Assembly: GCA_017303795.1 (NCBI GenBank)
Contig: JAFLBR010000022.1
Location: 1 to 50,480 of the forward strand
Direction of reading: 5' to 3'
From: Cytophagales bacterium
GTDB taxonomy: Bacteria > Bacteroidota > Bacteroidia > Cytophagales > Cyclobacteriaceae
DNA length: 50,480 nt
Each line of letters opens with the position of its first letter. The stretch's first letter is position 1. Position numbers and translations under genes: made by a program. Of this stretch, positions 1 to 50,480 are shown piece by piece. The notes under the pieces are model-generated. The model worked only from the letters and a program-made list of their open reading frames with translations, ran no database searches and had not been told where the DNA came from.

Positions 1-25
1 GGTCCTCATTAATCGTTTTGTCCAT
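1..25 (-). CDS. start of an unidentified gene running off the left edge
   Basis: An ATG on the minus strand at 25-23 opens a frame beginning MDKTINED that leaves the window after eight codons. A Bacteroidota-type promoter at 236-243 points toward it, which is the main support. Function cannot be read from eight residues. Confidence 0.3.
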
Positions 26-62
26 TAATGCATCGCTGCATCAATTCTTAAAGAAATTAACT

Positions 63-90
63 CGGATAATACCTCCATCGGCATTATCCG
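63..90. repeat. 8-bp inverted repeat in a 5' leader
   Basis: CGGATAAT at 63-70 is repeated inverted as ATTATCCG at 83-90 with a 12-base loop. It lies between the promoter at 236-243 and the partial gene at 1-25, so it would be in that transcript's leader. No T-tract follows on either strand, so it is not a typical terminator. Confidence 0.4.
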
Positions 91-235
91 GGTCCGCTAT
101 CAATCTACATTCATTCAAAGAACGATTTGAAATCTGCGCTTGTGTTTCAAAGTGCCTCATTCAAGTGTGGCTTTCGCCTGATCTTTTCAATCAACCTTTC
201 CCTACTGGTCAGGCCCCGTTTTCATTTTGGGACTG

Positions 236-267
236 CAAATGTAGAGGGAAATGTTTCCCTACGCAAG
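236..267 (-). promoter_or_regulatory. Bacteroidota-type promoter with a palindrome between its boxes
   Basis: On the minus strand the -7 box is TACATTTG (243-236). A TTG -33 element lies about 20 bases upstream (near 264-266), the usual spacing for the primary sigma factor of this phylum. Between the two boxes is the perfect palindrome GGGAAA-TG-TTTCCC (246-259), well placed for an operator. It would drive the gene leaving the window on the left. Confidence 0.5.
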
Positions 268-284
268 AGGTGACGAAAAATATT

Positions 285-1565
285 TCAGAATTTACTTTTA
301 CTGCGCAAAATGGTCTGAGAGCGATCCGGGCCTATTGATATAAGTGAGATTGGCACACCCAAAGATTTTTCCAGAAAAGAAACATAGGCCAAAAGATTTG
401 TTGGCAAACCTGCCTCGCTGGTTCCTGAAAGTGTGGTGTTCCAACCGGGCAGCTCGGTGTAAACCGGAACAATTTTTTGGTTTACAAATTCGTAAGGAAG
501 TGTTTCGGTGATGGTACCATCGGCCAATTTATAATGTGTGCAAGCTTTTATTGTTGGAAAAATGCTCAACACATCGGCTTTCATCATTAATAATTGCGTT
601 ACGCCATTGATCATAATGGAGTACTTTAATGAAGGCAGGTCAATCCAGCCGCATCTGCGGGGCCGACCGGTGGTTGATCCGAACTCGTTACCTTCTTTGC
701 GCATCTTTTCGCCTTCTTCATCTAACAACTCGGTAGGAAAAGGTCCGCTACCCACACGTGTACTGTAGGCTTTAAAGATTCCATACACTTCGCCAATTTT
801 TGAAGGTGCAATACCCAAACCTGTGCATGCACCCGCAGTTACTGTATTTGAACTGGTTACAAACGGATAACTTCCAAAGTCAATATCCAACAACGAACCT
901 TGCGCACCTTCTGCCAACACAGAAGAATTTTTATTCAGTTCTTCATTAATAAAATATTCGCTATCGATCAGATTGAAGCTCTTTAGAAAAGTTACTGCAT
1001 CGAAGAATTGTTTTTCTAATTCCGGCCAACTGAATTCTATGGTGTGATTCTTCAGGATATCGAAATGAATATCGGTTAGCTTTTTAAACTTTGCATCGAA
1101 ATCTGGTGAAAGAATATCGCCCACGCGCAAACCTTGCCGACCGATTTTATCCTGATAAGAAGGGCCGATCCCTTTAAGGGTGGAACCAATCTTCTGATCG
1201 CCTTTGGCTTTTTCATAGGCCTGATCGAGCAAACGGTGTGTAGGAACAATAAGTGTAGCCTTTTTTGAGATGAACAAATTGGCTTTAACATTCAGGTTAA
1301 ACTTAGTCAGCTTCTCTATTTCGGTTTTAAAAACGATAGGATCTAACACAACTCCATTACCAATAATGTTGCGCGTTTTTTCTCTGAATATCCCGGAAGG
1401 AATCTGATGGAGCACATGCTTGATGCCATCAAACTCAAGTGTATGCCCGGCATTTGGGCCACCCTGAAACCGGGCCACCACATCGTAACGAGGGGCTAAT
1501 ACATCTACAATTTTACCTTTGCCTTCATCGCCCCATTGCAGGCCTAACAGTACATCTACTTTCAT
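285..1565 (-). CDS. purA: Adenylosuccinate synthetase
   Basis: Catalyses IMP + aspartate + GTP to adenylosuccinate, the first committed step from IMP to AMP, in the cytoplasm. The protein has 426 residues, normal for the family. The N-terminal GTP-binding and catalytic loop GLQWGDEGKGK is at residues 8-18 (catalytic Asp13), and GGPNAGHT at 35-42 carries catalytic His41. The switch region GSTLKGIGPSYQDKIGR and the C-terminal guanine-binding segment SIGPDRSQTI are also present. It lies 14 bases downstream of the STAS gene and is probably the last gene of a fur-STAS-purA transcript. No recognisable terminator lies between it and 1. Confidence 0.97.
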   Translation of the reverse strand: MKVDVLLGLQWGDEGKGKIVDVLAPRYDVVARFQGGPNAGHTLEFDGIKHVLHQIPSGIFREKTRNIIGNGVVLDPIVFKTEIEKLTKFNLNVKANLFISKKATLIVPTHRLLDQAYEKAKGDQKIGSTLKGIGPSYQDKIGRQGLRVGDILSPDFDAKFKKLTDIHFDILKNHTIEFSWPELEKQFFDAVTFLKSFNLIDSEYFINEELNKNSSVLAEGAQGSLLDIDFGSYPFVTSSNTVTAGACTGLGIAPSKIGEVYGIFKAYSTRVGSGPFPTELLDEEGEKMRKEGNEFGSTTGRPRRCGWIDLPSLKYSIMINGVTQLLMMKADVLSIFPTIKACTHYKLADGTITETLPYEFVNQKIVPVYTELPGWNTTLSGTSEAGLPTNLLAYVSFLEKSLGVPISLISIGPDRSQTILRSKSKF

Positions 1566-1579
1566 TCTATAACTTAAGC

Positions 1580-1912
1580 TTACGCTTTTTTTATTTCGTC
1601 TTCCGATTTGATGATTTGAAAAATGGAGTTGAGTTTAGTGATAACCAATAGTTTGGTAACACTTTCTGAAGGATTCATCAGGTAAACCTCGCCACCTTTA
1701 TTTCTAAACTTAGTTAAGATGGTAATTAAAATACCAATGCCGCTACTATTAATATATCTCAGGTTGGAAATATCAATGATACAAGTAGCCACCTGATGGC
1801 TAACCGCTTCATTAACTATTGTAAGCAGTTGCGAGTTGTTCTCTTCTCCAATCAAATCGCCTGATATTCTTAATATCAGATTGTTGCCTCGTATTTCTTG
1901 TGCAAAATTCAT
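1580..1912 (-). CDS. STAS-domain protein (anti-sigma factor antagonist type)
   Basis: A single-domain STAS protein of the SpoIIAA/RsbV type. These bind an anti-sigma or switch kinase and are controlled by serine phosphorylation. The central motif reads [16 protein letters not shown]; the double Ser of this loop is the usual phosphorylation position. The start chosen is the ATG at 1912-1910 (MNFAQE, 110 residues), because it overlaps the stop of the upstream fur gene as ATGA, a translational-coupling arrangement. A longer start at 1930 (116 residues) is possible but would overlap fur by 22 bases. No partner kinase or phosphatase is nearby, so the partner is unknown. Confidence 0.85.
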
Positions 1913-2373
1913 ATTTTTTTGTTTTCGCAATTTGTCTTCTTACAGGATGCATACAAAATTAACGAGTGATGCATCACATTAAAATGAAGCAATTCTTCAA
2001 CTGTGTTCTGAATGGTTTGAATGCGCGGATCGCAAAACTCAACAACCTTGTGGCACTCGGTACAAATTAAATGATCGTGCTGTTTGTAGCCATACGACTT
2101 TTCGTATTGCGCCAGATTTTTACCGAACTGATGTTTGCTTACTAAATCGCACTCTACCAATAAATCCAATGTATTATAAACGGTGGCTCTGCTTACGCGG
2201 TAGCTTTTGTTTTTCATATTGATGTAGAGCGATTCAACATCAAAGTGCCCACTTAGCGAATATATCTCTTCCAGGATAGCGTAGCGTTCCGGTGTTTTGC
2301 GCAGTTCTTTATTCTCCAGGTAGGCGGTAAAGATCTGCTTTACTTCTTCAAAAACTTTAGAATTAAGGGCCAT
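1909..2373 (-). CDS. Fur-family metal-dependent transcriptional regulator
   Basis: A winged-helix repressor of the Fur/Zur/PerR family, 154 residues from the chosen start. Visible features are the DNA-binding part with [13 protein letters not shown], the metal-site HDH followed by Cys-x2-Cys (residues 99-107), and a second Cys pair (CKKTNC, 144-149) forming the structural zinc site. Which metal or peroxide it senses cannot be decided from sequence. Start choice: the promoter -7 box TATATTTG at 2396-2389 overlaps an earlier ATG at 2391, so the ATG at 2373 (MALNSK) is preferred. It is the first gene of a likely operon with the STAS gene (ATGA overlap) and purA. Confidence 0.92.
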
Positions 2374-2388
2374 GTTTTCTTTGCAGGG

Positions 2389-2396
2389 CAAATATA
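2389..2396 (-). promoter_or_regulatory. Promoter -7 box of the fur-STAS-purA operon
   Basis: TATATTTG on the minus strand fits TAnnTTTG exactly and lies 16 bases upstream of the chosen fur ATG. The -33 element is not clear. Confidence 0.5.
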
Positions 2397-2504
2397 GTAT
2401 TTCATGGGTACAAAAAATTTACGAAGTATGATTTACCAGGTACGACTTGACGAGCTTCAAGTTCTTTGTATTTGACACTGAGGATAAGCCACTGATTTGT
2501 AAAA

Positions 2505-4718
2505 TCAAGCCGCACGCGAATCGAAGCGGGTAACTTTCACAACGCCTTCCACTTTTTCCAATTTGGCAATCAGCATTTCGAGGTGGCGCGTATCGTTTAC
2601 ATACAACATGATCTCGCCACTAAAAATACCCTGGTCGGTTTTAAAGGCAAGTGAACTCATGTTTACTTTAAGCTCTTCTGATATTACTTTGGATACATCG
2701 TTTATCAGTCCCACCCTATCGGTACCTATAACCTTAAGGCCGGTTAAAAAAGCCACTTCGTGTTGCGATGTCCACTTAGCTTTGATTACGCGGTTGCCGT
2801 GGTTAGCCAACAATTCGGTAGCGTTGGGGCATGTAGTGCGATGGATTTTAATCCCTTCATTAACGGTTACAAAACCAAAAACATCATCGCCCGGAATTGG
2901 GGTACAGCACTTTGCCAGCTTATACTCTACCACGTCCATATCTTCACCAATCAGCAGGGTATCTTCCTGCCTGCCTTTGGCCTTGATTTCCTGTTCGATG
3001 GTTTTTACATCTACTTGTTCTAACGGCCGGGTTTTGAGCGGTGATGAAGGTTTAAATTCTTTGAAGCGTTTAAGGTCGTTTAACGTAATGGTGCCTTTGC
3101 CTACGCGGTAATGTAATTCAAACTGTGAGTTTACATTGAAATAAGCCCGCATTTGTTCAAACATCTGGCTATTGGAATCAATCTTAAGTTGTTTGAGTTT
3201 TCGCGCCAGCAATTCCTTGCCTTCTTCCATTACGTTGCGCTTATCTTCCTTCAGCAATTCTTTTATTTTAGATTTTGCCTTAGGGCTGATTACAAAGCGC
3301 AGCCAGTCTTCGTTTGCTTTTTGTTTGGATGAAGTGAGAATTTCGATCTGATCGCCATTCTTCAATACATGATTAATAGGAACCAACTTCTGGTTAACCT
3401 TGGCGCCAATACATTTGGCACCTATATCGGTATGAATATCAAAAGCAAAATCAAGTGCGGTTGCTCCATTTGGTAAATTTTTCAGTTCGCCTTTTGGCGT
3501 AAATACAAAAATTTCTTCATTGAAAAGATTGCCTCTGAAATCGTCAACAAACTCAAGTGCAGTAAGGTCTTGCTTTTCCAACAACTCGCGCACGCGTACC
3601 AACCATTTTTCAAGGTTTGATTCGTGTGTGGAATTACTGTCTTTATACTTCCAGTGGGCAGCATAACCTTTCTCGGCAATTTCGTCCATGCGCCTGGTCC
3701 GTATCTGCACTTCAACCCATTGGCCATTTTTTGCCATTACGGTGGTATGAAGCGATTCGTACCCGTTTGCTTTTGGGGTGCTGATCCAATCGCGCAAACG
3801 ATCGGGGTTTGGAGTATAATAATCCGTTACTATTGAATAAGCCTGCCAGCAGTAGGATTTTTCCTGTTCAACCGGGGTATCCAGAATCAGGCGAACCGCA
3901 AACAGATCGTATACTTCCTCGAATGGAATGTTTTGTTTGCGCATCTTATTATAGATGGAGAAAATAGATTTGGGGCGACTTTTTATCTCGCACTCAATAT
4001 TCAGTTTATCCAACTCATCTTTTAGCGGCTGCACAAATTGCTTAATAAATTTATTTCGCGATGCCCGGGTCTCATCAATTTTATCGGCCACTTCACGATA
4101 CACAGAATAATCCGTAAAGCGCAGGTATAAATCTTCAAGCTCTGTTTTAATCGCGTTAAGCCCCAAGCGGTGTGCAAGCGGAGCGTATAAATAAATGGTT
4201 TCGGACGATACCCGCAGTTGTTTGTTGCGCGGCATGCTATCCAATGTGCGCATGTTGTGTAGGCGATCGGCCAGCTTAATTAAAATCACGCGTACATCTT
4301 CCGAAAGGGTAAAAAGCATTTTGCGGAAGTTCTCGGCCTGGGCTGAGGTTCCGTATTCAAACACGCCCCGGATTTTGGTAAGGCCGTCAATAATGCGGGC
4401 TATCTTGGTTCCGAAAATTCGCTCCAGGTCTTTAAGTTGAATGTCAGTATCTTCAACTACATCATGCAAAAGGGCAGCTATAATAGAAGTAGTACCCAAC
4501 CCAATTTCTTCCACACAAATCTCGGCCACCGAAAGTGGGTGAAAAATGTAGGGTTCGCCCGATTTTCTGCGCATATCCTTGTGCGCCTCCATCGAGATGG
4601 TGAAAGCTCGTTTAATCAGTTTGGCGTCTCCTTCATTTAATATAGGCTTAGCTTTTCGCAGCAACCTGCGATAGCGCGCAATGATCTCCTTCTTTTCTAC
4701 TTCAACATCAATTACCAC
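2505..4718 (-). CDS. Bifunctional (p)ppGpp synthetase/hydrolase, RelA/SpoT family
   Basis: Makes and degrades the stringent-response alarmone (p)ppGpp. At 737 residues it is a full-length long RSH protein. Order of domains: N-terminal HD hydrolase (FHPLSVAEI and LLHDVVEDTD, His85-Asp86, so hydrolase looks active), synthetase domain (IKSRPKSIFSIYNKM near 240-255, plus the YESLHTTV motif), TGS domain (EIFVFTPKGELKNLPNGATALDFAF near 405-430), a Cys-rich linker (LAKCCTPIPGDDVFGF) and a C-terminal ACT domain. With HD and synthetase motifs both intact it is probably a Rel/SpoT-type enzyme rather than monofunctional RelA. Monocistronic by spacing. Confidence 0.95.
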   Translation of the reverse strand: MVIDVEVEKKEIIARYRRLLRKAKPILNEGDAKLIKRAFTISMEAHKDMRRKSGEPYIFHPLSVAEICVEEIGLGTTSIIAALLHDVVEDTDIQLKDLERIFGTKIARIIDGLTKIRGVFEYGTSAQAENFRKMLFTLSEDVRVILIKLADRLHNMRTLDSMPRNKQLRVSSETIYLYAPLAHRLGLNAIKTELEDLYLRFTDYSVYREVADKIDETRASRNKFIKQFVQPLKDELDKLNIECEIKSRPKSIFSIYNKMRKQNIPFEEVYDLFAVRLILDTPVEQEKSYCWQAYSIVTDYYTPNPDRLRDWISTPKANGYESLHTTVMAKNGQWVEVQIRTRRMDEIAEKGYAAHWKYKDSNSTHESNLEKWLVRVRELLEKQDLTALEFVDDFRGNLFNEEIFVFTPKGELKNLPNGATALDFAFDIHTDIGAKCIGAKVNQKLVPINHVLKNGDQIEILTSSKQKANEDWLRFVISPKAKSKIKELLKEDKRNVMEEGKELLARKLKQLKIDSNSQMFEQMRAYFNVNSQFELHYRVGKGTITLNDLKRFKEFKPSSPLKTRPLEQVDVKTIEQEIKAKGRQEDTLLIGEDMDVVEYKLAKCCTPIPGDDVFGFVTVNEGIKIHRTTCPNATELLANHGNRVIKAKWTSQHEVAFLTGLKVIGTDRVGLINDVSKVISEELKVNMSSLAFKTDQGIFSGEIMLYVNDTRHLEMLIAKLEKVEGVVKVTRFDSRAA

Positions 4719-4779
4719 AACCCAGCGTTATTAAAAATTCGATTTTTTATTCAGACCTTTAATCATAACGAAATATCCC

Positions 4780-4787
4780 TAAATTTG
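4780..4787 (+). promoter_or_regulatory. Promoter -7 box ahead of a candidate small RNA and tRNA-Leu
   Basis: TAAATTTG matches TAnnTTTG exactly on the plus strand, followed by GCAC as is common in this phylum. A T-rich stretch near 4757-4760 sits at about the -33 distance. Transcription would start near 4793. Confidence 0.5.
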
Positions 4788-4790
4788 CAC

Positions 4791-4914
4791 TCCCGTTGGT
4801 AAAAAAGCAGGTTTTTTTAATCAAAAACGGGAAATGAGATGTGACATAATTGGTTCTGAACGCCATCAGAATGCCTGACCTGAAGGTGGAGATTTATCAA
4901 ATCGCCATTTTTTT
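4791..4914 (+). ncRNA. Candidate structured small RNA or tRNA leader
   Basis: About 120 bases lie between a good promoter box (4780-4787) and a good intrinsic terminator (4887-4914), with no coding frame. Three helices can be drawn. TCCCGTT (4791-4797) pairs with AACGGGA (4826-4832), enclosing an A-run/T-run hairpin (4801-4818). TTCTGA/TCAGAA is at 4854-4871. The terminator helix TGG-A-GATTT / AAATC-G-CCA is followed by seven T. I do not recognise a known family; 4.5S and 6S RNA hallmarks are absent. It may be an independent sRNA or an attenuating leader of the tRNA-Leu/tig region. Confidence 0.4.
4887..4914 (+). terminator. Intrinsic terminator of the candidate small RNA
   Basis: TGG plus GATTT (4887-4895) pairs with AAATC plus CCA (4899-4907) around a 3-base loop with one A/G mismatch, followed by T7 at 4908-4914. 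Confidence 0.6.
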
Positions 4915-4945
4915 AGAACGGAAGTTACGTTTCAATAACTAAAAT

Positions 4946-5027
4946 GCGCATGTGGCGTAATTGGCAGCCGCGCTAGACTTAGGATCTAGTGCCGCAAGGC
5001 GTGGGGGTTCGAGTCCCTCCATGCGCA
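4946..5027 (+). tRNA. tRNA-Leu, anticodon TAG
   Basis: A class II tRNA of 82 bases without encoded CCA. The acceptor stem GCGCATG (4946-4952) pairs with CATGCGC (5020-5026), with discriminator A5027. The anticodon stem CTAGA/TCTAG encloses the loop CTTAGGA, giving anticodon TAG (4980-4982), which reads CTA/CTN leucine codons. The T-loop TTCGAGT and an extended variable arm around 4990-5003 fit leucine. A terminator follows at 5039-5075. Confidence 0.95.
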
Positions 5028-5038
5028 CTTAAAACCCC

Positions 5039-5075
5039 AAACCCTTTGGCCAAACTGGCTAAAGGGTTTGATTTT
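5039..5075 (+). terminator. Intrinsic terminator after tRNA-Leu
   Basis: AAACCCTTTGGCCA (5039-5052) pairs with TGGCTAAAGGGTTT (5056-5069) over 14 positions including one G-T, with a 3-base loop, then GATTTT. Confidence 0.75.
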
Positions 5076-5113
5076 AAAGATCAATTTCAGGAAACACTAA
5101 AATTCAAATCACC

Positions 5114-6463
5114 TTGAACATTACACTTGACAAGCAAAGCGCTACAGACGGAATAATCAAAATTGAATTAGCCGAAAGCGACTATCAGCCAAAAGTTGAA
5201 GAAAAAATAAAAGACTACGCCCGCAAGGCCAATATAAAAGGTTTCAGACAAGGCAAAGTTCCTTCAGGAGTGATTAAGAAAATGTATGGTAAGTCTATTC
5301 TGGTTGAGGAAGTAAATCATATCGTGTCTCATTCTGTGTCGGACTACATCCGCGATCAGAAACTGCGCATTTTAGGCGACCCGATGCCAAATCAGGAAAA
5401 AGCGTTTGGTATTGATTGGGATAGCCAAAAAGATTTTGAATTTGAATTTCAAATTGGCCTGGTAGAAGATTTTTCGGTTGAGCTTTCATCGAAAGTAAAA
5501 GTAAAATCATACCCGATTACAGTTGACCAAGCTGTTATTGAAGAAACTCTGGAAGATGTAAAGCAACGTTTTGGCAACGTAACTTACCCCGAAGTAAGTG
5601 AGGCCGGTTGCAATTTGTTTGGCGAAATTTCGAAAGCTGGCGAAACCGAACATAAAGGCTCTTACATTCTATTAGATAAAGTAGCCAAGAAAGAACAGAA
5701 GAAATTTATTGGCTTGAAGAAAGAAGACTCAATAGAGTTTGATATTGAGAAAGCGTTTGACGATGTGAAAGCCAAAGCGCAGGCATTAAATGTTGCTGAA
5801 GAAGAGGCTGAAACGATAACCGGTAATTACACTTTTAAAGTAACAACCGTAAGTAAAGTTGAACCTGCTGAAATTAACCAGCAATTGTTCGATAAAGTGT
5901 TTGGCCCCAATAACGTTACCAGTGAGGAAGCATTTATCGAAAAGATAAAAGCTACTATTAGCGAAAACTACCAGCGCGAAACAGAGCACATGTTGGATCA
6001 CGAAATTCAGCATTATTATGTTGACAACACCAACATTACCATGCCCGAAAACTTTTTAAAAAGCTGGCTGAAAAATTCGAGCAATGGCGAAGTAACTGAT
6101 TCGGTTTTGGAAAAAGAATTTAATGCTTACCGCGATTCGTTGAAGTGGGATCTGATCAAAAGTAAAATTGCCGAAGACAAAGAAATAAAAGTGGAAGGCG
6201 ATGAAGTGCGCGAAAAGGCAAAGCAATTTATTATGGAGCAATTTGGCGGTCCGGCCATTGCCTCGCAGCTTGGCGATAAACTGAATGACATTGCCAACAA
6301 TTACCTTTCGGGCCAGGATGGCAAAGGCGAAAACTTTATGAAGATTTACAACCAGTTACGCCACGATAAAATCCTGAACGCGATAAAAGAAAACATTACG
6401 GTAACTGAAAAACCGGTTTCGTTGGAAGAGTTTAAGAAACATGCCGAAACACACAGGCACTAA
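5114..6463 (+). CDS. tig: Trigger factor
   Basis: A ribosome-associated chaperone that holds nascent chains, with an N-terminal ribosome-binding domain, a PPIase-like FKBP domain and a C-terminal chaperone arm. The protein has 449 residues. The ribosome-docking signature appears as KANIKGFRQGKVPSGVIKKMYG (residues 38-59), with the GFRxGKxP core intact. The middle FKBP-like part (about 150-245) is degenerate, common in this phylum. Start: the frame is closed upstream by a TAA at 5075-5077 and has no ATG before conserved sequence, so the TTG at 5114 is the only sensible start. It is followed by a strong terminator and then clpP and clpX, the usual bacterial neighbourhood. Confidence 0.93.
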   Translation: MNITLDKQSATDGIIKIELAESDYQPKVEEKIKDYARKANIKGFRQGKVPSGVIKKMYGKSILVEEVNHIVSHSVSDYIRDQKLRILGDPMPNQEKAFGIDWDSQKDFEFEFQIGLVEDFSVELSSKVKVKSYPITVDQAVIEETLEDVKQRFGNVTYPEVSEAGCNLFGEISKAGETEHKGSYILLDKVAKKEQKKFIGLKKEDSIEFDIEKAFDDVKAKAQALNVAEEEAETITGNYTFKVTTVSKVEPAEINQQLFDKVFGPNNVTSEEAFIEKIKATISENYQRETEHMLDHEIQHYYVDNTNITMPENFLKSWLKNSSNGEVTDSVLEKEFNAYRDSLKWDLIKSKIAEDKEIKVEGDEVREKAKQFIMEQFGGPAIASQLGDKLNDIANNYLSGQDGKGENFMKIYNQLRHDKILNAIKENITVTEKPVSLEEFKKHAETHRH

Positions 6464-6496
6464 GCCGAACCAAAACCGGCAAATTCCTGTTTTTGC

Positions 6497-6530
6497 AAAA
6501 GCCCTGTTAAATTTAACAGGGCTTTTTTAT
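6497..6530 (+). terminator. Intrinsic terminator after trigger factor
   Basis: A perfect palindrome with AAAAGCCCTGTTAAA (6497-6511) as one arm and TTTAACAGGGCTTTT as the other, ending in six T before AT. Confidence 0.85.
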
Positions 6531-6621
6531 TGCGTTTTTCCTTACTAACATTGACTTAGAAAAAATAAATCAGCCAGGAGAAACGACTTTATAAAAAATC
6601 AGTAACCACTTAATTTTTAAT

Positions 6622-7314
6622 ATGTCAAACCAAAATGAATTCAGAAAATTTGCCGTGCATCACTTAGGTATGAGCGGCAATTCGCTTGACAGTTACACCA
6701 AGTACATGAATGAAAATCCGTACACGGTAACTGGCATGACACCCAATATTGTTGAGGAACGCCAAATGCGCGCTACCGTTATTGATGTATTCTCGCGCCT
6801 GATGGCCGACCGCATTATTTTCTTCGGCACTCCGGTGGACGATTATATTGCTAACGTAATTACAGCTCAGCTTCTATTTTTGGAATCATCCGATCCTAAA
6901 AAAGATATTATCATGTATATCAATAGTCCGGGTGGCTCGGTGTATGCCGGCTTAGGAATTTACGATACCATGCAATACGTTAATCCTGATGTAGCCACTA
7001 TCTGTACCGGTATGGCAGCATCAATGGGTGCTGTATTGCTAGCTGCCGGAGCTGCAAAAAAACGTTCGGCCTTGCCTCATTCGCGCGTAATGATTCACCA
7101 GCCATCGGCAGGCATGCAAGGAACTTCAAGAGATATGGAAATCTCTATGAAACAAACACTGGAGTTACGTCAGGATTTGTACAACATATTGGCTAAGCAC
7201 AGCGGCCAGACGTACGAAAAAATAGATAAAGATTCCGATCGCGACTACTGGATGCGGGCTACTGAAGCAAAAGCATACGGCCTGATTGATGAAGTGCTGG
7301 AACGCAAAAAATAA
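6622..7314 (+). CDS. clpP: ATP-dependent Clp protease proteolytic subunit
   Basis: The serine peptidase of the Clp complex, which forms a double heptameric barrel and works with ClpX. 230 residues. Catalytic Ser134 is in [11 protein letters not shown], His159 in MIHQPSAG, and Asp near 208 in DSDRDYWM; all three are present. The N-terminal extension of about 30 residues ([13 protein letters not shown]) is usual for Bacteroidota ClpP and is probably processed. It lies between trigger factor (terminator between) and clpX, separated from clpX by one opposite-strand gene. Confidence 0.97.
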
Positions 7315-7323
7315 TTTCTGCTA

Positions 7324-8478
7324 TTAGAGTACGGCCCGCTGAAGCCATCGGTGAAACGATGGCGATCGGTGGGCCAACTCAAATACATTATTGAAAAGTG
7401 TGAACCTGGGAACCAAATACTTTTGCATCAGATAAGATTTACGATGCGAAGTCCAGAATTTTTTATACACCTGCCTGTCATAACTTTTCATAAACTCAGC
7501 CGAAAAGTTATTCTTCTTAAAACAATCCACGGCCATCCAACCGGCAAACCTTCCTGAAGCCATGGCTTGCCCTATTCCTTCTCCGGTAAGCGGATCAATC
7601 AGATGAGCGGAATCGCCACAAAGCATCCAACCTTTGCCTGAAATCGGAATTTTGCGCGAGCCAAGTGGAAGACCAAAACCTTTTACATCACTTATCTGAA
7701 TTGCATTTGCAAATCGTTTACTGATAGAATTGTGTTTGGAAACAACGTGTTGCAATAAGTCGCGCAGGTTAAGATGCTTATCTGAAATAAACTTCGATAA
7801 CGCCCCAAGCCCCACATTAAAACTACCATCCGATTCTGGAAAAATCCAGAAGTAACCCAATGGCAACTCCGGAATAAAATGCAATTCAAAACTTTCAGGA
7901 TTCACACCCGCCACGCCAGTGAAATAAGCCCGCACGGCAGCCGAATGATGTTGCTGAAGTAACCTTCCATCCGAAACCTGTTTGGTCACTACCGAATTTG
8001 CACCATCGCAGCCAATAATCAGCTTTGCTTTAATCGCACCCGAAGTGGTTTGAAGTTCCCAAAGATTTTGATCGGATTTAAACGCAAGAGAATTTACGCG
8101 GCTACCAAAAAACGGTGTAACATGTTTTTGGCTCGTGGCCAATTCACACAGAAAATTATCCAGATCAATACGTTTTACAATATTCCCGCTTTCGCTGAAT
8201 CTGAAATCTATCGGGCGGCCATTTGGTGCAAACACGCGGCAGGTGTGCACCGCTTGCTTTTGCGAAAGGGCTTCAAATTCTGCTTTAAACTCAGGCGAAA
8301 TAGTGGCCAAAACTTTAGGCACATAAGCGGCTACGGCATCGCCACAGGTTTTGTCGCGCGGAAAGGTGGCCATATCGATCAGGGCAACCCGTAAACCCGA
8401 ATTAAGCATAGCCAAGGCGGCAGTACTTCCGGCCGGGCCAGCCCCTATCACGGCCACATCAAAATCAGGCGCAGTCAT
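7324..8478 (-). CDS. FAD-dependent oxidoreductase, geranylgeranyl reductase family
   Basis: A flavoprotein of the p-hydroxybenzoate hydroxylase fold, geranylgeranyl reductase/halogenase-like group, 384 residues. N-terminal FAD motif VAVIGAGPAGSTAA (9-22), the DKTCGDAV segment that marks geranylgeranyl reductase-like enzymes, and the second FAD motif GWMLCGDSAHLIDPLTGEG (about 283-301) are clear. The substrate is unknown; saturation of a polyprenyl or quinone side chain or of an archaeol-like lipid is known in the family but cannot be assigned here. It is divergent from clpX with 54 bases between starts. Confidence 0.8.
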   Translation of the reverse strand: MTAPDFDVAVIGAGPAGSTAALAMLNSGLRVALIDMATFPRDKTCGDAVAAYVPKVLATISPEFKAEFEALSQKQAVHTCRVFAPNGRPIDFRFSESGNIVKRIDLDNFLCELATSQKHVTPFFGSRVNSLAFKSDQNLWELQTTSGAIKAKLIIGCDGANSVVTKQVSDGRLLQQHHSAAVRAYFTGVAGVNPESFELHFIPELPLGYFWIFPESDGSFNVGLGALSKFISDKHLNLRDLLQHVVSKHNSISKRFANAIQISDVKGFGLPLGSRKIPISGKGWMLCGDSAHLIDPLTGEGIGQAMASGRFAGWMAVDCFKKNNFSAEFMKSYDRQVYKKFWTSHRKSYLMQKYLVPRFTLFNNVFELAHRSPSFHRWLQRAVL

Positions 8479-8488
8479 TTTTTATAGC

Positions 8489-8496
8489 TATCTTTG
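8489..8496 (+). promoter_or_regulatory. Promoter -7 box of clpX
   Basis: TATCTTTG matches TAnnTTTG and lies 36 bases upstream of the ATG at 8533. Because it overlaps an in-frame upstream ATG at 8494, it supports 8533 as the true clpX start. Confidence 0.55.
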
Positions 8497-8532
8497 AATC
8501 TTGCTTTCCAAGATAATAAACTGATTGATTTT

Positions 8533-9768
8533 ATGGCCGAGGTTACCTGCTCATTCTGCGGAAGAAACAAAAAAGATGTTGACCTGATGATCTCGGGCAT
8601 TCATGCACACATTTGCGATAAGTGTGTAACGCAAGCCAGCCAGATTCTGCAAGAAGAAAAAAAGAATAAAGTTGAAGCCGGAGCCTTACCCAATTTTAAA
8701 TTGATAAAGCCCCGCGAAATCAAGAAGTTTCTCGATGAATATGTAATCGGGCAAGATGAAGCCAAGCGCGTAATGGCGGTTGCTGTTTACAATCATTACA
8801 AGCGTTTGATGCAACGTAAAATCGAAAATGACATTACGATTGAAAAATCGAATATCATTATGGTGGGCGAAACCGGCACCGGTAAAACTTACCTGGCGCG
8901 CACACTCGCTAAAATTTTGCAAGTACCTTTTTGTATTGCCGATGCCACCGTGCTTACGGAAGCCGGGTATGTGGGTGAAGATGTAGAGAGTATTTTAACA
9001 CGCTTACTTCAGGCTGCCGATTACAACACCGAAGCTGCCGAACGCGGCATTGTGTATATTGATGAGATTGATAAAATTGCCCGTAAATCAGATAACCCCT
9101 CTATTACCCGTGATGTAAGTGGTGAGGGTGTGCAGCAAGCCTTGTTGAAATTACTGGAGGGTACTTCTGTGAATGTGCCGCCTCAGGGTGGACGCAAACA
9201 TCCTGATCAGAAAATGATTACCGTTAACACGGAAAATATTCTCTTTATATGTGGTGGAGCTTTCGAAGGTATCTCGCGTTTGATTGGAAGACGTTTGAAT
9301 ACCCGGCCTTTGGGATTTGCGGCTACTTCAGAAAGTGTTAACCCAGCTGATGTGGATTTGAATAACCTACTTCAGTTTGTGTCGGCTCAGGATCTGAAGT
9401 CGTTCGGACTTATACCTGAATTAATTGGTCGTTTGCCAGTGGTTTCGTTTTTGAATCCTCTGGATCATGCAGCCTTGCGAAAAATTCTTACCGAGCCTAA
9501 AAACGCACTCGTAAAACAATACAAGAAGTTATTCGAGATGGAGAACATCGAACTTGAATTTAAAGACGGAGCGCTTGATTTTATTGTTGAGAAAGCAATG
9601 GACTATAAATTAGGTGCGCGCGGTTTGCGTTCCATCTGCGAAGCCATCGTAAACGATGCCATGTTTGAAATGCCTTCCGATAAAACTACCGAGCGGTTAG
9701 TGATTAATCGCGCTTACGCGGAAGAGAAGTTCAATAAATCGCACTACAGCAAGTTGAAAGTAGCGTGA
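8533..9768 (+). CDS. clpX: ATP-dependent Clp protease ATP-binding subunit ClpX
   Basis: An AAA+ unfoldase that feeds tagged substrates to ClpP. 411 residues from the chosen start. The N-terminal zinc-binding domain has two Cys pairs (CSFC at 6-9, CDKC at 28-31). Walker A is GETGTGKT (about 112-119), Walker [12 protein letters not shown], pore loop GYVGEDVES, and the sensor II region LGARGLRSI. The start was set at the ATG at 8533 ([10 protein letters not shown]) because this matches the family N-terminus and the promoter box lies over the earlier ATG. Ends 7 bases from the convergent lpxB. Confidence 0.97.
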
Positions 9769-9775
9769 TCGGGTA

Positions 9776-10888
9776 TTAGTTCGCGTTCTGATGCTGCACA
9801 ATCAACTTTGCTGTGTTATCAGAAGCCGATCCTATATCAAGCATAGTATGTAATTGATCGTAAGACTTCTTCATGCTTTCGCGATAGTTTCCCTGATCCA
9901 CTAGTTTTGTCAGTTCTTCTCCAATATGTTGAACAGAAGCGTTGTCTTGAATTAATTCTTTCACTACTTCATGGCCAGCAATCAGGTTAACCAACGAAAT
10001 GAATTTCACCTTCACTACCTGCGCGGCAATTAAGTATTCCAGATAACCAGCTTTATAAACCACTACCTGCGGCACTTTAAACAGCGCTGTTTCCAACGTT
10101 GCCGTACCAGAAGTAACAATTGCACCCGAAGCATGTGTTAATAAATCATACGTGGCATCATAAATAAACGATACATTCTTTAATCCGGCTAACGGTTTGT
10201 AAAGTTCAGCGGGCAAGTTGCGAATAGCAGCCACAGCAAAATGAAAAGCCGGTTGAGCTTTTGCTACTTCAGCCATAACCGGTACAATTTTTTGAAGCTC
10301 CCTTGTGCGACTGCCCGGTAGCAAAGCAATCAAGGGTTGAGTTGTTTTCAGATTGTTCTGTTCTAAAAATAATTCTGCAGGCTTGAACGATCGGATAGCA
10401 TCCAATACAGGATTGCCCACATAGTCCACATCAAAATTATACTTCTTAAAAAAATCTTTCTCGAAAGGGAGAATCACATACATGTGATCGACCGATTTTT
10501 TTAATTGCCACGCTCTGTTTTGTCGCCACGCCCACACTTTAGGTGGAATGTAATAATGCACAGGTATTCCATTTGCTTTTCCGAAAGTAGCGATGCGTCT
10601 GTTAAACCCACCGTAATCAATTAAAATCAACGCGCTAGGTTTGTATTGCAGAATGTCCTTTTTGCAATCAGCCATGTATCGGGCTATCTTAAAAAAATTG
10701 AGTACCGCTTCAAAGCCCATAAACGCGAGTTGATTGTAGTGCATCACCAACTCTACTCCCGCGCGCTGCATTTCATCGCCACCAAAACCCCGAAACGAAG
10801 CTTCGGGTTGTAACTTGCTCAAACTCTTCACGAGATTACTACCGTGTAAATCGCCCGAACGCTCGCCTGCTATGATATAGTACTTCAA
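9776..10888 (-). CDS. lpxB: Lipid-A-disaccharide synthase
   Basis: A GT19 glycosyltransferase that joins UDP-2,3-diacylglucosamine and lipid X to make the lipid A disaccharide at the inner membrane. 370 residues, typical. Hallmarks: YYIIAGERSGDLHGSNL at the N-terminus, RFxGFGGDEM-type segment, IDYGGFNRR, the YYIPPKVWAWRQNR motif, LLPGSRTREL and the C-terminal VTSGTATLETALFKVPQVVVYK. It begins 12 bases after the end of queD, so the two are probably co-transcribed. Confidence 0.96.
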   Translation of the reverse strand: MKYYIIAGERSGDLHGSNLVKSLSKLQPEASFRGFGGDEMQRAGVELVMHYNQLAFMGFEAVLNFFKIARYMADCKKDILQYKPSALILIDYGGFNRRIATFGKANGIPVHYYIPPKVWAWRQNRAWQLKKSVDHMYVILPFEKDFFKKYNFDVDYVGNPVLDAIRSFKPAELFLEQNNLKTTQPLIALLPGSRTRELQKIVPVMAEVAKAQPAFHFAVAAIRNLPAELYKPLAGLKNVSFIYDATYDLLTHASGAIVTSGTATLETALFKVPQVVVYKAGYLEYLIAAQVVKVKFISLVNLIAGHEVVKELIQDNASVQHIGEELTKLVDQGNYRESMKKSYDQLHTMLDIGSASDNTAKLIVQHQNAN

Positions 10889-10900
10889 TGTGTGTTGTAT

Positions 10901-11320
10901 TTATTCACCAAAATATTCCACATAGTTGCGCGGTGTTTCAAACAATCTGATAGAATGTAGAACACCGTATTTACTGATTGTTTTAATCTTAGGGGTGAGT
11001 ATCTTCCATATCTCTATTACTAATGTTTCGCAACTGGCAAGCTTACCTTGCATAAAATCCACATCCACATTCAGATTTTTATGATCCAGTTTTTCAACCA
11101 CTTCGTTGCGGATTAAGGTGCTGAGTTTTTTCAGGTCAATTACAAAACCAGTATCCTCGTCAGGAGTTCCTTTTACTGTTACAATCAAATCGAAATTATG
11201 GCCATGCCAGTTCTCATTTGCACACGGGCCGAAAACCTCCACATTCTTTTCTTTACTCCAGGCCGGATTGTAAAGCTTATGCGCTGCATTAAAGTGCTCT
11301 TTTCTGCTTACGTAAACCAT
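10901..11320 (-). CDS. queD: 6-carboxy-5,6,7,8-tetrahydropterin synthase (QueD/PTPS family)
   Basis: Converts dihydroneopterin triphosphate to 6-carboxytetrahydropterin on the way to queuosine. 139 residues from the chosen start. Zinc ligands His14, His39 and His41 (HFNAAHKL and WHGHN), catalytic Cys33 (GPCANEN) and the LDHKNLN motif are present. A pterin-type PTPS role cannot be excluded, but queE at 28276-28902 supports a queuosine pathway. The start is the ATG at 11320: a promoter box at 11336-11329 lies just upstream, and an earlier in-frame ATG would put 45 unrelated residues in front. It heads a queD-lpxB transcript. Confidence 0.88.
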   Translation of the reverse strand: MVYVSRKEHFNAAHKLYNPAWSKEKNVEVFGPCANENWHGHNFDLIVTVKGTPDEDTGFVIDLKKLSTLIRNEVVEKLDHKNLNVDVDFMQGKLASCETLVIEIWKILTPKIKTISKYGVLHSIRLFETPRNYVEYFGE

Positions 11321-11328
11321 ATATGTCA

Positions 11329-11336
11329 CAAATATA
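11329..11336 (-). promoter_or_regulatory. Promoter -7 box of queD-lpxB
   Basis: TATATTTG on the minus strand, exact match to TAnnTTTG, 8 bases before the queD ATG at 11320. This implies a very short leader. Confidence 0.45.
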
Positions 11337-11404
11337 CGACAGTTCAAGAACCCATTACAGATGGCGGTTTTGTATAAATTGCCATCTGGAAATATGTTAG
11401 CCCT

Positions 11405-12106
11405 ATGATAGTTGTTACCGGAGCCGCAGGTTTTATTGGAAGCTACCTGATTCAACGCCTCAATCAGGATAATTTTAACGCCATTATCGCGGTTGACAAA
11501 TTCGATAATGAAGTAAAAAATAAGAACCTGGTTGGCTCAAAAATAAAGGAACGGGTGGACCGGAATTTGTTTTTGAGTTGGTTGGATAAGAATTGTGAAA
11601 CTGTTGAATTCATTTTTCACATTGGTGCCTGTACCGACACCGCAGAGTTTGATCTGAACCTTTTTAACAAACTGAATACTGGCTATTCGAAAGAAGTATG
11701 GAAGCGTTGTTGCAACTATCAGATTCCACTGGTTTATGCATCGTCAGCTGCTAATTATGATTTAGGTGAGTCAGGGCAAAAAAATGATGAATCGAAAATA
11801 CTCGTATTAGAACCTGTCAATCAACATGAACTATCCAAACAGGAGTTTGATGTTTGGGCATTAGAACAACCGGACAAACCATTTTTTTGGGCTGGGCTAA
11901 CACTATTTGATGTTTACGGCAAGAATGAAAATTCTAGTAATGAAGACCAAAAACGAGATTTTGCTTATGTAAAAGATGTAATCGAAGTGTGTTTGTGTTT
12001 TATGTATAATCGGAAAGACTCGGGAATATATAACGTTGGCTTGGTTAACGACTCAGCCAAAGCGGTATTTGTATCAAAAAAAATAAACATCGTATTGAAT
12101 ACATAA
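11405..12106 (+). pseudogene. hldD-like ADP-heptose epimerase, inactivated and truncated
   Basis: The N-terminus MIVVTGAAGFIGSYLI is an intact Rossmann NAD(P) motif, and the body follows the ADP-L-glycero-D-manno-heptose 6-epimerase family (FHIGACTDT, YASSAANYDLG, DVYGKNE, KRDFAYVKDV, IYNVGL). Three lesions are visible. The catalytic Tyr of the YxxxK motif is replaced by His (NQHELSK). About 30 residues are missing between DVYG and KRDFAY. Translation shifts out of frame at an A8 run (12076-12083), after which the family sequence RIEYI is readable one frame away. The frame then meets the IS end at 12107. A C-terminal remnant lies at 14955-15020 beyond the transposons. Divergent from queD. Confidence 0.8.
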
Positions 12107-12375
12107 ATCAAGAATAGTTGGTGACATCGGTGTAACAGATAATCATATGATTTATAAGAACCAATTTATAAACAGTTTATAATTGTCTGAAAAATGGATT
12201 CAAAAAAGCTGTCCAACACTATGACAGCTTTTTTATTATACGTTTGAGGTCATTAAAACAATAAAAAGCAATTCAAATGCAAGGCCTGTGATCAGTTTCA
12301 TCTGGAGGAACGAGTCCAAATATTATGAGTGCAAGTTTATTTGGTTTCGTAAGTGGTCATGGAGCCTCATATTAA
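12107..12375 (+). mobile_element. Left-end fragment of the IS256-like element (copy A)
   Basis: The fragment starts with TCAAGAATAGTTGGTG (12108-12123), the terminal repeat of the element at 13677, and tracks that element's first 265 or so bases with many small differences and deletions, up to about 12373. It holds no intact frame. It forms a long direct repeat with 13677-13944, so the IS3 element between them is flanked by homologous sequence. It abuts the truncated epimerase gene. Confidence 0.8.
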
Positions 12376-12460
12376 ATAAGGTAAGTAGCTGAGAATCTTG
12401 ACAGGTTGTAAATATAGATTAGTGAATTGAATTTTGCATTGTTGAACTGAAACAGAAGTA

Positions 12461-12561
12461 GGCTCTGCTGAGGAGCAACCTGCCAGGGTTAGGTTCAACC
12501 GACTGGAATGGTCAAGCCCTGCCTTTTGTGCGGGGCTTTTTCTTTTTGATCATTCCAAGAG
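12461..12561 (+). repeat. Shared transposon-tail module, copy 1, with terminator
   Basis: Reading on the plus strand: a GC-rich stretch, then GGTTCAACCGACTGGAATGG, then a hairpin AAGCCCTGC...GCGGGGCTT (about 12513-12537) followed by T5-C-T5 and GATCATTCC. GGAATG and CATTCC close an outer stem. A related copy on the minus strand lies at 14759-14870. It points into the 3' end of orfB, so it can terminate antisense transcription entering the transposase gene. Confidence 0.55.
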
Positions 12562-12581
12562 CTTGTATGCCTAAGAAAACC

Positions 12582-13364
12582 TTACGCTGCATAAGCCATC
12601 GGGGTTTGGTAGTTGAGTGATTGATGTGGTCTTTGGTGATTGTAATCATCTACCCACCTTTCTGTTACTTCATTGGCTTGTTCAATGGAGTAAAATAGAT
12701 TAGCATCCAGCACATCTTCACGGTATGTTTTGTTGAAGCGTTCGATGATGGCATTCTGTTGCGGTTTCCCTTTCTGTATGCGGCTCCATTGGATGAGATT
12801 GTTGTGCAGCCATAATTGAAAACGTTTTGATCGGAACTCCGGACCGTTGTCAGTACGAATCTTAAGCGGTTTACCATACCGTTCAATGGCTCGCTCAACA
12901 ATTTCAATAACCCTTCTGGCGGGCAGATTAAAATCTATTTCAATCCCTTTGCACTGCCGATTGAAGTGATCTATAATGTTAAGGGTACGAATCCTTCGGC
13001 CATTATCGAGAGCATCACTCATGAAGTCCATCGCCCACTCCTGATTGGCTGTTAACGGAATAGAAATAGGATTTGCAGGATTGTCCTTGATACGCCTGCG
13101 CAATCTTTTATTCAGTGAGAATCCTTCGTTCTCATACACTCTGCGGATTTTACTATCACCCAGTTCCGGATGTTTTTTCTGTACGAGCTTAATCACTTTT
13201 GTTCTTCCTTTACGGCTGCTGCCAATAACTTCTTCAATCGCTTTTTTTACTACGGCATCTTTAGCAGGCATTCGCTTGTGATAGTACTTCCTGGTTCGCG
13301 AAGTGCCTACTAACTTACACGCCTGAGCATGGCTCATCTCATAGTGTTCTTTCAGATAAGCCAA
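12582..13364 (-). CDS. IS3-family transposase OrfB (integrase core)
   Basis: DDE recombinase of the IS3 family, 260 residues in its own frame. HTH_21-like N-terminal part (SHAQACKLVGTSRTRKYYHKR) and a retroviral-type integrase core. Asp in WAMDFMSDAL, Asp in IRTDNGPEFRS and Glu in QNAIIERFNKTYRED form the catalytic triad; the C-terminal NHQRPHQSLNYQTPM is typical. It is normally made as an OrfAB fusion by -1 frameshifting. A slippery AAAAAAG heptamer at 13400-13394 sits at the end of orfA and gives KKVLTPDQKEDGLAYL in the -1 frame. OrfB looks intact, but orfA does not. Confidence 0.9.
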   Translation of the reverse strand: MAYLKEHYEMSHAQACKLVGTSRTRKYYHKRMPAKDAVVKKAIEEVIGSSRKGRTKVIKLVQKKHPELGDSKIRRVYENEGFSLNKRLRRRIKDNPANPISIPLTANQEWAMDFMSDALDNGRRIRTLNIIDHFNRQCKGIEIDFNLPARRVIEIVERAIERYGKPLKIRTDNGPEFRSKRFQLWLHNNLIQWSRIQKGKPQQNAIIERFNKTYREDVLDANLFYSIEQANEVTERWVDDYNHQRPHQSLNYQTPMAYAA

Positions 13365-13387
13365 GCCGTCTTCCTTCTGATCAGGCG

Positions 13388-13656
13388 TTAAAACTTTTTT
13401 GTGAGTAAATCCTTAATGGCATCGATCTCCAGACTCTGGTTTGCTACGATTTTTTTCAGCCTTGCATTCTCGTATTCAAGTTCCTTAAGCCGCTTAAGCT
13501 CATCTACTTTCATACCTGCGTATTTACTACGCCAATTGTAAAACGTAGCTTCGCTTATGCCGTGTTTGCGGCACACTTCTGAAATCTTTGATCTTGTTGT
13601 GACTGTTCGTTGAGTATCCCGATAATCTGGGCCCCCGCAAAGCGCATCTTCTTCAT
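13388..13656 (-). pseudogene. IS3-family OrfA (HTH protein) with a frameshift
   Basis: The ATG at 13656 opens MKKMRFAGAQIIGILNEQSQQDQ, the normal OrfA N-terminus. The family sequence then continues one frame away as ISEVCRKHGISEATFYNWRSKY and runs through a leucine-zipper-like segment (LKELEYENARLKKIV) to DLLTKKF. The break is at about 13590-13586 (CAAAG on the minus strand), where one missing base would restore Q-K-I-S-E-V. Only the downstream part (13576-13388, from a GTG) is open. The AAAAAAG slippery site is preserved. Confidence 0.75.
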
Positions 13657-13763
13657 ATACTGTTTTTTGACATATTGGTCAAGAATAGTTGGTGAAAGCG
13701 GTGTAACAGTCAGATAATCACAAGGTTTATAAGAACAATTATAAACGGTTTATAATTGTCTGA

Positions 13764-14727
13764 AAAAATGAGTTCAAAAAAGCTGTCCAACATGTGGCAG
13801 CTTTTTCATTATACGTTGGGGTTATCAAAACAGGTTCAAAATGCAAGGCGTGTGGTCAGTTTTTCATCTGGAGGAACGAGTCCAAACATTATGAGCGCAA
13901 GTTTATTTGGTTTCGTAAGTGGGTCATGGAGCGTCATGTTTATAAGAACCTGGTTCGTGACAGTGGTATGTCACAAAGTTCCCTTCAGCGGCTGTTTAAA
14001 TATTACTTATCACATGTTCCGCCTCTTACCATCCGCCATAAACAACAAGCTCACTTGCTTATTGATGGGACTTACTTTCCGGGCAATATCTGTTTGATTC
14101 TTTATTGGGATCATGATGTGCGGTTCACACAGCTCTATAGGTTAACAGATGAAGAGCGTTATCAGGAGATCAAAGAAGATCTTGACAATATCAAGAGCCT
14201 TGCCATTGAAATTGTTAGCATTACCTGTGATGGTCACCGGGCAATACTAAAAGCTATCCGGAAGGGTTACCGCACGTAATTGTTCAGCGTTGTGTCGTTC
14301 ACGTAGTTCGTCAGTGTAAAACATGGTTAACGCAGCACCCACAGTCATTTGCAGCCGTGGAATTACTTTCATCATCAATGAACTGCATAGTGTAAAAACA
14401 CTTTACCAAAGCAGCGCATGGTTGCTTTCACTTTGGTGCTGGGAGAAAAAGTATAGTTCTTTTATTGCTGAACGGGTTGTTAAAGAAAATGGAAAATATT
14501 GGTACAAGCATAAAATGCTACGCAAGAGTAGGTATCTGCTATTGAAGGCTATCCCGAACTTATTTCATTACCTGGATGATCCTGCAATACCCAGAACAAC
14601 GAATCGACTAGAGTCATTCTTTGCTCACTTGAAGGATAAGCTACAACCCCACCGAGGGCTGACTATTCTAAACAGAAAGAACTTTGTTAAATGGTATCTC
14701 TATTCCCAAAATCAAAGACCTGCCTGA
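13764..14727 (+). pseudogene. Transposase, IS256-like Zn-binding variant (MULE-type DDE), frameshifted
   Basis: The protein can be read in pieces. 13764-14279 encodes the start through KCKACGQFFIWRNE (zinc-binding), an HTH region (SGMSQSSLQRLFKYY), then LLIDGTYFPGN (first Asp), ITCDGHRAILKAIRKGY (second Asp). Near 14272 the frame shifts by one base to HVIVQRCVVHVVRQCKTWL. Near 14365 it shifts again to INELHSVKTLYQ and runs to a stop at 14727 through TTNRLESFFAHLKDKL (Glu). No good ATG begins the first piece. I assign it to the IS256-related variant group from the N-terminal Cys motif and the NRLES block; the family call is moderate. Confidence 0.75.
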
Positions 14728-14758
14728 CAGCAGGTGAGTTTTTTCAAAGCCATAAAAC

Positions 14759-14870
14759 TCTTGGAATGATCCTTGTCAAAAACAAAAAAAAGAAGGCTCT
14801 CAATTTTCATGAGAACCTTCTAACCATTCCAGTCGGTAAACCTTATTGCTGGCAAGCCTGCTCTCCAGCA
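14759..14870 (-). repeat. Shared transposon-tail module, copy 2, with terminator
   Basis: The minus-strand reading gives GCTGGAGAGCAGGCTTGCCAG, then GGTTTACCGACTGGAATGG, then the hairpin GAAGG-TTCTCA...TGAGAGC-CTTC (about 14792-14820) followed by T8 and GATCATTCCAAGAG. It matches the plus-strand module at 12461-12561 in the flanking parts, while the hairpin itself has diverged. It sits just after the transposase stop, antisense to it. Confidence 0.55.
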
Positions 14871-14954
14871 AACTTGATTCCTCTTCAGGTTTACAATTCA
14901 AATTTCGATAGTCAATCCATTAAAATCACCAACTATTTTTGACCACATTGCCTT

Positions 14955-15020
14955 ATTGAATCAATTGATTTCCGGATAGACATCAGAGATAAGAATAACT
15001 GGTCATTTTTTCTAATCTAA
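14955..15020 (+). pseudogene. C-terminal remnant of the hldD-like epimerase
   Basis: The frame from 14955 reads IESIDFRIDIRDKNNW and stops at 15018-15020. This aligns without gaps to the HldD segment normally following the NAD domain (IEYIDMPEDIRDKYQ as I recall it), with I, E, I, D, D, I, R, D, K in register. It lies immediately outside the right IS end (14944), consistent with one epimerase gene split by the transposon nest. The stretch 15021-15071 holds nothing recognisable. Confidence 0.5.
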
Positions 15021-15071
15021 TAGCTGAAAAAACGCTAACTCAATAAGTTAGAATTTTAATGCAAAGCCTGA

Positions 15072-18000
15072 CTACTTATTTACTAGTACACGTTGCTGAT
15101 AAACTGTTGGCCCCGAGGTTATCTTTACTAAATACATCCCGTCCGAAAGAAAACCTGTGGCTATAGCGGTTTCTTCAGAGTCTATATCTCTTGTCAGCAA
15201 GTTTCTTCCCATTAAATCAATTATGCTCAATTCCGCATGTTTAGTAAAGAGATGACCTACTCGAACGATTAGTTTATCACTGACGGGATTAGGGAAAATT
15301 GTAATCAACTCAGCTTGTACCTCACCATCCAAAGTAGAGAGAACGATAAATGGCGAAGATATTCTATTGCACTCTTCGCCTTGAGTAACTACAAAATAAG
15401 CGCCTGGGGTTCCCTCAAACAAATAACTTCTGCCAAATTCATTAGGGATTTGAACAGCGTCTCTAAACCATTGATAACCCTTAGCCGATTTCACACTTGA
15501 TAAGCGGCCATTGGAAAGTATTATCGTGTTATTCTCTAGGCTATTTGGAATTATACTTATTGATTGAGTATAGGAGCGGCTCTGATCTCCGTTAGAGACC
15601 GTTAGAGTAACCTGATAAATCCCAGGATCTGAAAAAGAATGCTGCCCATCTGATAGATTCGTTACCGTAAAAGGAGAGATTTGGCTATTAAAATTCCAGT
15701 TAAAATTTTCAATGCTACCTTGACTTAGATTCTTGAATGACATCAATGCACCTACACAAGGAGCGTTCACTGAAAAGTTTGGGAATAAAATTTGATCGCA
15801 AACATCTGATATCCAACCTGCTGAACCGTCTATCAAACTGTTTACCCCAGCATTCACAACTGCATCACCGATTGCGTTCACATTTTGAACATTAAGAAAG
15901 TCAAAGCATATTTTTTCATATTCAGAGAAATTTAAAAAACACTTAGATTCATCTGATGATTTGATTACAACTCGTTCGCTATCAGATGACAGGATAACAA
16001 TATCCCCCGTAAGTGTCTGAGTTGATCCTGAATTGAGTGTTAAAACTAGTCCCCCTTTTAATTCAAAATTTCCAATCGAGTTGTTTCCTAAAATTTTAAC
16101 ATTTCCAGCTAAAACAATTCTTTCGAATGATGAATTCCCTAAAATTTCTACTTGACTATCTGGCATTGTGATTAATGTACCGAAAAGCGAAAAACTATCC
16201 GCATTAAAAAAACTAGTGGTACTCATGCTAAAAGAAGTGGTAACAGAGGTCAAAATATTCACCCCCGAAGGAAATTTAACATGTATTAAATCTTTAATCT
16301 TTGCCCCCCGAATGTCAATTTGTTCCTGGTAACTATTTTTTACCATAAGTTCGGATACACTTATCTCTTGGTTCTCCAAGTTCACACTACCTGCATCAAT
16401 TTGGATTCTTTTTAGAGTCAATCGACCTCTCATTTTCCATTGACTCAACCCATCAAAAATCATAGCTGTATTATTGAATACGTTATCAGAAAATGAAAGA
16501 TTAATCTCTGAATTTGATTCTCCAGTCATCCGTAGGCTCCCATCCTCCACTGTTAAAAGTGGATTTGAAATTACCAAACCGCCTCCTAATGTAATTTCAT
16601 TACCATTTAAATCCATTTTAGCGCTACCATTTGAGAACCATGCTATTGAGCCTACTTGAATATCTGTTGACACTAATATGACAGCGGAGTTCTCAAGAAG
16701 TGAATTTTCATCAAAAAAAACACGATCACTCAAAGTAGGAATTTCATTAGCTGAGAGTCCACCACTGGATAGCGACCAATGGCTTTGGTCAGTCCACAGA
16801 CCTGAACCACCAACCCAATAATAGGTTTTTCCAGTATTTGCTATTGATTTGTAAGTTACTATCAGCGAAAACGCCTGTTGCCCATATAGCAATTCGCCTT
16901 TATGTGAAATCCTGATTTTATAGTTTCTGTTTTGGGGGTTGGAGAATTCTATTTTCTCGACATTGTCAAGTATATTATCGCCATAAACAGCCTCCTTCGT
17001 AAGATCCTGAGGATCTAGTTTCCAAGGCATTTGCATCGAACCTCCATCGTCTACAATACGAACATCCAAATCATTAACGAGCATCGGATTGATTGGATCC
17101 ACTGATGCTGCAACGGGATTGCCAGCTGGATCTGTCCAGACAATAGTAAGAGTTATCTTTTCATTTTCTACTGGTGTTAGTGGTAGTTCGTAAACTTGTC
17201 CATCTGAAAGAACAGATTCGGTGATTATGGTATTAACTCCATCTTTCTCCAGAATAACTTTTGCAGCTCTCTCAACATCTAATAGCCCCCATCCAAACAT
17301 ATAATCTGGTCCTGGTGTCGGTCCGGCTTCCTTGGTGGTGTGGATTGCCAATGCTTTTAACGTAGCTGACCGCATAAAATCACCATTCAGTTGTTTATAC
17401 AAATCTTGCAGTAAGGCCAATCCTCCCGTCACGCTGGGTGTAGACATTGAAGTTCCACTCAGTAAGCCATAAGCATTTGATCCAGTGGCAAAAGTTGATG
17501 ATATGCCTACTCCAGCGGCTACCAAATCTGGTTTGATTCTGCCATCATCGGTTGGTCCCCAAGAACTAAAACTGCTCATTAATACACTTGCTGCGCCTGT
17601 ATAATTTGGTTGTTTTGAAACGGCTCCGACAACGATATTATTTTTACAAACAGCTAAATCACCTAAGCAATCAAAGCCGGCACCCCCATTACAATCGGCC
17701 GGAATAGTACCATTTCCAGCATCTGATCGGTCATTTCCCGCTGACTTAACCATTGTGTAATAAGGTGAGTTGAACATTATATCGTCCCAAGCTCTTGACC
17801 TGCCGTTATAAAAACCAAAACGGTGGTCTTCTAAAGTGCTTATTGAAGCGTTGCCAAACCACGTCCATCCGTTATTAAATCTCCAGCCGGTAATCAGGCC
17901 GTAGGAATGATTTGATAAAAGTAACGTAGTTTGATCTGGTTTAACGAGCGTAAGTGCCTCAACTTCATCATTATTAAAGTCCCAGGCAATGATCTTAGCT

Positions 18001-18500
18001 TTCGGAGCCATCCCTTTAGAGTTAGGGTTGTTAATTCCTCCAGAAGCTATTGTTCCTGTTACATGAGTAGCATGGTCATCAAGTGATGAACCCTCTGATG
18101 ACAACAACCTGTCTTCAAACTCTATATGTGATGCCACTATTCCTCCATCCCAAACACCTACTGTAATATTCTCCCCTGTTATATCAAGACCCAGTGTGCC
18201 TCCTTGCTGCAACTGATTTGCACCAATAGTCTGAGATGAACCTACATTATCAGTGGTCATATAAACAGGTTGACCCCAAGGTGTTACGTCTACCATCAAC
18301 ACCCAGTTGCCATAACTATCTCTAAAACTTATCGGAACTGATTTCTCCTCAGCATACTTTTTAACCCTGCTTTGTTGCTCCATATGCATTAAAATACTTT
18401 CTGACTTAAGGCGACTTAAGTTTTCTGAGTATTGATCCAATGTTTGACTTAAGGCAGAATTTCCCGAAACAAGAAGTATAAAGTAAAAAAACCTCTTCAT
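15072..18500 (-). CDS. Secreted subtilisin-like serine protease (S8) with PKD and type IX sorting domains
   Basis: A large exported protease of 1142 residues. Signal peptide at 1-18 (FFYFILLVSGNSALSQ), catalytic Asp118 (VGVWDGG), His143 (DHATHVTGT), Asn256 (SAGND) and Ser351 (LSGTSMSTPS). A P-domain/CUB-like beta region follows (to about 550), then beta-rich repeat sequence with a G8/MAM-like segment of unknown role. A PKD-like domain follows at about 920-1005 (NFNWNFNSQ...FSDPGIYQVTLTVSNG). The C-terminal type A sorting domain (FPNPVSDKLIVRV ... GMYLVKI) routes it through the type IX secretion system to the cell surface or medium. It lies 12 bases after the upstream hypothetical gene and is downstream of the SusCD genes. 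Confidence 0.88.
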   Translation of the reverse strand: MKRFFYFILLVSGNSALSQTLDQYSENLSRLKSESILMHMEQQSRVKKYAEEKSVPISFRDSYGNWVLMVDVTPWGQPVYMTTDNVGSSQTIGANQLQQGGTLGLDITGENITVGVWDGGIVASHIEFEDRLLSSEGSSLDDHATHVTGTIASGGINNPNSKGMAPKAKIIAWDFNNDEVEALTLVKPDQTTLLLSNHSYGLITGWRFNNGWTWFGNASISTLEDHRFGFYNGRSRAWDDIMFNSPYYTMVKSAGNDRSDAGNGTIPADCNGGAGFDCLGDLAVCKNNIVVGAVSKQPNYTGAASVLMSSFSSWGPTDDGRIKPDLVAAGVGISSTFATGSNAYGLLSGTSMSTPSVTGGLALLQDLYKQLNGDFMRSATLKALAIHTTKEAGPTPGPDYMFGWGLLDVERAAKVILEKDGVNTIITESVLSDGQVYELPLTPVENEKITLTIVWTDPAGNPVAASVDPINPMLVNDLDVRIVDDGGSMQMPWKLDPQDLTKEAVYGDNILDNVEKIEFSNPQNRNYKIRISHKGELLYGQQAFSLIVTYKSIANTGKTYYWVGGSGLWTDQSHWSLSSGGLSANEIPTLSDRVFFDENSLLENSAVILVSTDIQVGSIAWFSNGSAKMDLNGNEITLGGGLVISNPLLTVEDGSLRMTGESNSEINLSFSDNVFNNTAMIFDGLSQWKMRGRLTLKRIQIDAGSVNLENQEISVSELMVKNSYQEQIDIRGAKIKDLIHVKFPSGVNILTSVTTSFSMSTTSFFNADSFSLFGTLITMPDSQVEILGNSSFERIVLAGNVKILGNNSIGNFELKGGLVLTLNSGSTQTLTGDIVILSSDSERVVIKSSDESKCFLNFSEYEKICFDFLNVQNVNAIGDAVVNAGVNSLIDGSAGWISDVCDQILFPNFSVNAPCVGALMSFKNLSQGSIENFNWNFNSQISPFTVTNLSDGQHSFSDPGIYQVTLTVSNGDQSRSYTQSISIIPNSLENNTIILSNGRLSSVKSAKGYQWFRDAVQIPNEFGRSYLFEGTPGAYFVVTQGEECNRISSPFIVLSTLDGEVQAELITIFPNPVSDKLIVRVGHLFTKHAELSIIDLMGRNLLTRDIDSEETAIATGFLSDGMYLVKITSGPTVYQQRVLVNK

Positions 18501-18512
18501 ATCCCAACAACT

Positions 18513-19187
18513 CTAGTTATAAAACGTTTTCAAAAATCCTAAAGCTAAATGAAGGTCTTTGTCGTTAGAAACGTCTAGTTTTTTGGATTTTAGGTACTCT
18601 TTTAGCTCTGGTTTTTCCAAAGACTTTGACAGACTTGAATTGGTTCGCCTAAATGAAATCAGGTTCTTAGAATCAGGCAGCATAATAAAACTCTTCGAAT
18701 CCTGCACAATTCTTGTTGTCGAACCTGATGAACCATAGCTAGCAGCAGCGGAAACAACTTCTACATCTATTCTTTCTAGGACAATAATCTTATCCTTAAA
18801 TAAAATCTTTACAAATCCTTTAGATCCGGCAAAATATTTTTCGGAAGGCTCGAATTTCATTATCACTACTTCAGGAAAAAAATTTACGGCATATTCAAAC
18901 CTATCTATTGATTTTGGGCTGTATTCCCATACTCCATTTTCTTTTTGAACCTCCAGATTGCCAGACAATGTGTTGTATTTTGCAAAAACATTTTCAGAGG
19001 TTTGACCATCTTTCCATTCTATCATTGCTTTATTCCATTCCTCATGCAAATATATCTTTCCCTCCATCGCTTCACCTTTTTTTGCTTTTAAAGGTGCGCC
19101 ACCCGCATCTGGAAGATTGGCAATTTGACCAAATGAAGGATTGGCTACAATGATCAAAGCAATTAAAACCTTAGTAAGTTTATTCAT
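18513..19187 (-). CDS. Secreted hypothetical protein
   Basis: 224 residues from the preferred start MNKLTKVL (19187); an ATG at 19199 would add four. N-terminal signal peptide ending ANPSFGQ. The mature part is beta-rich with a repeated pattern of short strands (KGEAMEGKIYLHEEWNKAMIEW, GVWEYSPKSIDRFEY) and a Lys-rich C-terminal region (LKEYLKSKKLDVSNDKDLHLALGF). I do not recognise a family with confidence. It lies after the SusCD-operon terminator and 12 bases ahead of the S8 protease, so probably shares its transcript and may assist it. Confidence 0.6.
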   Translation of the reverse strand: MNKLTKVLIALIIVANPSFGQIANLPDAGGAPLKAKKGEAMEGKIYLHEEWNKAMIEWKDGQTSENVFAKYNTLSGNLEVQKENGVWEYSPKSIDRFEYAVNFFPEVVIMKFEPSEKYFAGSKGFVKILFKDKIIVLERIDVEVVSAAASYGSSGSTTRIVQDSKSFIMLPDSKNLISFRRTNSSLSKSLEKPELKEYLKSKKLDVSNDKDLHLALGFLKTFYN

Positions 19188-19222
19188 TAAAATCATCAAT
19201 TAAATAAAACATGAGCCTTAAA

Positions 19223-19263
19223 AACTAAAAGAGTGCGAATTAAAAATCCGCACTCTTTTAGTT
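19223..19263 (-). terminator. Intrinsic terminator of the SusC-SusD-lipoprotein transcript
   Basis: AACTAAAAGAGTGCG (19223-19237) and CGCACTCTTTTAGTT (19249-19263) form a perfect 15-bp stem with an 11-base loop. On the minus strand it ends in a run of T. It separates the SusCD genes from the hypothetical-protease pair. Confidence 0.8.
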
Positions 19264-19275
19264 GTAAATCCAAAA

Positions 19276-20088
19276 CTATTGTGGAGTTAAAACAGATGTG
19301 CCTGTATCTCCAAATGTATTTGACCAAGTAATTGTGATAACCCCTGTTCCTGAATTGATTGATCCATTCATAGTAAACGGATCGTTGTATTGATCTTTAT
19401 TGGCAGGATCACCTGAAATCACCTCACAGATATCAAAGATAGAACCAGTCGGACTAGCATCTCCATAAATTTGGGTATAGACTCCAAAAGACATGTCATT
19501 CAAAAGATACTTACCTGTACCGGAGGCAGTGAGGGTAATGACTTTCTGCACATTACTGTACGCTCCCCCCCCTGGTGTTGTTCCACTCGTTACACTGTTA
19601 TAGCTACCAGCCAAATCTGACGGGCAAACAACCCTAATTTGATGAACAAGTTCTTTGTAGTTCGAACTGATATTGGCTGAACTCGAAACTAAACTCACTA
19701 CAATCTGGAGTTTATCATCTGGTTCTATTTCATCATCATAAACTATAAACGGCACTTCGATTGATAGACTGCCAGCAGGAATACTAAAAGTTTTACCATC
19801 CGGAAAATCGAAATGAATTCCTTCAATTGCTGTGGTGAGTGAATTAACTTCAAACGTAAAAGAAACCGGTTGAGATTGTAGTGGCGCAATAAGATTTACT
19901 GTAAAATTATCTGTTACTCCATTGCCATCATTAATGCGAGTATACAATCCTTGCGTACCAACTTCACTCCCTACAAATTCAAGTGTTGGCTCGTCTGAAA
20001 AAAGGATATCAGATCCTGGATCATCGTAACACGCAGTTGCTACCACAGCCAGAATGACACCAAATAGATATTTTATATAAGTTTTCAT
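19276..20088 (-). CDS. Outer-membrane lipoprotein of the SusCD locus
   Basis: 270 residues with a lipoprotein signal peptide ending VVATAC (lipid-modified Cys20). The mature part begins with an acidic stretch, then Ig/Calx-beta-like sequence (FTVNLIAPLQSQPVSFTFEVN, IPAGSLSIEVPFIVYDDEIEPDDKLQIVVSL) and a C-terminal beta domain. Its position 15 bases after SusD and this architecture suggest a surface-exposed accessory lipoprotein (SusE-like role). Substrate unknown. It precedes the terminator at 19223-19263. Confidence 0.7.
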   Translation of the reverse strand: MKTYIKYLFGVILAVVATACYDDPGSDILFSDEPTLEFVGSEVGTQGLYTRINDGNGVTDNFTVNLIAPLQSQPVSFTFEVNSLTTAIEGIHFDFPDGKTFSIPAGSLSIEVPFIVYDDEIEPDDKLQIVVSLVSSSANISSNYKELVHQIRVVCPSDLAGSYNSVTSGTTPGGGAYSNVQKVITLTASGTGKYLLNDMSFGVYTQIYGDASPTGSIFDICEVISGDPANKDQYNDPFTMNGSINSGTGVITITWSNTFGDTGTSVLTPQ

Positions 20089-20103
20089 ATGATTGTTTTA
20101 AAA

Positions 20104-21594
20104 TTAATAACCTGGATTCTGTTCAATAATCGGATTTAAAATTATCTGATTTACAGGTATGGGGGCCAAAACTCGAAAATCTGTGAATGCTACTGGATCT
20201 GCATTCTCCTTCGGAATGTCTAATCCATTTCTTTTCAGATCGAACCATCTCTGGCCTTCAAAAGCAAACTCGACCCTTCTTTCGTTTAATATAGTGTTAA
20301 ACAAATCAACTCCGCTAGTGGCCGCAGTAAGTGCTGGTAAACCTCTATTTGATCGAATAGTGTTTAAGGCTGTTCTTGCTGCAGGTTCATTTCCAAGATT
20401 AAAATTTGCCTCTGCTAAAATCATGTAAACTTCTGGGAGTCTAATAACCGGAATATTATCAGCCCAAAAACCTGGACTGCCTGCACCTGTACCGCTTCCG
20501 CTCCACTTCAAACACATTTGGAACTCTTGACCCCTAACGTTTACAGTTGTCCATAAACTTTTTCTAACATCGTTTGGCTCGTAGGCATTAAATAAACTAT
20601 TTGAAGCGGCTAAAACAAACTGAGATGACGCAGAAATACCAACTGTTGTTAACGAATGCAAAGAATTGTTGACACCATCTACTGTGCTCCAGTCAGCATT
20701 TGATCCGCTCGAACCCGGAGTAATTTTAAGCTCAAACAATGACTCCAACCGACCATTTGCGATAGTAGTATTCCACATACCTGGATATTCTGCAGCTGTC
20801 GCCAACCGGATAGCTGCAGGCTTTGTTGATATTGCCAAGTTCGCTTGAGTAATAGCCTCGGCATCTTTTCCCCAGTGAAGGTAAACCCTTGCTAATAATG
20901 CGTGAGCTGCCGCGCGAATTGGTCTGAAGGGTGAGTTAGGAATAGTTGTTCCAGCAACCGCTAAAGAATCTATCGCTTTTAACAAGTCACTTTCAACAAA
21001 TTCATATCCATCTTCCACAGTCGCTCTAGGTCTTTTATCAATCGTGGATACATCAAAGGTAGGCTTGTCGCGCAACACTACTCCTTTATCCCAGTTATTA
21101 ACTATTTGATTAGGTTCATAGCCATAAACCCGGAGCATATCAAAATATGCCATAGCTCTCAAAAAATATGCCTGAGCAACGATTGTGCGAATTGTTACTC
21201 TATTTGCAGCCGTATTTTGAGTGGGGATTTTATAAAGCGTATCAATTCTGTCTAGAATAATATTACAATCATTAATGGCAGCATAAAGACCCCAATAATT
21301 GTAATGCGTTCCATTTTGATTGACAAGTTCACCAACATATCGCCCTGTGTTGTTAACTAATTTTGCATTATCCGTTAATGCATCTCCTGCCAACATATGA
21401 TACTGGCTCAGATAATTGAATGCCTGCATTCTGTCATATGGCGAATTTATCAACTGGCTAAAATTGCTGAGTTTGCTTAGAGCTAAATCAGGTGGGTTAT
21501 TATCTGGCTGAGTTGTTTCAATTTGTTCCTCACATTGAGTAAACAACCCCAACGCCATAACTACAAATAGAAGGTTGGTTATTATATTTTTCAT
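20104..21594 (-). CDS. SusD/RagB-family nutrient-binding outer-membrane lipoprotein
   Basis: The surface lid of a SusCD importer; binds substrate and opens onto the SusC channel. 496 residues from MKNIITNLL. Lipobox LFTQC (about residue 23). SusD-like N-terminal region (YLSQYHMLAGDAL, NNWDKGVVLRDKPT, ATVEDGYEFVESDLLKAID with TPR-like helices) and RagB C-terminal domain (IPVIRLPEVYMILAEANFNLGN, LNERRVEFAFEGQRWFDLKR, NPGY end). It follows SusC by a few bases. With the adjacent secreted protease rather than glycosidases, peptide import (RagAB-like) is more likely than glycan import, an inference from context. Confidence 0.92.
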   Translation of the reverse strand: MKNIITNLLFVVMALGLFTQCEEQIETTQPDNNPPDLALSKLSNFSQLINSPYDRMQAFNYLSQYHMLAGDALTDNAKLVNNTGRYVGELVNQNGTHYNYWGLYAAINDCNIILDRIDTLYKIPTQNTAANRVTIRTIVAQAYFLRAMAYFDMLRVYGYEPNQIVNNWDKGVVLRDKPTFDVSTIDKRPRATVEDGYEFVESDLLKAIDSLAVAGTTIPNSPFRPIRAAAHALLARVYLHWGKDAEAITQANLAISTKPAAIRLATAAEYPGMWNTTIANGRLESLFELKITPGSSGSNADWSTVDGVNNSLHSLTTVGISASSQFVLAASNSLFNAYEPNDVRKSLWTTVNVRGQEFQMCLKWSGSGTGAGSPGFWADNIPVIRLPEVYMILAEANFNLGNEPAARTALNTIRSNRGLPALTAATSGVDLFNTILNERRVEFAFEGQRWFDLKRNGLDIPKENADPVAFTDFRVLAPIPVNQIILNPIIEQNPGY

Positions 21595-21606
21595 AATCAT
21601 TCCAAT

Positions 21607-24606
21607 TTAAAAGGTTAATGTTAAACCTGCAGTAAGTTGTCTACCATTAGGATAAGTCCCAAATGCACTTGCAGTCTCATTAATTACTTCAGGGTCAATA
21701 CCATTAAACTTGGTAAACGTTGCCAAATTCAATCCTTGCGCATAAACTCTCAATCCAGCAATTCCAGTTTTCTTAAGTAGAGATGATGGTACTTGATAAG
21801 ATAGTGTCACTTGTTTTAATCTGGTGTAACCCCCGTCTGAAATTAACCTAGTAGAAAATATTCCAAGGCCGGATCCCAAAGGTTCCCCACCCTGAATGGC
21901 GCGAGGTACGCTTGTAATGTCACCAGGATTTTGCCATCGATCTAATTGATTTATCCGTTGATTATCAGTACTCTGACCAGCATTTTCTATATTATACAAA
22001 TCGGAATTAAATACATCGTTTCCACCTTGAAATTGAAAGAAAACCTCTAGCGAAATACCTTTATACTCAAAGGTGTTGGCAACGCCACCGAATGTACGAA
22101 TGAAACCATCGCCAATAATTACTCTATCGGCATTGGTTTGCGTATAGGTTAACTCGTTGTTGATATCATAATACATAGGTCTTCCATTAGCCGGATTAAC
22201 TCCTGCATAACGTGCACCATAGTAAGTATTAATAGATTTCCCCACTGTCAAATCATCAAGACGAGCCGCATTGTCGGGTAGCTTGGTAATTTCGTTATCC
22301 TGAAAAGTTTGATTATAAGTGACCCTCCATGTGAAATCACCTATTTTTACTGGTATTACACTTAAATCAATATCAATACCTTTATTTTTAACCTCTCCAA
22401 CGTTAGCAAGTACACCCCCAAAACCTGTGGTAAGATCAAGCGGTTGGTTAAATAATAAATCAGAATTTAGCTTGTTCCATAAGTCTACAGTTCCAGAAAC
22501 ACGGCCATCTAGAAACCCAAAATCTAACCCAATGTTTGTTTGAGCTGAGGTCTCCCAGCCTAGAGGAACACCGAGCGGTCTATTTAATCTGACAGTTGCC
22601 GCATTCAAATAACGACCAGCTACCGTGGAGGCTCCTACCGTTTGATTCCATCCAAAGTCAGCAATCTCAGAATTACCAGTAATTCCGTAGCTAGCTCTTA
22701 ATTTTAAGTTATCAAGCCAACTTGATGTGCCCGACATAAAGGATTCTGAACTAATTCTCCATCCAACCGAACCTGCATAAAAAGTTCCAAATCTATTTCC
22801 AGGCGTGAATCTTGAGCTACCATCTCTTCTCAGAGTAAAATCTACTACATAGCGGTCATTGTAATCATACTTAACCTGTCCAAACACTCCATTTCTTTTA
22901 TACTCAGTAAATACGCCAGTGGCTCCAGAAGGGGTGCCGCTGCTAAGTAACAAGAATGAGGGATCTCCAAATTGATTGGCACTTGCAGATATTTGATCTC
23001 TAGATTCTGCCTTAAATTCATATCCGACTAAACTTCCAATTTTGTGTTTACCACCAAATTCTTTCGAATACTCAGCAACAACATTGGTATTGTAATTGAT
23101 AAATCTTCTATCAGCAACAAGGGCGGAACCATTAGTTGAAGCAAAAGCTGGAATTGAACCTGGTCTATTGTTATAATCTCTGGTTAAATCCACATTAACA
23201 CCACCATACCCCGTTACCTTCAATTGGGGCGTAATGGTATAGGTAAGAGACATGTTACTAACAGTAGTTAATGTTTTACCTTCCCTTCTTTCTAAGTTCA
23301 CTCCCTGAATAATATTGTATCCAAACAAATGATTACCTGTTAGAGCACCATATTCAGTATATTCTCCCGTTTCGGTATAAGCAGGTACATTTGGTATCGC
23401 AAGAAAAGCCGCTACAAATGGGCCATTCACGAAATTACCATCCGCGATAGTACCAAAAGAACTTTGAGAACTAAGAGAAAGATTAGCAGCAATAGTAAAC
23501 TTGTCAGACAGTTTCGAAGTAATGTTTAATCGAGTAGTCATACGTTCCCAATCGGACATAATTATTTGACCTTCTTGAAAATTATAGGCAGCAGAAAGAA
23601 AGTATTTTGTACGCTCATCACCACCAGACACACTTATATCATATTGTTTTAATCGCGAAGTTCTGAACATATTATCAACCCAATTATAATTAGTTAGGTT
23701 AGGATCATTAGGGTCACCATGAAGCGCAATAGCAGCAGCTGCACCTCCAGAGTTAGGGTTATTTTCAAATGCTTCAATTCTTAGCTCTGCTAATTGCCTT
23801 GAATTCATCATTTCATAGAGGTTTAGGGGTTGAACGGCTCCTTCCTGAGCATTAATTGTTACCACAGGCTTACCTGCCTTACCCTTTTTTGTAGAAATAA
23901 TCACAACACCATTTGCACCTTGAGCTCCATAAATTGCTGTAGCTGATGCATCTTTCAAAACTTCTATCGACTCGATATCATTTGGATTAACTCCGCCTAA
24001 TGCATTTGAGGAAGCTTGAGTACTAGTACCCCCTTGATTCATTTGTACGCCATCGACAATATATAACGGACGGTTGCTTGCATTTATTGACCCTGTTCCT
24101 CGTATTCTGACATTAATAGCTCCACCTGGTTGCCCACTTGAAGAAGCCACCTGAACTCCTGAGAGACGACCTTGAATAGCACGATCAAAAGTCTGCAAAG
24201 GTAAATTTTCAATAGTCTTACCTTTCACAGAAGATATAGCACCTGTAACATCTTTCTTTAAAGATGTGTTATATCCTGTTACAACAACTTCGCTTAATTG
24301 AGTAACATCGCTTGCCAACTGAACATCAACAGATGTTCTGCCATTTACATCAACTTCTTGGCTATCAAATCCTATGAAGCTGAAAACTAATATTCCACCA
24401 GTTGATGGAATTGAAATTCTATAAGCTCCATTAGAATCTGATACCGTGCCAACTGAAGTGCCTTTAAGCAAAACATTTACTCCAGGTAGGGTTGTTCCGT
24501 CTTCCGCTGATGTAACTTTACCAGTTACCATTCGTTCTTGAGCCCACGCCACTGTCGAAGTGAACATTAACATCAAGAAAATCTTTAAAAGTAAAATTTT
24601 CTTCAT
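21607..24606 (-). CDS. SusC/RagA-family TonB-dependent outer-membrane receptor
   Basis: A 999-residue outer-membrane channel that imports substrate with TonB energy. Signal peptide MKKILLLKIFLMLMFTSTVAWAQ, then a carboxypeptidase-regulatory-like domain (TGKVTSAEDGTTLPGVNVLLKG), then the plug (EVVVTGYNTSLKKDVTGAISSVKG; RGTGSINASNRPLYIVDG; VEVLKDASATAIYG), then a 22-strand type barrel ending GRQLTAGLTLTF. The start is the ATG at 24606: the promoter -7 box at 24656-24649 lies on top of an earlier in-frame ATG at 24651. First gene of the SusC-SusD-lipoprotein transcript. Confidence 0.95.
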   Translation of the reverse strand: MKKILLLKIFLMLMFTSTVAWAQERMVTGKVTSAEDGTTLPGVNVLLKGTSVGTVSDSNGAYRISIPSTGGILVFSFIGFDSQEVDVNGRTSVDVQLASDVTQLSEVVVTGYNTSLKKDVTGAISSVKGKTIENLPLQTFDRAIQGRLSGVQVASSSGQPGGAINVRIRGTGSINASNRPLYIVDGVQMNQGGTSTQASSNALGGVNPNDIESIEVLKDASATAIYGAQGANGVVIISTKKGKAGKPVVTINAQEGAVQPLNLYEMMNSRQLAELRIEAFENNPNSGGAAAAIALHGDPNDPNLTNYNWVDNMFRTSRLKQYDISVSGGDERTKYFLSAAYNFQEGQIIMSDWERMTTRLNITSKLSDKFTIAANLSLSSQSSFGTIADGNFVNGPFVAAFLAIPNVPAYTETGEYTEYGALTGNHLFGYNIIQGVNLERREGKTLTTVSNMSLTYTITPQLKVTGYGGVNVDLTRDYNNRPGSIPAFASTNGSALVADRRFINYNTNVVAEYSKEFGGKHKIGSLVGYEFKAESRDQISASANQFGDPSFLLLSSGTPSGATGVFTEYKRNGVFGQVKYDYNDRYVVDFTLRRDGSSRFTPGNRFGTFYAGSVGWRISSESFMSGTSSWLDNLKLRASYGITGNSEIADFGWNQTVGASTVAGRYLNAATVRLNRPLGVPLGWETSAQTNIGLDFGFLDGRVSGTVDLWNKLNSDLLFNQPLDLTTGFGGVLANVGEVKNKGIDIDLSVIPVKIGDFTWRVTYNQTFQDNEITKLPDNAARLDDLTVGKSINTYYGARYAGVNPANGRPMYYDINNELTYTQTNADRVIIGDGFIRTFGGVANTFEYKGISLEVFFQFQGGNDVFNSDLYNIENAGQSTDNQRINQLDRWQNPGDITSVPRAIQGGEPLGSGLGIFSTRLISDGGYTRLKQVTLSYQVPSSLLKKTGIAGLRVYAQGLNLATFTKFNGIDPEVINETASAFGTYPNGRQLTAGLTLTF

Positions 24607-24648
24607 ACTGTTTTGTTTGGTTAGAATAGAATATTTCTTAATAGAGTG

Positions 24649-24656
24649 CAAACTTA
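24649..24656 (-). promoter_or_regulatory. Promoter -7 box of the SusCD transcript
   Basis: TAAGTTTG on the minus strand fits TAnnTTTG. A start near 24642 would leave a leader of about 35 bases before the SusC ATG at 24606. The -33 box is only a T-rich stretch. Confidence 0.5.
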
Positions 24657-24782
24657 GAACTTTATTGGTCTCAGAAAAATCATAATTAATTAAACGGTAT
24701 GCATTAGGATCAAAAAAATACCCTCTATCATAGTATTTATCCCTTTAAATAATAGCGTCTAATGTTCGATAGGCTAACTGGC

Positions 24783-26672
24783 CTAAATACTGAGTATTCT
24801 AAACTCAATACGCCTGTTTTGTTGCTTATTTTCTTCTGACGTATTAGGAAGGAGTGGTTTTTTAGAGCCGTAGCCTTTAATCTGAACCTGATTTTTCGAA
24901 ATAGTCTTAGAATTTAAAAAATCGGCTACCGATTTTGCCCGTCTTTCGGAAAGTTGCTGGTTATGTGGCTCTGAGCCGGTGTTATCGGTATGCCCACCGA
25001 TTTCGATTTTTAAGGTTGGGTTTTGGAGAAGAAAAGCGGCTACTTTCTCCAGTTCCGTATAAGATTCAGGCCTTAATTCGAATTTATCAACATCGAAAAA
25101 GATGTTATTTAATATTATGGCTGCGTTTTCATGCACGGGCTCTAACGCAACATCTTTACTGACAGGCTCGTAATTTTTGTCACTTATAAAGTTAAAATGC
25201 TGGCTGTTAAACAAATATCCAGCCTTCTCCACATACAAGGCATATTCCGATCCGCCCGGAAGCACCATCAGGTATTGACCGGAAACCGAATCGGAAAACA
25301 CTTTTGAAACCGACTTATTAGCTCCCAGATTGTAAAGTTCAACCTGTGCCCGTAGCGGTTGCCCCGAAGTTTTATTCGTGATTATTCCGGTTACAACATT
25401 GCCCTTAAATGGCGTAATCCACTTTTCTGGAAGTACAATGCGATACAACCGACTTCGGTTTTTGGACTCCTCGCGTGAATAATAACCCTGATTACCCAAT
25501 GCCGATACAATAAATGAGTACTGATCGTGGTGATCGTTTAATGGCTTACCCTGATTAACCGGTTTACTCCAGCCGGTTTCGTTTTTCTGAACCTTATATA
25601 TATCGTACCCACCATAACCCGGCAACCCATTCGATACAAAATAGAGCTCGCGATTATTGACATGTATATAAGGAGAGATTTCATCTTGCGGTGTATTAAC
25701 CTCGGGCCCAAGGTTTACGGCCTTGCTCCAACCGGCATTGGTTAATTGCGAGTACCAGATATCATAGCCACCAAATCCGCCTGGTCGTTCCGACACAAAA
25801 TACAACTCGCGGCCATCGGCTGATAGAGAAGGCTGCGCATCCCACCGCGGGCTATTAATATTCGGGCCGAGATTTTTAGGACGCGACCAATCACTACCGG
25901 TTTTGCGACTCTCATACAAATCGCACCCCGATGTACCACACACGGTAAATATAATGTGACGACCATCGGCCGAAATGGTGCTGGCACCTTCGCGTTGTAT
26001 TGAATTAATGTTTTTGGAAAGTGAAACCGGTGCACCCCAACTTCCATTGTCTTGTTTACTGGATACCACCAGATCTTCATTATCATTTCGTCCGCCACCA
26101 TAACGTGCTGTAAAAATCAATTGCATACCATCAGCCGTTACCGTAGGAAAATATTGCATGGGAAAAATATTTACCGAATCGCTAAGCGGTGTAATTACAT
26201 AATCATAAACTGTAGTGTTGGTAAGCGAATACTCGGCCTGCATAATCCAGACTTTGGCCAGCTCTACTTTTCTACGATCTTCTTTTTCGATTTGAAGAAA
26301 ATCGGTCGCATATTTTTTACAGGGTTCGTACTTTCCTTGCCAGAGATTAACCGCAGCCAGCTCATACAAGTACATACGCTTACGCGAATCTGACTTAACC
26401 AATGCAAGACCTTTTTCAAACGTACTACCAGCCTGATCGTATTGCTCCATTGCTTTGTATATAGTTGCTAACCGATAATAGGCTTCTTCGAAATTTTTAT
26501 CGCGGGTTATTGCTTCATTTAAAAGATTGATGGCTTGTGTGAATTGACCTCGTACCCGATAATTATCGGCTTCGGTATAAAGTTCAATTGCTTTTTTGTT
26601 TTTAGAACTCAGGTTTTGTGCCGAAACCTGAACGCTAACGGCAAGCAATACCAGTAAAAATATTCTTTGCAT
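24783..26672 (-). CDS. PorE-like OmpA-family protein with TPR and beta-propeller
   Basis: 629 residues from MQRIFLLV. Order: signal peptide ending VSAQ, TPR helices (about 28-130), PD40-type beta-propeller repeats (LIFTARYGGGRNDNEDLVVSS; HIIFTVCGTSGCDLYES; ELYFVSERPGGFGGYDIWYS; ELYFVSNGLPGYGGYDIYKV), a carboxypeptidase-regulatory-like domain (GIITNKTSGQPLRAQVELY), and a C-terminal OmpA peptidoglycan-binding domain (IFFDVDKFELRP, IGGHTDNTGS, NQQLSERRAKSV). This is the architecture known for PorE of the type IX secretion system, though paralogues exist in most Bacteroidota genomes. The location upstream of the SusCD-protease genes, whose protease carries a type IX sorting domain, makes a secretion link attractive but unproven. 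Confidence 0.85.
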   Translation of the reverse strand: MQRIFLLVLLAVSVQVSAQNLSSKNKKAIELYTEADNYRVRGQFTQAINLLNEAITRDKNFEEAYYRLATIYKAMEQYDQAGSTFEKGLALVKSDSRKRMYLYELAAVNLWQGKYEPCKKYATDFLQIEKEDRRKVELAKVWIMQAEYSLTNTTVYDYVITPLSDSVNIFPMQYFPTVTADGMQLIFTARYGGGRNDNEDLVVSSKQDNGSWGAPVSLSKNINSIQREGASTISADGRHIIFTVCGTSGCDLYESRKTGSDWSRPKNLGPNINSPRWDAQPSLSADGRELYFVSERPGGFGGYDIWYSQLTNAGWSKAVNLGPEVNTPQDEISPYIHVNNRELYFVSNGLPGYGGYDIYKVQKNETGWSKPVNQGKPLNDHHDQYSFIVSALGNQGYYSREESKNRSRLYRIVLPEKWITPFKGNVVTGIITNKTSGQPLRAQVELYNLGANKSVSKVFSDSVSGQYLMVLPGGSEYALYVEKAGYLFNSQHFNFISDKNYEPVSKDVALEPVHENAAIILNNIFFDVDKFELRPESYTELEKVAAFLLQNPTLKIEIGGHTDNTGSEPHNQQLSERRAKSVADFLNSKTISKNQVQIKGYGSKKPLLPNTSEENKQQNRRIEFRILSI

Positions 26673-26718
26673 AACACAATTTAGCAATTAGAACGTAAAA
26701 CGTTGCAGGTAAGTATTT

Positions 26719-27312
26719 TTATACGATTGATGACAGCGGAATTTCTGGCGCATCCATACCGAGCATGGCATTAATCAGTTTACACGATTCGTACTTAACA
26801 ACATCTTCAACCCGAATTTCAGTTGATTTAATCTGATTGGAATCTAGTAAAAATGCCCGCATGGTTCCAGCTAATAAAAAAGTAGCTGGCGTAAACCATT
26901 CATCTCCTTTTCTAAAAATAAGGTTAGCATAACTGGCATCGGTAACAAATCCGCTTCTGACAATTATTATATCATCGCACCCTTCACGTTGCTGATACAA
27001 TTCATTTAATGTCTGTCGGTTTTCAAATTTATGAGCATAACTTATCGTATCTGAACTAATTAGTTTTAAAGATTGAACTGGTTTAGTCAGATAAGGAACA
27101 AACTCAATCTGTCTTACTTCTGTATCATAAATAACTCTGACTTTATATAACCCCGATTCAGGATACTCAGAAGATTGAAGTTTGTTTTCCAGCGTCCATT
27201 TATTTGAAACTCCAAACAATTCTTTCGAACTGGATTCCACGCGTAACTGGTGATATTTCAAATTACGAAACTCACCATCCTTCAGATAAATTGATTCAAT
27301 TAACCGGGACAT
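26719..27312 (-). CDS. Aminotransferase class IV, probable aminodeoxychorismate lyase
   Basis: A small fold-type IV PLP protein of 197 residues, at the short end for the family. PLP Lys in ISYAHKFENR (about residue 95), the DDIIIVRSGFVTDASYANLIF segment with Glu/Asn-type motif, and LLAGTMRAFLL match PabC/BCAT-like proteins. It overlaps pabB by 17 bases, so the role inferred is release of 4-aminobenzoate from aminodeoxychorismate for folate synthesis. The usual Glu of the catalytic neighbourhood is replaced in VTDASYAN, a mild oddity. Confidence 0.8.
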   Translation of the reverse strand: MSRLIESIYLKDGEFRNLKYHQLRVESSSKELFGVSNKWTLENKLQSSEYPESGLYKVRVIYDTEVRQIEFVPYLTKPVQSLKLISSDTISYAHKFENRQTLNELYQQREGCDDIIIVRSGFVTDASYANLIFRKGDEWFTPATFLLAGTMRAFLLDSNQIKSTEIRVEDVVKYESCKLINAMLGMDAPEIPLSSIV

Positions 27313-28264
27313 ATATTTTCTGAATCACTTCGTTATACTCGGCCTGCCAATTACTGCGGGTGGTTATTCCGCCTCCACTTCTGTAATGAAAAAAATCATC
27401 TTGCTGCTCTATAAACCTAATGTTCACACAACTATCCAGATTATGGCCATCAAAATAACCAAACACACCGGTATAATAGCCACGCAGATCTTGTTCAGCT
27501 TCCTGAATAATAGCTAACGTTTTTTTCTTAGGCGCACCACTAATAGAACCGGCCGGCAATAACGTTGCCAGTAAACTCCCAATCTTTTGTTGATACTCCG
27601 GCAGCACTTCACCCATAACTTCAGAACTAACCTGTAATATAGAATTACGGTTTGTTTTTATTTTATCCAGATAGCGAAATCGGGACACCCGAACATTTGC
27701 TGCTACCTGCGCCAAATCATTCCGAATTAAATCAACAATGGTAACATGTTCGGCTTTTTCTTTTTCGTTATTCAGAATTACCGCAGCAGCATCAGCAATA
27801 CTGGCATCAATAGTTCCCTTCATGGGGTAAGCATAAATTTTACCTGCTGAGATTTTGATAAAACTCTCGGGCGAGAAAAATAAAAACTGATTGCGTAGCC
27901 AGCAACGATAAGGAGCTTTTACCTGAAAAAATAATTCTTTCAGCGTGGCATTGATTTCAATTCGCGATTTTACCGTAAGGTTTGTAAGAAATGAATTCCC
28001 ATAATGCAGATGATCCATTACTTTATCAAACTTCATGCGGTAATCAGCTTGATTAATTGACTCTACTTTCAAAGAAAGTTCCTTGTTCGATTCAACAACA
28101 GGCGCATTGGTAAATCCATTTATGGAAAACAATAACTCATCGACTTCAACCTGATGTGGCAACCAAAGCCGTGGTTGCTGCATTTCGAAATCAATCAGAA
28201 AAAGGAATGGCTCTGCTGCTTTACTCAGCGCATCTGCTGTTTTAATAAACTCGCTTGTATTCAA
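27296..28264 (-). CDS. pabB: Aminodeoxychorismate synthase component I (PabB)
   Basis: A chorismate-binding enzyme, 322 residues. It lacks most of the N-terminal regulatory domain of TrpE-type proteins, as PabB of this size often does. Conserved core: FLTNLTVKSRI, CWLRNQFLFFSPESFIKI, YAYPMKGTIDAS, EHVTIVDLIRNDLAQV, LLPAGSISGAPKKKT, GYYTGVFGYFDG and RFIEQQDDFFHYRSGGGIT. It aminates chorismate with ammonia delivered by PabA, which is not in the window. Translationally coupled with the downstream lyase by overlap. Confidence 0.93.
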   Translation of the reverse strand: MNTSEFIKTADALSKAAEPFLFLIDFEMQQPRLWLPHQVEVDELLFSINGFTNAPVVESNKELSLKVESINQADYRMKFDKVMDHLHYGNSFLTNLTVKSRIEINATLKELFFQVKAPYRCWLRNQFLFFSPESFIKISAGKIYAYPMKGTIDASIADAAAVILNNEKEKAEHVTIVDLIRNDLAQVAANVRVSRFRYLDKIKTNRNSILQVSSEVMGEVLPEYQQKIGSLLATLLPAGSISGAPKKKTLAIIQEAEQDLRGYYTGVFGYFDGHNLDSCVNIRFIEQQDDFFHYRSGGGITTRSNWQAEYNEVIQKIYVPVN

Positions 28265-28275
28265 TGCACTGATGG

Positions 28276-28902
28276 CTATGGAATATTCATGTACTTATGA
28301 ACTTGCAAAGAAATCTGCCACTGAGGGTTCTTCTTTACATACTCAATAAGCTGTGGCAGAATATCATTTTCTTTCGACCACTCCGGTTGCAAGTACAGTT
28401 TACATTCCGGTCCAACTTGTTTTGCAAAATCTTCAGCCCAGGCAAAATCACTTTTATGAAAGACCACCACTTTTAATTCATGAGCTTGTGCCGCGACAGA
28501 AGGATGTGGTGGTTTAAATTTTTTAGGCGAGAAACAAATCCAATCCCACGTTCCGGTAATCGGATATGCCCCCGAAGTTTCGATGTGCGTTCGTAAACTT
28601 TTATCTTTTAAAACATCGGTAAGTGCCTGCAGATTATGCATGGATGGTTCGCCACCGGTAATCACACAGATTTCAGTACCACTTGCTTTTGCTTTATCGG
28701 CAATAACATCAACTGCAATTTTTGGATGCGCATTTACATCCCAGCTATCTTTTACATCGCACCACACACAGCGCACTTCGCAACCACCCAAACGAATAAA
28801 GTAAGCAGCCCGCCCCTGATGAAAACCCTCACCTTGAATGGTGTAGAAGTCTTCCATTACTGGTAACTCAAGATTTAAAATTTCGGATTCCGAATTTGAC
28901 AT
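28276..28902 (-). CDS. queE: 7-carboxy-7-deazaguanine synthase (QueE)
   Basis: A radical SAM enzyme that ring-contracts 6-carboxytetrahydropterin to CDG for queuosine. 208 residues. Cluster Cys41, Cys45 and Cys48 in GGCEVRCVWCDVKDSWD (CxxxCxxC), the EDFYTIQGEGFHQGRAAYFIRLGG opening, the VITGGEPSMHN glycine-rich SAM motif and HIETSGAYP. It is 11 bases from pabB in the same direction. Together with queD at 10901-11320 it covers two consecutive steps of preQ0 synthesis. Confidence 0.95.
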   Translation of the reverse strand: MSNSESEILNLELPVMEDFYTIQGEGFHQGRAAYFIRLGGCEVRCVWCDVKDSWDVNAHPKIAVDVIADKAKASGTEICVITGGEPSMHNLQALTDVLKDKSLRTHIETSGAYPITGTWDWICFSPKKFKPPHPSVAAQAHELKVVVFHKSDFAWAEDFAKQVGPECKLYLQPEWSKENDILPQLIEYVKKNPQWQISLQVHKYMNIP

Positions 28903-28948
28903 TATCCCATCGATTTTAAATTTTAAATACGGAATTCAAAATCCTGAA

Positions 28949-29836
28949 TCAAGGATTTCGCAGTTCGGTAGCACGGAGCGTATTCAATAATAAAGAAGCA
29001 ATCGTCATAGGCCCAACACCACCGGGCACCGGGGTAATGAAAGAAGTTTTTGACGCCACTTCCTTAAACTCTACATCGCCTTTAAGGCTATAACCATTTT
29101 TATATTGCGGGCCTTCTACACGTGTAGTACCTACATCAATTACTACAGCTCCTTCTTTCACCATATCAGCCGTAATTAAACCGGGCTTACCAACAGCTGC
29201 AATTAAAATATCGGCATGGCGGGTAAAGTGTGCAAGGTCTTTCGTGAACTTATGACAAATGGTAACGGTGGCTTTACCTTCTTCCACTAACATCATACTT
29301 AAAGGTGCGCCCACTAACCGGCTTGCTCCTACTACCACACAATTTTTTCCTTCGGTTGCAATCTGGTAGCGCTTCAACAATTCCATTACACCATAGGGTG
29401 TAGCGGGTAACAACAACGGATTTTTCGAAACAATACTTCCAAAGTTGCGATTGGTAAACCCATCTACATCTTTATCAGGACGAATTTTTTCGGTAATCTT
29501 TTCAACAGAGATGTGAGCCGGCAACGGCAACTGCACAATAAACCCATCTACATCTTCATCGCGGTTTACCTGATCGATGTGCTTCATTAGCTTGTCTTCG
29601 CTAATGGTATCGGCAAAGCGCAACATGGAATAATGAAAACCAACTTCCTTACAAGCTTTTACTTTGTGATCGACATACGTCTGACTGGCGCCATCATCGC
29701 CTACCAGAATGATTGCCAGGTGTGGCACTTTTTTTCCGGCATGCTTGCGCAGCATTACTTGCTCCGAAATTTCTTTCTTTATGTCAGTCGAAATTTTCCG
29801 ACCATCAATGAGTGTATAAGTTGTAGTTCCTGTCAT
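28949..29836 (-). CDS. folD: Methylenetetrahydrofolate dehydrogenase/cyclohydrolase (FolD)
   Basis: A bifunctional one-carbon enzyme interconverting methylene-, methenyl- and formyl-THF. 295 residues from the ATG at 29836 (MTGTTTYTLIDGRK). Signature blocks: LAIILVGDDGASQTYVDHKVKACKEVGF (active-site Tyr and Lys), DGFIVQLPLPAHI, the DKDVDGFTNRNFG motif, VVVGASRLVGAPLSMMLVEE and the C-terminal PVPGGVGPMTIASLLLNT. It lies 44 bases downstream of lepA on the same strand. A longer start at 29857 would add only MERQKIG. Confidence 0.95.
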   Translation of the reverse strand: MTGTTTYTLIDGRKISTDIKKEISEQVMLRKHAGKKVPHLAIILVGDDGASQTYVDHKVKACKEVGFHYSMLRFADTISEDKLMKHIDQVNRDEDVDGFIVQLPLPAHISVEKITEKIRPDKDVDGFTNRNFGSIVSKNPLLLPATPYGVMELLKRYQIATEGKNCVVVGASRLVGAPLSMMLVEEGKATVTICHKFTKDLAHFTRHADILIAAVGKPGLITADMVKEGAVVIDVGTTRVEGPQYKNGYSLKGDVEFKEVASKTSFITPVPGGVGPMTIASLLLNTLRATELRNP

Positions 29837-29880
29837 ACCTATTTTTTGCCTCTCCACAGGAGAGGGAGAGAATATTTTAA

Positions 29881-31665
29881 CTACTCAATTTTTAAAACAG
29901 CCATAAACGCTTCTTGCGGAATTTCTACGTTGCCCACCTGCCGCATGCGTTTCTTACCTTTCTTTTGTTTCTCTAACAGTTTACGCTTACGCGAGATATC
30001 GCCACCATAACATTTTGCCAATACGTTTTTACGAATAGCACTAATGTTTTCGCGGGCCACAATTTTTTGACCGATAGCAGCCTGAATCGCAATCTCAAAC
30101 ATCTGGCGTGGAATCAATTCTTTTAATTTCTCGCACAACTTTCTACCCCAGTCTTGCGCTTTGCCGCGATGCACAATAGCACTCAAGGCATCTACCTTAT
30201 CACCATTTAACATCACATCCAGCTTCACCATGTCCGACTCGCGCATGCCTATCATATGATAATCTAACGAAGCATAGCCGCGTGAAATAGATTTTAATTT
30301 GTCGAAGAAGTCAAATACAATTTCAGACAAAGGCATTTCAAAAGTCATCTCTACCCGATCGGTAGTCAGATAGTTTTGATTCATGATATGGCCTCGCTTC
30401 TCAATACAAAGGTTGATAATCGCCCCGATGTACTCGGCCTTAGAAATGATTTGCGCTTTTATGTAAGGCTCTTCAATAGAATTGATTCGTGTAGGGTCAG
30501 GCATTTCGGAAGGTGCATTCACATACACTTCCGATCCATCGGTGAGGTTTGCTTTAAATTGTACCGAAGGCACAGTGGTAATCACCGTCATGTCGAACTC
30601 GCGCTCCAACCGTTCCTGAATAATTTCCATGTGCAACATGCCCAGGAAACCACACCGGAAACCAAAACCTAATGCGGCCGATGTTTCCAACTCCCACACC
30701 AACGAAGCATCGTTTAGCTTCAACTTCTCCATAGAAGCGCGCAACTCTTCAAACTCAGTTGTATCCACCGGATAAATACCGGCAAACACCATCGGCTTAA
30801 CTTTTTCAAAACCTCTTAGCGATTCGCCAGGGTTTGAAACGGAGGTAATGGTATCGCCTACATGTACTTCGCTGGCCACTTTTATTCCGGAGATGAGATA
30901 GCCCACATTACCAGCTGCAATTTCGGTGCGCGGATGTTGGGTGAGTTTTAGTACGCCAATTTCATCGGCACCATACTCCTGCCCGGTGTTAATGAATTTA
31001 ACCTTTTCGCCTTTTCTTATTGTTCCGTTAAAAACACGGAAATAAATTTCGATACCCCGGAAAGAATTAAACACCGAATCGAAAATCATAGCTTGCAATG
31101 GCGCTTTTGGATCTCCTTTTGGTGCTGAGATTCGCTTTACCACAGCCTCCAGAATTTCAGCTATGCCCTTGCCTTCTTTGGCGCTTGCCGAAAGAATGTC
31201 TTCGCGCTTGCAGCCAATCAAATCTATAATTTCATCGGCAACAGCCTCGGGGTTTGCATGCGGCAAATCAATTTTATTCATGACTGGTATAATCTCCAGG
31301 TCATGTTCCAACGCGAGGTATAAATTTGAAATAGTTTGCGCTTCAATACCCTGGCTGGCATCTACTATAAGCAGTGCGCCTTCGCAAGAGGCAATGGCCC
31401 GCGATACTTCATACGAAAAGTCCACATGGCCAGGCGTATCGATCAGGTTTAGCGTGTATTCCTTGCCTTCGAACTTATAGTTCATCTGGATGGCGTGGGC
31501 TTTAATGGTGATGCCCTTTTCCTTTTCCAGATCCATGTTATCGAGCACCTGGGCCTCCATCTGGCGTTGGTTCAGGGTGCCGGTAAATTCCAGCAGGCGA
31601 TCGGCCAGGGTACTTTTTCCGTGGTCGATGTGGGCGATTATACAAAAGTTGCGGATGTTCTCCAT
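29881..31665 (-). CDS. lepA: Elongation factor 4 (LepA)
   Basis: A translation GTPase, 594 residues from [20 protein letters not shown]1 [10 protein letters not shown]3 DTPGHVDF, G4 MNKIDLPHA, then EF-G-like domains II, III, V and the LepA-specific C-terminal domain ([13 protein letters not shown] end with a basic [14 protein letters not shown] stretch). An ATG at 31674 would add three residues; the chosen start matches the family. The promoter -7 box is at 31704-31697. Confidence 0.97.
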
Positions 31666-31696
31666 TCCCGTCATTCCGGTCTTGATTTTAAGGCTG

Positions 31697-31704
31697 CAAA
31701 TGTA
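31697..31704 (-). promoter_or_regulatory. Promoter -7 box of lepA
   Basis: TACATTTG on the minus strand, exact TAnnTTTG match, 31 bases upstream of the lepA ATG. The hairpin at 31720-31766 occupies the -33 neighbourhood, so the repeat may have come to rest next to this promoter. Confidence 0.5.
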
Positions 31705-31719
31705 GCAAGAAATAAGGCA

Positions 31720-31766
31720 AGTCCTGACAGGTCTTTATTGATCCGCTTTATAGACCTGTCAGGACT
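31720..31766. repeat. REP-like hairpin 1, upstream of tracrRNA and cas9
   Basis: AGTCCTGACAGGTCT (31720-31734) and AGACCTGTCAGGACT (31752-31766) are perfect 15-bp inverted repeats with a 17-base loop. The same arms recur at 36266-36312 and 36539-36586. It sits between the lepA promoter and the tracrRNA terminator. The rest of 31767-31858 holds nothing recognisable. Confidence 0.9.
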
Positions 31767-31858
31767 GAAAGAAGGACTTAAAGAAAAAAATACCTGGAAA
31801 TCCGAGGTATGAAAATCCGAGAAAGTTTAGTTTTAGAAACTGGGAGGGAAGGATAAAT

Positions 31859-31938
31859 AAAAAAGCCCCACCTAAGCAGGGCTAAGAAAATCTTCGGCTT
31901 ATAGCCTTATTGTGATTTGCAGACTAAAGATATTGAAA
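31859..31938 (-). ncRNA. tracrRNA of the type II-C CRISPR-Cas system
   Basis: On the minus strand, CAATATCTTTAGTCTGCAAATCACAAT (31935-31909, written here in part: GCAAATCACAAT) is an anti-repeat. Its complement TTGTGATTTGC is identical to 11 bases at the 5' end of the crRNA repeat, with a bulged middle and further pairing beyond. AAGG then CTATAAGCCG gives the short nexus hairpin GGCT-ATA-AGCC (31906-31896). After a linker, AGCCCTGC...GTGGGGCT plus T6 (31883-31859) is an intrinsic terminator. The anti-repeat, nexus and terminator order is that of Bacteroidota tracrRNAs. A -7-like TATCTTTA (31932-31925) lies inside the anti-repeat, so the exact 5' end is uncertain. It is divergent from cas9. 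Confidence 0.85.
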
Positions 31939-31956
31939 AATTAATGAAGCACAACG

Positions 31957-34900
31957 ATGAACAAAATATTTGCGCTTGATTTGGGCACCAACTCTATCGG
32001 TTGGGCTCTTCGTAATCCTAATTTATTAGAGAATCAAATTGAAAAGTTTGGAGTATTAACATTCAATAAAGGGGTGGGTATTGGCAAGACCGGGGAATAC
32101 TCCTATGCGGCAGAGCGTACTAAGAAGCGCTCCACCAGAAGACTTTATCAAGCAAGAAAATACCGATTATGGGCCACATTGGAGCATTTGATTAATGAAG
32201 GCTATTGCCCACTAAGCTTGAATGGTCTCAATAAGTGGAGACATTATGATAAAGCGGAAGCCAGAAAAAACAACAATGGAGGTAGAGTTTACCCTGTCGA
32301 TGATCTATTGTTTGATGCATGGATAAAACTTGACTTCGATGGGGATGGAAAGCCTGACTACAAAAGTCCTTATCAGCTGAGAAAAGAACTAGCAGAAGAG
32401 AAATTAGACCTTATAAAACAAGAGAACCGCTTCAAACTTGGGCGAGCATTGTATCACATTGCTCAGCGCAGAGGTTTTAAAAGTAGTCGCAAAGGAGCTG
32501 ATGATGTCAAAGAGAAAGAAACCTCTGATGATAACGACATTGTGGACTTGCAATATTCTGAGAAAAAGAAAAATAAAAACATTATCGAGTTATTTGAAAA
32601 ATACCCTGATGCAAAAACAATCGGTTCTCTGTTTGCGTCATTGGAAAATGATGGCATACGCATAAGAGAAAGTATTGCACAATATGCCATTAGGGAAAAC
32701 TTCAAAGATGAAATCAAATACATTTTCCAGATACAGGGGTTGTCACTGCAAAATGTACTTTACACTAAGCTTGTCGAGAAGGGTAAAAACAAGAATGACG
32801 GAAGCATCTTTTACAAACGACCTCTTCGCTCGCAGAAAGGATTAATCGGAAAATGTACGCTGGAACCATCTAAGTATAGAGCACCAATAAGCCATCCCAG
32901 TTTTGAAACATTCCGTGCATGGTCATTCTTAAACAACATTAAATTCAAACCCAGTGAGGATAAGGATGCAGAATGGCAGCCGTTGAATCTGGAACTAAAA
33001 AACAAAATCTATTCGAAATTATTCTTTCGCAAGAAAGCTTACTTTCCTTTTTCAGACATCACCGATTTTTTGCAAAAGGAAGGGAAGAAATGGCACTTCA
33101 ACTACAAACCAAAAACAACTGTTACCGGCTGCCCTATAACAGCCAGACTGAGAGATATTTTTGGTGAAGGTTACTTAACTATCAAAATTCCGAAAACGCC
33201 ATCTGCAAAATCGAAAAAGAATTATTACGACATTGAAGACATCTGGCATGTATTATTCTCTTACGAGGACCAGGAATATGTGAGTGAGTTTGCTGAGATA
33301 AAACTCAGTCTATCCACAGAACAAGTGAAGCAGTTTGTAACGATGTGGAATGCCACACCCGTTGGCTATGCCATGCTAAGCCTGAATGCAATTAATAAGA
33401 TCAACATCTTCTTACAAAAGGGATTGATTTATACAGAAGCAGTTCTGTTAGCCAATGTTCCTGACATTATCGGCAAGGAACTATGGGCGAAGAATGAGCA
33501 ACTGTTTATTAATGAAATCAGTAATGTGATAGATTCCAATCGTCATCAAAAAATAATACTCACTACTGTAAACAATCTCGTATCAAAACACAAAAGCCTG
33601 GAAGACCACGAAAAATTTGGCTATAAAGACGGTAACTATAAACTGACAGAGTCTGACTTTAATTCAATAGAAGAAACCATCAGGGAGCAATTTGGTGCAA
33701 ACAAATGGAGCCGAAAATCGAAAACAGAACAAGAACAAGTAACAAATACAGTAAAAGACTGCTATCAGGCTTACTTTAAGACAACGGGTCTTGAGCGGAA
33801 AGACATCAACAATGAAAGACATTTTGTAGTAAAGTCTCATAACACTATTTACTACAAATCTGATTCTGGTTATTACAGGCTCCCAAAGCTCATCGATACA
33901 CTTGCTGAATTCTTACAGCTCAATTTCAATGTGAGTGACGATCTAGTAAAGAAAATCTATCATCCATCAGAGATTAACATTTATCCTTCTGCCAAAGCAG
34001 ACAAGGACGGAGTGATAAAACTAGGAAGCCCTAAAACAGGATCATTCAAAAATCCGATGGCGATGCGGGCACTGCATGAATTGCGGAAGCTCATTAATTA
34101 CATGATAGAAACAAATCAAATAGATAGCGACACACGCATTGTGGTGGAGGTGGCCAGAGAATTGAATGACTCCAATAAACGATGGGCTATTGAAGCGTGG
34201 CAAAAACAAAGAGAGGCAGAAAATCAGGAATTTGCTGAGGCTATCTCGTTACTATTAGAAGAAAAAGCAGGCATTTCTGCGGAGCCATCTAACGAAAGTG
34301 ACATTGACAAAGTAAGGCTATTTTACGAACAAAATACGGAGCAAACCCTACCAGCTATTGCCGGAGAAGATGAAAAAGGGAAGAAGAGAAAAACGTCTGA
34401 TGAGGCTGTAAGATGGAATGGCCATGGTAAAAAACTCATCGAAAAGTACAGGTTATGGAAAGAGCAAGGATACTTATGTTTCTACACTGGTAAATTCATC
34501 AAACTAACTGATTTGTTTGATGAAAATGTAATTGACTTTGAGCACACTTTGCCCAGAAGTAAATCCTTTGATAATTCGCTGGCTAATCTTACAGTATGTT
34601 ATCATGATTACAACCGTACGATAAAGAAAAATCAGATACCCACGCAGCTGAACAACTACAATCAAGACTTTGATTTCGGAGGAAGTATAGGTATGTGTAA
34701 GGCCATCTTACCAAGATTAGATCACTGGAAAGAAAAGGTAGAGCGGATAAAACAACAAATAGATTTCTGGAGTACAAAGTCTAAAAAAGCGGCTGACAAG
34801 GGATGGAAAGATGATGCCATCCGCCAACGCCATCTATGGCTGATGGAGCTCGACTATTGGAGAAACAAAGTAGATCGGTTTACAATGGAGGAAATAACCA

Positions 34901-36273
34901 GTGGATTCAAGAATAGTCAGAAAGTAGATACTCAACTAATTTCAAAGTATGCATTTCACTATCTCAAAACTTATTTCGAAAAGGTAGATGTCCAAAAAGG
35001 TAGTATAACCGCGGAGTTCAGAAAGATATACGGACTACAAATACCGGACATCAAAAAAGACAGGAGTAAACACTCACATCACGCCAAAGATGCAGCCGTA
35101 CTTACACTAATACCCGTGGCTGCAAAAAGAGACGAATTATTAAAAACCTATTATGAGCATCAGGAAAGAAGGCAGTCATTTTCCGCTCAACCATACAAAG
35201 GATTTAAGCGAGAATTTGTATGGAACATTGATGACAGCATATTGATCAACAATATCGCTACCGACCAAACTCTAACACCTGCAAAGCGAATTGTAAGAAA
35301 GAGAGGCAAAATAGAATTGATTGAAGGAACCAGCAGTCAAAAGGTAGCAACAGGAAATACTGTGAGAGGTCAGCTACACGATGAAACATTCTTTGGGGCT
35401 ATTAAACCTGCAAAGAGAGGTGAAAAAGGAAATATATTAAGAGACGAAGCAGGAAAAATAATTCAGGAAGATAAAGTACGATATGTAGTAAGAGTTCCAT
35501 TTCAATATAAAGCCAAAGCAGATTCTCCCGGATTTAAAACTCTCGAGGAAATAGAAAAACAAATAGTGGATGAAGGACTGAAAGAACAAATTCGCAAGCA
35601 GGTAGAAAAAGCAGGAGGCTTGAAGGAAGCATTTGAACAAGGGATTTATATGCTGAATAAAAACGGTGAGCCAGTAAACAAAATTCGGCACATCCGTATT
35701 TTCAAATCCACTTCTAATCCGTTGGAAGTTAAAAGACAAACATACTTATCAAAGCATACTTACAAGCAAAACTATTATGCTAACAATGCCACTAATAGCT
35801 ACTTCGCCATTTATAAAAGTGGCGATATTAAAGAGTGCGACTTCAGAAACCTTTTTGAATCAGCAAAACTCATTAGTACTGGTACAATCAAGAACAAAAA
35901 AGATTTGTTTGAAAAACAGATTACTAAAAAGAAAGGAAAAACAAATATGGAACTGCCACTTAAGTACATACTTTCAACAGGTGTAAAAGTGCTGTTCTTA
36001 AGAAAGAATGATGAAGAGCTAAGAAACCTTCCTGCTGTAGAGTTGACTAAGCGGCTATATGTATTTACCAATTTTGAAAGTGATGGGAGATTGAATTTTA
36101 AATTTCATCTAGAAGCCAGAGACAACAAAGAGATAAAAGATAGCTCAGAAATTGATTTTGAAAACACCAGTCCAGCACTTCGATTTTCATACTCTAAATA
36201 TGATTTTTTGGTAGAAGGTTATGACTTCATAATAGAAATGGACGGAACAATTCATTGGCTAATAAAGTACTGA
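31957..36273 (+). CDS. cas9: Cas9, type II-C CRISPR RNA-guided endonuclease
   Basis: The effector nuclease, 1438 residues, matching the long II-C Cas9s of Bacteroidota. RuvC-I IFALDLGTNSIGW (Asp8), the Arg-rich bridge helix with TKKRSTRRLYQARKYRLW, RuvC-II RIVVEVARELN (Glu731), HNH IDFEHTLPRSKSFDNSLANLTVC (Asp860, His863) and RuvC-III HSHHAKDAAVL (His1041, Asp1045). All nuclease residues are present, so it should be active. The stop codon TGA (36271-36273) lies inside REP-like hairpin 2, so the hairpin sets the exact C-terminus. It is the first gene of an apparent cas9-RAYT-cas1-cas2 transcript. Gene base composition is more A-rich than lepA next to it. Confidence 0.98.
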   Translation: MNKIFALDLGTNSIGWALRNPNLLENQIEKFGVLTFNKGVGIGKTGEYSYAAERTKKRSTRRLYQARKYRLWATLEHLINEGYCPLSLNGLNKWRHYDKAEARKNNNGGRVYPVDDLLFDAWIKLDFDGDGKPDYKSPYQLRKELAEEKLDLIKQENRFKLGRALYHIAQRRGFKSSRKGADDVKEKETSDDNDIVDLQYSEKKKNKNIIELFEKYPDAKTIGSLFASLENDGIRIRESIAQYAIRENFKDEIKYIFQIQGLSLQNVLYTKLVEKGKNKNDGSIFYKRPLRSQKGLIGKCTLEPSKYRAPISHPSFETFRAWSFLNNIKFKPSEDKDAEWQPLNLELKNKIYSKLFFRKKAYFPFSDITDFLQKEGKKWHFNYKPKTTVTGCPITARLRDIFGEGYLTIKIPKTPSAKSKKNYYDIEDIWHVLFSYEDQEYVSEFAEIKLSLSTEQVKQFVTMWNATPVGYAMLSLNAINKINIFLQKGLIYTEAVLLANVPDIIGKELWAKNEQLFINEISNVIDSNRHQKIILTTVNNLVSKHKSLEDHEKFGYKDGNYKLTESDFNSIEETIREQFGANKWSRKSKTEQEQVTNTVKDCYQAYFKTTGLERKDINNERHFVVKSHNTIYYKSDSGYYRLPKLIDTLAEFLQLNFNVSDDLVKKIYHPSEINIYPSAKADKDGVIKLGSPKTGSFKNPMAMRALHELRKLINYMIETNQIDSDTRIVVEVARELNDSNKRWAIEAWQKQREAENQEFAEAISLLLEEKAGISAEPSNESDIDKVRLFYEQNTEQTLPAIAGEDEKGKKRKTSDEAVRWNGHGKKLIEKYRLWKEQGYLCFYTGKFIKLTDLFDENVIDFEHTLPRSKSFDNSLANLTVCYHDYNRTIKKNQIPTQLNNYNQDFDFGGSIGMCKAILPRLDHWKEKVERIKQQIDFWSTKSKKAADKGWKDDAIRQRHLWLMELDYWRNKVDRFTMEEITSGFKNSQKVDTQLISKYAFHYLKTYFEKVDVQKGSITAEFRKIYGLQIPDIKKDRSKHSHHAKDAAVLTLIPVAAKRDELLKTYYEHQERRQSFSAQPYKGFKREFVWNIDDSILINNIATDQTLTPAKRIVRKRGKIELIEGTSSQKVATGNTVRGQLHDETFFGAIKPAKRGEKGNILRDEAGKIIQEDKVRYVVRVPFQYKAKADSPGFKTLEEIEKQIVDEGLKEQIRKQVEKAGGLKEAFEQGIYMLNKNGEPVNKIRHIRIFKSTSNPLEVKRQTYLSKHTYKQNYYANNATNSYFAIYKSGDIKECDFRNLFESAKLISTGTIKNKKDLFEKQITKKKGKTNMELPLKYILSTGVKVLFLRKNDEELRNLPAVELTKRLYVFTNFESDGRLNFKFHLEARDNKEIKDSSEIDFENTSPALRFSYSKYDFLVEGYDFIIEMDGTIHWLIKY

Positions 36274-36312
36274 CAGGTCTTTCTTGCTTCGCTTAAAAGA
36301 CCTGTCAGGACT
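36266..36312. repeat. REP-like hairpin 2, overlapping the cas9 stop codon
   Basis: AGTACTGACAGGTCT (36266-36280) and AGACCTGTCAGGACT (36298-36312) form the same 15-bp stem as hairpin 1 with a single mismatch and a 17-base loop. The cas9 TGA is the CTGACAGG part of the left arm. RAYT translation starts 27 bases further on. Confidence 0.9.
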
Positions 36313-36338
36313 TAATTTAAAACTACGAGAGTAAAAAA

Positions 36339-36959
36339 ATGGAAGCCGGTAAAACGTACCACATCTACACACACGCCAACGGCTCCGAAAATCTGTTTCA
36401 AACCGATGAGAATTTTAGGTACTTCCTGAAACGCTATGAGGAGTATATTCCGCCCGTAGCCGATACGTTGGCGTGGTGCCTGATGCCCAACCACCTGCAC
36501 CTGCTGGTACAAATTAAAAGCGAGAAAGACCTGGCTAAAGACCTGACAGGTCTTGCTGGCGGAAGTAAAAAAGACCTGTCAGGTCTTGATAACGAGAAAA
36601 ACCTTGAACGCTTAACCATTCTTCAATTCAGCCACCTTTTTAACGCTTACACCAAAGCGTATAATAAATTCAAGAAAAAAAGAAGAGGCTCACTTTTTAC
36701 AAGAGCTTTTAAACGACAAGAGATTACTAACGATCAGTATTTCACCAACATCATTCACTATATACATCACAACCCCGTACACCACGGGTTTGTTAAACAC
36801 ATACAAGATTGGCCGTGGAGTTCGTACCACGATTTTCTGCTACCCAACCTCACGCCTGCCCAACAAAAAGTTATAGACTGGTTCGGCAATTGCGAGCAGT
36901 TTCTACTCTTTCATAATCAGGCATTAGGCGCTACACCTGAAATAACCGATCATGATTAA
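36339..36959 (+). CDS. REP-associated tyrosine transposase (RAYT, Y1 HUH family) between cas9 and cas1
   Basis: A single-strand DNA transposase-like protein of the TnpA-REP group, which binds REP hairpins. 206 residues. MEAGKTYHIYTHANGSENLF opens the IS200-like fold. HUH motif MPNHLHLLV (His52, His54) and the C-terminal catalytic Tyr141 in IIHYIHHNPVHHG, followed by WPWSSYHDF. Residues 67-83 (KDLTGLAGGSKKDLSGL) are encoded by REP hairpin 3 and look like an in-frame insertion into a loop. Its stop overlaps the cas1 start by 8 bases, so it is embedded in the cas operon. Such proteins normally act outside CRISPR loci; whether it serves adaptation here is unknown. Confidence 0.92.
   Translation: MEAGKTYHIYTHANGSENLFQTDENFRYFLKRYEEYIPPVADTLAWCLMPNHLHLLVQIKSEKDLAKDLTGLAGGSKKDLSGLDNEKNLERLTILQFSHLFNAYTKAYNKFKKKRRGSLFTRAFKRQEITNDQYFTNIIHYIHHNPVHHGFVKHIQDWPWSSYHDFLLPNLTPAQQKVIDWFGNCEQFLLFHNQALGATPEITDHD
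36539..36586. repeat. REP-like hairpin 3, inside the RAYT coding region
   Basis: AGACCTGACAGGTCT (36539-36553) and AGACCTGTCAGGTCT (36572-36586) are a perfect 15-bp inverted pair with an 18-base loop; each arm is also a near self-palindrome. Its length (48 bases) is a multiple of three, and it leaves the reading frame open. Confidence 0.9.
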
Positions 36960-37884
36960 ACGCACCCTCTACTTTGGCAACCCGGCTTACCTCAGCACAC
37001 ACCTAGAACAGTTGGTAGTACGGCTACCCGAAGTAGAGAAGAACGATACCCTGCCTGATATTTTTAAGAAAGAAGCAATTGCAACCATACCCATCGAAGA
37101 CATTGGTGTTGTTATACTCGATCATCAACGCCTTACTATTTCGCAGGCGCTATTAGCCAAACTACTTGCAAACAATGCTGCTGTAATAACCTGCGATAAC
37201 ACCCATCATCCAACCGGTTTACTTTTAAATCTCGATGGTCATTCGTTACAAAGCCAGCGCTTTAAAGCACAAATGGAAGCCACCGAACCCTTGAAAAAAC
37301 AACTGTGGCAACAAACTATCAAAACAAAAATTCGTAATCAGGCGGCCATACTTAAAATGCAAGGATATGAAATTGAAAACATGCTGCATTGGGCCGATGT
37401 TGTGCGCTCGGGCGACCCCGACAATTTAGAAGGGCGGGCATCGGCTTGGTATTGGTCTAAGATTTTTAAACCGCAACTTAATTTTATTCGCGAGCCAGCA
37501 GGCGAACCACCCAATAACTTATTGAATTATGCTTACGCTATTCTGCGCGCCTGCACTGCACGGGCATTGGTAGGTTCTGGCCTGCTGCCTACGCTGGGTA
37601 TTTTTCACCGCAATCAATACAATGCTTATTGCCTGGCCGATGATATGATGGAACCTTACCGTCCATTTGCTGACAGATTGGTGTTGGCCCTTGTAAATGA
37701 ATTTGGAACCCAAACTGAGTTAACACCCGATTTAAAAAAGAAATTGTTGAGTTTACCTGCGCAAGATGTGCTGGTGCAGGGAGAAACCAGCCCCATGATG
37801 ATTGCCATGCAACGTACTTCGGCATCGCTGGCAAAATGTTTTTTGGGTGAAGCCAGAAAACTGGTGTATCCGGAATTGGAATGA
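36952..37884 (+). CDS. cas1: Cas1, CRISPR adaptation integrase
   Basis: Metal-dependent integrase that inserts spacers with Cas2. 310 residues. Metal ligands Glu160 (LEGRASAWYW), His219 (GIFHRNQYNAYCLADDMMEP) and Glu234 are present, with LNYAYAILRACTARALVGSGLLP between. N-terminal beta domain RTLYFGNPAYLS. Translation begins inside the RAYT stop (ATGATTAA) and ends overlapping cas2 by four bases (ATGA). Confidence 0.97.
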   Translation: MIKRTLYFGNPAYLSTHLEQLVVRLPEVEKNDTLPDIFKKEAIATIPIEDIGVVILDHQRLTISQALLAKLLANNAAVITCDNTHHPTGLLLNLDGHSLQSQRFKAQMEATEPLKKQLWQQTIKTKIRNQAAILKMQGYEIENMLHWADVVRSGDPDNLEGRASAWYWSKIFKPQLNFIREPAGEPPNNLLNYAYAILRACTARALVGSGLLPTLGIFHRNQYNAYCLADDMMEPYRPFADRLVLALVNEFGTQTELTPDLKKKLLSLPAQDVLVQGETSPMMIAMQRTSASLAKCFLGEARKLVYPELE

Positions 37885-38219
37885 AAACCGAGCGACTAAA
37901 CGCCTACCGCATTATGTGGATAATGGTATTGTTTGATTTGCCCACCGAAAGCAAGCAGGACAAAAAGAACTATACCGATTTCCGTAAAAAGATGATGAAA
38001 GATGGATTTACCATGTTTCAGTTTAGTGCTTACCTACGGCATTGCGCCAGCCGCGAAAACATGGAGGTGCATTTAAAGCGCATTAAAAAGAACCTGCCCC
38101 CACGCGGGCATGTGGGTATTTTAACCATTACCGACAAACAATTTGGCATGATGCAGATTTTTTTTGGTAAGCAGGAAAAACCAAAAGCCCCGATACCAGA
38201 ACAGTTGGAACTGTTTTAG
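37881..38219 (+). CDS. cas2: Cas2, CRISPR adaptation protein
   Basis: The Cas1-bridging ferredoxin-like partner, 112 residues. MWIMVLFDLPTESKQDKKNY carries the conserved Asp19; the rest (FRKKMMKDGFTMFQFSAYLRHC, HVGILTITDKQFGMMQIFFG) matches type II Cas2. ATGA overlap with cas1. The gene ends inside a hairpin (38184-38230). Confidence 0.96.
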   Translation: MKTERLNAYRIMWIMVLFDLPTESKQDKKNYTDFRKKMMKDGFTMFQFSAYLRHCASRENMEVHLKRIKKNLPPRGHVGILTITDKQFGMMQIFFGKQEKPKAPIPEQLELF

Positions 38220-38230
38220 TCCGGGGCTTT
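38184..38230 (+). terminator. Hairpin at the end of the cas operon
   Basis: AAAGCCCCG (38184-38192) pairs with CGGGGCTTT (38222-38230), enclosing ACAGTT/AACTGT (38201-38214). It overlaps the cas2 stop. The 3' T-run is only three bases, so termination may be weak. Confidence 0.45.
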
Positions 38231-38232
38231 GG

Positions 38233-38248
38233 ATAGCATTGCATACAT
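38233..38248. repeat. Inverted partial CRISPR repeat beside the array
   Basis: GATAGCATTGCATACA matches the end of the CRISPR repeat (GATAG-ATTGCATACA) in inverted orientation, with one extra C. It can pair with the first array repeat (from 38311) to make a 15-bp stem. The stretch 38249-38309, the putative leader or trailer, contains a small hairpin ACAACT-AAGTTGT and nothing else recognised. Confidence 0.5.
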
Positions 38249-38309
38249 CAAATTTTAATCCTGATTTTACAACTAAGTTGTTGATTTAGAAAGCATTTAC
38301 GTAGGGTAC

Positions 38310-39793
38310 TCTGTATGCAATCTATCAAAGAACACAATCTGAAAGCAAATCACAACTTGGGGTTTCTGCTACAGAAATACGGAATGTCTGTATGCAATCT
38401 ATCAAAGAACACAATCTGAAAGCAAATCACAACAGGTAATGACATGAGTGCCAACCCCGGCCATCTGTATGCAATCTATCAAAGAACACAATCTGAAAGC
38501 AAATCACAACAACACCTGCTCGTAGAATGGATTTTGCAGTCTGTATGCAATCTATCAAAGAACACAATCTGAAAGCAAATCACAACAAAATCATGTAGGT
38601 TCCGTGCTTCGATGCTCTGTATGCAATCTATCAAAGAACACAATCTGAAAGCAAATCACAACATAATTCGGTTTGTAATTTCTTTACAGCATCTGTATGC
38701 AATCTATCAAAGAACACAATCTGAAAGCAAATCACAACTTGTAAAGTTCGATCATCGTAAGTTTGGGATCTGTATGCAATCTATCAAAGAACACAATCTG
38801 AAAGCAAATCACAACTCTGTTATGTTAGTGTGGTTTTTCATAAAATCTGTATGCAATCTATCAAAGAACACAATCTGAAAGCAAATCACAACAACTACCT
38901 CAAACGTCTGTGCATCCGGATTTCTGTATGCAATCTATCAAAGAACACAATCTGAAAGCAAATCACAACTCTGACCGGTGAGCAAGCCGCGTGGCATGAT
39001 CTGTATGCAATCTATCAAAGAACACAATCTGAAAGCAAATCACAACCAGATGGTAGACCGGCAGAACTTGTAGGAATCTGTATGCAATCTATCAAAGAAC
39101 ACAATCTGAAAGCAAATCACAACTTCAAGTGAAGGGTAATCCTGTACTGATAGTCTGTATGCAATCTATCAAAGAACACAATCTGAAAGCAAATCACAAC
39201 CACTTCATCATTACGTTAACGATCAACGGTCTGTATGCAATCTATCAAAGAACACAATCTGAAAGCAAATCACAACGGTGCAGTTGAGTAGTAGCAGCAT
39301 TAAAAATCTGTATGCAATCTATCAAAGAACACAATCTGAAAGCAAATCACAACAGTGAGTCAGATTCTTTGTAATTACCGGATCTGTATGCAATCTATCA
39401 AAGAACACAATCTGAAAGCAAATCACAACACCGTTAAAGCTTACTACCGCAGGCGCTGCTCTGTATGCAATCTATCAAAGAACACAATCTGAAAGCAAAT
39501 CACAACCTTTTCATCTTTCTATTTCAAAACTTAGGGTCTGTATGCAATCTATCAAAGAACACAATCTGAAAGCAAATCACAACCCATGAGTGGCACTACT
39601 GCGCACGCTTTTCTCTGTATGCAATCTATCAAAGAACACAATCTGAAAGCAAATCACAACTACTTCATGGGTTTGATTTTGTTGATACCATCTGTATGCA
39701 ATCTATCAAAGAACACAATCTGAAAGCAAATCACAACATTACGCAGCCTCAACCCTATTGATATACATCTGTATGCAATCTATCAAAGAACAC
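38310..39793 (-). CRISPR. Type II-C CRISPR array, 19 full repeats plus one truncated, 19 spacers
   Basis: The repeat is 46 bp (47 with an invariant leading T); on the plus strand it opens CTGTATGCAATCTATC and ends GCAAATCACAAC. Repeats start at 38311, 38388, 38465, 38541, 38617, 38693, 38770, 38847, 38924, 39001, 39078, 39155, 39231, 39308, 39384, 39461, 39538, 39615 and 39692, with a truncated one at 39769-39793. Period is 76-77 bp, spacers about 29-30 bp, and repeats appear identical. The strand that pairs with the tracrRNA (GTTGTGATTTGC...) is the minus strand, so crRNAs should be read right to left, toward cas2. The repeat is very close to the Bacteroides fragilis II-C repeat as I recall it. 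Confidence 0.98.
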
Positions 39794-39811
39794 TCCCGAT
39801 AGCGATCGGGA
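39794..39811. repeat. Palindrome TCCCGATAGCGATCGGGA at the broken array end
   Basis: The arms TCCCGAT and ATCGGGA enclose AGCG. It directly follows the truncated last repeat and precedes the 3' end of the PLP enzyme gene. Similar palindromes are, as I recall, dispersed repeats in Cytophagia. Confidence 0.6.
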
Positions 39812-39836
39812 CTGAATCTCGCGCTTGCGTGATGAT

Positions 39837-41108
39837 CTATCCCTTCGACAACTCCCTTACAATCGCCAACGCCTTATCAATTTCCGCTTCACTATTAAAA
39901 ATGTGGGTGCAATGTCTTACCCCAAACACATCGCCACTGGCGCGTGGCCGCATGCGCCCGCGGTTCCAGAATTCATCTTGCAACTTTGCGCCTGTCATGC
40001 CTTCAATATTATATACTGTTATGCCAGCACACATGGCTTCATCAACAGGTGAAAAAATTTTTACTTTCGGATTTTGGCGCAGGCCCGTGCGTAAACGTTG
40101 ACCTAAAAATTTAATACGATCATGGACGCGATCAGGCCCAATCTCAAAAAGAAAATCAAGCGCGGCCTCTAACCCTTTCAACACCGGAAAGTTACCGGTG
40201 CCACGTTGTGTAAACCGAAAGCCTTCATCGTCATGGTTATCCCACCGTGCGCTGGCGACTGTTGTCCAGATGTCTTTCATCTTGTCTTGCTTTACATACA
40301 TAAAGCCTGTGCCCGCAGGTGCGCCCACCCACTTATGAAAACACCCGGCATAGGCATCGCACCCAATGTCTTTTACATCCACTTTAATCTGCCCGATAGT
40401 TTGCGCGCCATCTAATATGGTGAAGATGCCCCGCTTAGCAGCCTCGGCACAAATTTCTTTTATCGGAAGTATAGCACCACTGCCCGAGATCATGTGCGAA
40501 ATGATCAACACTTTTGTTTTAGAGGTAAAGGCTTTTACAATGTCTTGATAAACTTCTTCAGAATTTTTAATTGGTTTGCCGATAACCGCTTCCTTAAACA
40601 CTACACCATATCGCTTTTCTTTTACCAACCAACTGCCACGCCCACCGGGGTGTTCCTGATTGGTAGTTAACACTTCATCGCCTGCCTGCAACGTTATGCC
40701 ATTTGCGAGGTAACTTATTCCATGAGTTACATTGTCGGTCATAGCAATCTCACCCACCTCAGAATTAATCAACTTACCTACTTTGGTGCGAATGCTCATC
40801 AGATTATTATAGCCGCTGATAAACTCTTCCTTGTTATCGTCTTTATACGCCCAGTCGGCCACGTGCGCAGCTAAGTAACGGGCATGCTCTGTCATTTTAT
40901 CTACTACTACTTTAGGCATTACGCCTACAGTACCCGGATTAAAAAAGACTTTGTCGTTAGCGAGCATAAACTGGCTCCGGAGTTTTTTCCAATACTGCGG
41001 ATCATTGGCCAAAGGCATTGCCGGTGTTGATTCTGCTTGCGCTGATAAAGCTGGCAAGGCCAATGCGGCAAGGCCTAATGATTTGAGGGCGTTTCTGCGC
41101 GAGGTCAT
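39837..41108 (-). CDS. Tat-exported PLP-dependent class V aminotransferase-like enzyme
   Basis: 423 residues. Twin-arginine signal MTSRRNALKSLGLAALALPALSAQAES predicts export to the periplasm. Body is fold-type I, class V (cysteine desulfurase / isopenicillin N epimerase-like): GTVGVMP, NVTHGISYLANG, EHPGGRGSWLVK, SHMISGSGAILPIKEI, DGAQTIGQIKVDVKDIGCDAYAGC, PLP Lys259 in FHKWVGAPAGTGF, and a C-terminal WNRGRMRPRASGDVFGVRHCTHIFNS. Reaction unknown. It is unusual for this group to be secreted. Stand-alone gene; its 3' end abuts the CRISPR array. Confidence 0.85.
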   Translation of the reverse strand: MTSRRNALKSLGLAALALPALSAQAESTPAMPLANDPQYWKKLRSQFMLANDKVFFNPGTVGVMPKVVVDKMTEHARYLAAHVADWAYKDDNKEEFISGYNNLMSIRTKVGKLINSEVGEIAMTDNVTHGISYLANGITLQAGDEVLTTNQEHPGGRGSWLVKEKRYGVVFKEAVIGKPIKNSEEVYQDIVKAFTSKTKVLIISHMISGSGAILPIKEICAEAAKRGIFTILDGAQTIGQIKVDVKDIGCDAYAGCFHKWVGAPAGTGFMYVKQDKMKDIWTTVASARWDNHDDEGFRFTQRGTGNFPVLKGLEAALDFLFEIGPDRVHDRIKFLGQRLRTGLRQNPKVKIFSPVDEAMCAGITVYNIEGMTGAKLQDEFWNRGRMRPRASGDVFGVRHCTHIFNSEAEIDKALAIVRELSKG

Positions 41109-41187
41109 CCTAAGAATTTATTTTATTGTTAAATGTAACAGATTTTGCTCGGATTGTATCGAGCATAATTGCTTTGAAAACCAACGT

Positions 41188-41225
41188 AAAAAAACAGTTC
41201 AACCCCACTTGCGCGAGGTTGAACT
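41188..41225 (-). terminator. Intrinsic terminator after the SulP transporter gene
   Basis: AGTTCAACC (41196-41204) and GGTTGAACT (41217-41225) form a 9-bp stem. On the minus strand it is followed by T7 (41194-41188). Confidence 0.75.
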
Positions 41226-41250
41226 TCACTCTAACCTAACAACAACTAAC

Positions 41251-42699
41251 CTAAACTAATTCTTCTACTTTCTGATCTGCATCTGCAGTTATTTTTTGTT
41301 GCACTGGTTCATGAACCTTTACTGATTTTGAAACACCGGGAAATATTTTCTTAATCACGAAATATAAAATCAAAGCTGAAAGTACACCGGTTAAGAAATC
41401 AGTAACCGGAACCATGATGGCCGTGTATACCATCATCCACATTTCAAATTTGCCGGTAGCGGTTACTTCACGAATTTCTTTTCGCTTAATCATGTTGCTG
41501 GCCACCCAAAGTAAAATACCGCCAATGCAAGCCATTGGTACCAACTCCAGGTATTGGGCAATGTAAAATGCCATAGCCAGTTTCAACACACCTTTAAAGT
41601 AACCGGCCAATGGTGTAACTGCACCAGCTTTAATACTCGTGGCTGTGCGCGCCAATGCTCCGGTACATGGAAATCCATTTACCAAAGGTGTAATGATCTG
41701 CACCAAACCTTGGCCCCAGAATTCTTTATCAGGATTGAAAGGAGTTTTTTGATTATTCGCTAAACGATCGGCCATAGACGAACACAACAAACTCTCTACA
41801 CCAGAAACAAACACAATGGCAATTACATAATAAACAATATCGGCTAACAAGGCCCAATTAAAATCGGGCATAGATGGAGCAGTAAACACGAAGAAGTCGT
41901 TGGGAATAGTGCCATAAATATCGCGCACCAGAATAATGCCTTTGCCTTGTAGCACAGTAGCCGAAGCTAAGGTAGCCGCACCAATCGCGATAAGCGGTGC
42001 CGGAATAAAAATGGAAATCTTAAGTAAGTACCGCGTTAATAAAAATGTTCCTACTCCAATTACTACCGACCAGATATTTATTTTTCCCAAACTTGTTAAT
42101 GCAATCTGAAGGTTATGCAACAAGCCACCTTTGATGTCTTCATCCTGGCCCAGCGTATCTTTAAAACTCTCTATTCCTAGTATATCTTCCATATTGGTAA
42201 GCGCAATGGCAACAGCAATACCCACAGTAAATCCAACCACTATGGAGTTGGGTACATACTTCGCCAGTTTACCCATACCCGTTAAGCCCATTATCATTAA
42301 GATTACACCGGATATAATGGAAACGAATACCAGAAACCCATGGGCCCCGGCTGCGGTGCCTCCATTTTCGGGACCGTACTTAAAAATTATACTTGCAATA
42401 ACCGGTATGAAAGCCGCAGTGGGACCATACACCTGATACTTTGAGCCACCAAAAGTGCGGCCGACAATACATGCTAACGCACCAGCAATAATTCCTTGTT
42501 CGGGGCGCAAGCCCATAGCCATTGCAAAACCCATAGCCATAGGAATAGCAGTAAGCGCCACTACAAGGCCAGCGCTAAAATCGCGATAAACGGTACTGCG
42601 CCAATTATGCGATTGCAAATCTTCAAAGCGACTATCGTACAGCGTGAAAAATAATTTCAGCCGACTGAGCATGGTATTGGGTTGTGCTGATGGGGTCAT
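41251..42699 (-). CDS. SulP-family anion transporter without STAS domain
   Basis: An inner-membrane transporter of the SLC26/SulP family, 482 residues with about a dozen hydrophobic segments. Motifs: VYRDFSAGLVVALTAIPMAMGFAMAMGLRPEQGIIAGALACIVG, GPTAAFIPVI, VESLLCSSMADRL and PLVNGFPCTGALARTATSIKAGAVTPL. After the last membrane segment the chain ends in a short tail (VHEPVQQKITADADQKVEELV), so the C-terminal STAS domain common in the family is missing. Likely substrate is sulfate or bicarbonate; not decidable. The next gene upstream on the strand encodes a universal stress protein 11 bases away, so co-transcribed. Confidence 0.9.
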   Translation of the reverse strand: MTPSAQPNTMLSRLKLFFTLYDSRFEDLQSHNWRSTVYRDFSAGLVVALTAIPMAMGFAMAMGLRPEQGIIAGALACIVGRTFGGSKYQVYGPTAAFIPVIASIIFKYGPENGGTAAGAHGFLVFVSIISGVILMIMGLTGMGKLAKYVPNSIVVGFTVGIAVAIALTNMEDILGIESFKDTLGQDEDIKGGLLHNLQIALTSLGKINIWSVVIGVGTFLLTRYLLKISIFIPAPLIAIGAATLASATVLQGKGIILVRDIYGTIPNDFFVFTAPSMPDFNWALLADIVYYVIAIVFVSGVESLLCSSMADRLANNQKTPFNPDKEFWGQGLVQIITPLVNGFPCTGALARTATSIKAGAVTPLAGYFKGVLKLAMAFYIAQYLELVPMACIGGILLWVASNMIKRKEIREVTATGKFEMWMMVYTAIMVPVTDFLTGVLSALILYFVIKKIFPGVSKSVKVHEPVQQKITADADQKVEELV

Positions 42700-42710
42700 G
42701 TTACATTAAA

Positions 42711-43187
42711 TTAAGTGAGGAAAATTTCTGCGAGTTGATTGCGTTCGGGTGCATTTTCTATTGGTTTCCATTCTACTTCTTGCGGTGCCAGCTTGCTTGC
42801 CCGCAGGTAAGGCAATACATCAAAACTTTTTCCGCTTACGCGAAGCGTATAAGTTTTAGGAATCAGAATTTCGGTAATGCGATTGCCTTCCAGAAAATTT
42901 TGAAACGCACTTTGCGTTACACCTGAAAAAATTTCGATGCGAAACGAATTAATGCGACTGGCATATTTGTTCCGGAGAATGCGACACGCATCTTCAAAAT
43001 CGGGATTGGTTAACTTTGAAACCGAATCGGCTCGGGTTCTGAAAAGCAAATCAAAAATAGAATCGGAAAGATGCAGGCCATGAACCAGCACAATGTTTAA
43101 TGGTTCTTGTGCATGTTGGGCTGCATACTTAAACAGGTTAAGCGATTCAATTGAAAAGTCGGTTGGTATTAGTATCGTTCTCTTCAT
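42711..43187 (-). CDS. Universal stress protein (UspA-like)
   Basis: 158 residues from MKRTILIPTDFSIESLNLFKY. Typical N-terminal UspA strand with conserved Asp, ALxYA-like LFKYAAQHA helix, and IVLVHGLHLSD. The C-terminal ATP-binding G-2x-G-9x-G-(S/T) motif is not clear, suggesting a non-nucleotide-binding type. The genes immediately upstream are a kinase pair; the SulP gene follows on the same strand. Confidence 0.7.
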   Translation of the reverse strand: MKRTILIPTDFSIESLNLFKYAAQHAQEPLNIVLVHGLHLSDSIFDLLFRTRADSVSKLTNPDFEDACRILRNKYASRINSFRIEIFSGVTQSAFQNFLEGNRITEILIPKTYTLRVSGKSFDVLPYLRASKLAPQEVEWKPIENAPERNQLAEIFLT

Positions 43188-43308
43188 AGGCCGTTCTGCT
43201 AAAATTTTTCGCTTCCGCAGAAGCAATAAAAACTTTTGTAAGAATAGCCCTGCCGCGTTAAGGCGGGTTAAGAACGAGATTAGAAAGCGATAAGAATGAA
43301 CTTTTTAT

Positions 43309-44688
43309 TTACCCAAGGCTGTAATGGCCAATAGGAAAAGTAACCTGTACGGTTGTGCCCTCATTAATTTTTGAAACTACCAGCAACTCGCCTGTGTGCA
43401 TGCGCACAATATTACGGGCCAGCGGCAAACCAATACCATAGCCTTCATACTCAGTAACATTAGAGGCGCGGAAAAAAGGATCGTAGATAAATTTTAATTC
43501 CGCATCCGGAATTCCCACTCCGGTATCTTTAATTACAATTATAACTTTATCATCAGCCGCACCAATGGAAACCGTTACCGGTTTGTTGTGCGAATATTTG
43601 CAGGCATTGCTTACCAGATTGGTAAGCGCCAGGTGCAGCAATTGCTCGTTGCCTTTAATCTTTAATTGCTCCGGACTCTCCGGCATCAGGCTAGTATTAA
43701 TCTGAACTTTGTTTTTCGGATTAATTTTATCGATGGTGCTTTTCACATCCCACAACAATTGATCTACCCGAACTTTATCAAACTTTTGTGCTTTACCGGC
43801 AAAACCTGTTTGCGCCAGAAACAATAACGACTTGGTAATTTTCTCTAATCGCTCGGCTTCACTTAAGATGGTAGTGAGTGATTCTACATACTCCGTCTCA
43901 CTGCGCGATTTGGAAAGCGTTACTTCTGCTTCGCCTATAATAGTAGTAAGCGGTGTACTTAACTCATGCGAAGCATTGCTTATAAAATTGTTTTGTGTTT
44001 CGAAAGCGGTCTCCAGCCTATCGAGCATATTGTTGAACGTAGTTTCAAGTTCGCCAATCTCATCGTTAACCCGGCCCGACTCTAATCGCAAATGCAAACT
44101 TTGCGAACTGATTTCTTTTACTTTATCGGTTATCTCTTTTACCGGTGTAAACACTTGTCGCGAAAAAACAAAAGCCACAAACAAAGCAACTGCCGATGCC
44201 AGCACAATACCGATAAGCAAAATGTTGCGCAGGTAAGCTAAATGGTGCGTGCTATAATAATTGGCAGCCGAAACAATTACCAGGTAATCGCCTGCTTTGC
44301 CGCTGTAGCGGATACCAGTAAAAAAAATATCACCCATTTGATGGGTAGCCGAACCTGTAGCTAAAAGCGTTGAAAAAAAAGATTTGGGTAAACTCAACTG
44401 TGCCGCTTCAGCCTCGAACGAATGACCCGGTTCAATCTTGAAGAAGTATTCCTTTTCTTCCGGTAACTTTTCCAAATGCAGTTCGCGCACTTCTTGTAAA
44501 ACCGTTTGGTTTGCCTCTTCATGATCTAATTCGGCACGAGCCGTAACTACGCCACGAATTTCCAATCGCTTATAAAAATCGGTAAAGGAATATCGGGTTG
44601 TAAAAAAATACACGCTTGCACTCAGCACCATAATGGTTGAGAGCAGAATCAAAAAGAAAATTAGCGCTATTTTAGTTTGCGTTTTCAT
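43309..44688 (-). CDS. Sensor histidine kinase with HAMP domain (system 1)
   Basis: 459 residues, inner membrane. Two membrane segments (about 8-30 and 154-178) enclose a periplasmic sensor region; HAMP (about 178-230); HisKA with phosphorylated His241 in ISNASHELSTPLTTIIGEAE; HATPase with N-box NLVSNACKYS, G1 DTGVGIPDAEL, G2 GYGIGLPLARNI. It overlaps the response regulator by 17 bases and is a complete pair with it. Signal unknown. Confidence 0.93.
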   Translation of the reverse strand: MKTQTKIALIFFLILLSTIMVLSASVYFFTTRYSFTDFYKRLEIRGVVTARAELDHEEANQTVLQEVRELHLEKLPEEKEYFFKIEPGHSFEAEAAQLSLPKSFFSTLLATGSATHQMGDIFFTGIRYSGKAGDYLVIVSAANYYSTHHLAYLRNILLIGIVLASAVALFVAFVFSRQVFTPVKEITDKVKEISSQSLHLRLESGRVNDEIGELETTFNNMLDRLETAFETQNNFISNASHELSTPLTTIIGEAEVTLSKSRSETEYVESLTTILSEAERLEKITKSLLFLAQTGFAGKAQKFDKVRVDQLLWDVKSTIDKINPKNKVQINTSLMPESPEQLKIKGNEQLLHLALTNLVSNACKYSHNKPVTVSIGAADDKVIIVIKDTGVGIPDAELKFIYDPFFRASNVTEYEGYGIGLPLARNIVRMHTGELLVVSKINEGTTVQVTFPIGHYSLG

Positions 44689-45415
44689 TGGATTCTTTCA
44701 ATACGTAACCCATACCAATTACTGTGTGTAGCAATTTCCGTTGTGGATCGCGGTCAATCTTCTTGCGCAGATAATTTACATATACATCCACCACATTGGT
44801 GCCCATATCAAAATCAATACTCCACACTTGCTCCAGAATATCTAATCGCGACATTACCCTGCGTGGGTTTTTCATAAACAAAATTAACAATCGGTACTCT
44901 GTAGATGTAAGTGAAATTACGCGACCATCGCGCTTTACCGTTTTGGTATAATCGTTCACTTCAAGATCGGCCAGTTTGTAAATTTCTTCCTGCGGCTCAA
45001 CACTGGGCGTAGGTTCAGCTTCCTTTCTACGCAGCAAGGCTTTAACCCGCGCCACCAATTCAATAAACTTAAATGGTTTTACCAGGTAATCGTCCGCTTC
45101 GGTTTCCAACCCGATCACAACATTCTCGGCTGCGCCCAATGCGGTAAGAAATAAGATGGCTACTTGTTTATTTTGCTTTCGGATGGCGCGACAAATTTCC
45201 AAACCATTAACACCCGGCAACATAATATCGAGAATTACCAGATCGAAGCTTCCATTAAGCGCCAATTGCAAACCAGTGGTGCCATCCAGCGAAACGCTTA
45301 CTTCAAAGCCAGCTTCGGTTAAGCCCTTATTAATGAATGAAGCCACACCGGCTTCATCTTCTACCAATAAAATTCTTTTCTTTTCTATGATCTTTGTGTT
45401 TTCAATTAAAAGCAA
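44672..45415 (-). CDS. OmpR-family response regulator (system 1)
   Basis: 247 residues. Receiver domain RILLVEDE with phospho-acceptor Asp63 (LVILDIMLPG), Lys in VKPF (about 110), Thr in FLTALG; then winged-helix DNA-binding (YRLLILFMKNPRRVMSRLDILEQVW, NVVDVYVNYLRKKID, GMGYVL). The N-terminal 12 residues (MLLIENTKIIEK) are an uncertain extension. It is the first gene of a two-gene operon with its kinase. Divergent from the methyltransferase at 45478. Confidence 0.94.
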   Translation of the reverse strand: MLLIENTKIIEKKRILLVEDEAGVASFINKGLTEAGFEVSVSLDGTTGLQLALNGSFDLVILDIMLPGVNGLEICRAIRKQNKQVAILFLTALGAAENVVIGLETEADDYLVKPFKFIELVARVKALLRRKEAEPTPSVEPQEEIYKLADLEVNDYTKTVKRDGRVISLTSTEYRLLILFMKNPRRVMSRLDILEQVWSIDFDMGTNVVDVYVNYLRKKIDRDPQRKLLHTVIGMGYVLKESNENAN

Positions 45416-45477
45416 AGTATAAATAAACTCTTAACAGGACAATAAACTATTTATCATTACATGTAGTTTAATTAAAG

Positions 45478-45999
45478 ATGGAACTTGCAACTGCTATAAA
45501 TCTGATTCGGGACGGAGTATCCACAGCACAAACGCCACAACATTGGGCCGATCTTGGTGCCGGAAGTGGATTGTTTACACAAGCACTCGCCAGTCTTTTG
45601 CCTGTTAGAAGTTCGGTACACGCTATCGATCAACATAAAAGTTCGTTGGATTCAATCAACTGGTTATATCCCGATGTTTCATTGATGCGTACACAAGCTG
45701 ATTTTTCCGTAATAGAGTTTAGCGAACTGAAGGATGGTTTTATACTCGCCAATGCGCTACATTATATTGAGAATAAACAAGCACAGCTAAGCCGACTAAA
45801 AAAACACCTTACACCTACTGGCCGGATTATTATTGTAGAGTATGAAACCGATACTCCCAATCAATGGGTGCCCTACCCCATAACCTTTGAAAGACTTAAA
45901 TCAGTTGCATTAAATGCTGGATTTCCTGTTATCACTAAAGCAGGAATGGTGCCGTCTGCCTATCATTCGGGCGGAATGTATGCGGCTGTTTTAAGTTGA
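45478..45999 (+). CDS. Class I SAM-dependent methyltransferase
   Basis: 173 residues. Motif I WADLGAGSGLFTQALASLL (residues 23-41), post-I acidic HAIDQHKSSL, motif III ALHYIENKQAQLSRLKKHLTPTGRIIIVEYE. The small size and absence of a substrate domain leave the target unknown. It converges with the STING-like gene (5-base gap) and diverges from the response regulator. Confidence 0.8.
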   Translation: MELATAINLIRDGVSTAQTPQHWADLGAGSGLFTQALASLLPVRSSVHAIDQHKSSLDSINWLYPDVSLMRTQADFSVIEFSELKDGFILANALHYIENKQAQLSRLKKHLTPTGRIIIVEYETDTPNQWVPYPITFERLKSVALNAGFPVITKAGMVPSAYHSGGMYAAVLS

Positions 46000-46004
46000 T
46001 AGAA

Positions 46005-46694
46005 TTATTCCGAATCAAACACCAATTGTAAATTCTTATCGACAAAAAATACATATTCGTCCAGATCGCGCGAAGCAATTAGTTTTTCAATTACCTGTTT
46101 AAACTTTACGATGTATTCCTTCGCCATGTCTTCGCGAATAGAATCGCTGAACCGGTTTTTGCGCGACTCCATTTTATAGTCAATCAAACTATTCAAACTC
46201 AACAAAGTGTTGGGGAAATCGAAATACACTCGCTTATTACCATTTCCGGTAACGGTAAGAATATCGCGTGCGCGGCCTTCCTGAAATTCAAGGTTCACAA
46301 TTTTGTCTTCAAAACTCATCATCCGGATTTTACCAATAACGCGCTCAATGTTGCGCGGCTCTAACTCCGAAAGTTTTGTGGGGATATAAATAAACAACCG
46401 TGGCTTGGGGCTTCCTAATGGAATCTGTTTCATCAACTGCGAGATAAGCGGCTCAACAAAATTGTGTACGTAACCATAAGCCAATGCATACGGCAGCGAA
46501 AATTCTTCCTCCTCCAGGCGTGAACCAAATTCGCTTACCAAGGCGGTAACCGCGGTAGAGATCAATCCTAATACAACAGTAATTGGTTCAGGATCGAACG
46601 GAGCGTTTTTCCAGAACAACCAACACAACGCAACAGCCAGTGTGGCAACCCACAACAACACAACCAATGCCTTGGATAAAAATTGAAGTTTCAT
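46005..46694 (-). CDS. Two-helix membrane protein with a STING-like cyclic-dinucleotide domain
   Basis: 229 residues. Two transmembrane segments (5-28 and 38-54) precede a soluble alpha/beta domain. LAYGYVHNFVEPLI (71-84) matches the first long helix of STING (human SYYIGYLRLIL position), RLFIYIP (99-105) matches the RLYILLP strand, then a loop with GRARD (Arg141, Arg143), then RVYFDFPNTLLSLNSL, where Asp159 and Thr163 fall where the TPL loop of STING lies (human YATPLQTLFAM). In bacterial STING, Arg and Asp/Thr at this spacing contact cyclic di-GMP (recalled). If right this is a TM-STING effector, which in CBASS disrupts the membrane on CDN binding. No CD-NTase is nearby, so this would be an orphan. 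Confidence 0.6.
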   Translation of the reverse strand: MKLQFLSKALVVLLWVATLAVALCWLFWKNAPFDPEPITVVLGLISTAVTALVSEFGSRLEEEEFSLPYALAYGYVHNFVEPLISQLMKQIPLGSPKPRLFIYIPTKLSELEPRNIERVIGKIRMMSFEDKIVNLEFQEGRARDILTVTGNGNKRVYFDFPNTLLSLNSLIDYKMESRKNRFSDSIREDMAKEYIVKFKQVIEKLIASRDLDEYVFFVDKNLQLVFDSE

Positions 46695-46731
46695 TGCTGC
46701 ATAGTAGCAAAGTTTGACTAATAAGTAAAGA

Positions 46732-48036
46732 TCAAATCACAACTTCGGCCATGAAATTTCCATTGGTCTGATGGAGATTCAACGCGCCACCTTGTAGCCT
46801 CATTATTTCCTGACAAATCCAAAGGCCCATACCCAACCCCGAACTCAACTCACTCACTTTTTTAAATTCGCTTTTCAGAATCTCTACATCGGTAATGGTT
46901 TCCGTTACCGGATTTACAAACTGCACCGCTAACCTATCAGCACGATTAATGGTAACCTGGATGGTGGCTTCATGTTGACTATACTTAATCGCATTATCCA
47001 ATAGGTTAAACAAAACAAGTTCAATCTTATCGTAATCAAAACTACTGGTGCAATCTTCCGTTGCCAACGTAACTTTTACCTGCGCATTTTTTGTTTTGAT
47101 CTGATACTTACATCGCTTCAATGCAGAATACAAAGCTTCATCTAATCTATTAACAGCTTTCCGGATAACCAGGCTTTCGCTCTTGAGTTGACTAATCAGT
47201 AAAAAATCCTGAATAACCCGATCTAACCGTTGCACTTCATGCAACTGATTTTCTAAAATGGTGCGCGTGGAAGGTTCCGGGTTTTGATTGAGTGCTACCG
47301 ACAATTCGGTTTGCATTACCGTTAACGGAGTTTTTAATTCGTGCGCAGCCGATGCGAAAAAATTAGTTTGCGTTTTAATAGAACTCTCTATTCGCGCAAG
47401 CATACTGTTAATGGTACGGGCCAACTCGCGATACTCATCATCTGATGTTGGTTCGGCTACGCGTTCCATACTGCGCGTGGCCTGAATGCGAGACGCTACT
47501 TCAACAATATTACGCACGGGACGCAGTGTAAATCCCGATACTATATAAACCAATACACCCGCCAGTAAAATTGAAATGGAGTTGGCAATAAAAAGATAGA
47601 GCTGCAAGGTTCCCAACTGACTATCCAGATCGTGCGTGCTACGCGCTATCGATAACAAGAGCGATGCATTGCTGTAAGGAACCGGCCGCGCCTTTGTTAC
47701 AATCTTAATAGAATCCAATACCAACACCGCATCTTCACTCCAGACTTCCGGAAAGCCGGGTGATGCAAAAACGGTATCAATACCAAGCACTTCTTTAATG
47801 CGGATAAACATTAAATAATTTTGAGGTGGCAATGGAATAAGTGCCGGATCCAGTCGCACTTTATCGAAGAGCTTCTCGCCTTCCGCTTGCAACTCGCGCG
47901 TGTCGGCCTGAATTAAAATGGTTTCTACTTTGGAGTAAACCAAAAAATTTACCGGTAATACAATCACTACAAAAACACCAAAAAAGATAAAGGCTGTTTT
48001 GGCGCGGATGCCCAACAAGGGATTGCGTAGTTTCAA
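46732..48036 (-). CDS. Sensor histidine kinase with a degenerate ATP-binding domain (system 2)
   Basis: 434 residues. Membrane segments at about 12-34 and 147-168, sensor between, HAMP (about 168-222), HisKA His232 in FASAAHELKTPLTVMQTE. HATPase: N-box NLLDNAIKYS intact, but the G1 box (DxGxGI) is replaced by FVNPVTETIT, while G2 GLGMGLWICQEI is present. Similar FVN-type G1 losses are known in active kinases, so activity is undecided. It is 3 bases from its response regulator. Confidence 0.88.
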   Translation of the reverse strand: MKLRNPLLGIRAKTAFIFFGVFVVIVLPVNFLVYSKVETILIQADTRELQAEGEKLFDKVRLDPALIPLPPQNYLMFIRIKEVLGIDTVFASPGFPEVWSEDAVLVLDSIKIVTKARPVPYSNASLLLSIARSTHDLDSQLGTLQLYLFIANSISILLAGVLVYIVSGFTLRPVRNIVEVASRIQATRSMERVAEPTSDDEYRELARTINSMLARIESSIKTQTNFFASAAHELKTPLTVMQTELSVALNQNPEPSTRTILENQLHEVQRLDRVIQDFLLISQLKSESLVIRKAVNRLDEALYSALKRCKYQIKTKNAQVKVTLATEDCTSSFDYDKIELVLFNLLDNAIKYSQHEATIQVTINRADRLAVQFVNPVTETITDVEILKSEFKKVSELSSGLGMGLWICQEIMRLQGGALNLHQTNGNFMAEVVI

Positions 48037-48039
48037 AAT

Positions 48040-48714
48040 CTAACTGCGGATAAGTTCGCCCTGAATATAATACCCAAGGCCCACTTTTGTTTCGATAAGA
48101 TCAGGATCGCCCAATTTTTTTCGCAACTGCGAAAGGTGAACTTCGATAACATTACTGCCCATATCGAAATTTGCTTCCCAAACTTTTTCGGCTATTTCGG
48201 TTTTAGAAATTACCCGGTTGCTATTCGCGATTAATAATTCGAGTAATGCAAACTCGCGTTTGGTAAGCACTACTTCCTGTTGATTGGAAAATACCTTTCG
48301 GGAAAGTAAATCCAATTCGAGATGCGCTACCTTAAAGTTGGTAAAACTACGGCTTAACCCTTTGCGCGTAACCGCCCGCACCCGCGCCAGAAACTCACCA
48401 AAGTCGAACGGCTTTTTAATATAATCAACCGCGCCTTTGTCCAGACCTTCAATTACCCGCTCGCTACTGTTGAGCGCACTCACCATAATAACCGGCACTT
48501 TAATTTCAAACCGTTTCAGATTTTCAAGCACTTCAAAGCCACTGATGCCCGGTAACATTACATCCAGAATAACCAGATCGTAACGTTCGGTTGCAGCAAG
48601 ATTTAAAGCCTCGCCACCGGTGCTTACTGCATCTACTGCGTACCCTTGTTGTTCTAATCCTTTGCAGATAAAACTGTTCAGGCGGGGTTCGTCTTCAACC
48701 AATAGTATCTTCAT
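48040..48714 (-). CDS. OmpR-family response regulator (system 2)
   Basis: 224 residues. Receiver: KILLVEDEPRLN, phospho-acceptor Asp51 (LVILDVMLPG), VMVSALNSSERVIEGLDKGAVDYIKKPF. DNA-binding: KREFALLELLIANSNRVISKTEIAEKVW, NVIEVHLSQLRKKLGD, GLGYYI. It overlaps the upstream 399-residue gene by ATGA and is followed closely by its kinase, so all three form one transcript. The triple TTAA array at 49955-49979 is a candidate binding site for it. Confidence 0.95.
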   Translation of the reverse strand: MKILLVEDEPRLNSFICKGLEQQGYAVDAVSTGGEALNLAATERYDLVILDVMLPGISGFEVLENLKRFEIKVPVIMVSALNSSERVIEGLDKGAVDYIKKPFDFGEFLARVRAVTRKGLSRSFTNFKVAHLELDLLSRKVFSNQQEVVLTKREFALLELLIANSNRVISKTEIAEKVWEANFDMGSNVIEVHLSQLRKKLGDPDLIETKVGLGYYIQGELIRS

Positions 48715-49910
48715 GGGATATACACAGAGAAAGTTTTGCCATCGATGGTTAACCGTTCGGGTACTACAATCTGATAATCCCGCTGATAAATCTCGCCCAC
48801 TTTTTTTACCCGTTGTTTACCTTGAATACTGATCTGCTTGCCTTTTTGAAAATGCAGCGCCAACTGTTGCGCCATCATGGCATCAATTTCCACATAATAC
48901 TCCGAATTAATAATCAAACTGCTCACATTTCCTTTAGCCGTTAAATTAATGCGGGTAATCTTACCGGCTATGTCCACCGGCTCGTGTTCATGTCTGCCAT
49001 CGGCACCGCCAAAAAATCCAAACGTACGGATGTACAGCGTATCGGTATTTTGCACTATGGCATGTAGTTCGGGCAAAGCCAGCGGTTGGTCATCAATTTT
49101 GAAATCGGAATAATAAAATTTTAACGGCTCGCCCGGTTTTATAAACTCCTGAATGCGCTGGGCATCATCGCTGGGAAATGATACACTGATCATTTTTCCA
49201 TCGGTCGATTTAAACTTTACACCAACCCGCACAAAGTTTTGTTTGAAAAGATAAGAATGAAGTTTTGCTTCTACATCAAGTAACCGATTGAAGTAATATA
49301 CATCCTTTACGTTGGGAATTGGAAATTCAAAACCCGGCCCAATGTGCCTGCGAAAACTACCGAACGAAACCCGGTCTCCGATTTTTATATCACCCAGTTT
49401 ATCATCCGTTGAAAGAATGGCGTGACAATATCCTACCAACCCATTTTCAAAAATCAAGGCAAGACGTTTTCCATCCTGCACATAATCGCCTGTAACCTTT
49501 TTATCCAGAAACACTTCTGTTTTGGTAGTGACTTCCTCTTTTATGGCAGGCATTTCGTACCAGCCTTGATTGGTTTTGATGGCTACAATCGAGTCATGGA
49601 AAAAAAATACCGATGAAATTTTGGTGCGGTCAATTTGCTTTTTCTTCATTTCGGCATACCGCAGATTCACGTTTGCGCGCAGCGTTAGTGTTTCACCCAC
49701 TTTAACATTTTTTACTACCCAGCTTCCATAAGCCGGATGAAACAAAAAGCCATTAGGCTCGCCATTTATATCCAGCACAATCTGCTGAAGTGCAAACCCA
49801 AAGCCCGAACCAATTGACTTTACTACACCCGTAAATTCCTGCACTTCAAACTTTGGTTGGGCCGCAAGTTTTAGTGGAACCAACAGCAGCAAAATGGCAA
49901 ATACTTTCAT
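48711..49910 (-). CDS. Secreted hypothetical protein with repeated OB-like modules
   Basis: 399 residues with a signal peptide MKVFAILLLLVPLKLAAQ. The mature chain is beta-rich. An N-terminal and a C-terminal segment of about 90 residues look alike (FTGVVKSIGSGFGFALQQIVLDI... versus IAGKITRINLTAKGNVSSLIIN...), each resembling an OB-fold with a hydrophobic-Gly pattern. A His-rich GADGRHEHEPVD segment could bind metal. I do not recognise a named family. It is the first gene of a transcript with the system-2 regulator and kinase, so it may be a periplasmic input or target of that system. Confidence 0.55.
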   Translation of the reverse strand: MKVFAILLLLVPLKLAAQPKFEVQEFTGVVKSIGSGFGFALQQIVLDINGEPNGFLFHPAYGSWVVKNVKVGETLTLRANVNLRYAEMKKKQIDRTKISSVFFFHDSIVAIKTNQGWYEMPAIKEEVTTKTEVFLDKKVTGDYVQDGKRLALIFENGLVGYCHAILSTDDKLGDIKIGDRVSFGSFRRHIGPGFEFPIPNVKDVYYFNRLLDVEAKLHSYLFKQNFVRVGVKFKSTDGKMISVSFPSDDAQRIQEFIKPGEPLKFYYSDFKIDDQPLALPELHAIVQNTDTLYIRTFGFFGGADGRHEHEPVDIAGKITRINLTAKGNVSSLIINSEYYVEIDAMMAQQLALHFQKGKQISIQGKQRVKKVGEIYQRDYQIVVPERLTIDGKTFSVYIP

Positions 49911-49924
49911 GTGTGATTTTTTAC

Positions 49925-49932
49925 CAAAAGTA
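49925..49932 (-). promoter_or_regulatory. Promoter -7 box of the system-2 operon
   Basis: TACTTTTG on the minus strand fits TAnnTTTG and lies 14 bases before the ATG at 49910. The triple TTAA array at 49954-49980 begins about 20 bases upstream, over the -33 position. Confidence 0.5.
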
Positions 49933-49953
49933 TGTTGCCCGGCTAAGGCTCAA

Positions 49954-49980
49954 CTTAAGATCAGATTAATTTTTCTTAAG
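49954..49980. promoter_or_regulatory. Three phased TTAA half-sites, candidate response-regulator operator
   Basis: CTTAAG (49954-49959), ATTAAT (49965-49970) and CTTAAG (49975-49980) contain TTAA cores 11 and 10 bases apart, that is one per helical turn. This resembles the direct half-site pattern bound by OmpR/PmrA-family regulators. It overlaps the -33 region of the operon encoding such a regulator, so autoregulation is plausible. Confidence 0.4.
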
Positions 49981-50021
49981 GCGGGGTTTTGATTAACTTA
50001 GTTTTCTAAATCAATCCGGTT

Positions 50022-50273
50022 ATGAAGAAGAACATTATTATAGGTGTACTCGCGCTGGTATCCGTGTTATCTATGGCTTTTGGCGTTCAACAAAAGATAA
50101 GAGCGGATAAAAATGAAGCCCTTGCCATTGAAAATGAAAAGCGCGCGATTCAACTGATGGAAGAAGCTCGCCTGGCTGCTGATGATGCACAACTTCAGCG
50201 TGCGATTGCAGAAGTAAATCTTGTTGAGGCCGTGCGGCAACGGGAATTGGCGAATGGGAAAAGTTCTAATTAA
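50022..50273 (+). CDS. Small membrane-anchored coiled-coil protein
   Basis: 83 residues: one N-terminal membrane or signal segment (KKNIIIGVLALVSVLSMAFGV), then a charged helical region (KIRADKNEALAIENEKRAIQLMEEARLAADDAQLQRAIAEV, read here in parts) typical of a coiled coil. No family recognised. Divergent from the system-2 operon, so may be regulated by the same operator. Confidence 0.55.
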   Translation: MKKNIIIGVLALVSVLSMAFGVQQKIRADKNEALAIENEKRAIQLMEEARLAADDAQLQRAIAEVNLVEAVRQRELANGKSSN

Positions 50274-50320
50274 TTTTTCATTTACAGGATTTGAATATGG
50301 CTTATATTCGCTTCTGGATG

Positions 50321-50353
50321 CTGGCTATAAGCCATTGAATTACTTATAGCCAG
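50321..50353. repeat. 11-bp inverted repeat in the last intergenic region
   Basis: CTGGCTATAAG (50321-50331) and CTTATAGCCAG (50343-50353) are perfect inverted repeats around an 11-base loop, followed by ACGTTGTGTGCAAG. No T-tract follows. It looks like a dispersed or cassette-type repeat rather than a terminator. Confidence 0.5.
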
Positions 50354-50390
50354 ACGTTGTGTGCAAGCCGTCCGGACAAATTAGAGACAG

Positions 50391-50480
50391 ATGACTGAAA
50401 AGATTTACATCCATATGATTGACGGTACCGACATTTGGGTTCCAGTAGACGCTGTACGACAAACCGACAATCAATTTATA
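50391..50480 (+). CDS. Partial gene leaving the right edge
   Basis: An ATG at 50391 opens a frame that continues to the window end (30 codons): MTEKIYIHMIDGTDIWVPVD then AVRQTDNQF. No stop is met. The composition looks coding, but 30 residues are too few to name a family. Confidence 0.5.
   Translation, partial: MTEKIYIHMIDGTDIWVPVDAVRQTDNQFI

Follow-up and report, generated by a model that had tools for sequence, protein, structure and literature searches.

A RAYT gene between cas9 and cas1 in type II-C CRISPR loci of Bacteroidia

RAYTs (REP-associated Y1/HUH transposases) have been domesticated, and what their hosts gain from them is a standing question. In a REPIN, two near-palindromic units face each other in inverted orientation, separated by a short spacer; the locus described here resembles REPINs in having such units near a RAYT, and differs in that each genome has very few palindrome copies, most of them at the RAYT locus itself. 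RAYTs with in-frame REPs are already known: for RAYT subclass 2.4, PMC6006769 describes a REP that lies in frame in the gene between the HuH motif and the tyrosine, and atypical structures are also reported there for subclass 2.6. The shuffling of cas9 in subtype II-C is likewise known, with closely related cas1 genes and distantly related cas9 genes at the same place (PMC12669027). That example is from Flavobacteriales, and related cas1 genes with distant cas9 genes are found here too; the main text of that paper mentions no HUH, Y1 transposase or REP-associated element. For Fp2Cas9 of F. psychrophilum, PMC10309648 describes replacement of a II-C cas9 by homologous recombination between conserved flanks; unlike the locus here, the transposases in question are IS982 and IS256 insertions rather than a RAYT by cas1. 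The accessible part of PMC6008519 does not mention a transposase. In a partial literature search, which took in few subscription journals and no supplements, no paper turned up that describes a RAYT in a cas operon or next to cas1; the original prediction likewise knew of no described system with the REP-cas9-REP-RAYT layout.

A RAYT gene within a type II-C operon

The window, by which we mean the whole 50,480-nt stretch analyzed (JAFLBR010000022.1, from a Cytophagales bacterium of the Cyclobacteriaceae), contains a CRISPR locus with the following features.

29881..31674, minus strand: lepA-like GTPase gene (ORF and synteny; the lepA name is a reading of the translation)
31720..31766: hairpin H1, 15-bp perfect arms and 17-nt loop, common to the window and genome G009
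31855..31925, minus strand: probable tracrRNA, by eye, from complementarity to the array repeat
31957..36273, plus strand: cas9, type II-C (TIGR01865), 1438 aa, the exchangeable part of the locus
36265..36313: hairpin H2, 18-bp arms with one mismatch, overlapping the cas9 stop codon
36339..36959, plus strand: RAYT (NF047646), 206 aa, with H52, H54 and Y141
36538..36587: hairpin H3, 17-bp perfect arms and 16-nt loop, in frame inside the RAYT gene
36952..37884, plus strand: cas1, type II (TIGR03639), its start overlapping the RAYT 3' end by 8 bp
37881..38219, plus strand: cas2 (ORF and profile search)
38308..39793: CRISPR array, 19 full repeats and one partial repeat at the right end

The locus itself has cas9, cas1 and cas2 with neither csn2 nor cas4, and is thus of type II-C. 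Its left chromosomal neighbor, the lepA-like gene, is the same in G009 and G034. Inspected by eye, the probable tracrRNA has an anti-repeat at 31910-31920 and a terminator-like stretch near 31858-31885. Between cas9 and the array, the RAYT is the sole gene besides cas1 and cas2, and the open reading frames, the NF047646 profile and alignments all confirm the predicted RAYT with His52, His54 and Tyr141 between cas9 and cas1. A translational link between RAYT and cas1 had also been proposed; the 8-bp overlap is real, and coupling is its plausible consequence.

The profile match is marginal (80.2 bits against a cut-off of 80), and the three catalytic residues are invariant among the cas-linked RAYTs in alignments of 8, 21 and 24 rows (overlapping sets). 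The AF2 model of the protein (pLDDT 90.9) has 4er8 as its best PDB match (E 4.3e-10, TM 0.55/0.67), which points to a TnpA_REP fold. As in the RAYT/TnpA_REP proteins of PMC6006769, there are HUH and a single Tyr with hairpins near the gene (three at the locus, few elsewhere), and the 89 residues from H52 to Y141 compare with a median HuH-Y distance of 88; unlike them, this RAYT lies in a cas operon, and GT[AG]G, the tetranucleotide typical of a REP foot, is by eye absent at H1-H3. The Y1 HUH fold is also that of the IS200/IS605 elements; as a difference from these, no second RAYT copy above 44% identity was found in the genome.

H3, which the original prediction had overlooked, gives the protein the subclass 2.4 trait of an in-frame hairpin between HuH and Y (36538-36587, residues ~67-83), and it encodes a loop that the model places, at low confidence, between a strand (52-59) and a helix (85-111). 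Where subclass 2.4 has the motifs NH[IFV]H, WQ and YIxNNP, this RAYT reads NHLH and YIHHNP, and no WQ is apparent by eye. Because L119 and F120 apparently align near W94 and Q95 of the E. coli protein, judging from the offset of the match, the assignment to a subclass is only tentative.

A palindrome family nearly confined to the cas locus

Two 47-bp hairpins with identical 15-bp arms had been predicted to flank cas9. H1 is exactly as described (31720-31766), whereas the left arm of H2 differs by one base; moreover, H2 contains the cas9 stop codon and is therefore partly within cas9, not wholly outside it. With up to one mismatch, AGACCTGTCAGG matches the window 8 times against 0.14 expected, a count reached in none of 100 shuffles, and the folding z-scores of H1-H3 range from -6.2 to -9.1. 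The window palindrome was found in 8 of 62 genus genomes, and 19 of its 22 sites are at the cas locus, to which it is thus nearly confined. These counts reject a dispersed-REP artefact with hundreds of copies; the pattern that would have marked the arrangement as chance, with hundreds of unrelated hairpin copies and the RAYT elsewhere in neighboring strains, was not found.

Hairpins inside the gene are carried by 32 of 38 cas-linked RAYTs and by 6 of 31 others, so that an internal hairpin is not a mark exclusive to cas linkage; an independent-pair test of this association had only 3 pairs on supported branches. When the synonymous codons of 20 genes were shuffled ten times each, 2 of the 200 shuffles reached a score of 16, and codon chance was rejected as the source of these hairpins. 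Truncated 5' copies of RAYTs that stop at the hairpin occur at five related loci (L068, L073, L074, L286 and L287). H1 and H2 may accordingly be products of past RAYT/REP activity, or such truncated 5' copies, as in the relatives.

Exchange of cas9

Between the window and G009, cas1 is 92% identical and cas9 26%. Homology stops at ~31843, between H1 and cas9, and resumes at ~36334, between H2 and the RAYT start. This would suit the original reading, in which the RAYT moves cas9 as a REP-bounded unit, except that H1, present in both genomes, lies outside the swapped segment; a REP hairpin is thus near, not at, the left end of the swap. This palindrome occurs upstream of cas9 (within 400 bp) in just 2 of 14 RAYT loci, the window and G009; other palindromes are present at some loci, part of which were scanned for them. 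In a recent cas9 swap between G073 and G075, the left breakpoint is close to the tracrRNA anti-repeat and the right one falls within the final codons of cas9; the window palindrome is absent at both breakpoints, and the nearest RAYT-family hairpin starts ~137 bp beyond the right end. At locus L287, a GC hairpin of a different kind lies ~30 bp outside the left breakpoint of this swap.

Loci without a RAYT served as a control. In two counts, cas9 was discordant in 20/20 and 91/110 RAYT-positive pairs, 10/10 and 142/186 mixed pairs, and 27/37 and 299/388 RAYT-less pairs, the pairs not being independent and some genomes entering twice from two collections. RAYT-positive pairs are thus somewhat more often discordant, which slightly favors a REP-bounded unit; most close RAYT-less II-C pairs also differ in cas9, and cas9 replacement therefore does not require a RAYT. 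Together with the G073/G075 breakpoints, this control makes movement of cas9 as a REP-bounded unit highly improbable: what stood up was that cas9 is exchanged at this site, not that REP hairpins bound what moves.

Recurrence, possible function and proposed residence of the RAYT

In the genus, all 11 full-length RAYT matches of at least 57% identity lie directly 5' of cas1. A search of 36 genus genomes gave 13 with a cas1 homolog, among which the RAYT is directly 5' of cas1 in 8, broken in 1 and absent in 4. In a class-wide sample of type II loci, an intact RAYT is directly upstream of cas1 on the same strand at 12 of 92, with 3 further remnants. That the RAYT is a conserved and recurrent neighbor of cas1 was therefore borne out, and since it lies between cas9 and cas1 in many relatives, its placement is not chance.

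Two readings of its function compete with the one we prefer. In one, the RAYT assists adaptation as an accessory factor, its HUH nuclease trimming or nicking DNA that is single-stranded or in hairpins for Cas1-Cas2, or working on the array's leader or repeats. In the other, the cas9-cas1 junction of a mobile defense locus is a permissive slot where incoming genes can land, and RAYTs are repeatedly arriving passengers with no CRISPR function. The recurrence of the association suits an adaptation factor; the absence of a directly upstream RAYT at 77 of the 92 loci does not. Unrelated genes also occupy the slot (Fic, RhuM-Fic, AAA ATPases, a nucleotidyltransferase, HIRAN and an IS200-type Y1 transposase), and this varied cargo, like the 4 further class-sample loci with a RAYT downstream of cas1, speaks for a permissive junction and the former against an adaptation role; on the other hand, no other cargo identified at the inspected loci is as common as the RAYT.

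Position and selection weigh the other way. All 38 cas-linked RAYTs in our tree are on the cas1 strand, and 29 of its 33 upstream cases either overlap cas1 or are no more than 60 bp away from it, the overlap being exactly 8 bp in 9 cases (L074 was placed by its genus-search coordinates; L220, at 35 bits and 1277 bp from cas1, is counted among 39 cas-linked rows and is not in the tree). The RAYT is under purifying selection: dN/dS ranges over 0.11-0.23 among six pairs, and one near-identical pair gave 0.03. These observations favor an adaptation factor, and the uniform strand, the retained 8-bp overlap and the selection argue against mere passengers. In both swaps (window/G009 and G073/G075) the RAYT stays with cas1-cas2 while cas9 is replaced, and in G034, where no cas9 was found, it is broken, as an adaptation factor might be; in G018/G069, by contrast, the 5' two thirds of the RAYT accompanied cas9 rather than cas1. 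Across 105 non-independent pairs, identity correlates at 0.27 for cas1-RAYT and -0.22 for cas1-cas9.

The RAYT has several origins at these loci, as a permissive slot would predict. A single clade of cas-linked RAYTs, and with it a single recruitment, was rejected by an AU test (p-AU 4e-44) that used a quick tree and assumes a group named beforehand; the tree needs a minimum of 8 changes in cas linkage, with 3 forced, and the collection of many loci by way of cas1 over-represents the cas-linked rows. On balance, we give the permissive slot somewhat less than an even chance and consider an adaptation factor rather unlikely. Less likely again is a dedicated adaptation cofactor of some II-C systems, a single-strand HUH nuclease translationally coupled to cas1 that would process the array's leader end or the ends of hairpin or single-stranded prespacers, with the in-gene palindrome as self-binding site and autoregulatory brake.

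The explanation we favor, with somewhat better than even confidence, is that the RAYT gene is a long-term resident of type II-C operons in Bacteroidia, maintained between cas9 and cas1 with its own palindromes, while cas9 is swapped by ordinary recombination. It overlaps the adaptation-factor and permissive-slot readings, which concern function only, and the odds given to the three do not sum to one. In this genus, the reading frames of the RAYT and cas1 overlap, purifying selection keeps the RAYT intact, and it has a small palindrome family of its own, with one in-frame copy in the gene and a few (H1 and H2) in nearby gaps. Replacement of cas9 would proceed by ordinary homologous recombination through whatever is conserved on each side, the chromosomal flank or tracrRNA to the left, and to the right cas1, the RAYT or the 3' end of cas9; REP cleavage would not be required. 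The RAYT and its REPs may be a self-maintaining resident for which both the cas1 transcript and the horizontal exchange of the locus are of benefit, and we lean slightly toward this over an adaptation accessory. Counted against residence are the 77 loci with no upstream RAYT, the near relatives L075, L048 and L083, which lack it, the other cargo, the non-cas RAYTs with an internal hairpin, G018/G069, and G062, where a partial RAYT match (66 aa, 64%) has no cas1 within the 2.3 kb examined.

The RAYT-less control separates cas9 replacement from RAYT residence, two phenomena that seemed linked in one genome. With the RAYT, II-C systems gain a candidate accessory gene, and its conserved home next to cas1 offers a specific, testable setting for the question of how RAYTs benefit their hosts.

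RAYT genes beside cas1

Gene calls and profile searches place a type II-C locus in the window, with a REP-associated tyrosine transposase (RAYT) gene that overlaps cas1 by 8 bp:

31957-36273, cas9, type II-C
36339-36959, RAYT (REP-associated tyrosine transposase), NCBIfam NF047646
36952-37884, cas1
37881-38219, cas2
CRISPR array, 19 full repeats

The original prediction of a RAYT with His52, His54 and Tyr141 between cas9 and cas1 is borne out by the family match, which barely passes the cut-off (80.2 bits against 80), by structure and by conservation. Among solved structures, the confidently predicted RAYT model (mean pLDDT 90.9) is best matched by 4er8, TnpA_REP with a REP hairpin, which was also the sole match at E ≤ 0.01 in a sequence-profile search of the PDB; the 4er8 protein is described as E. 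coli TnpA_REP (PMC6006769). The three residues are invariant in overlapping alignments of 8, 21 and 24 cas-linked RAYTs.

When relatives were searched for a RAYT between cas9 and cas1, the arrangement proved recurrent. A cas1 homologue turned up in 13 of the 36 genus genomes searched and in 22 of 58 relatives overall, some assemblies being incomplete. Eight of the 13 have a RAYT between cas9 and cas1; in one (G034) it is broken, and in four (G015, G017, G035 and G029, the last a short contig) it is absent. Searching 62 genus genomes with the window RAYT returned 11 full-length matches (57-100% identity), all directly 5' of cas1; the next two, at 55%, are not known to lie there, one having no cas1 in the surrounding 6 kb, and a partial match in G062 (66 aa, 64%) had none within the 2.3 kb available around it. 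For a RAYT-independent estimate, we took genomes of the class Bacteroidia in which cas1 exceeded the TIGR03639 cut-off (94 of 396) and examined 92 type II loci: 90 drawn from 89 genomes, together with those of the window and G002. Three genomes whose matches were fragmentary were excluded. In 12 of the 92 loci, cas1 has an intact RAYT at most 120 bp upstream on its own strand, counted with a profile that could overlook very divergent RAYTs; three more loci carry upstream remnants (L205, L255, which is weak, and L280), and four further loci have a RAYT downstream of cas1 by coordinates (G434, G227, G134 and G307). Given about one to two such RAYTs per genome, we estimate that chance would yield well under one case of adjacency.

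At one locus (L156), two different RAYTs flank cas1 (8325-8951 and 10016-10606), and their internal hairpins differ in sequence. Another group of RAYTs beside cas1, divergent from the first, occurs in L103, L125, L160 and L163; the MAGs carry the labels Lentimicrobiaceae, Paludibacteraceae, Bacteroidetes ADurb.Bin217 and Porphyromonas cangingivalis, and three of the four RAYTs contain an in-gene hairpin. Elsewhere in the window genome lies a RAYT from the same broad family that has decayed and contains stops and frame breaks (L293, G000:C18:42000-47500).

Hairpins of the locus

Both predicted cas9-flanking hairpins are real, with two corrections: the arms of the second (H2, 36265-36313) carry one mismatch, and the cas9 stop codon falls within it. 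The arms are themselves near-palindromic (in arms of 15 to 17 letters, 12 to 16 agree with the arm's reverse complement), and we take the element to be REPIN-like in build, with two inverted near-palindromes and a spacer. A third hairpin (H3, 36538-36587) lies in frame within the RAYT coding sequence, where the part it encodes is modelled as a lower-confidence loop between strand 52-59 and helix 85-111. Such an in-gene hairpin is not new in kind, an in-frame REP between HuH and Y being described for RAYT subclass 2.4 (PMC6006769).

The window hairpin is not an abundant dispersed REP. Rather than the hundreds of copies at unrelated sites that were to mark the layout as chance, the window genome (4.87 Mb, 24 contigs) holds four hairpins of the strict pattern, which leaves H2 outside; two are H3 and the hairpin left of cas9 (H1, 31720-31766), and the other two are intergenic. 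The four further stretches inspected also contain two imperfect intergenic copies and one single arm within a gene, single-arm matches having been examined in part. Across the 62 genus genomes, the strict pattern, which covers the window-type palindrome and not those of other RAYTs, occurs in eight, all with a RAYT at cas1, and 19 of its 22 distinct sites are at a cas locus.

Copies of the RAYT 5' end broken off at the hairpin occur singly in L068 and L074 and as tandem units of ~225 bp in L073, L286 and L287. These truncated copies show the hairpin to be a recurrent endpoint of local rearrangement, and H2 may be a leftover of one. The tandem units, from three species, comprise the first ~36 RAYT codons, the hairpin and a short tail; they encode ORFs of 66-81 aa (one of 107 aa in L073) and lie between cas9 and the intact RAYT:

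L073:9937-10935, tandem units
L286:4708-5809, minus strand, tandem units
L287:8858-9566, tandem units

Replacement of cas9

The window and a relative, G009, share a chromosomal site (left flank 81.5% identical over 3.9 kb) and a cas1 that is 92% identical, yet cas9 identity is 26%; cas9 has clearly been replaced here. The proposal that cas9 moved as a REP-bounded unit fares poorly on three counts. Homology stops between H1 and cas9 and restarts between H2 and the RAYT start, and H1, common to both genomes, lies outside the swapped part; the window palindrome occurs at most 400 bp upstream of cas9 in two of 14 RAYT loci searched, these same two. In a recent swap between G073 and G075 (cas1 98%, cas9 33%, RAYT differing by one residue), the left end, placed by eye, is near the tracrRNA anti-repeat, and the right end falls within the final dozen cas9 codons; the flanking blocks are 97.8% and 95.5% identical, the nearest RAYT-family hairpin starts ~137 bp past the cas9 end, and L287 carries a GC hairpin of a different type ~30 bp beyond the left end. 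Finally, cas9 is replaced without need for a RAYT. In non-independent pairs drawn from 143 loci where both cas9 and cas1 were usable, cas9 identity below 40% was found at 80-99.5% cas1 identity in 20/20 RAYT-positive, 10/10 mixed and 27/37 RAYT-less pairs, and at 68-80% in 91/110, 142/186 and 299/388, RAYT-positive pairs being somewhat more often discordant.

The G073 and G075 loci (L286 and L287) are a clean natural case of replacement, with close flanks and a wholly different cas9. At the window's chromosomal site in G034 (L070), the locus has decayed: cas9 was not found, a 195-aa ORF has a cas9-like tail (by eye), the RAYT is broken into two ORFs, both cas1 and cas2 are intact, and a single repeat-like match is what remains of the array.

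G018 and G069 resemble each other on the tracrRNA side, in cas9 and over the first two thirds of the RAYT gene (5' part) but not in cas1, so the RAYT lies at the junction and is usable as a homologous arm. Earlier work has described Cas9 shuffling in situ in subtype II-C systems of Flavobacteriales (PMC12669027) and a single cas9 replacement in F. psychrophilum (PMC10309648).

The cas9-cas1 slot is permissive, with the RAYT its commonest identified occupant. In 18 loci picked by hand, the eight proteins examined from RAYT-less gaps comprise Fic, a RhuM-Fic fusion, AAA ATPases, a nucleotidyltransferase, HIRAN, DUF6261 and an IS200-type Y1 transposase:

Loci with other cargo in the gap: L200, L217, L223, L239, L261, L272, L203, L216

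Origins and role of the RAYT

Several origins of the cas linkage are favoured by the RAYT phylogeny. The tree comprises 69 RAYTs, of which 38 are cas-linked; on it the linkage label needs at least eight changes, three forced by well-supported branches, with clustering inflated by rows partly collected through cas1. Holding the cas-linked RAYTs as one group is rejected (p-AU 4e-44). The window's clade has 18 rows, mostly Cyclobacteriaceae, 17 of them cas-linked.

All 38 cas-linked RAYTs lie on the cas1 strand (33 upstream, four downstream, and L074). For the RAYT, six pairs give dN/dS values of 0.11-0.23 and one near-identical pair gives 0.03; cas1 values are 0.04-0.12, with synonymous sites saturated in most pairs. 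The evidence supports the RAYT in the cas operon as a maintained, functional protein, and is compatible with both a self-maintaining resident and an accessory of adaptation.
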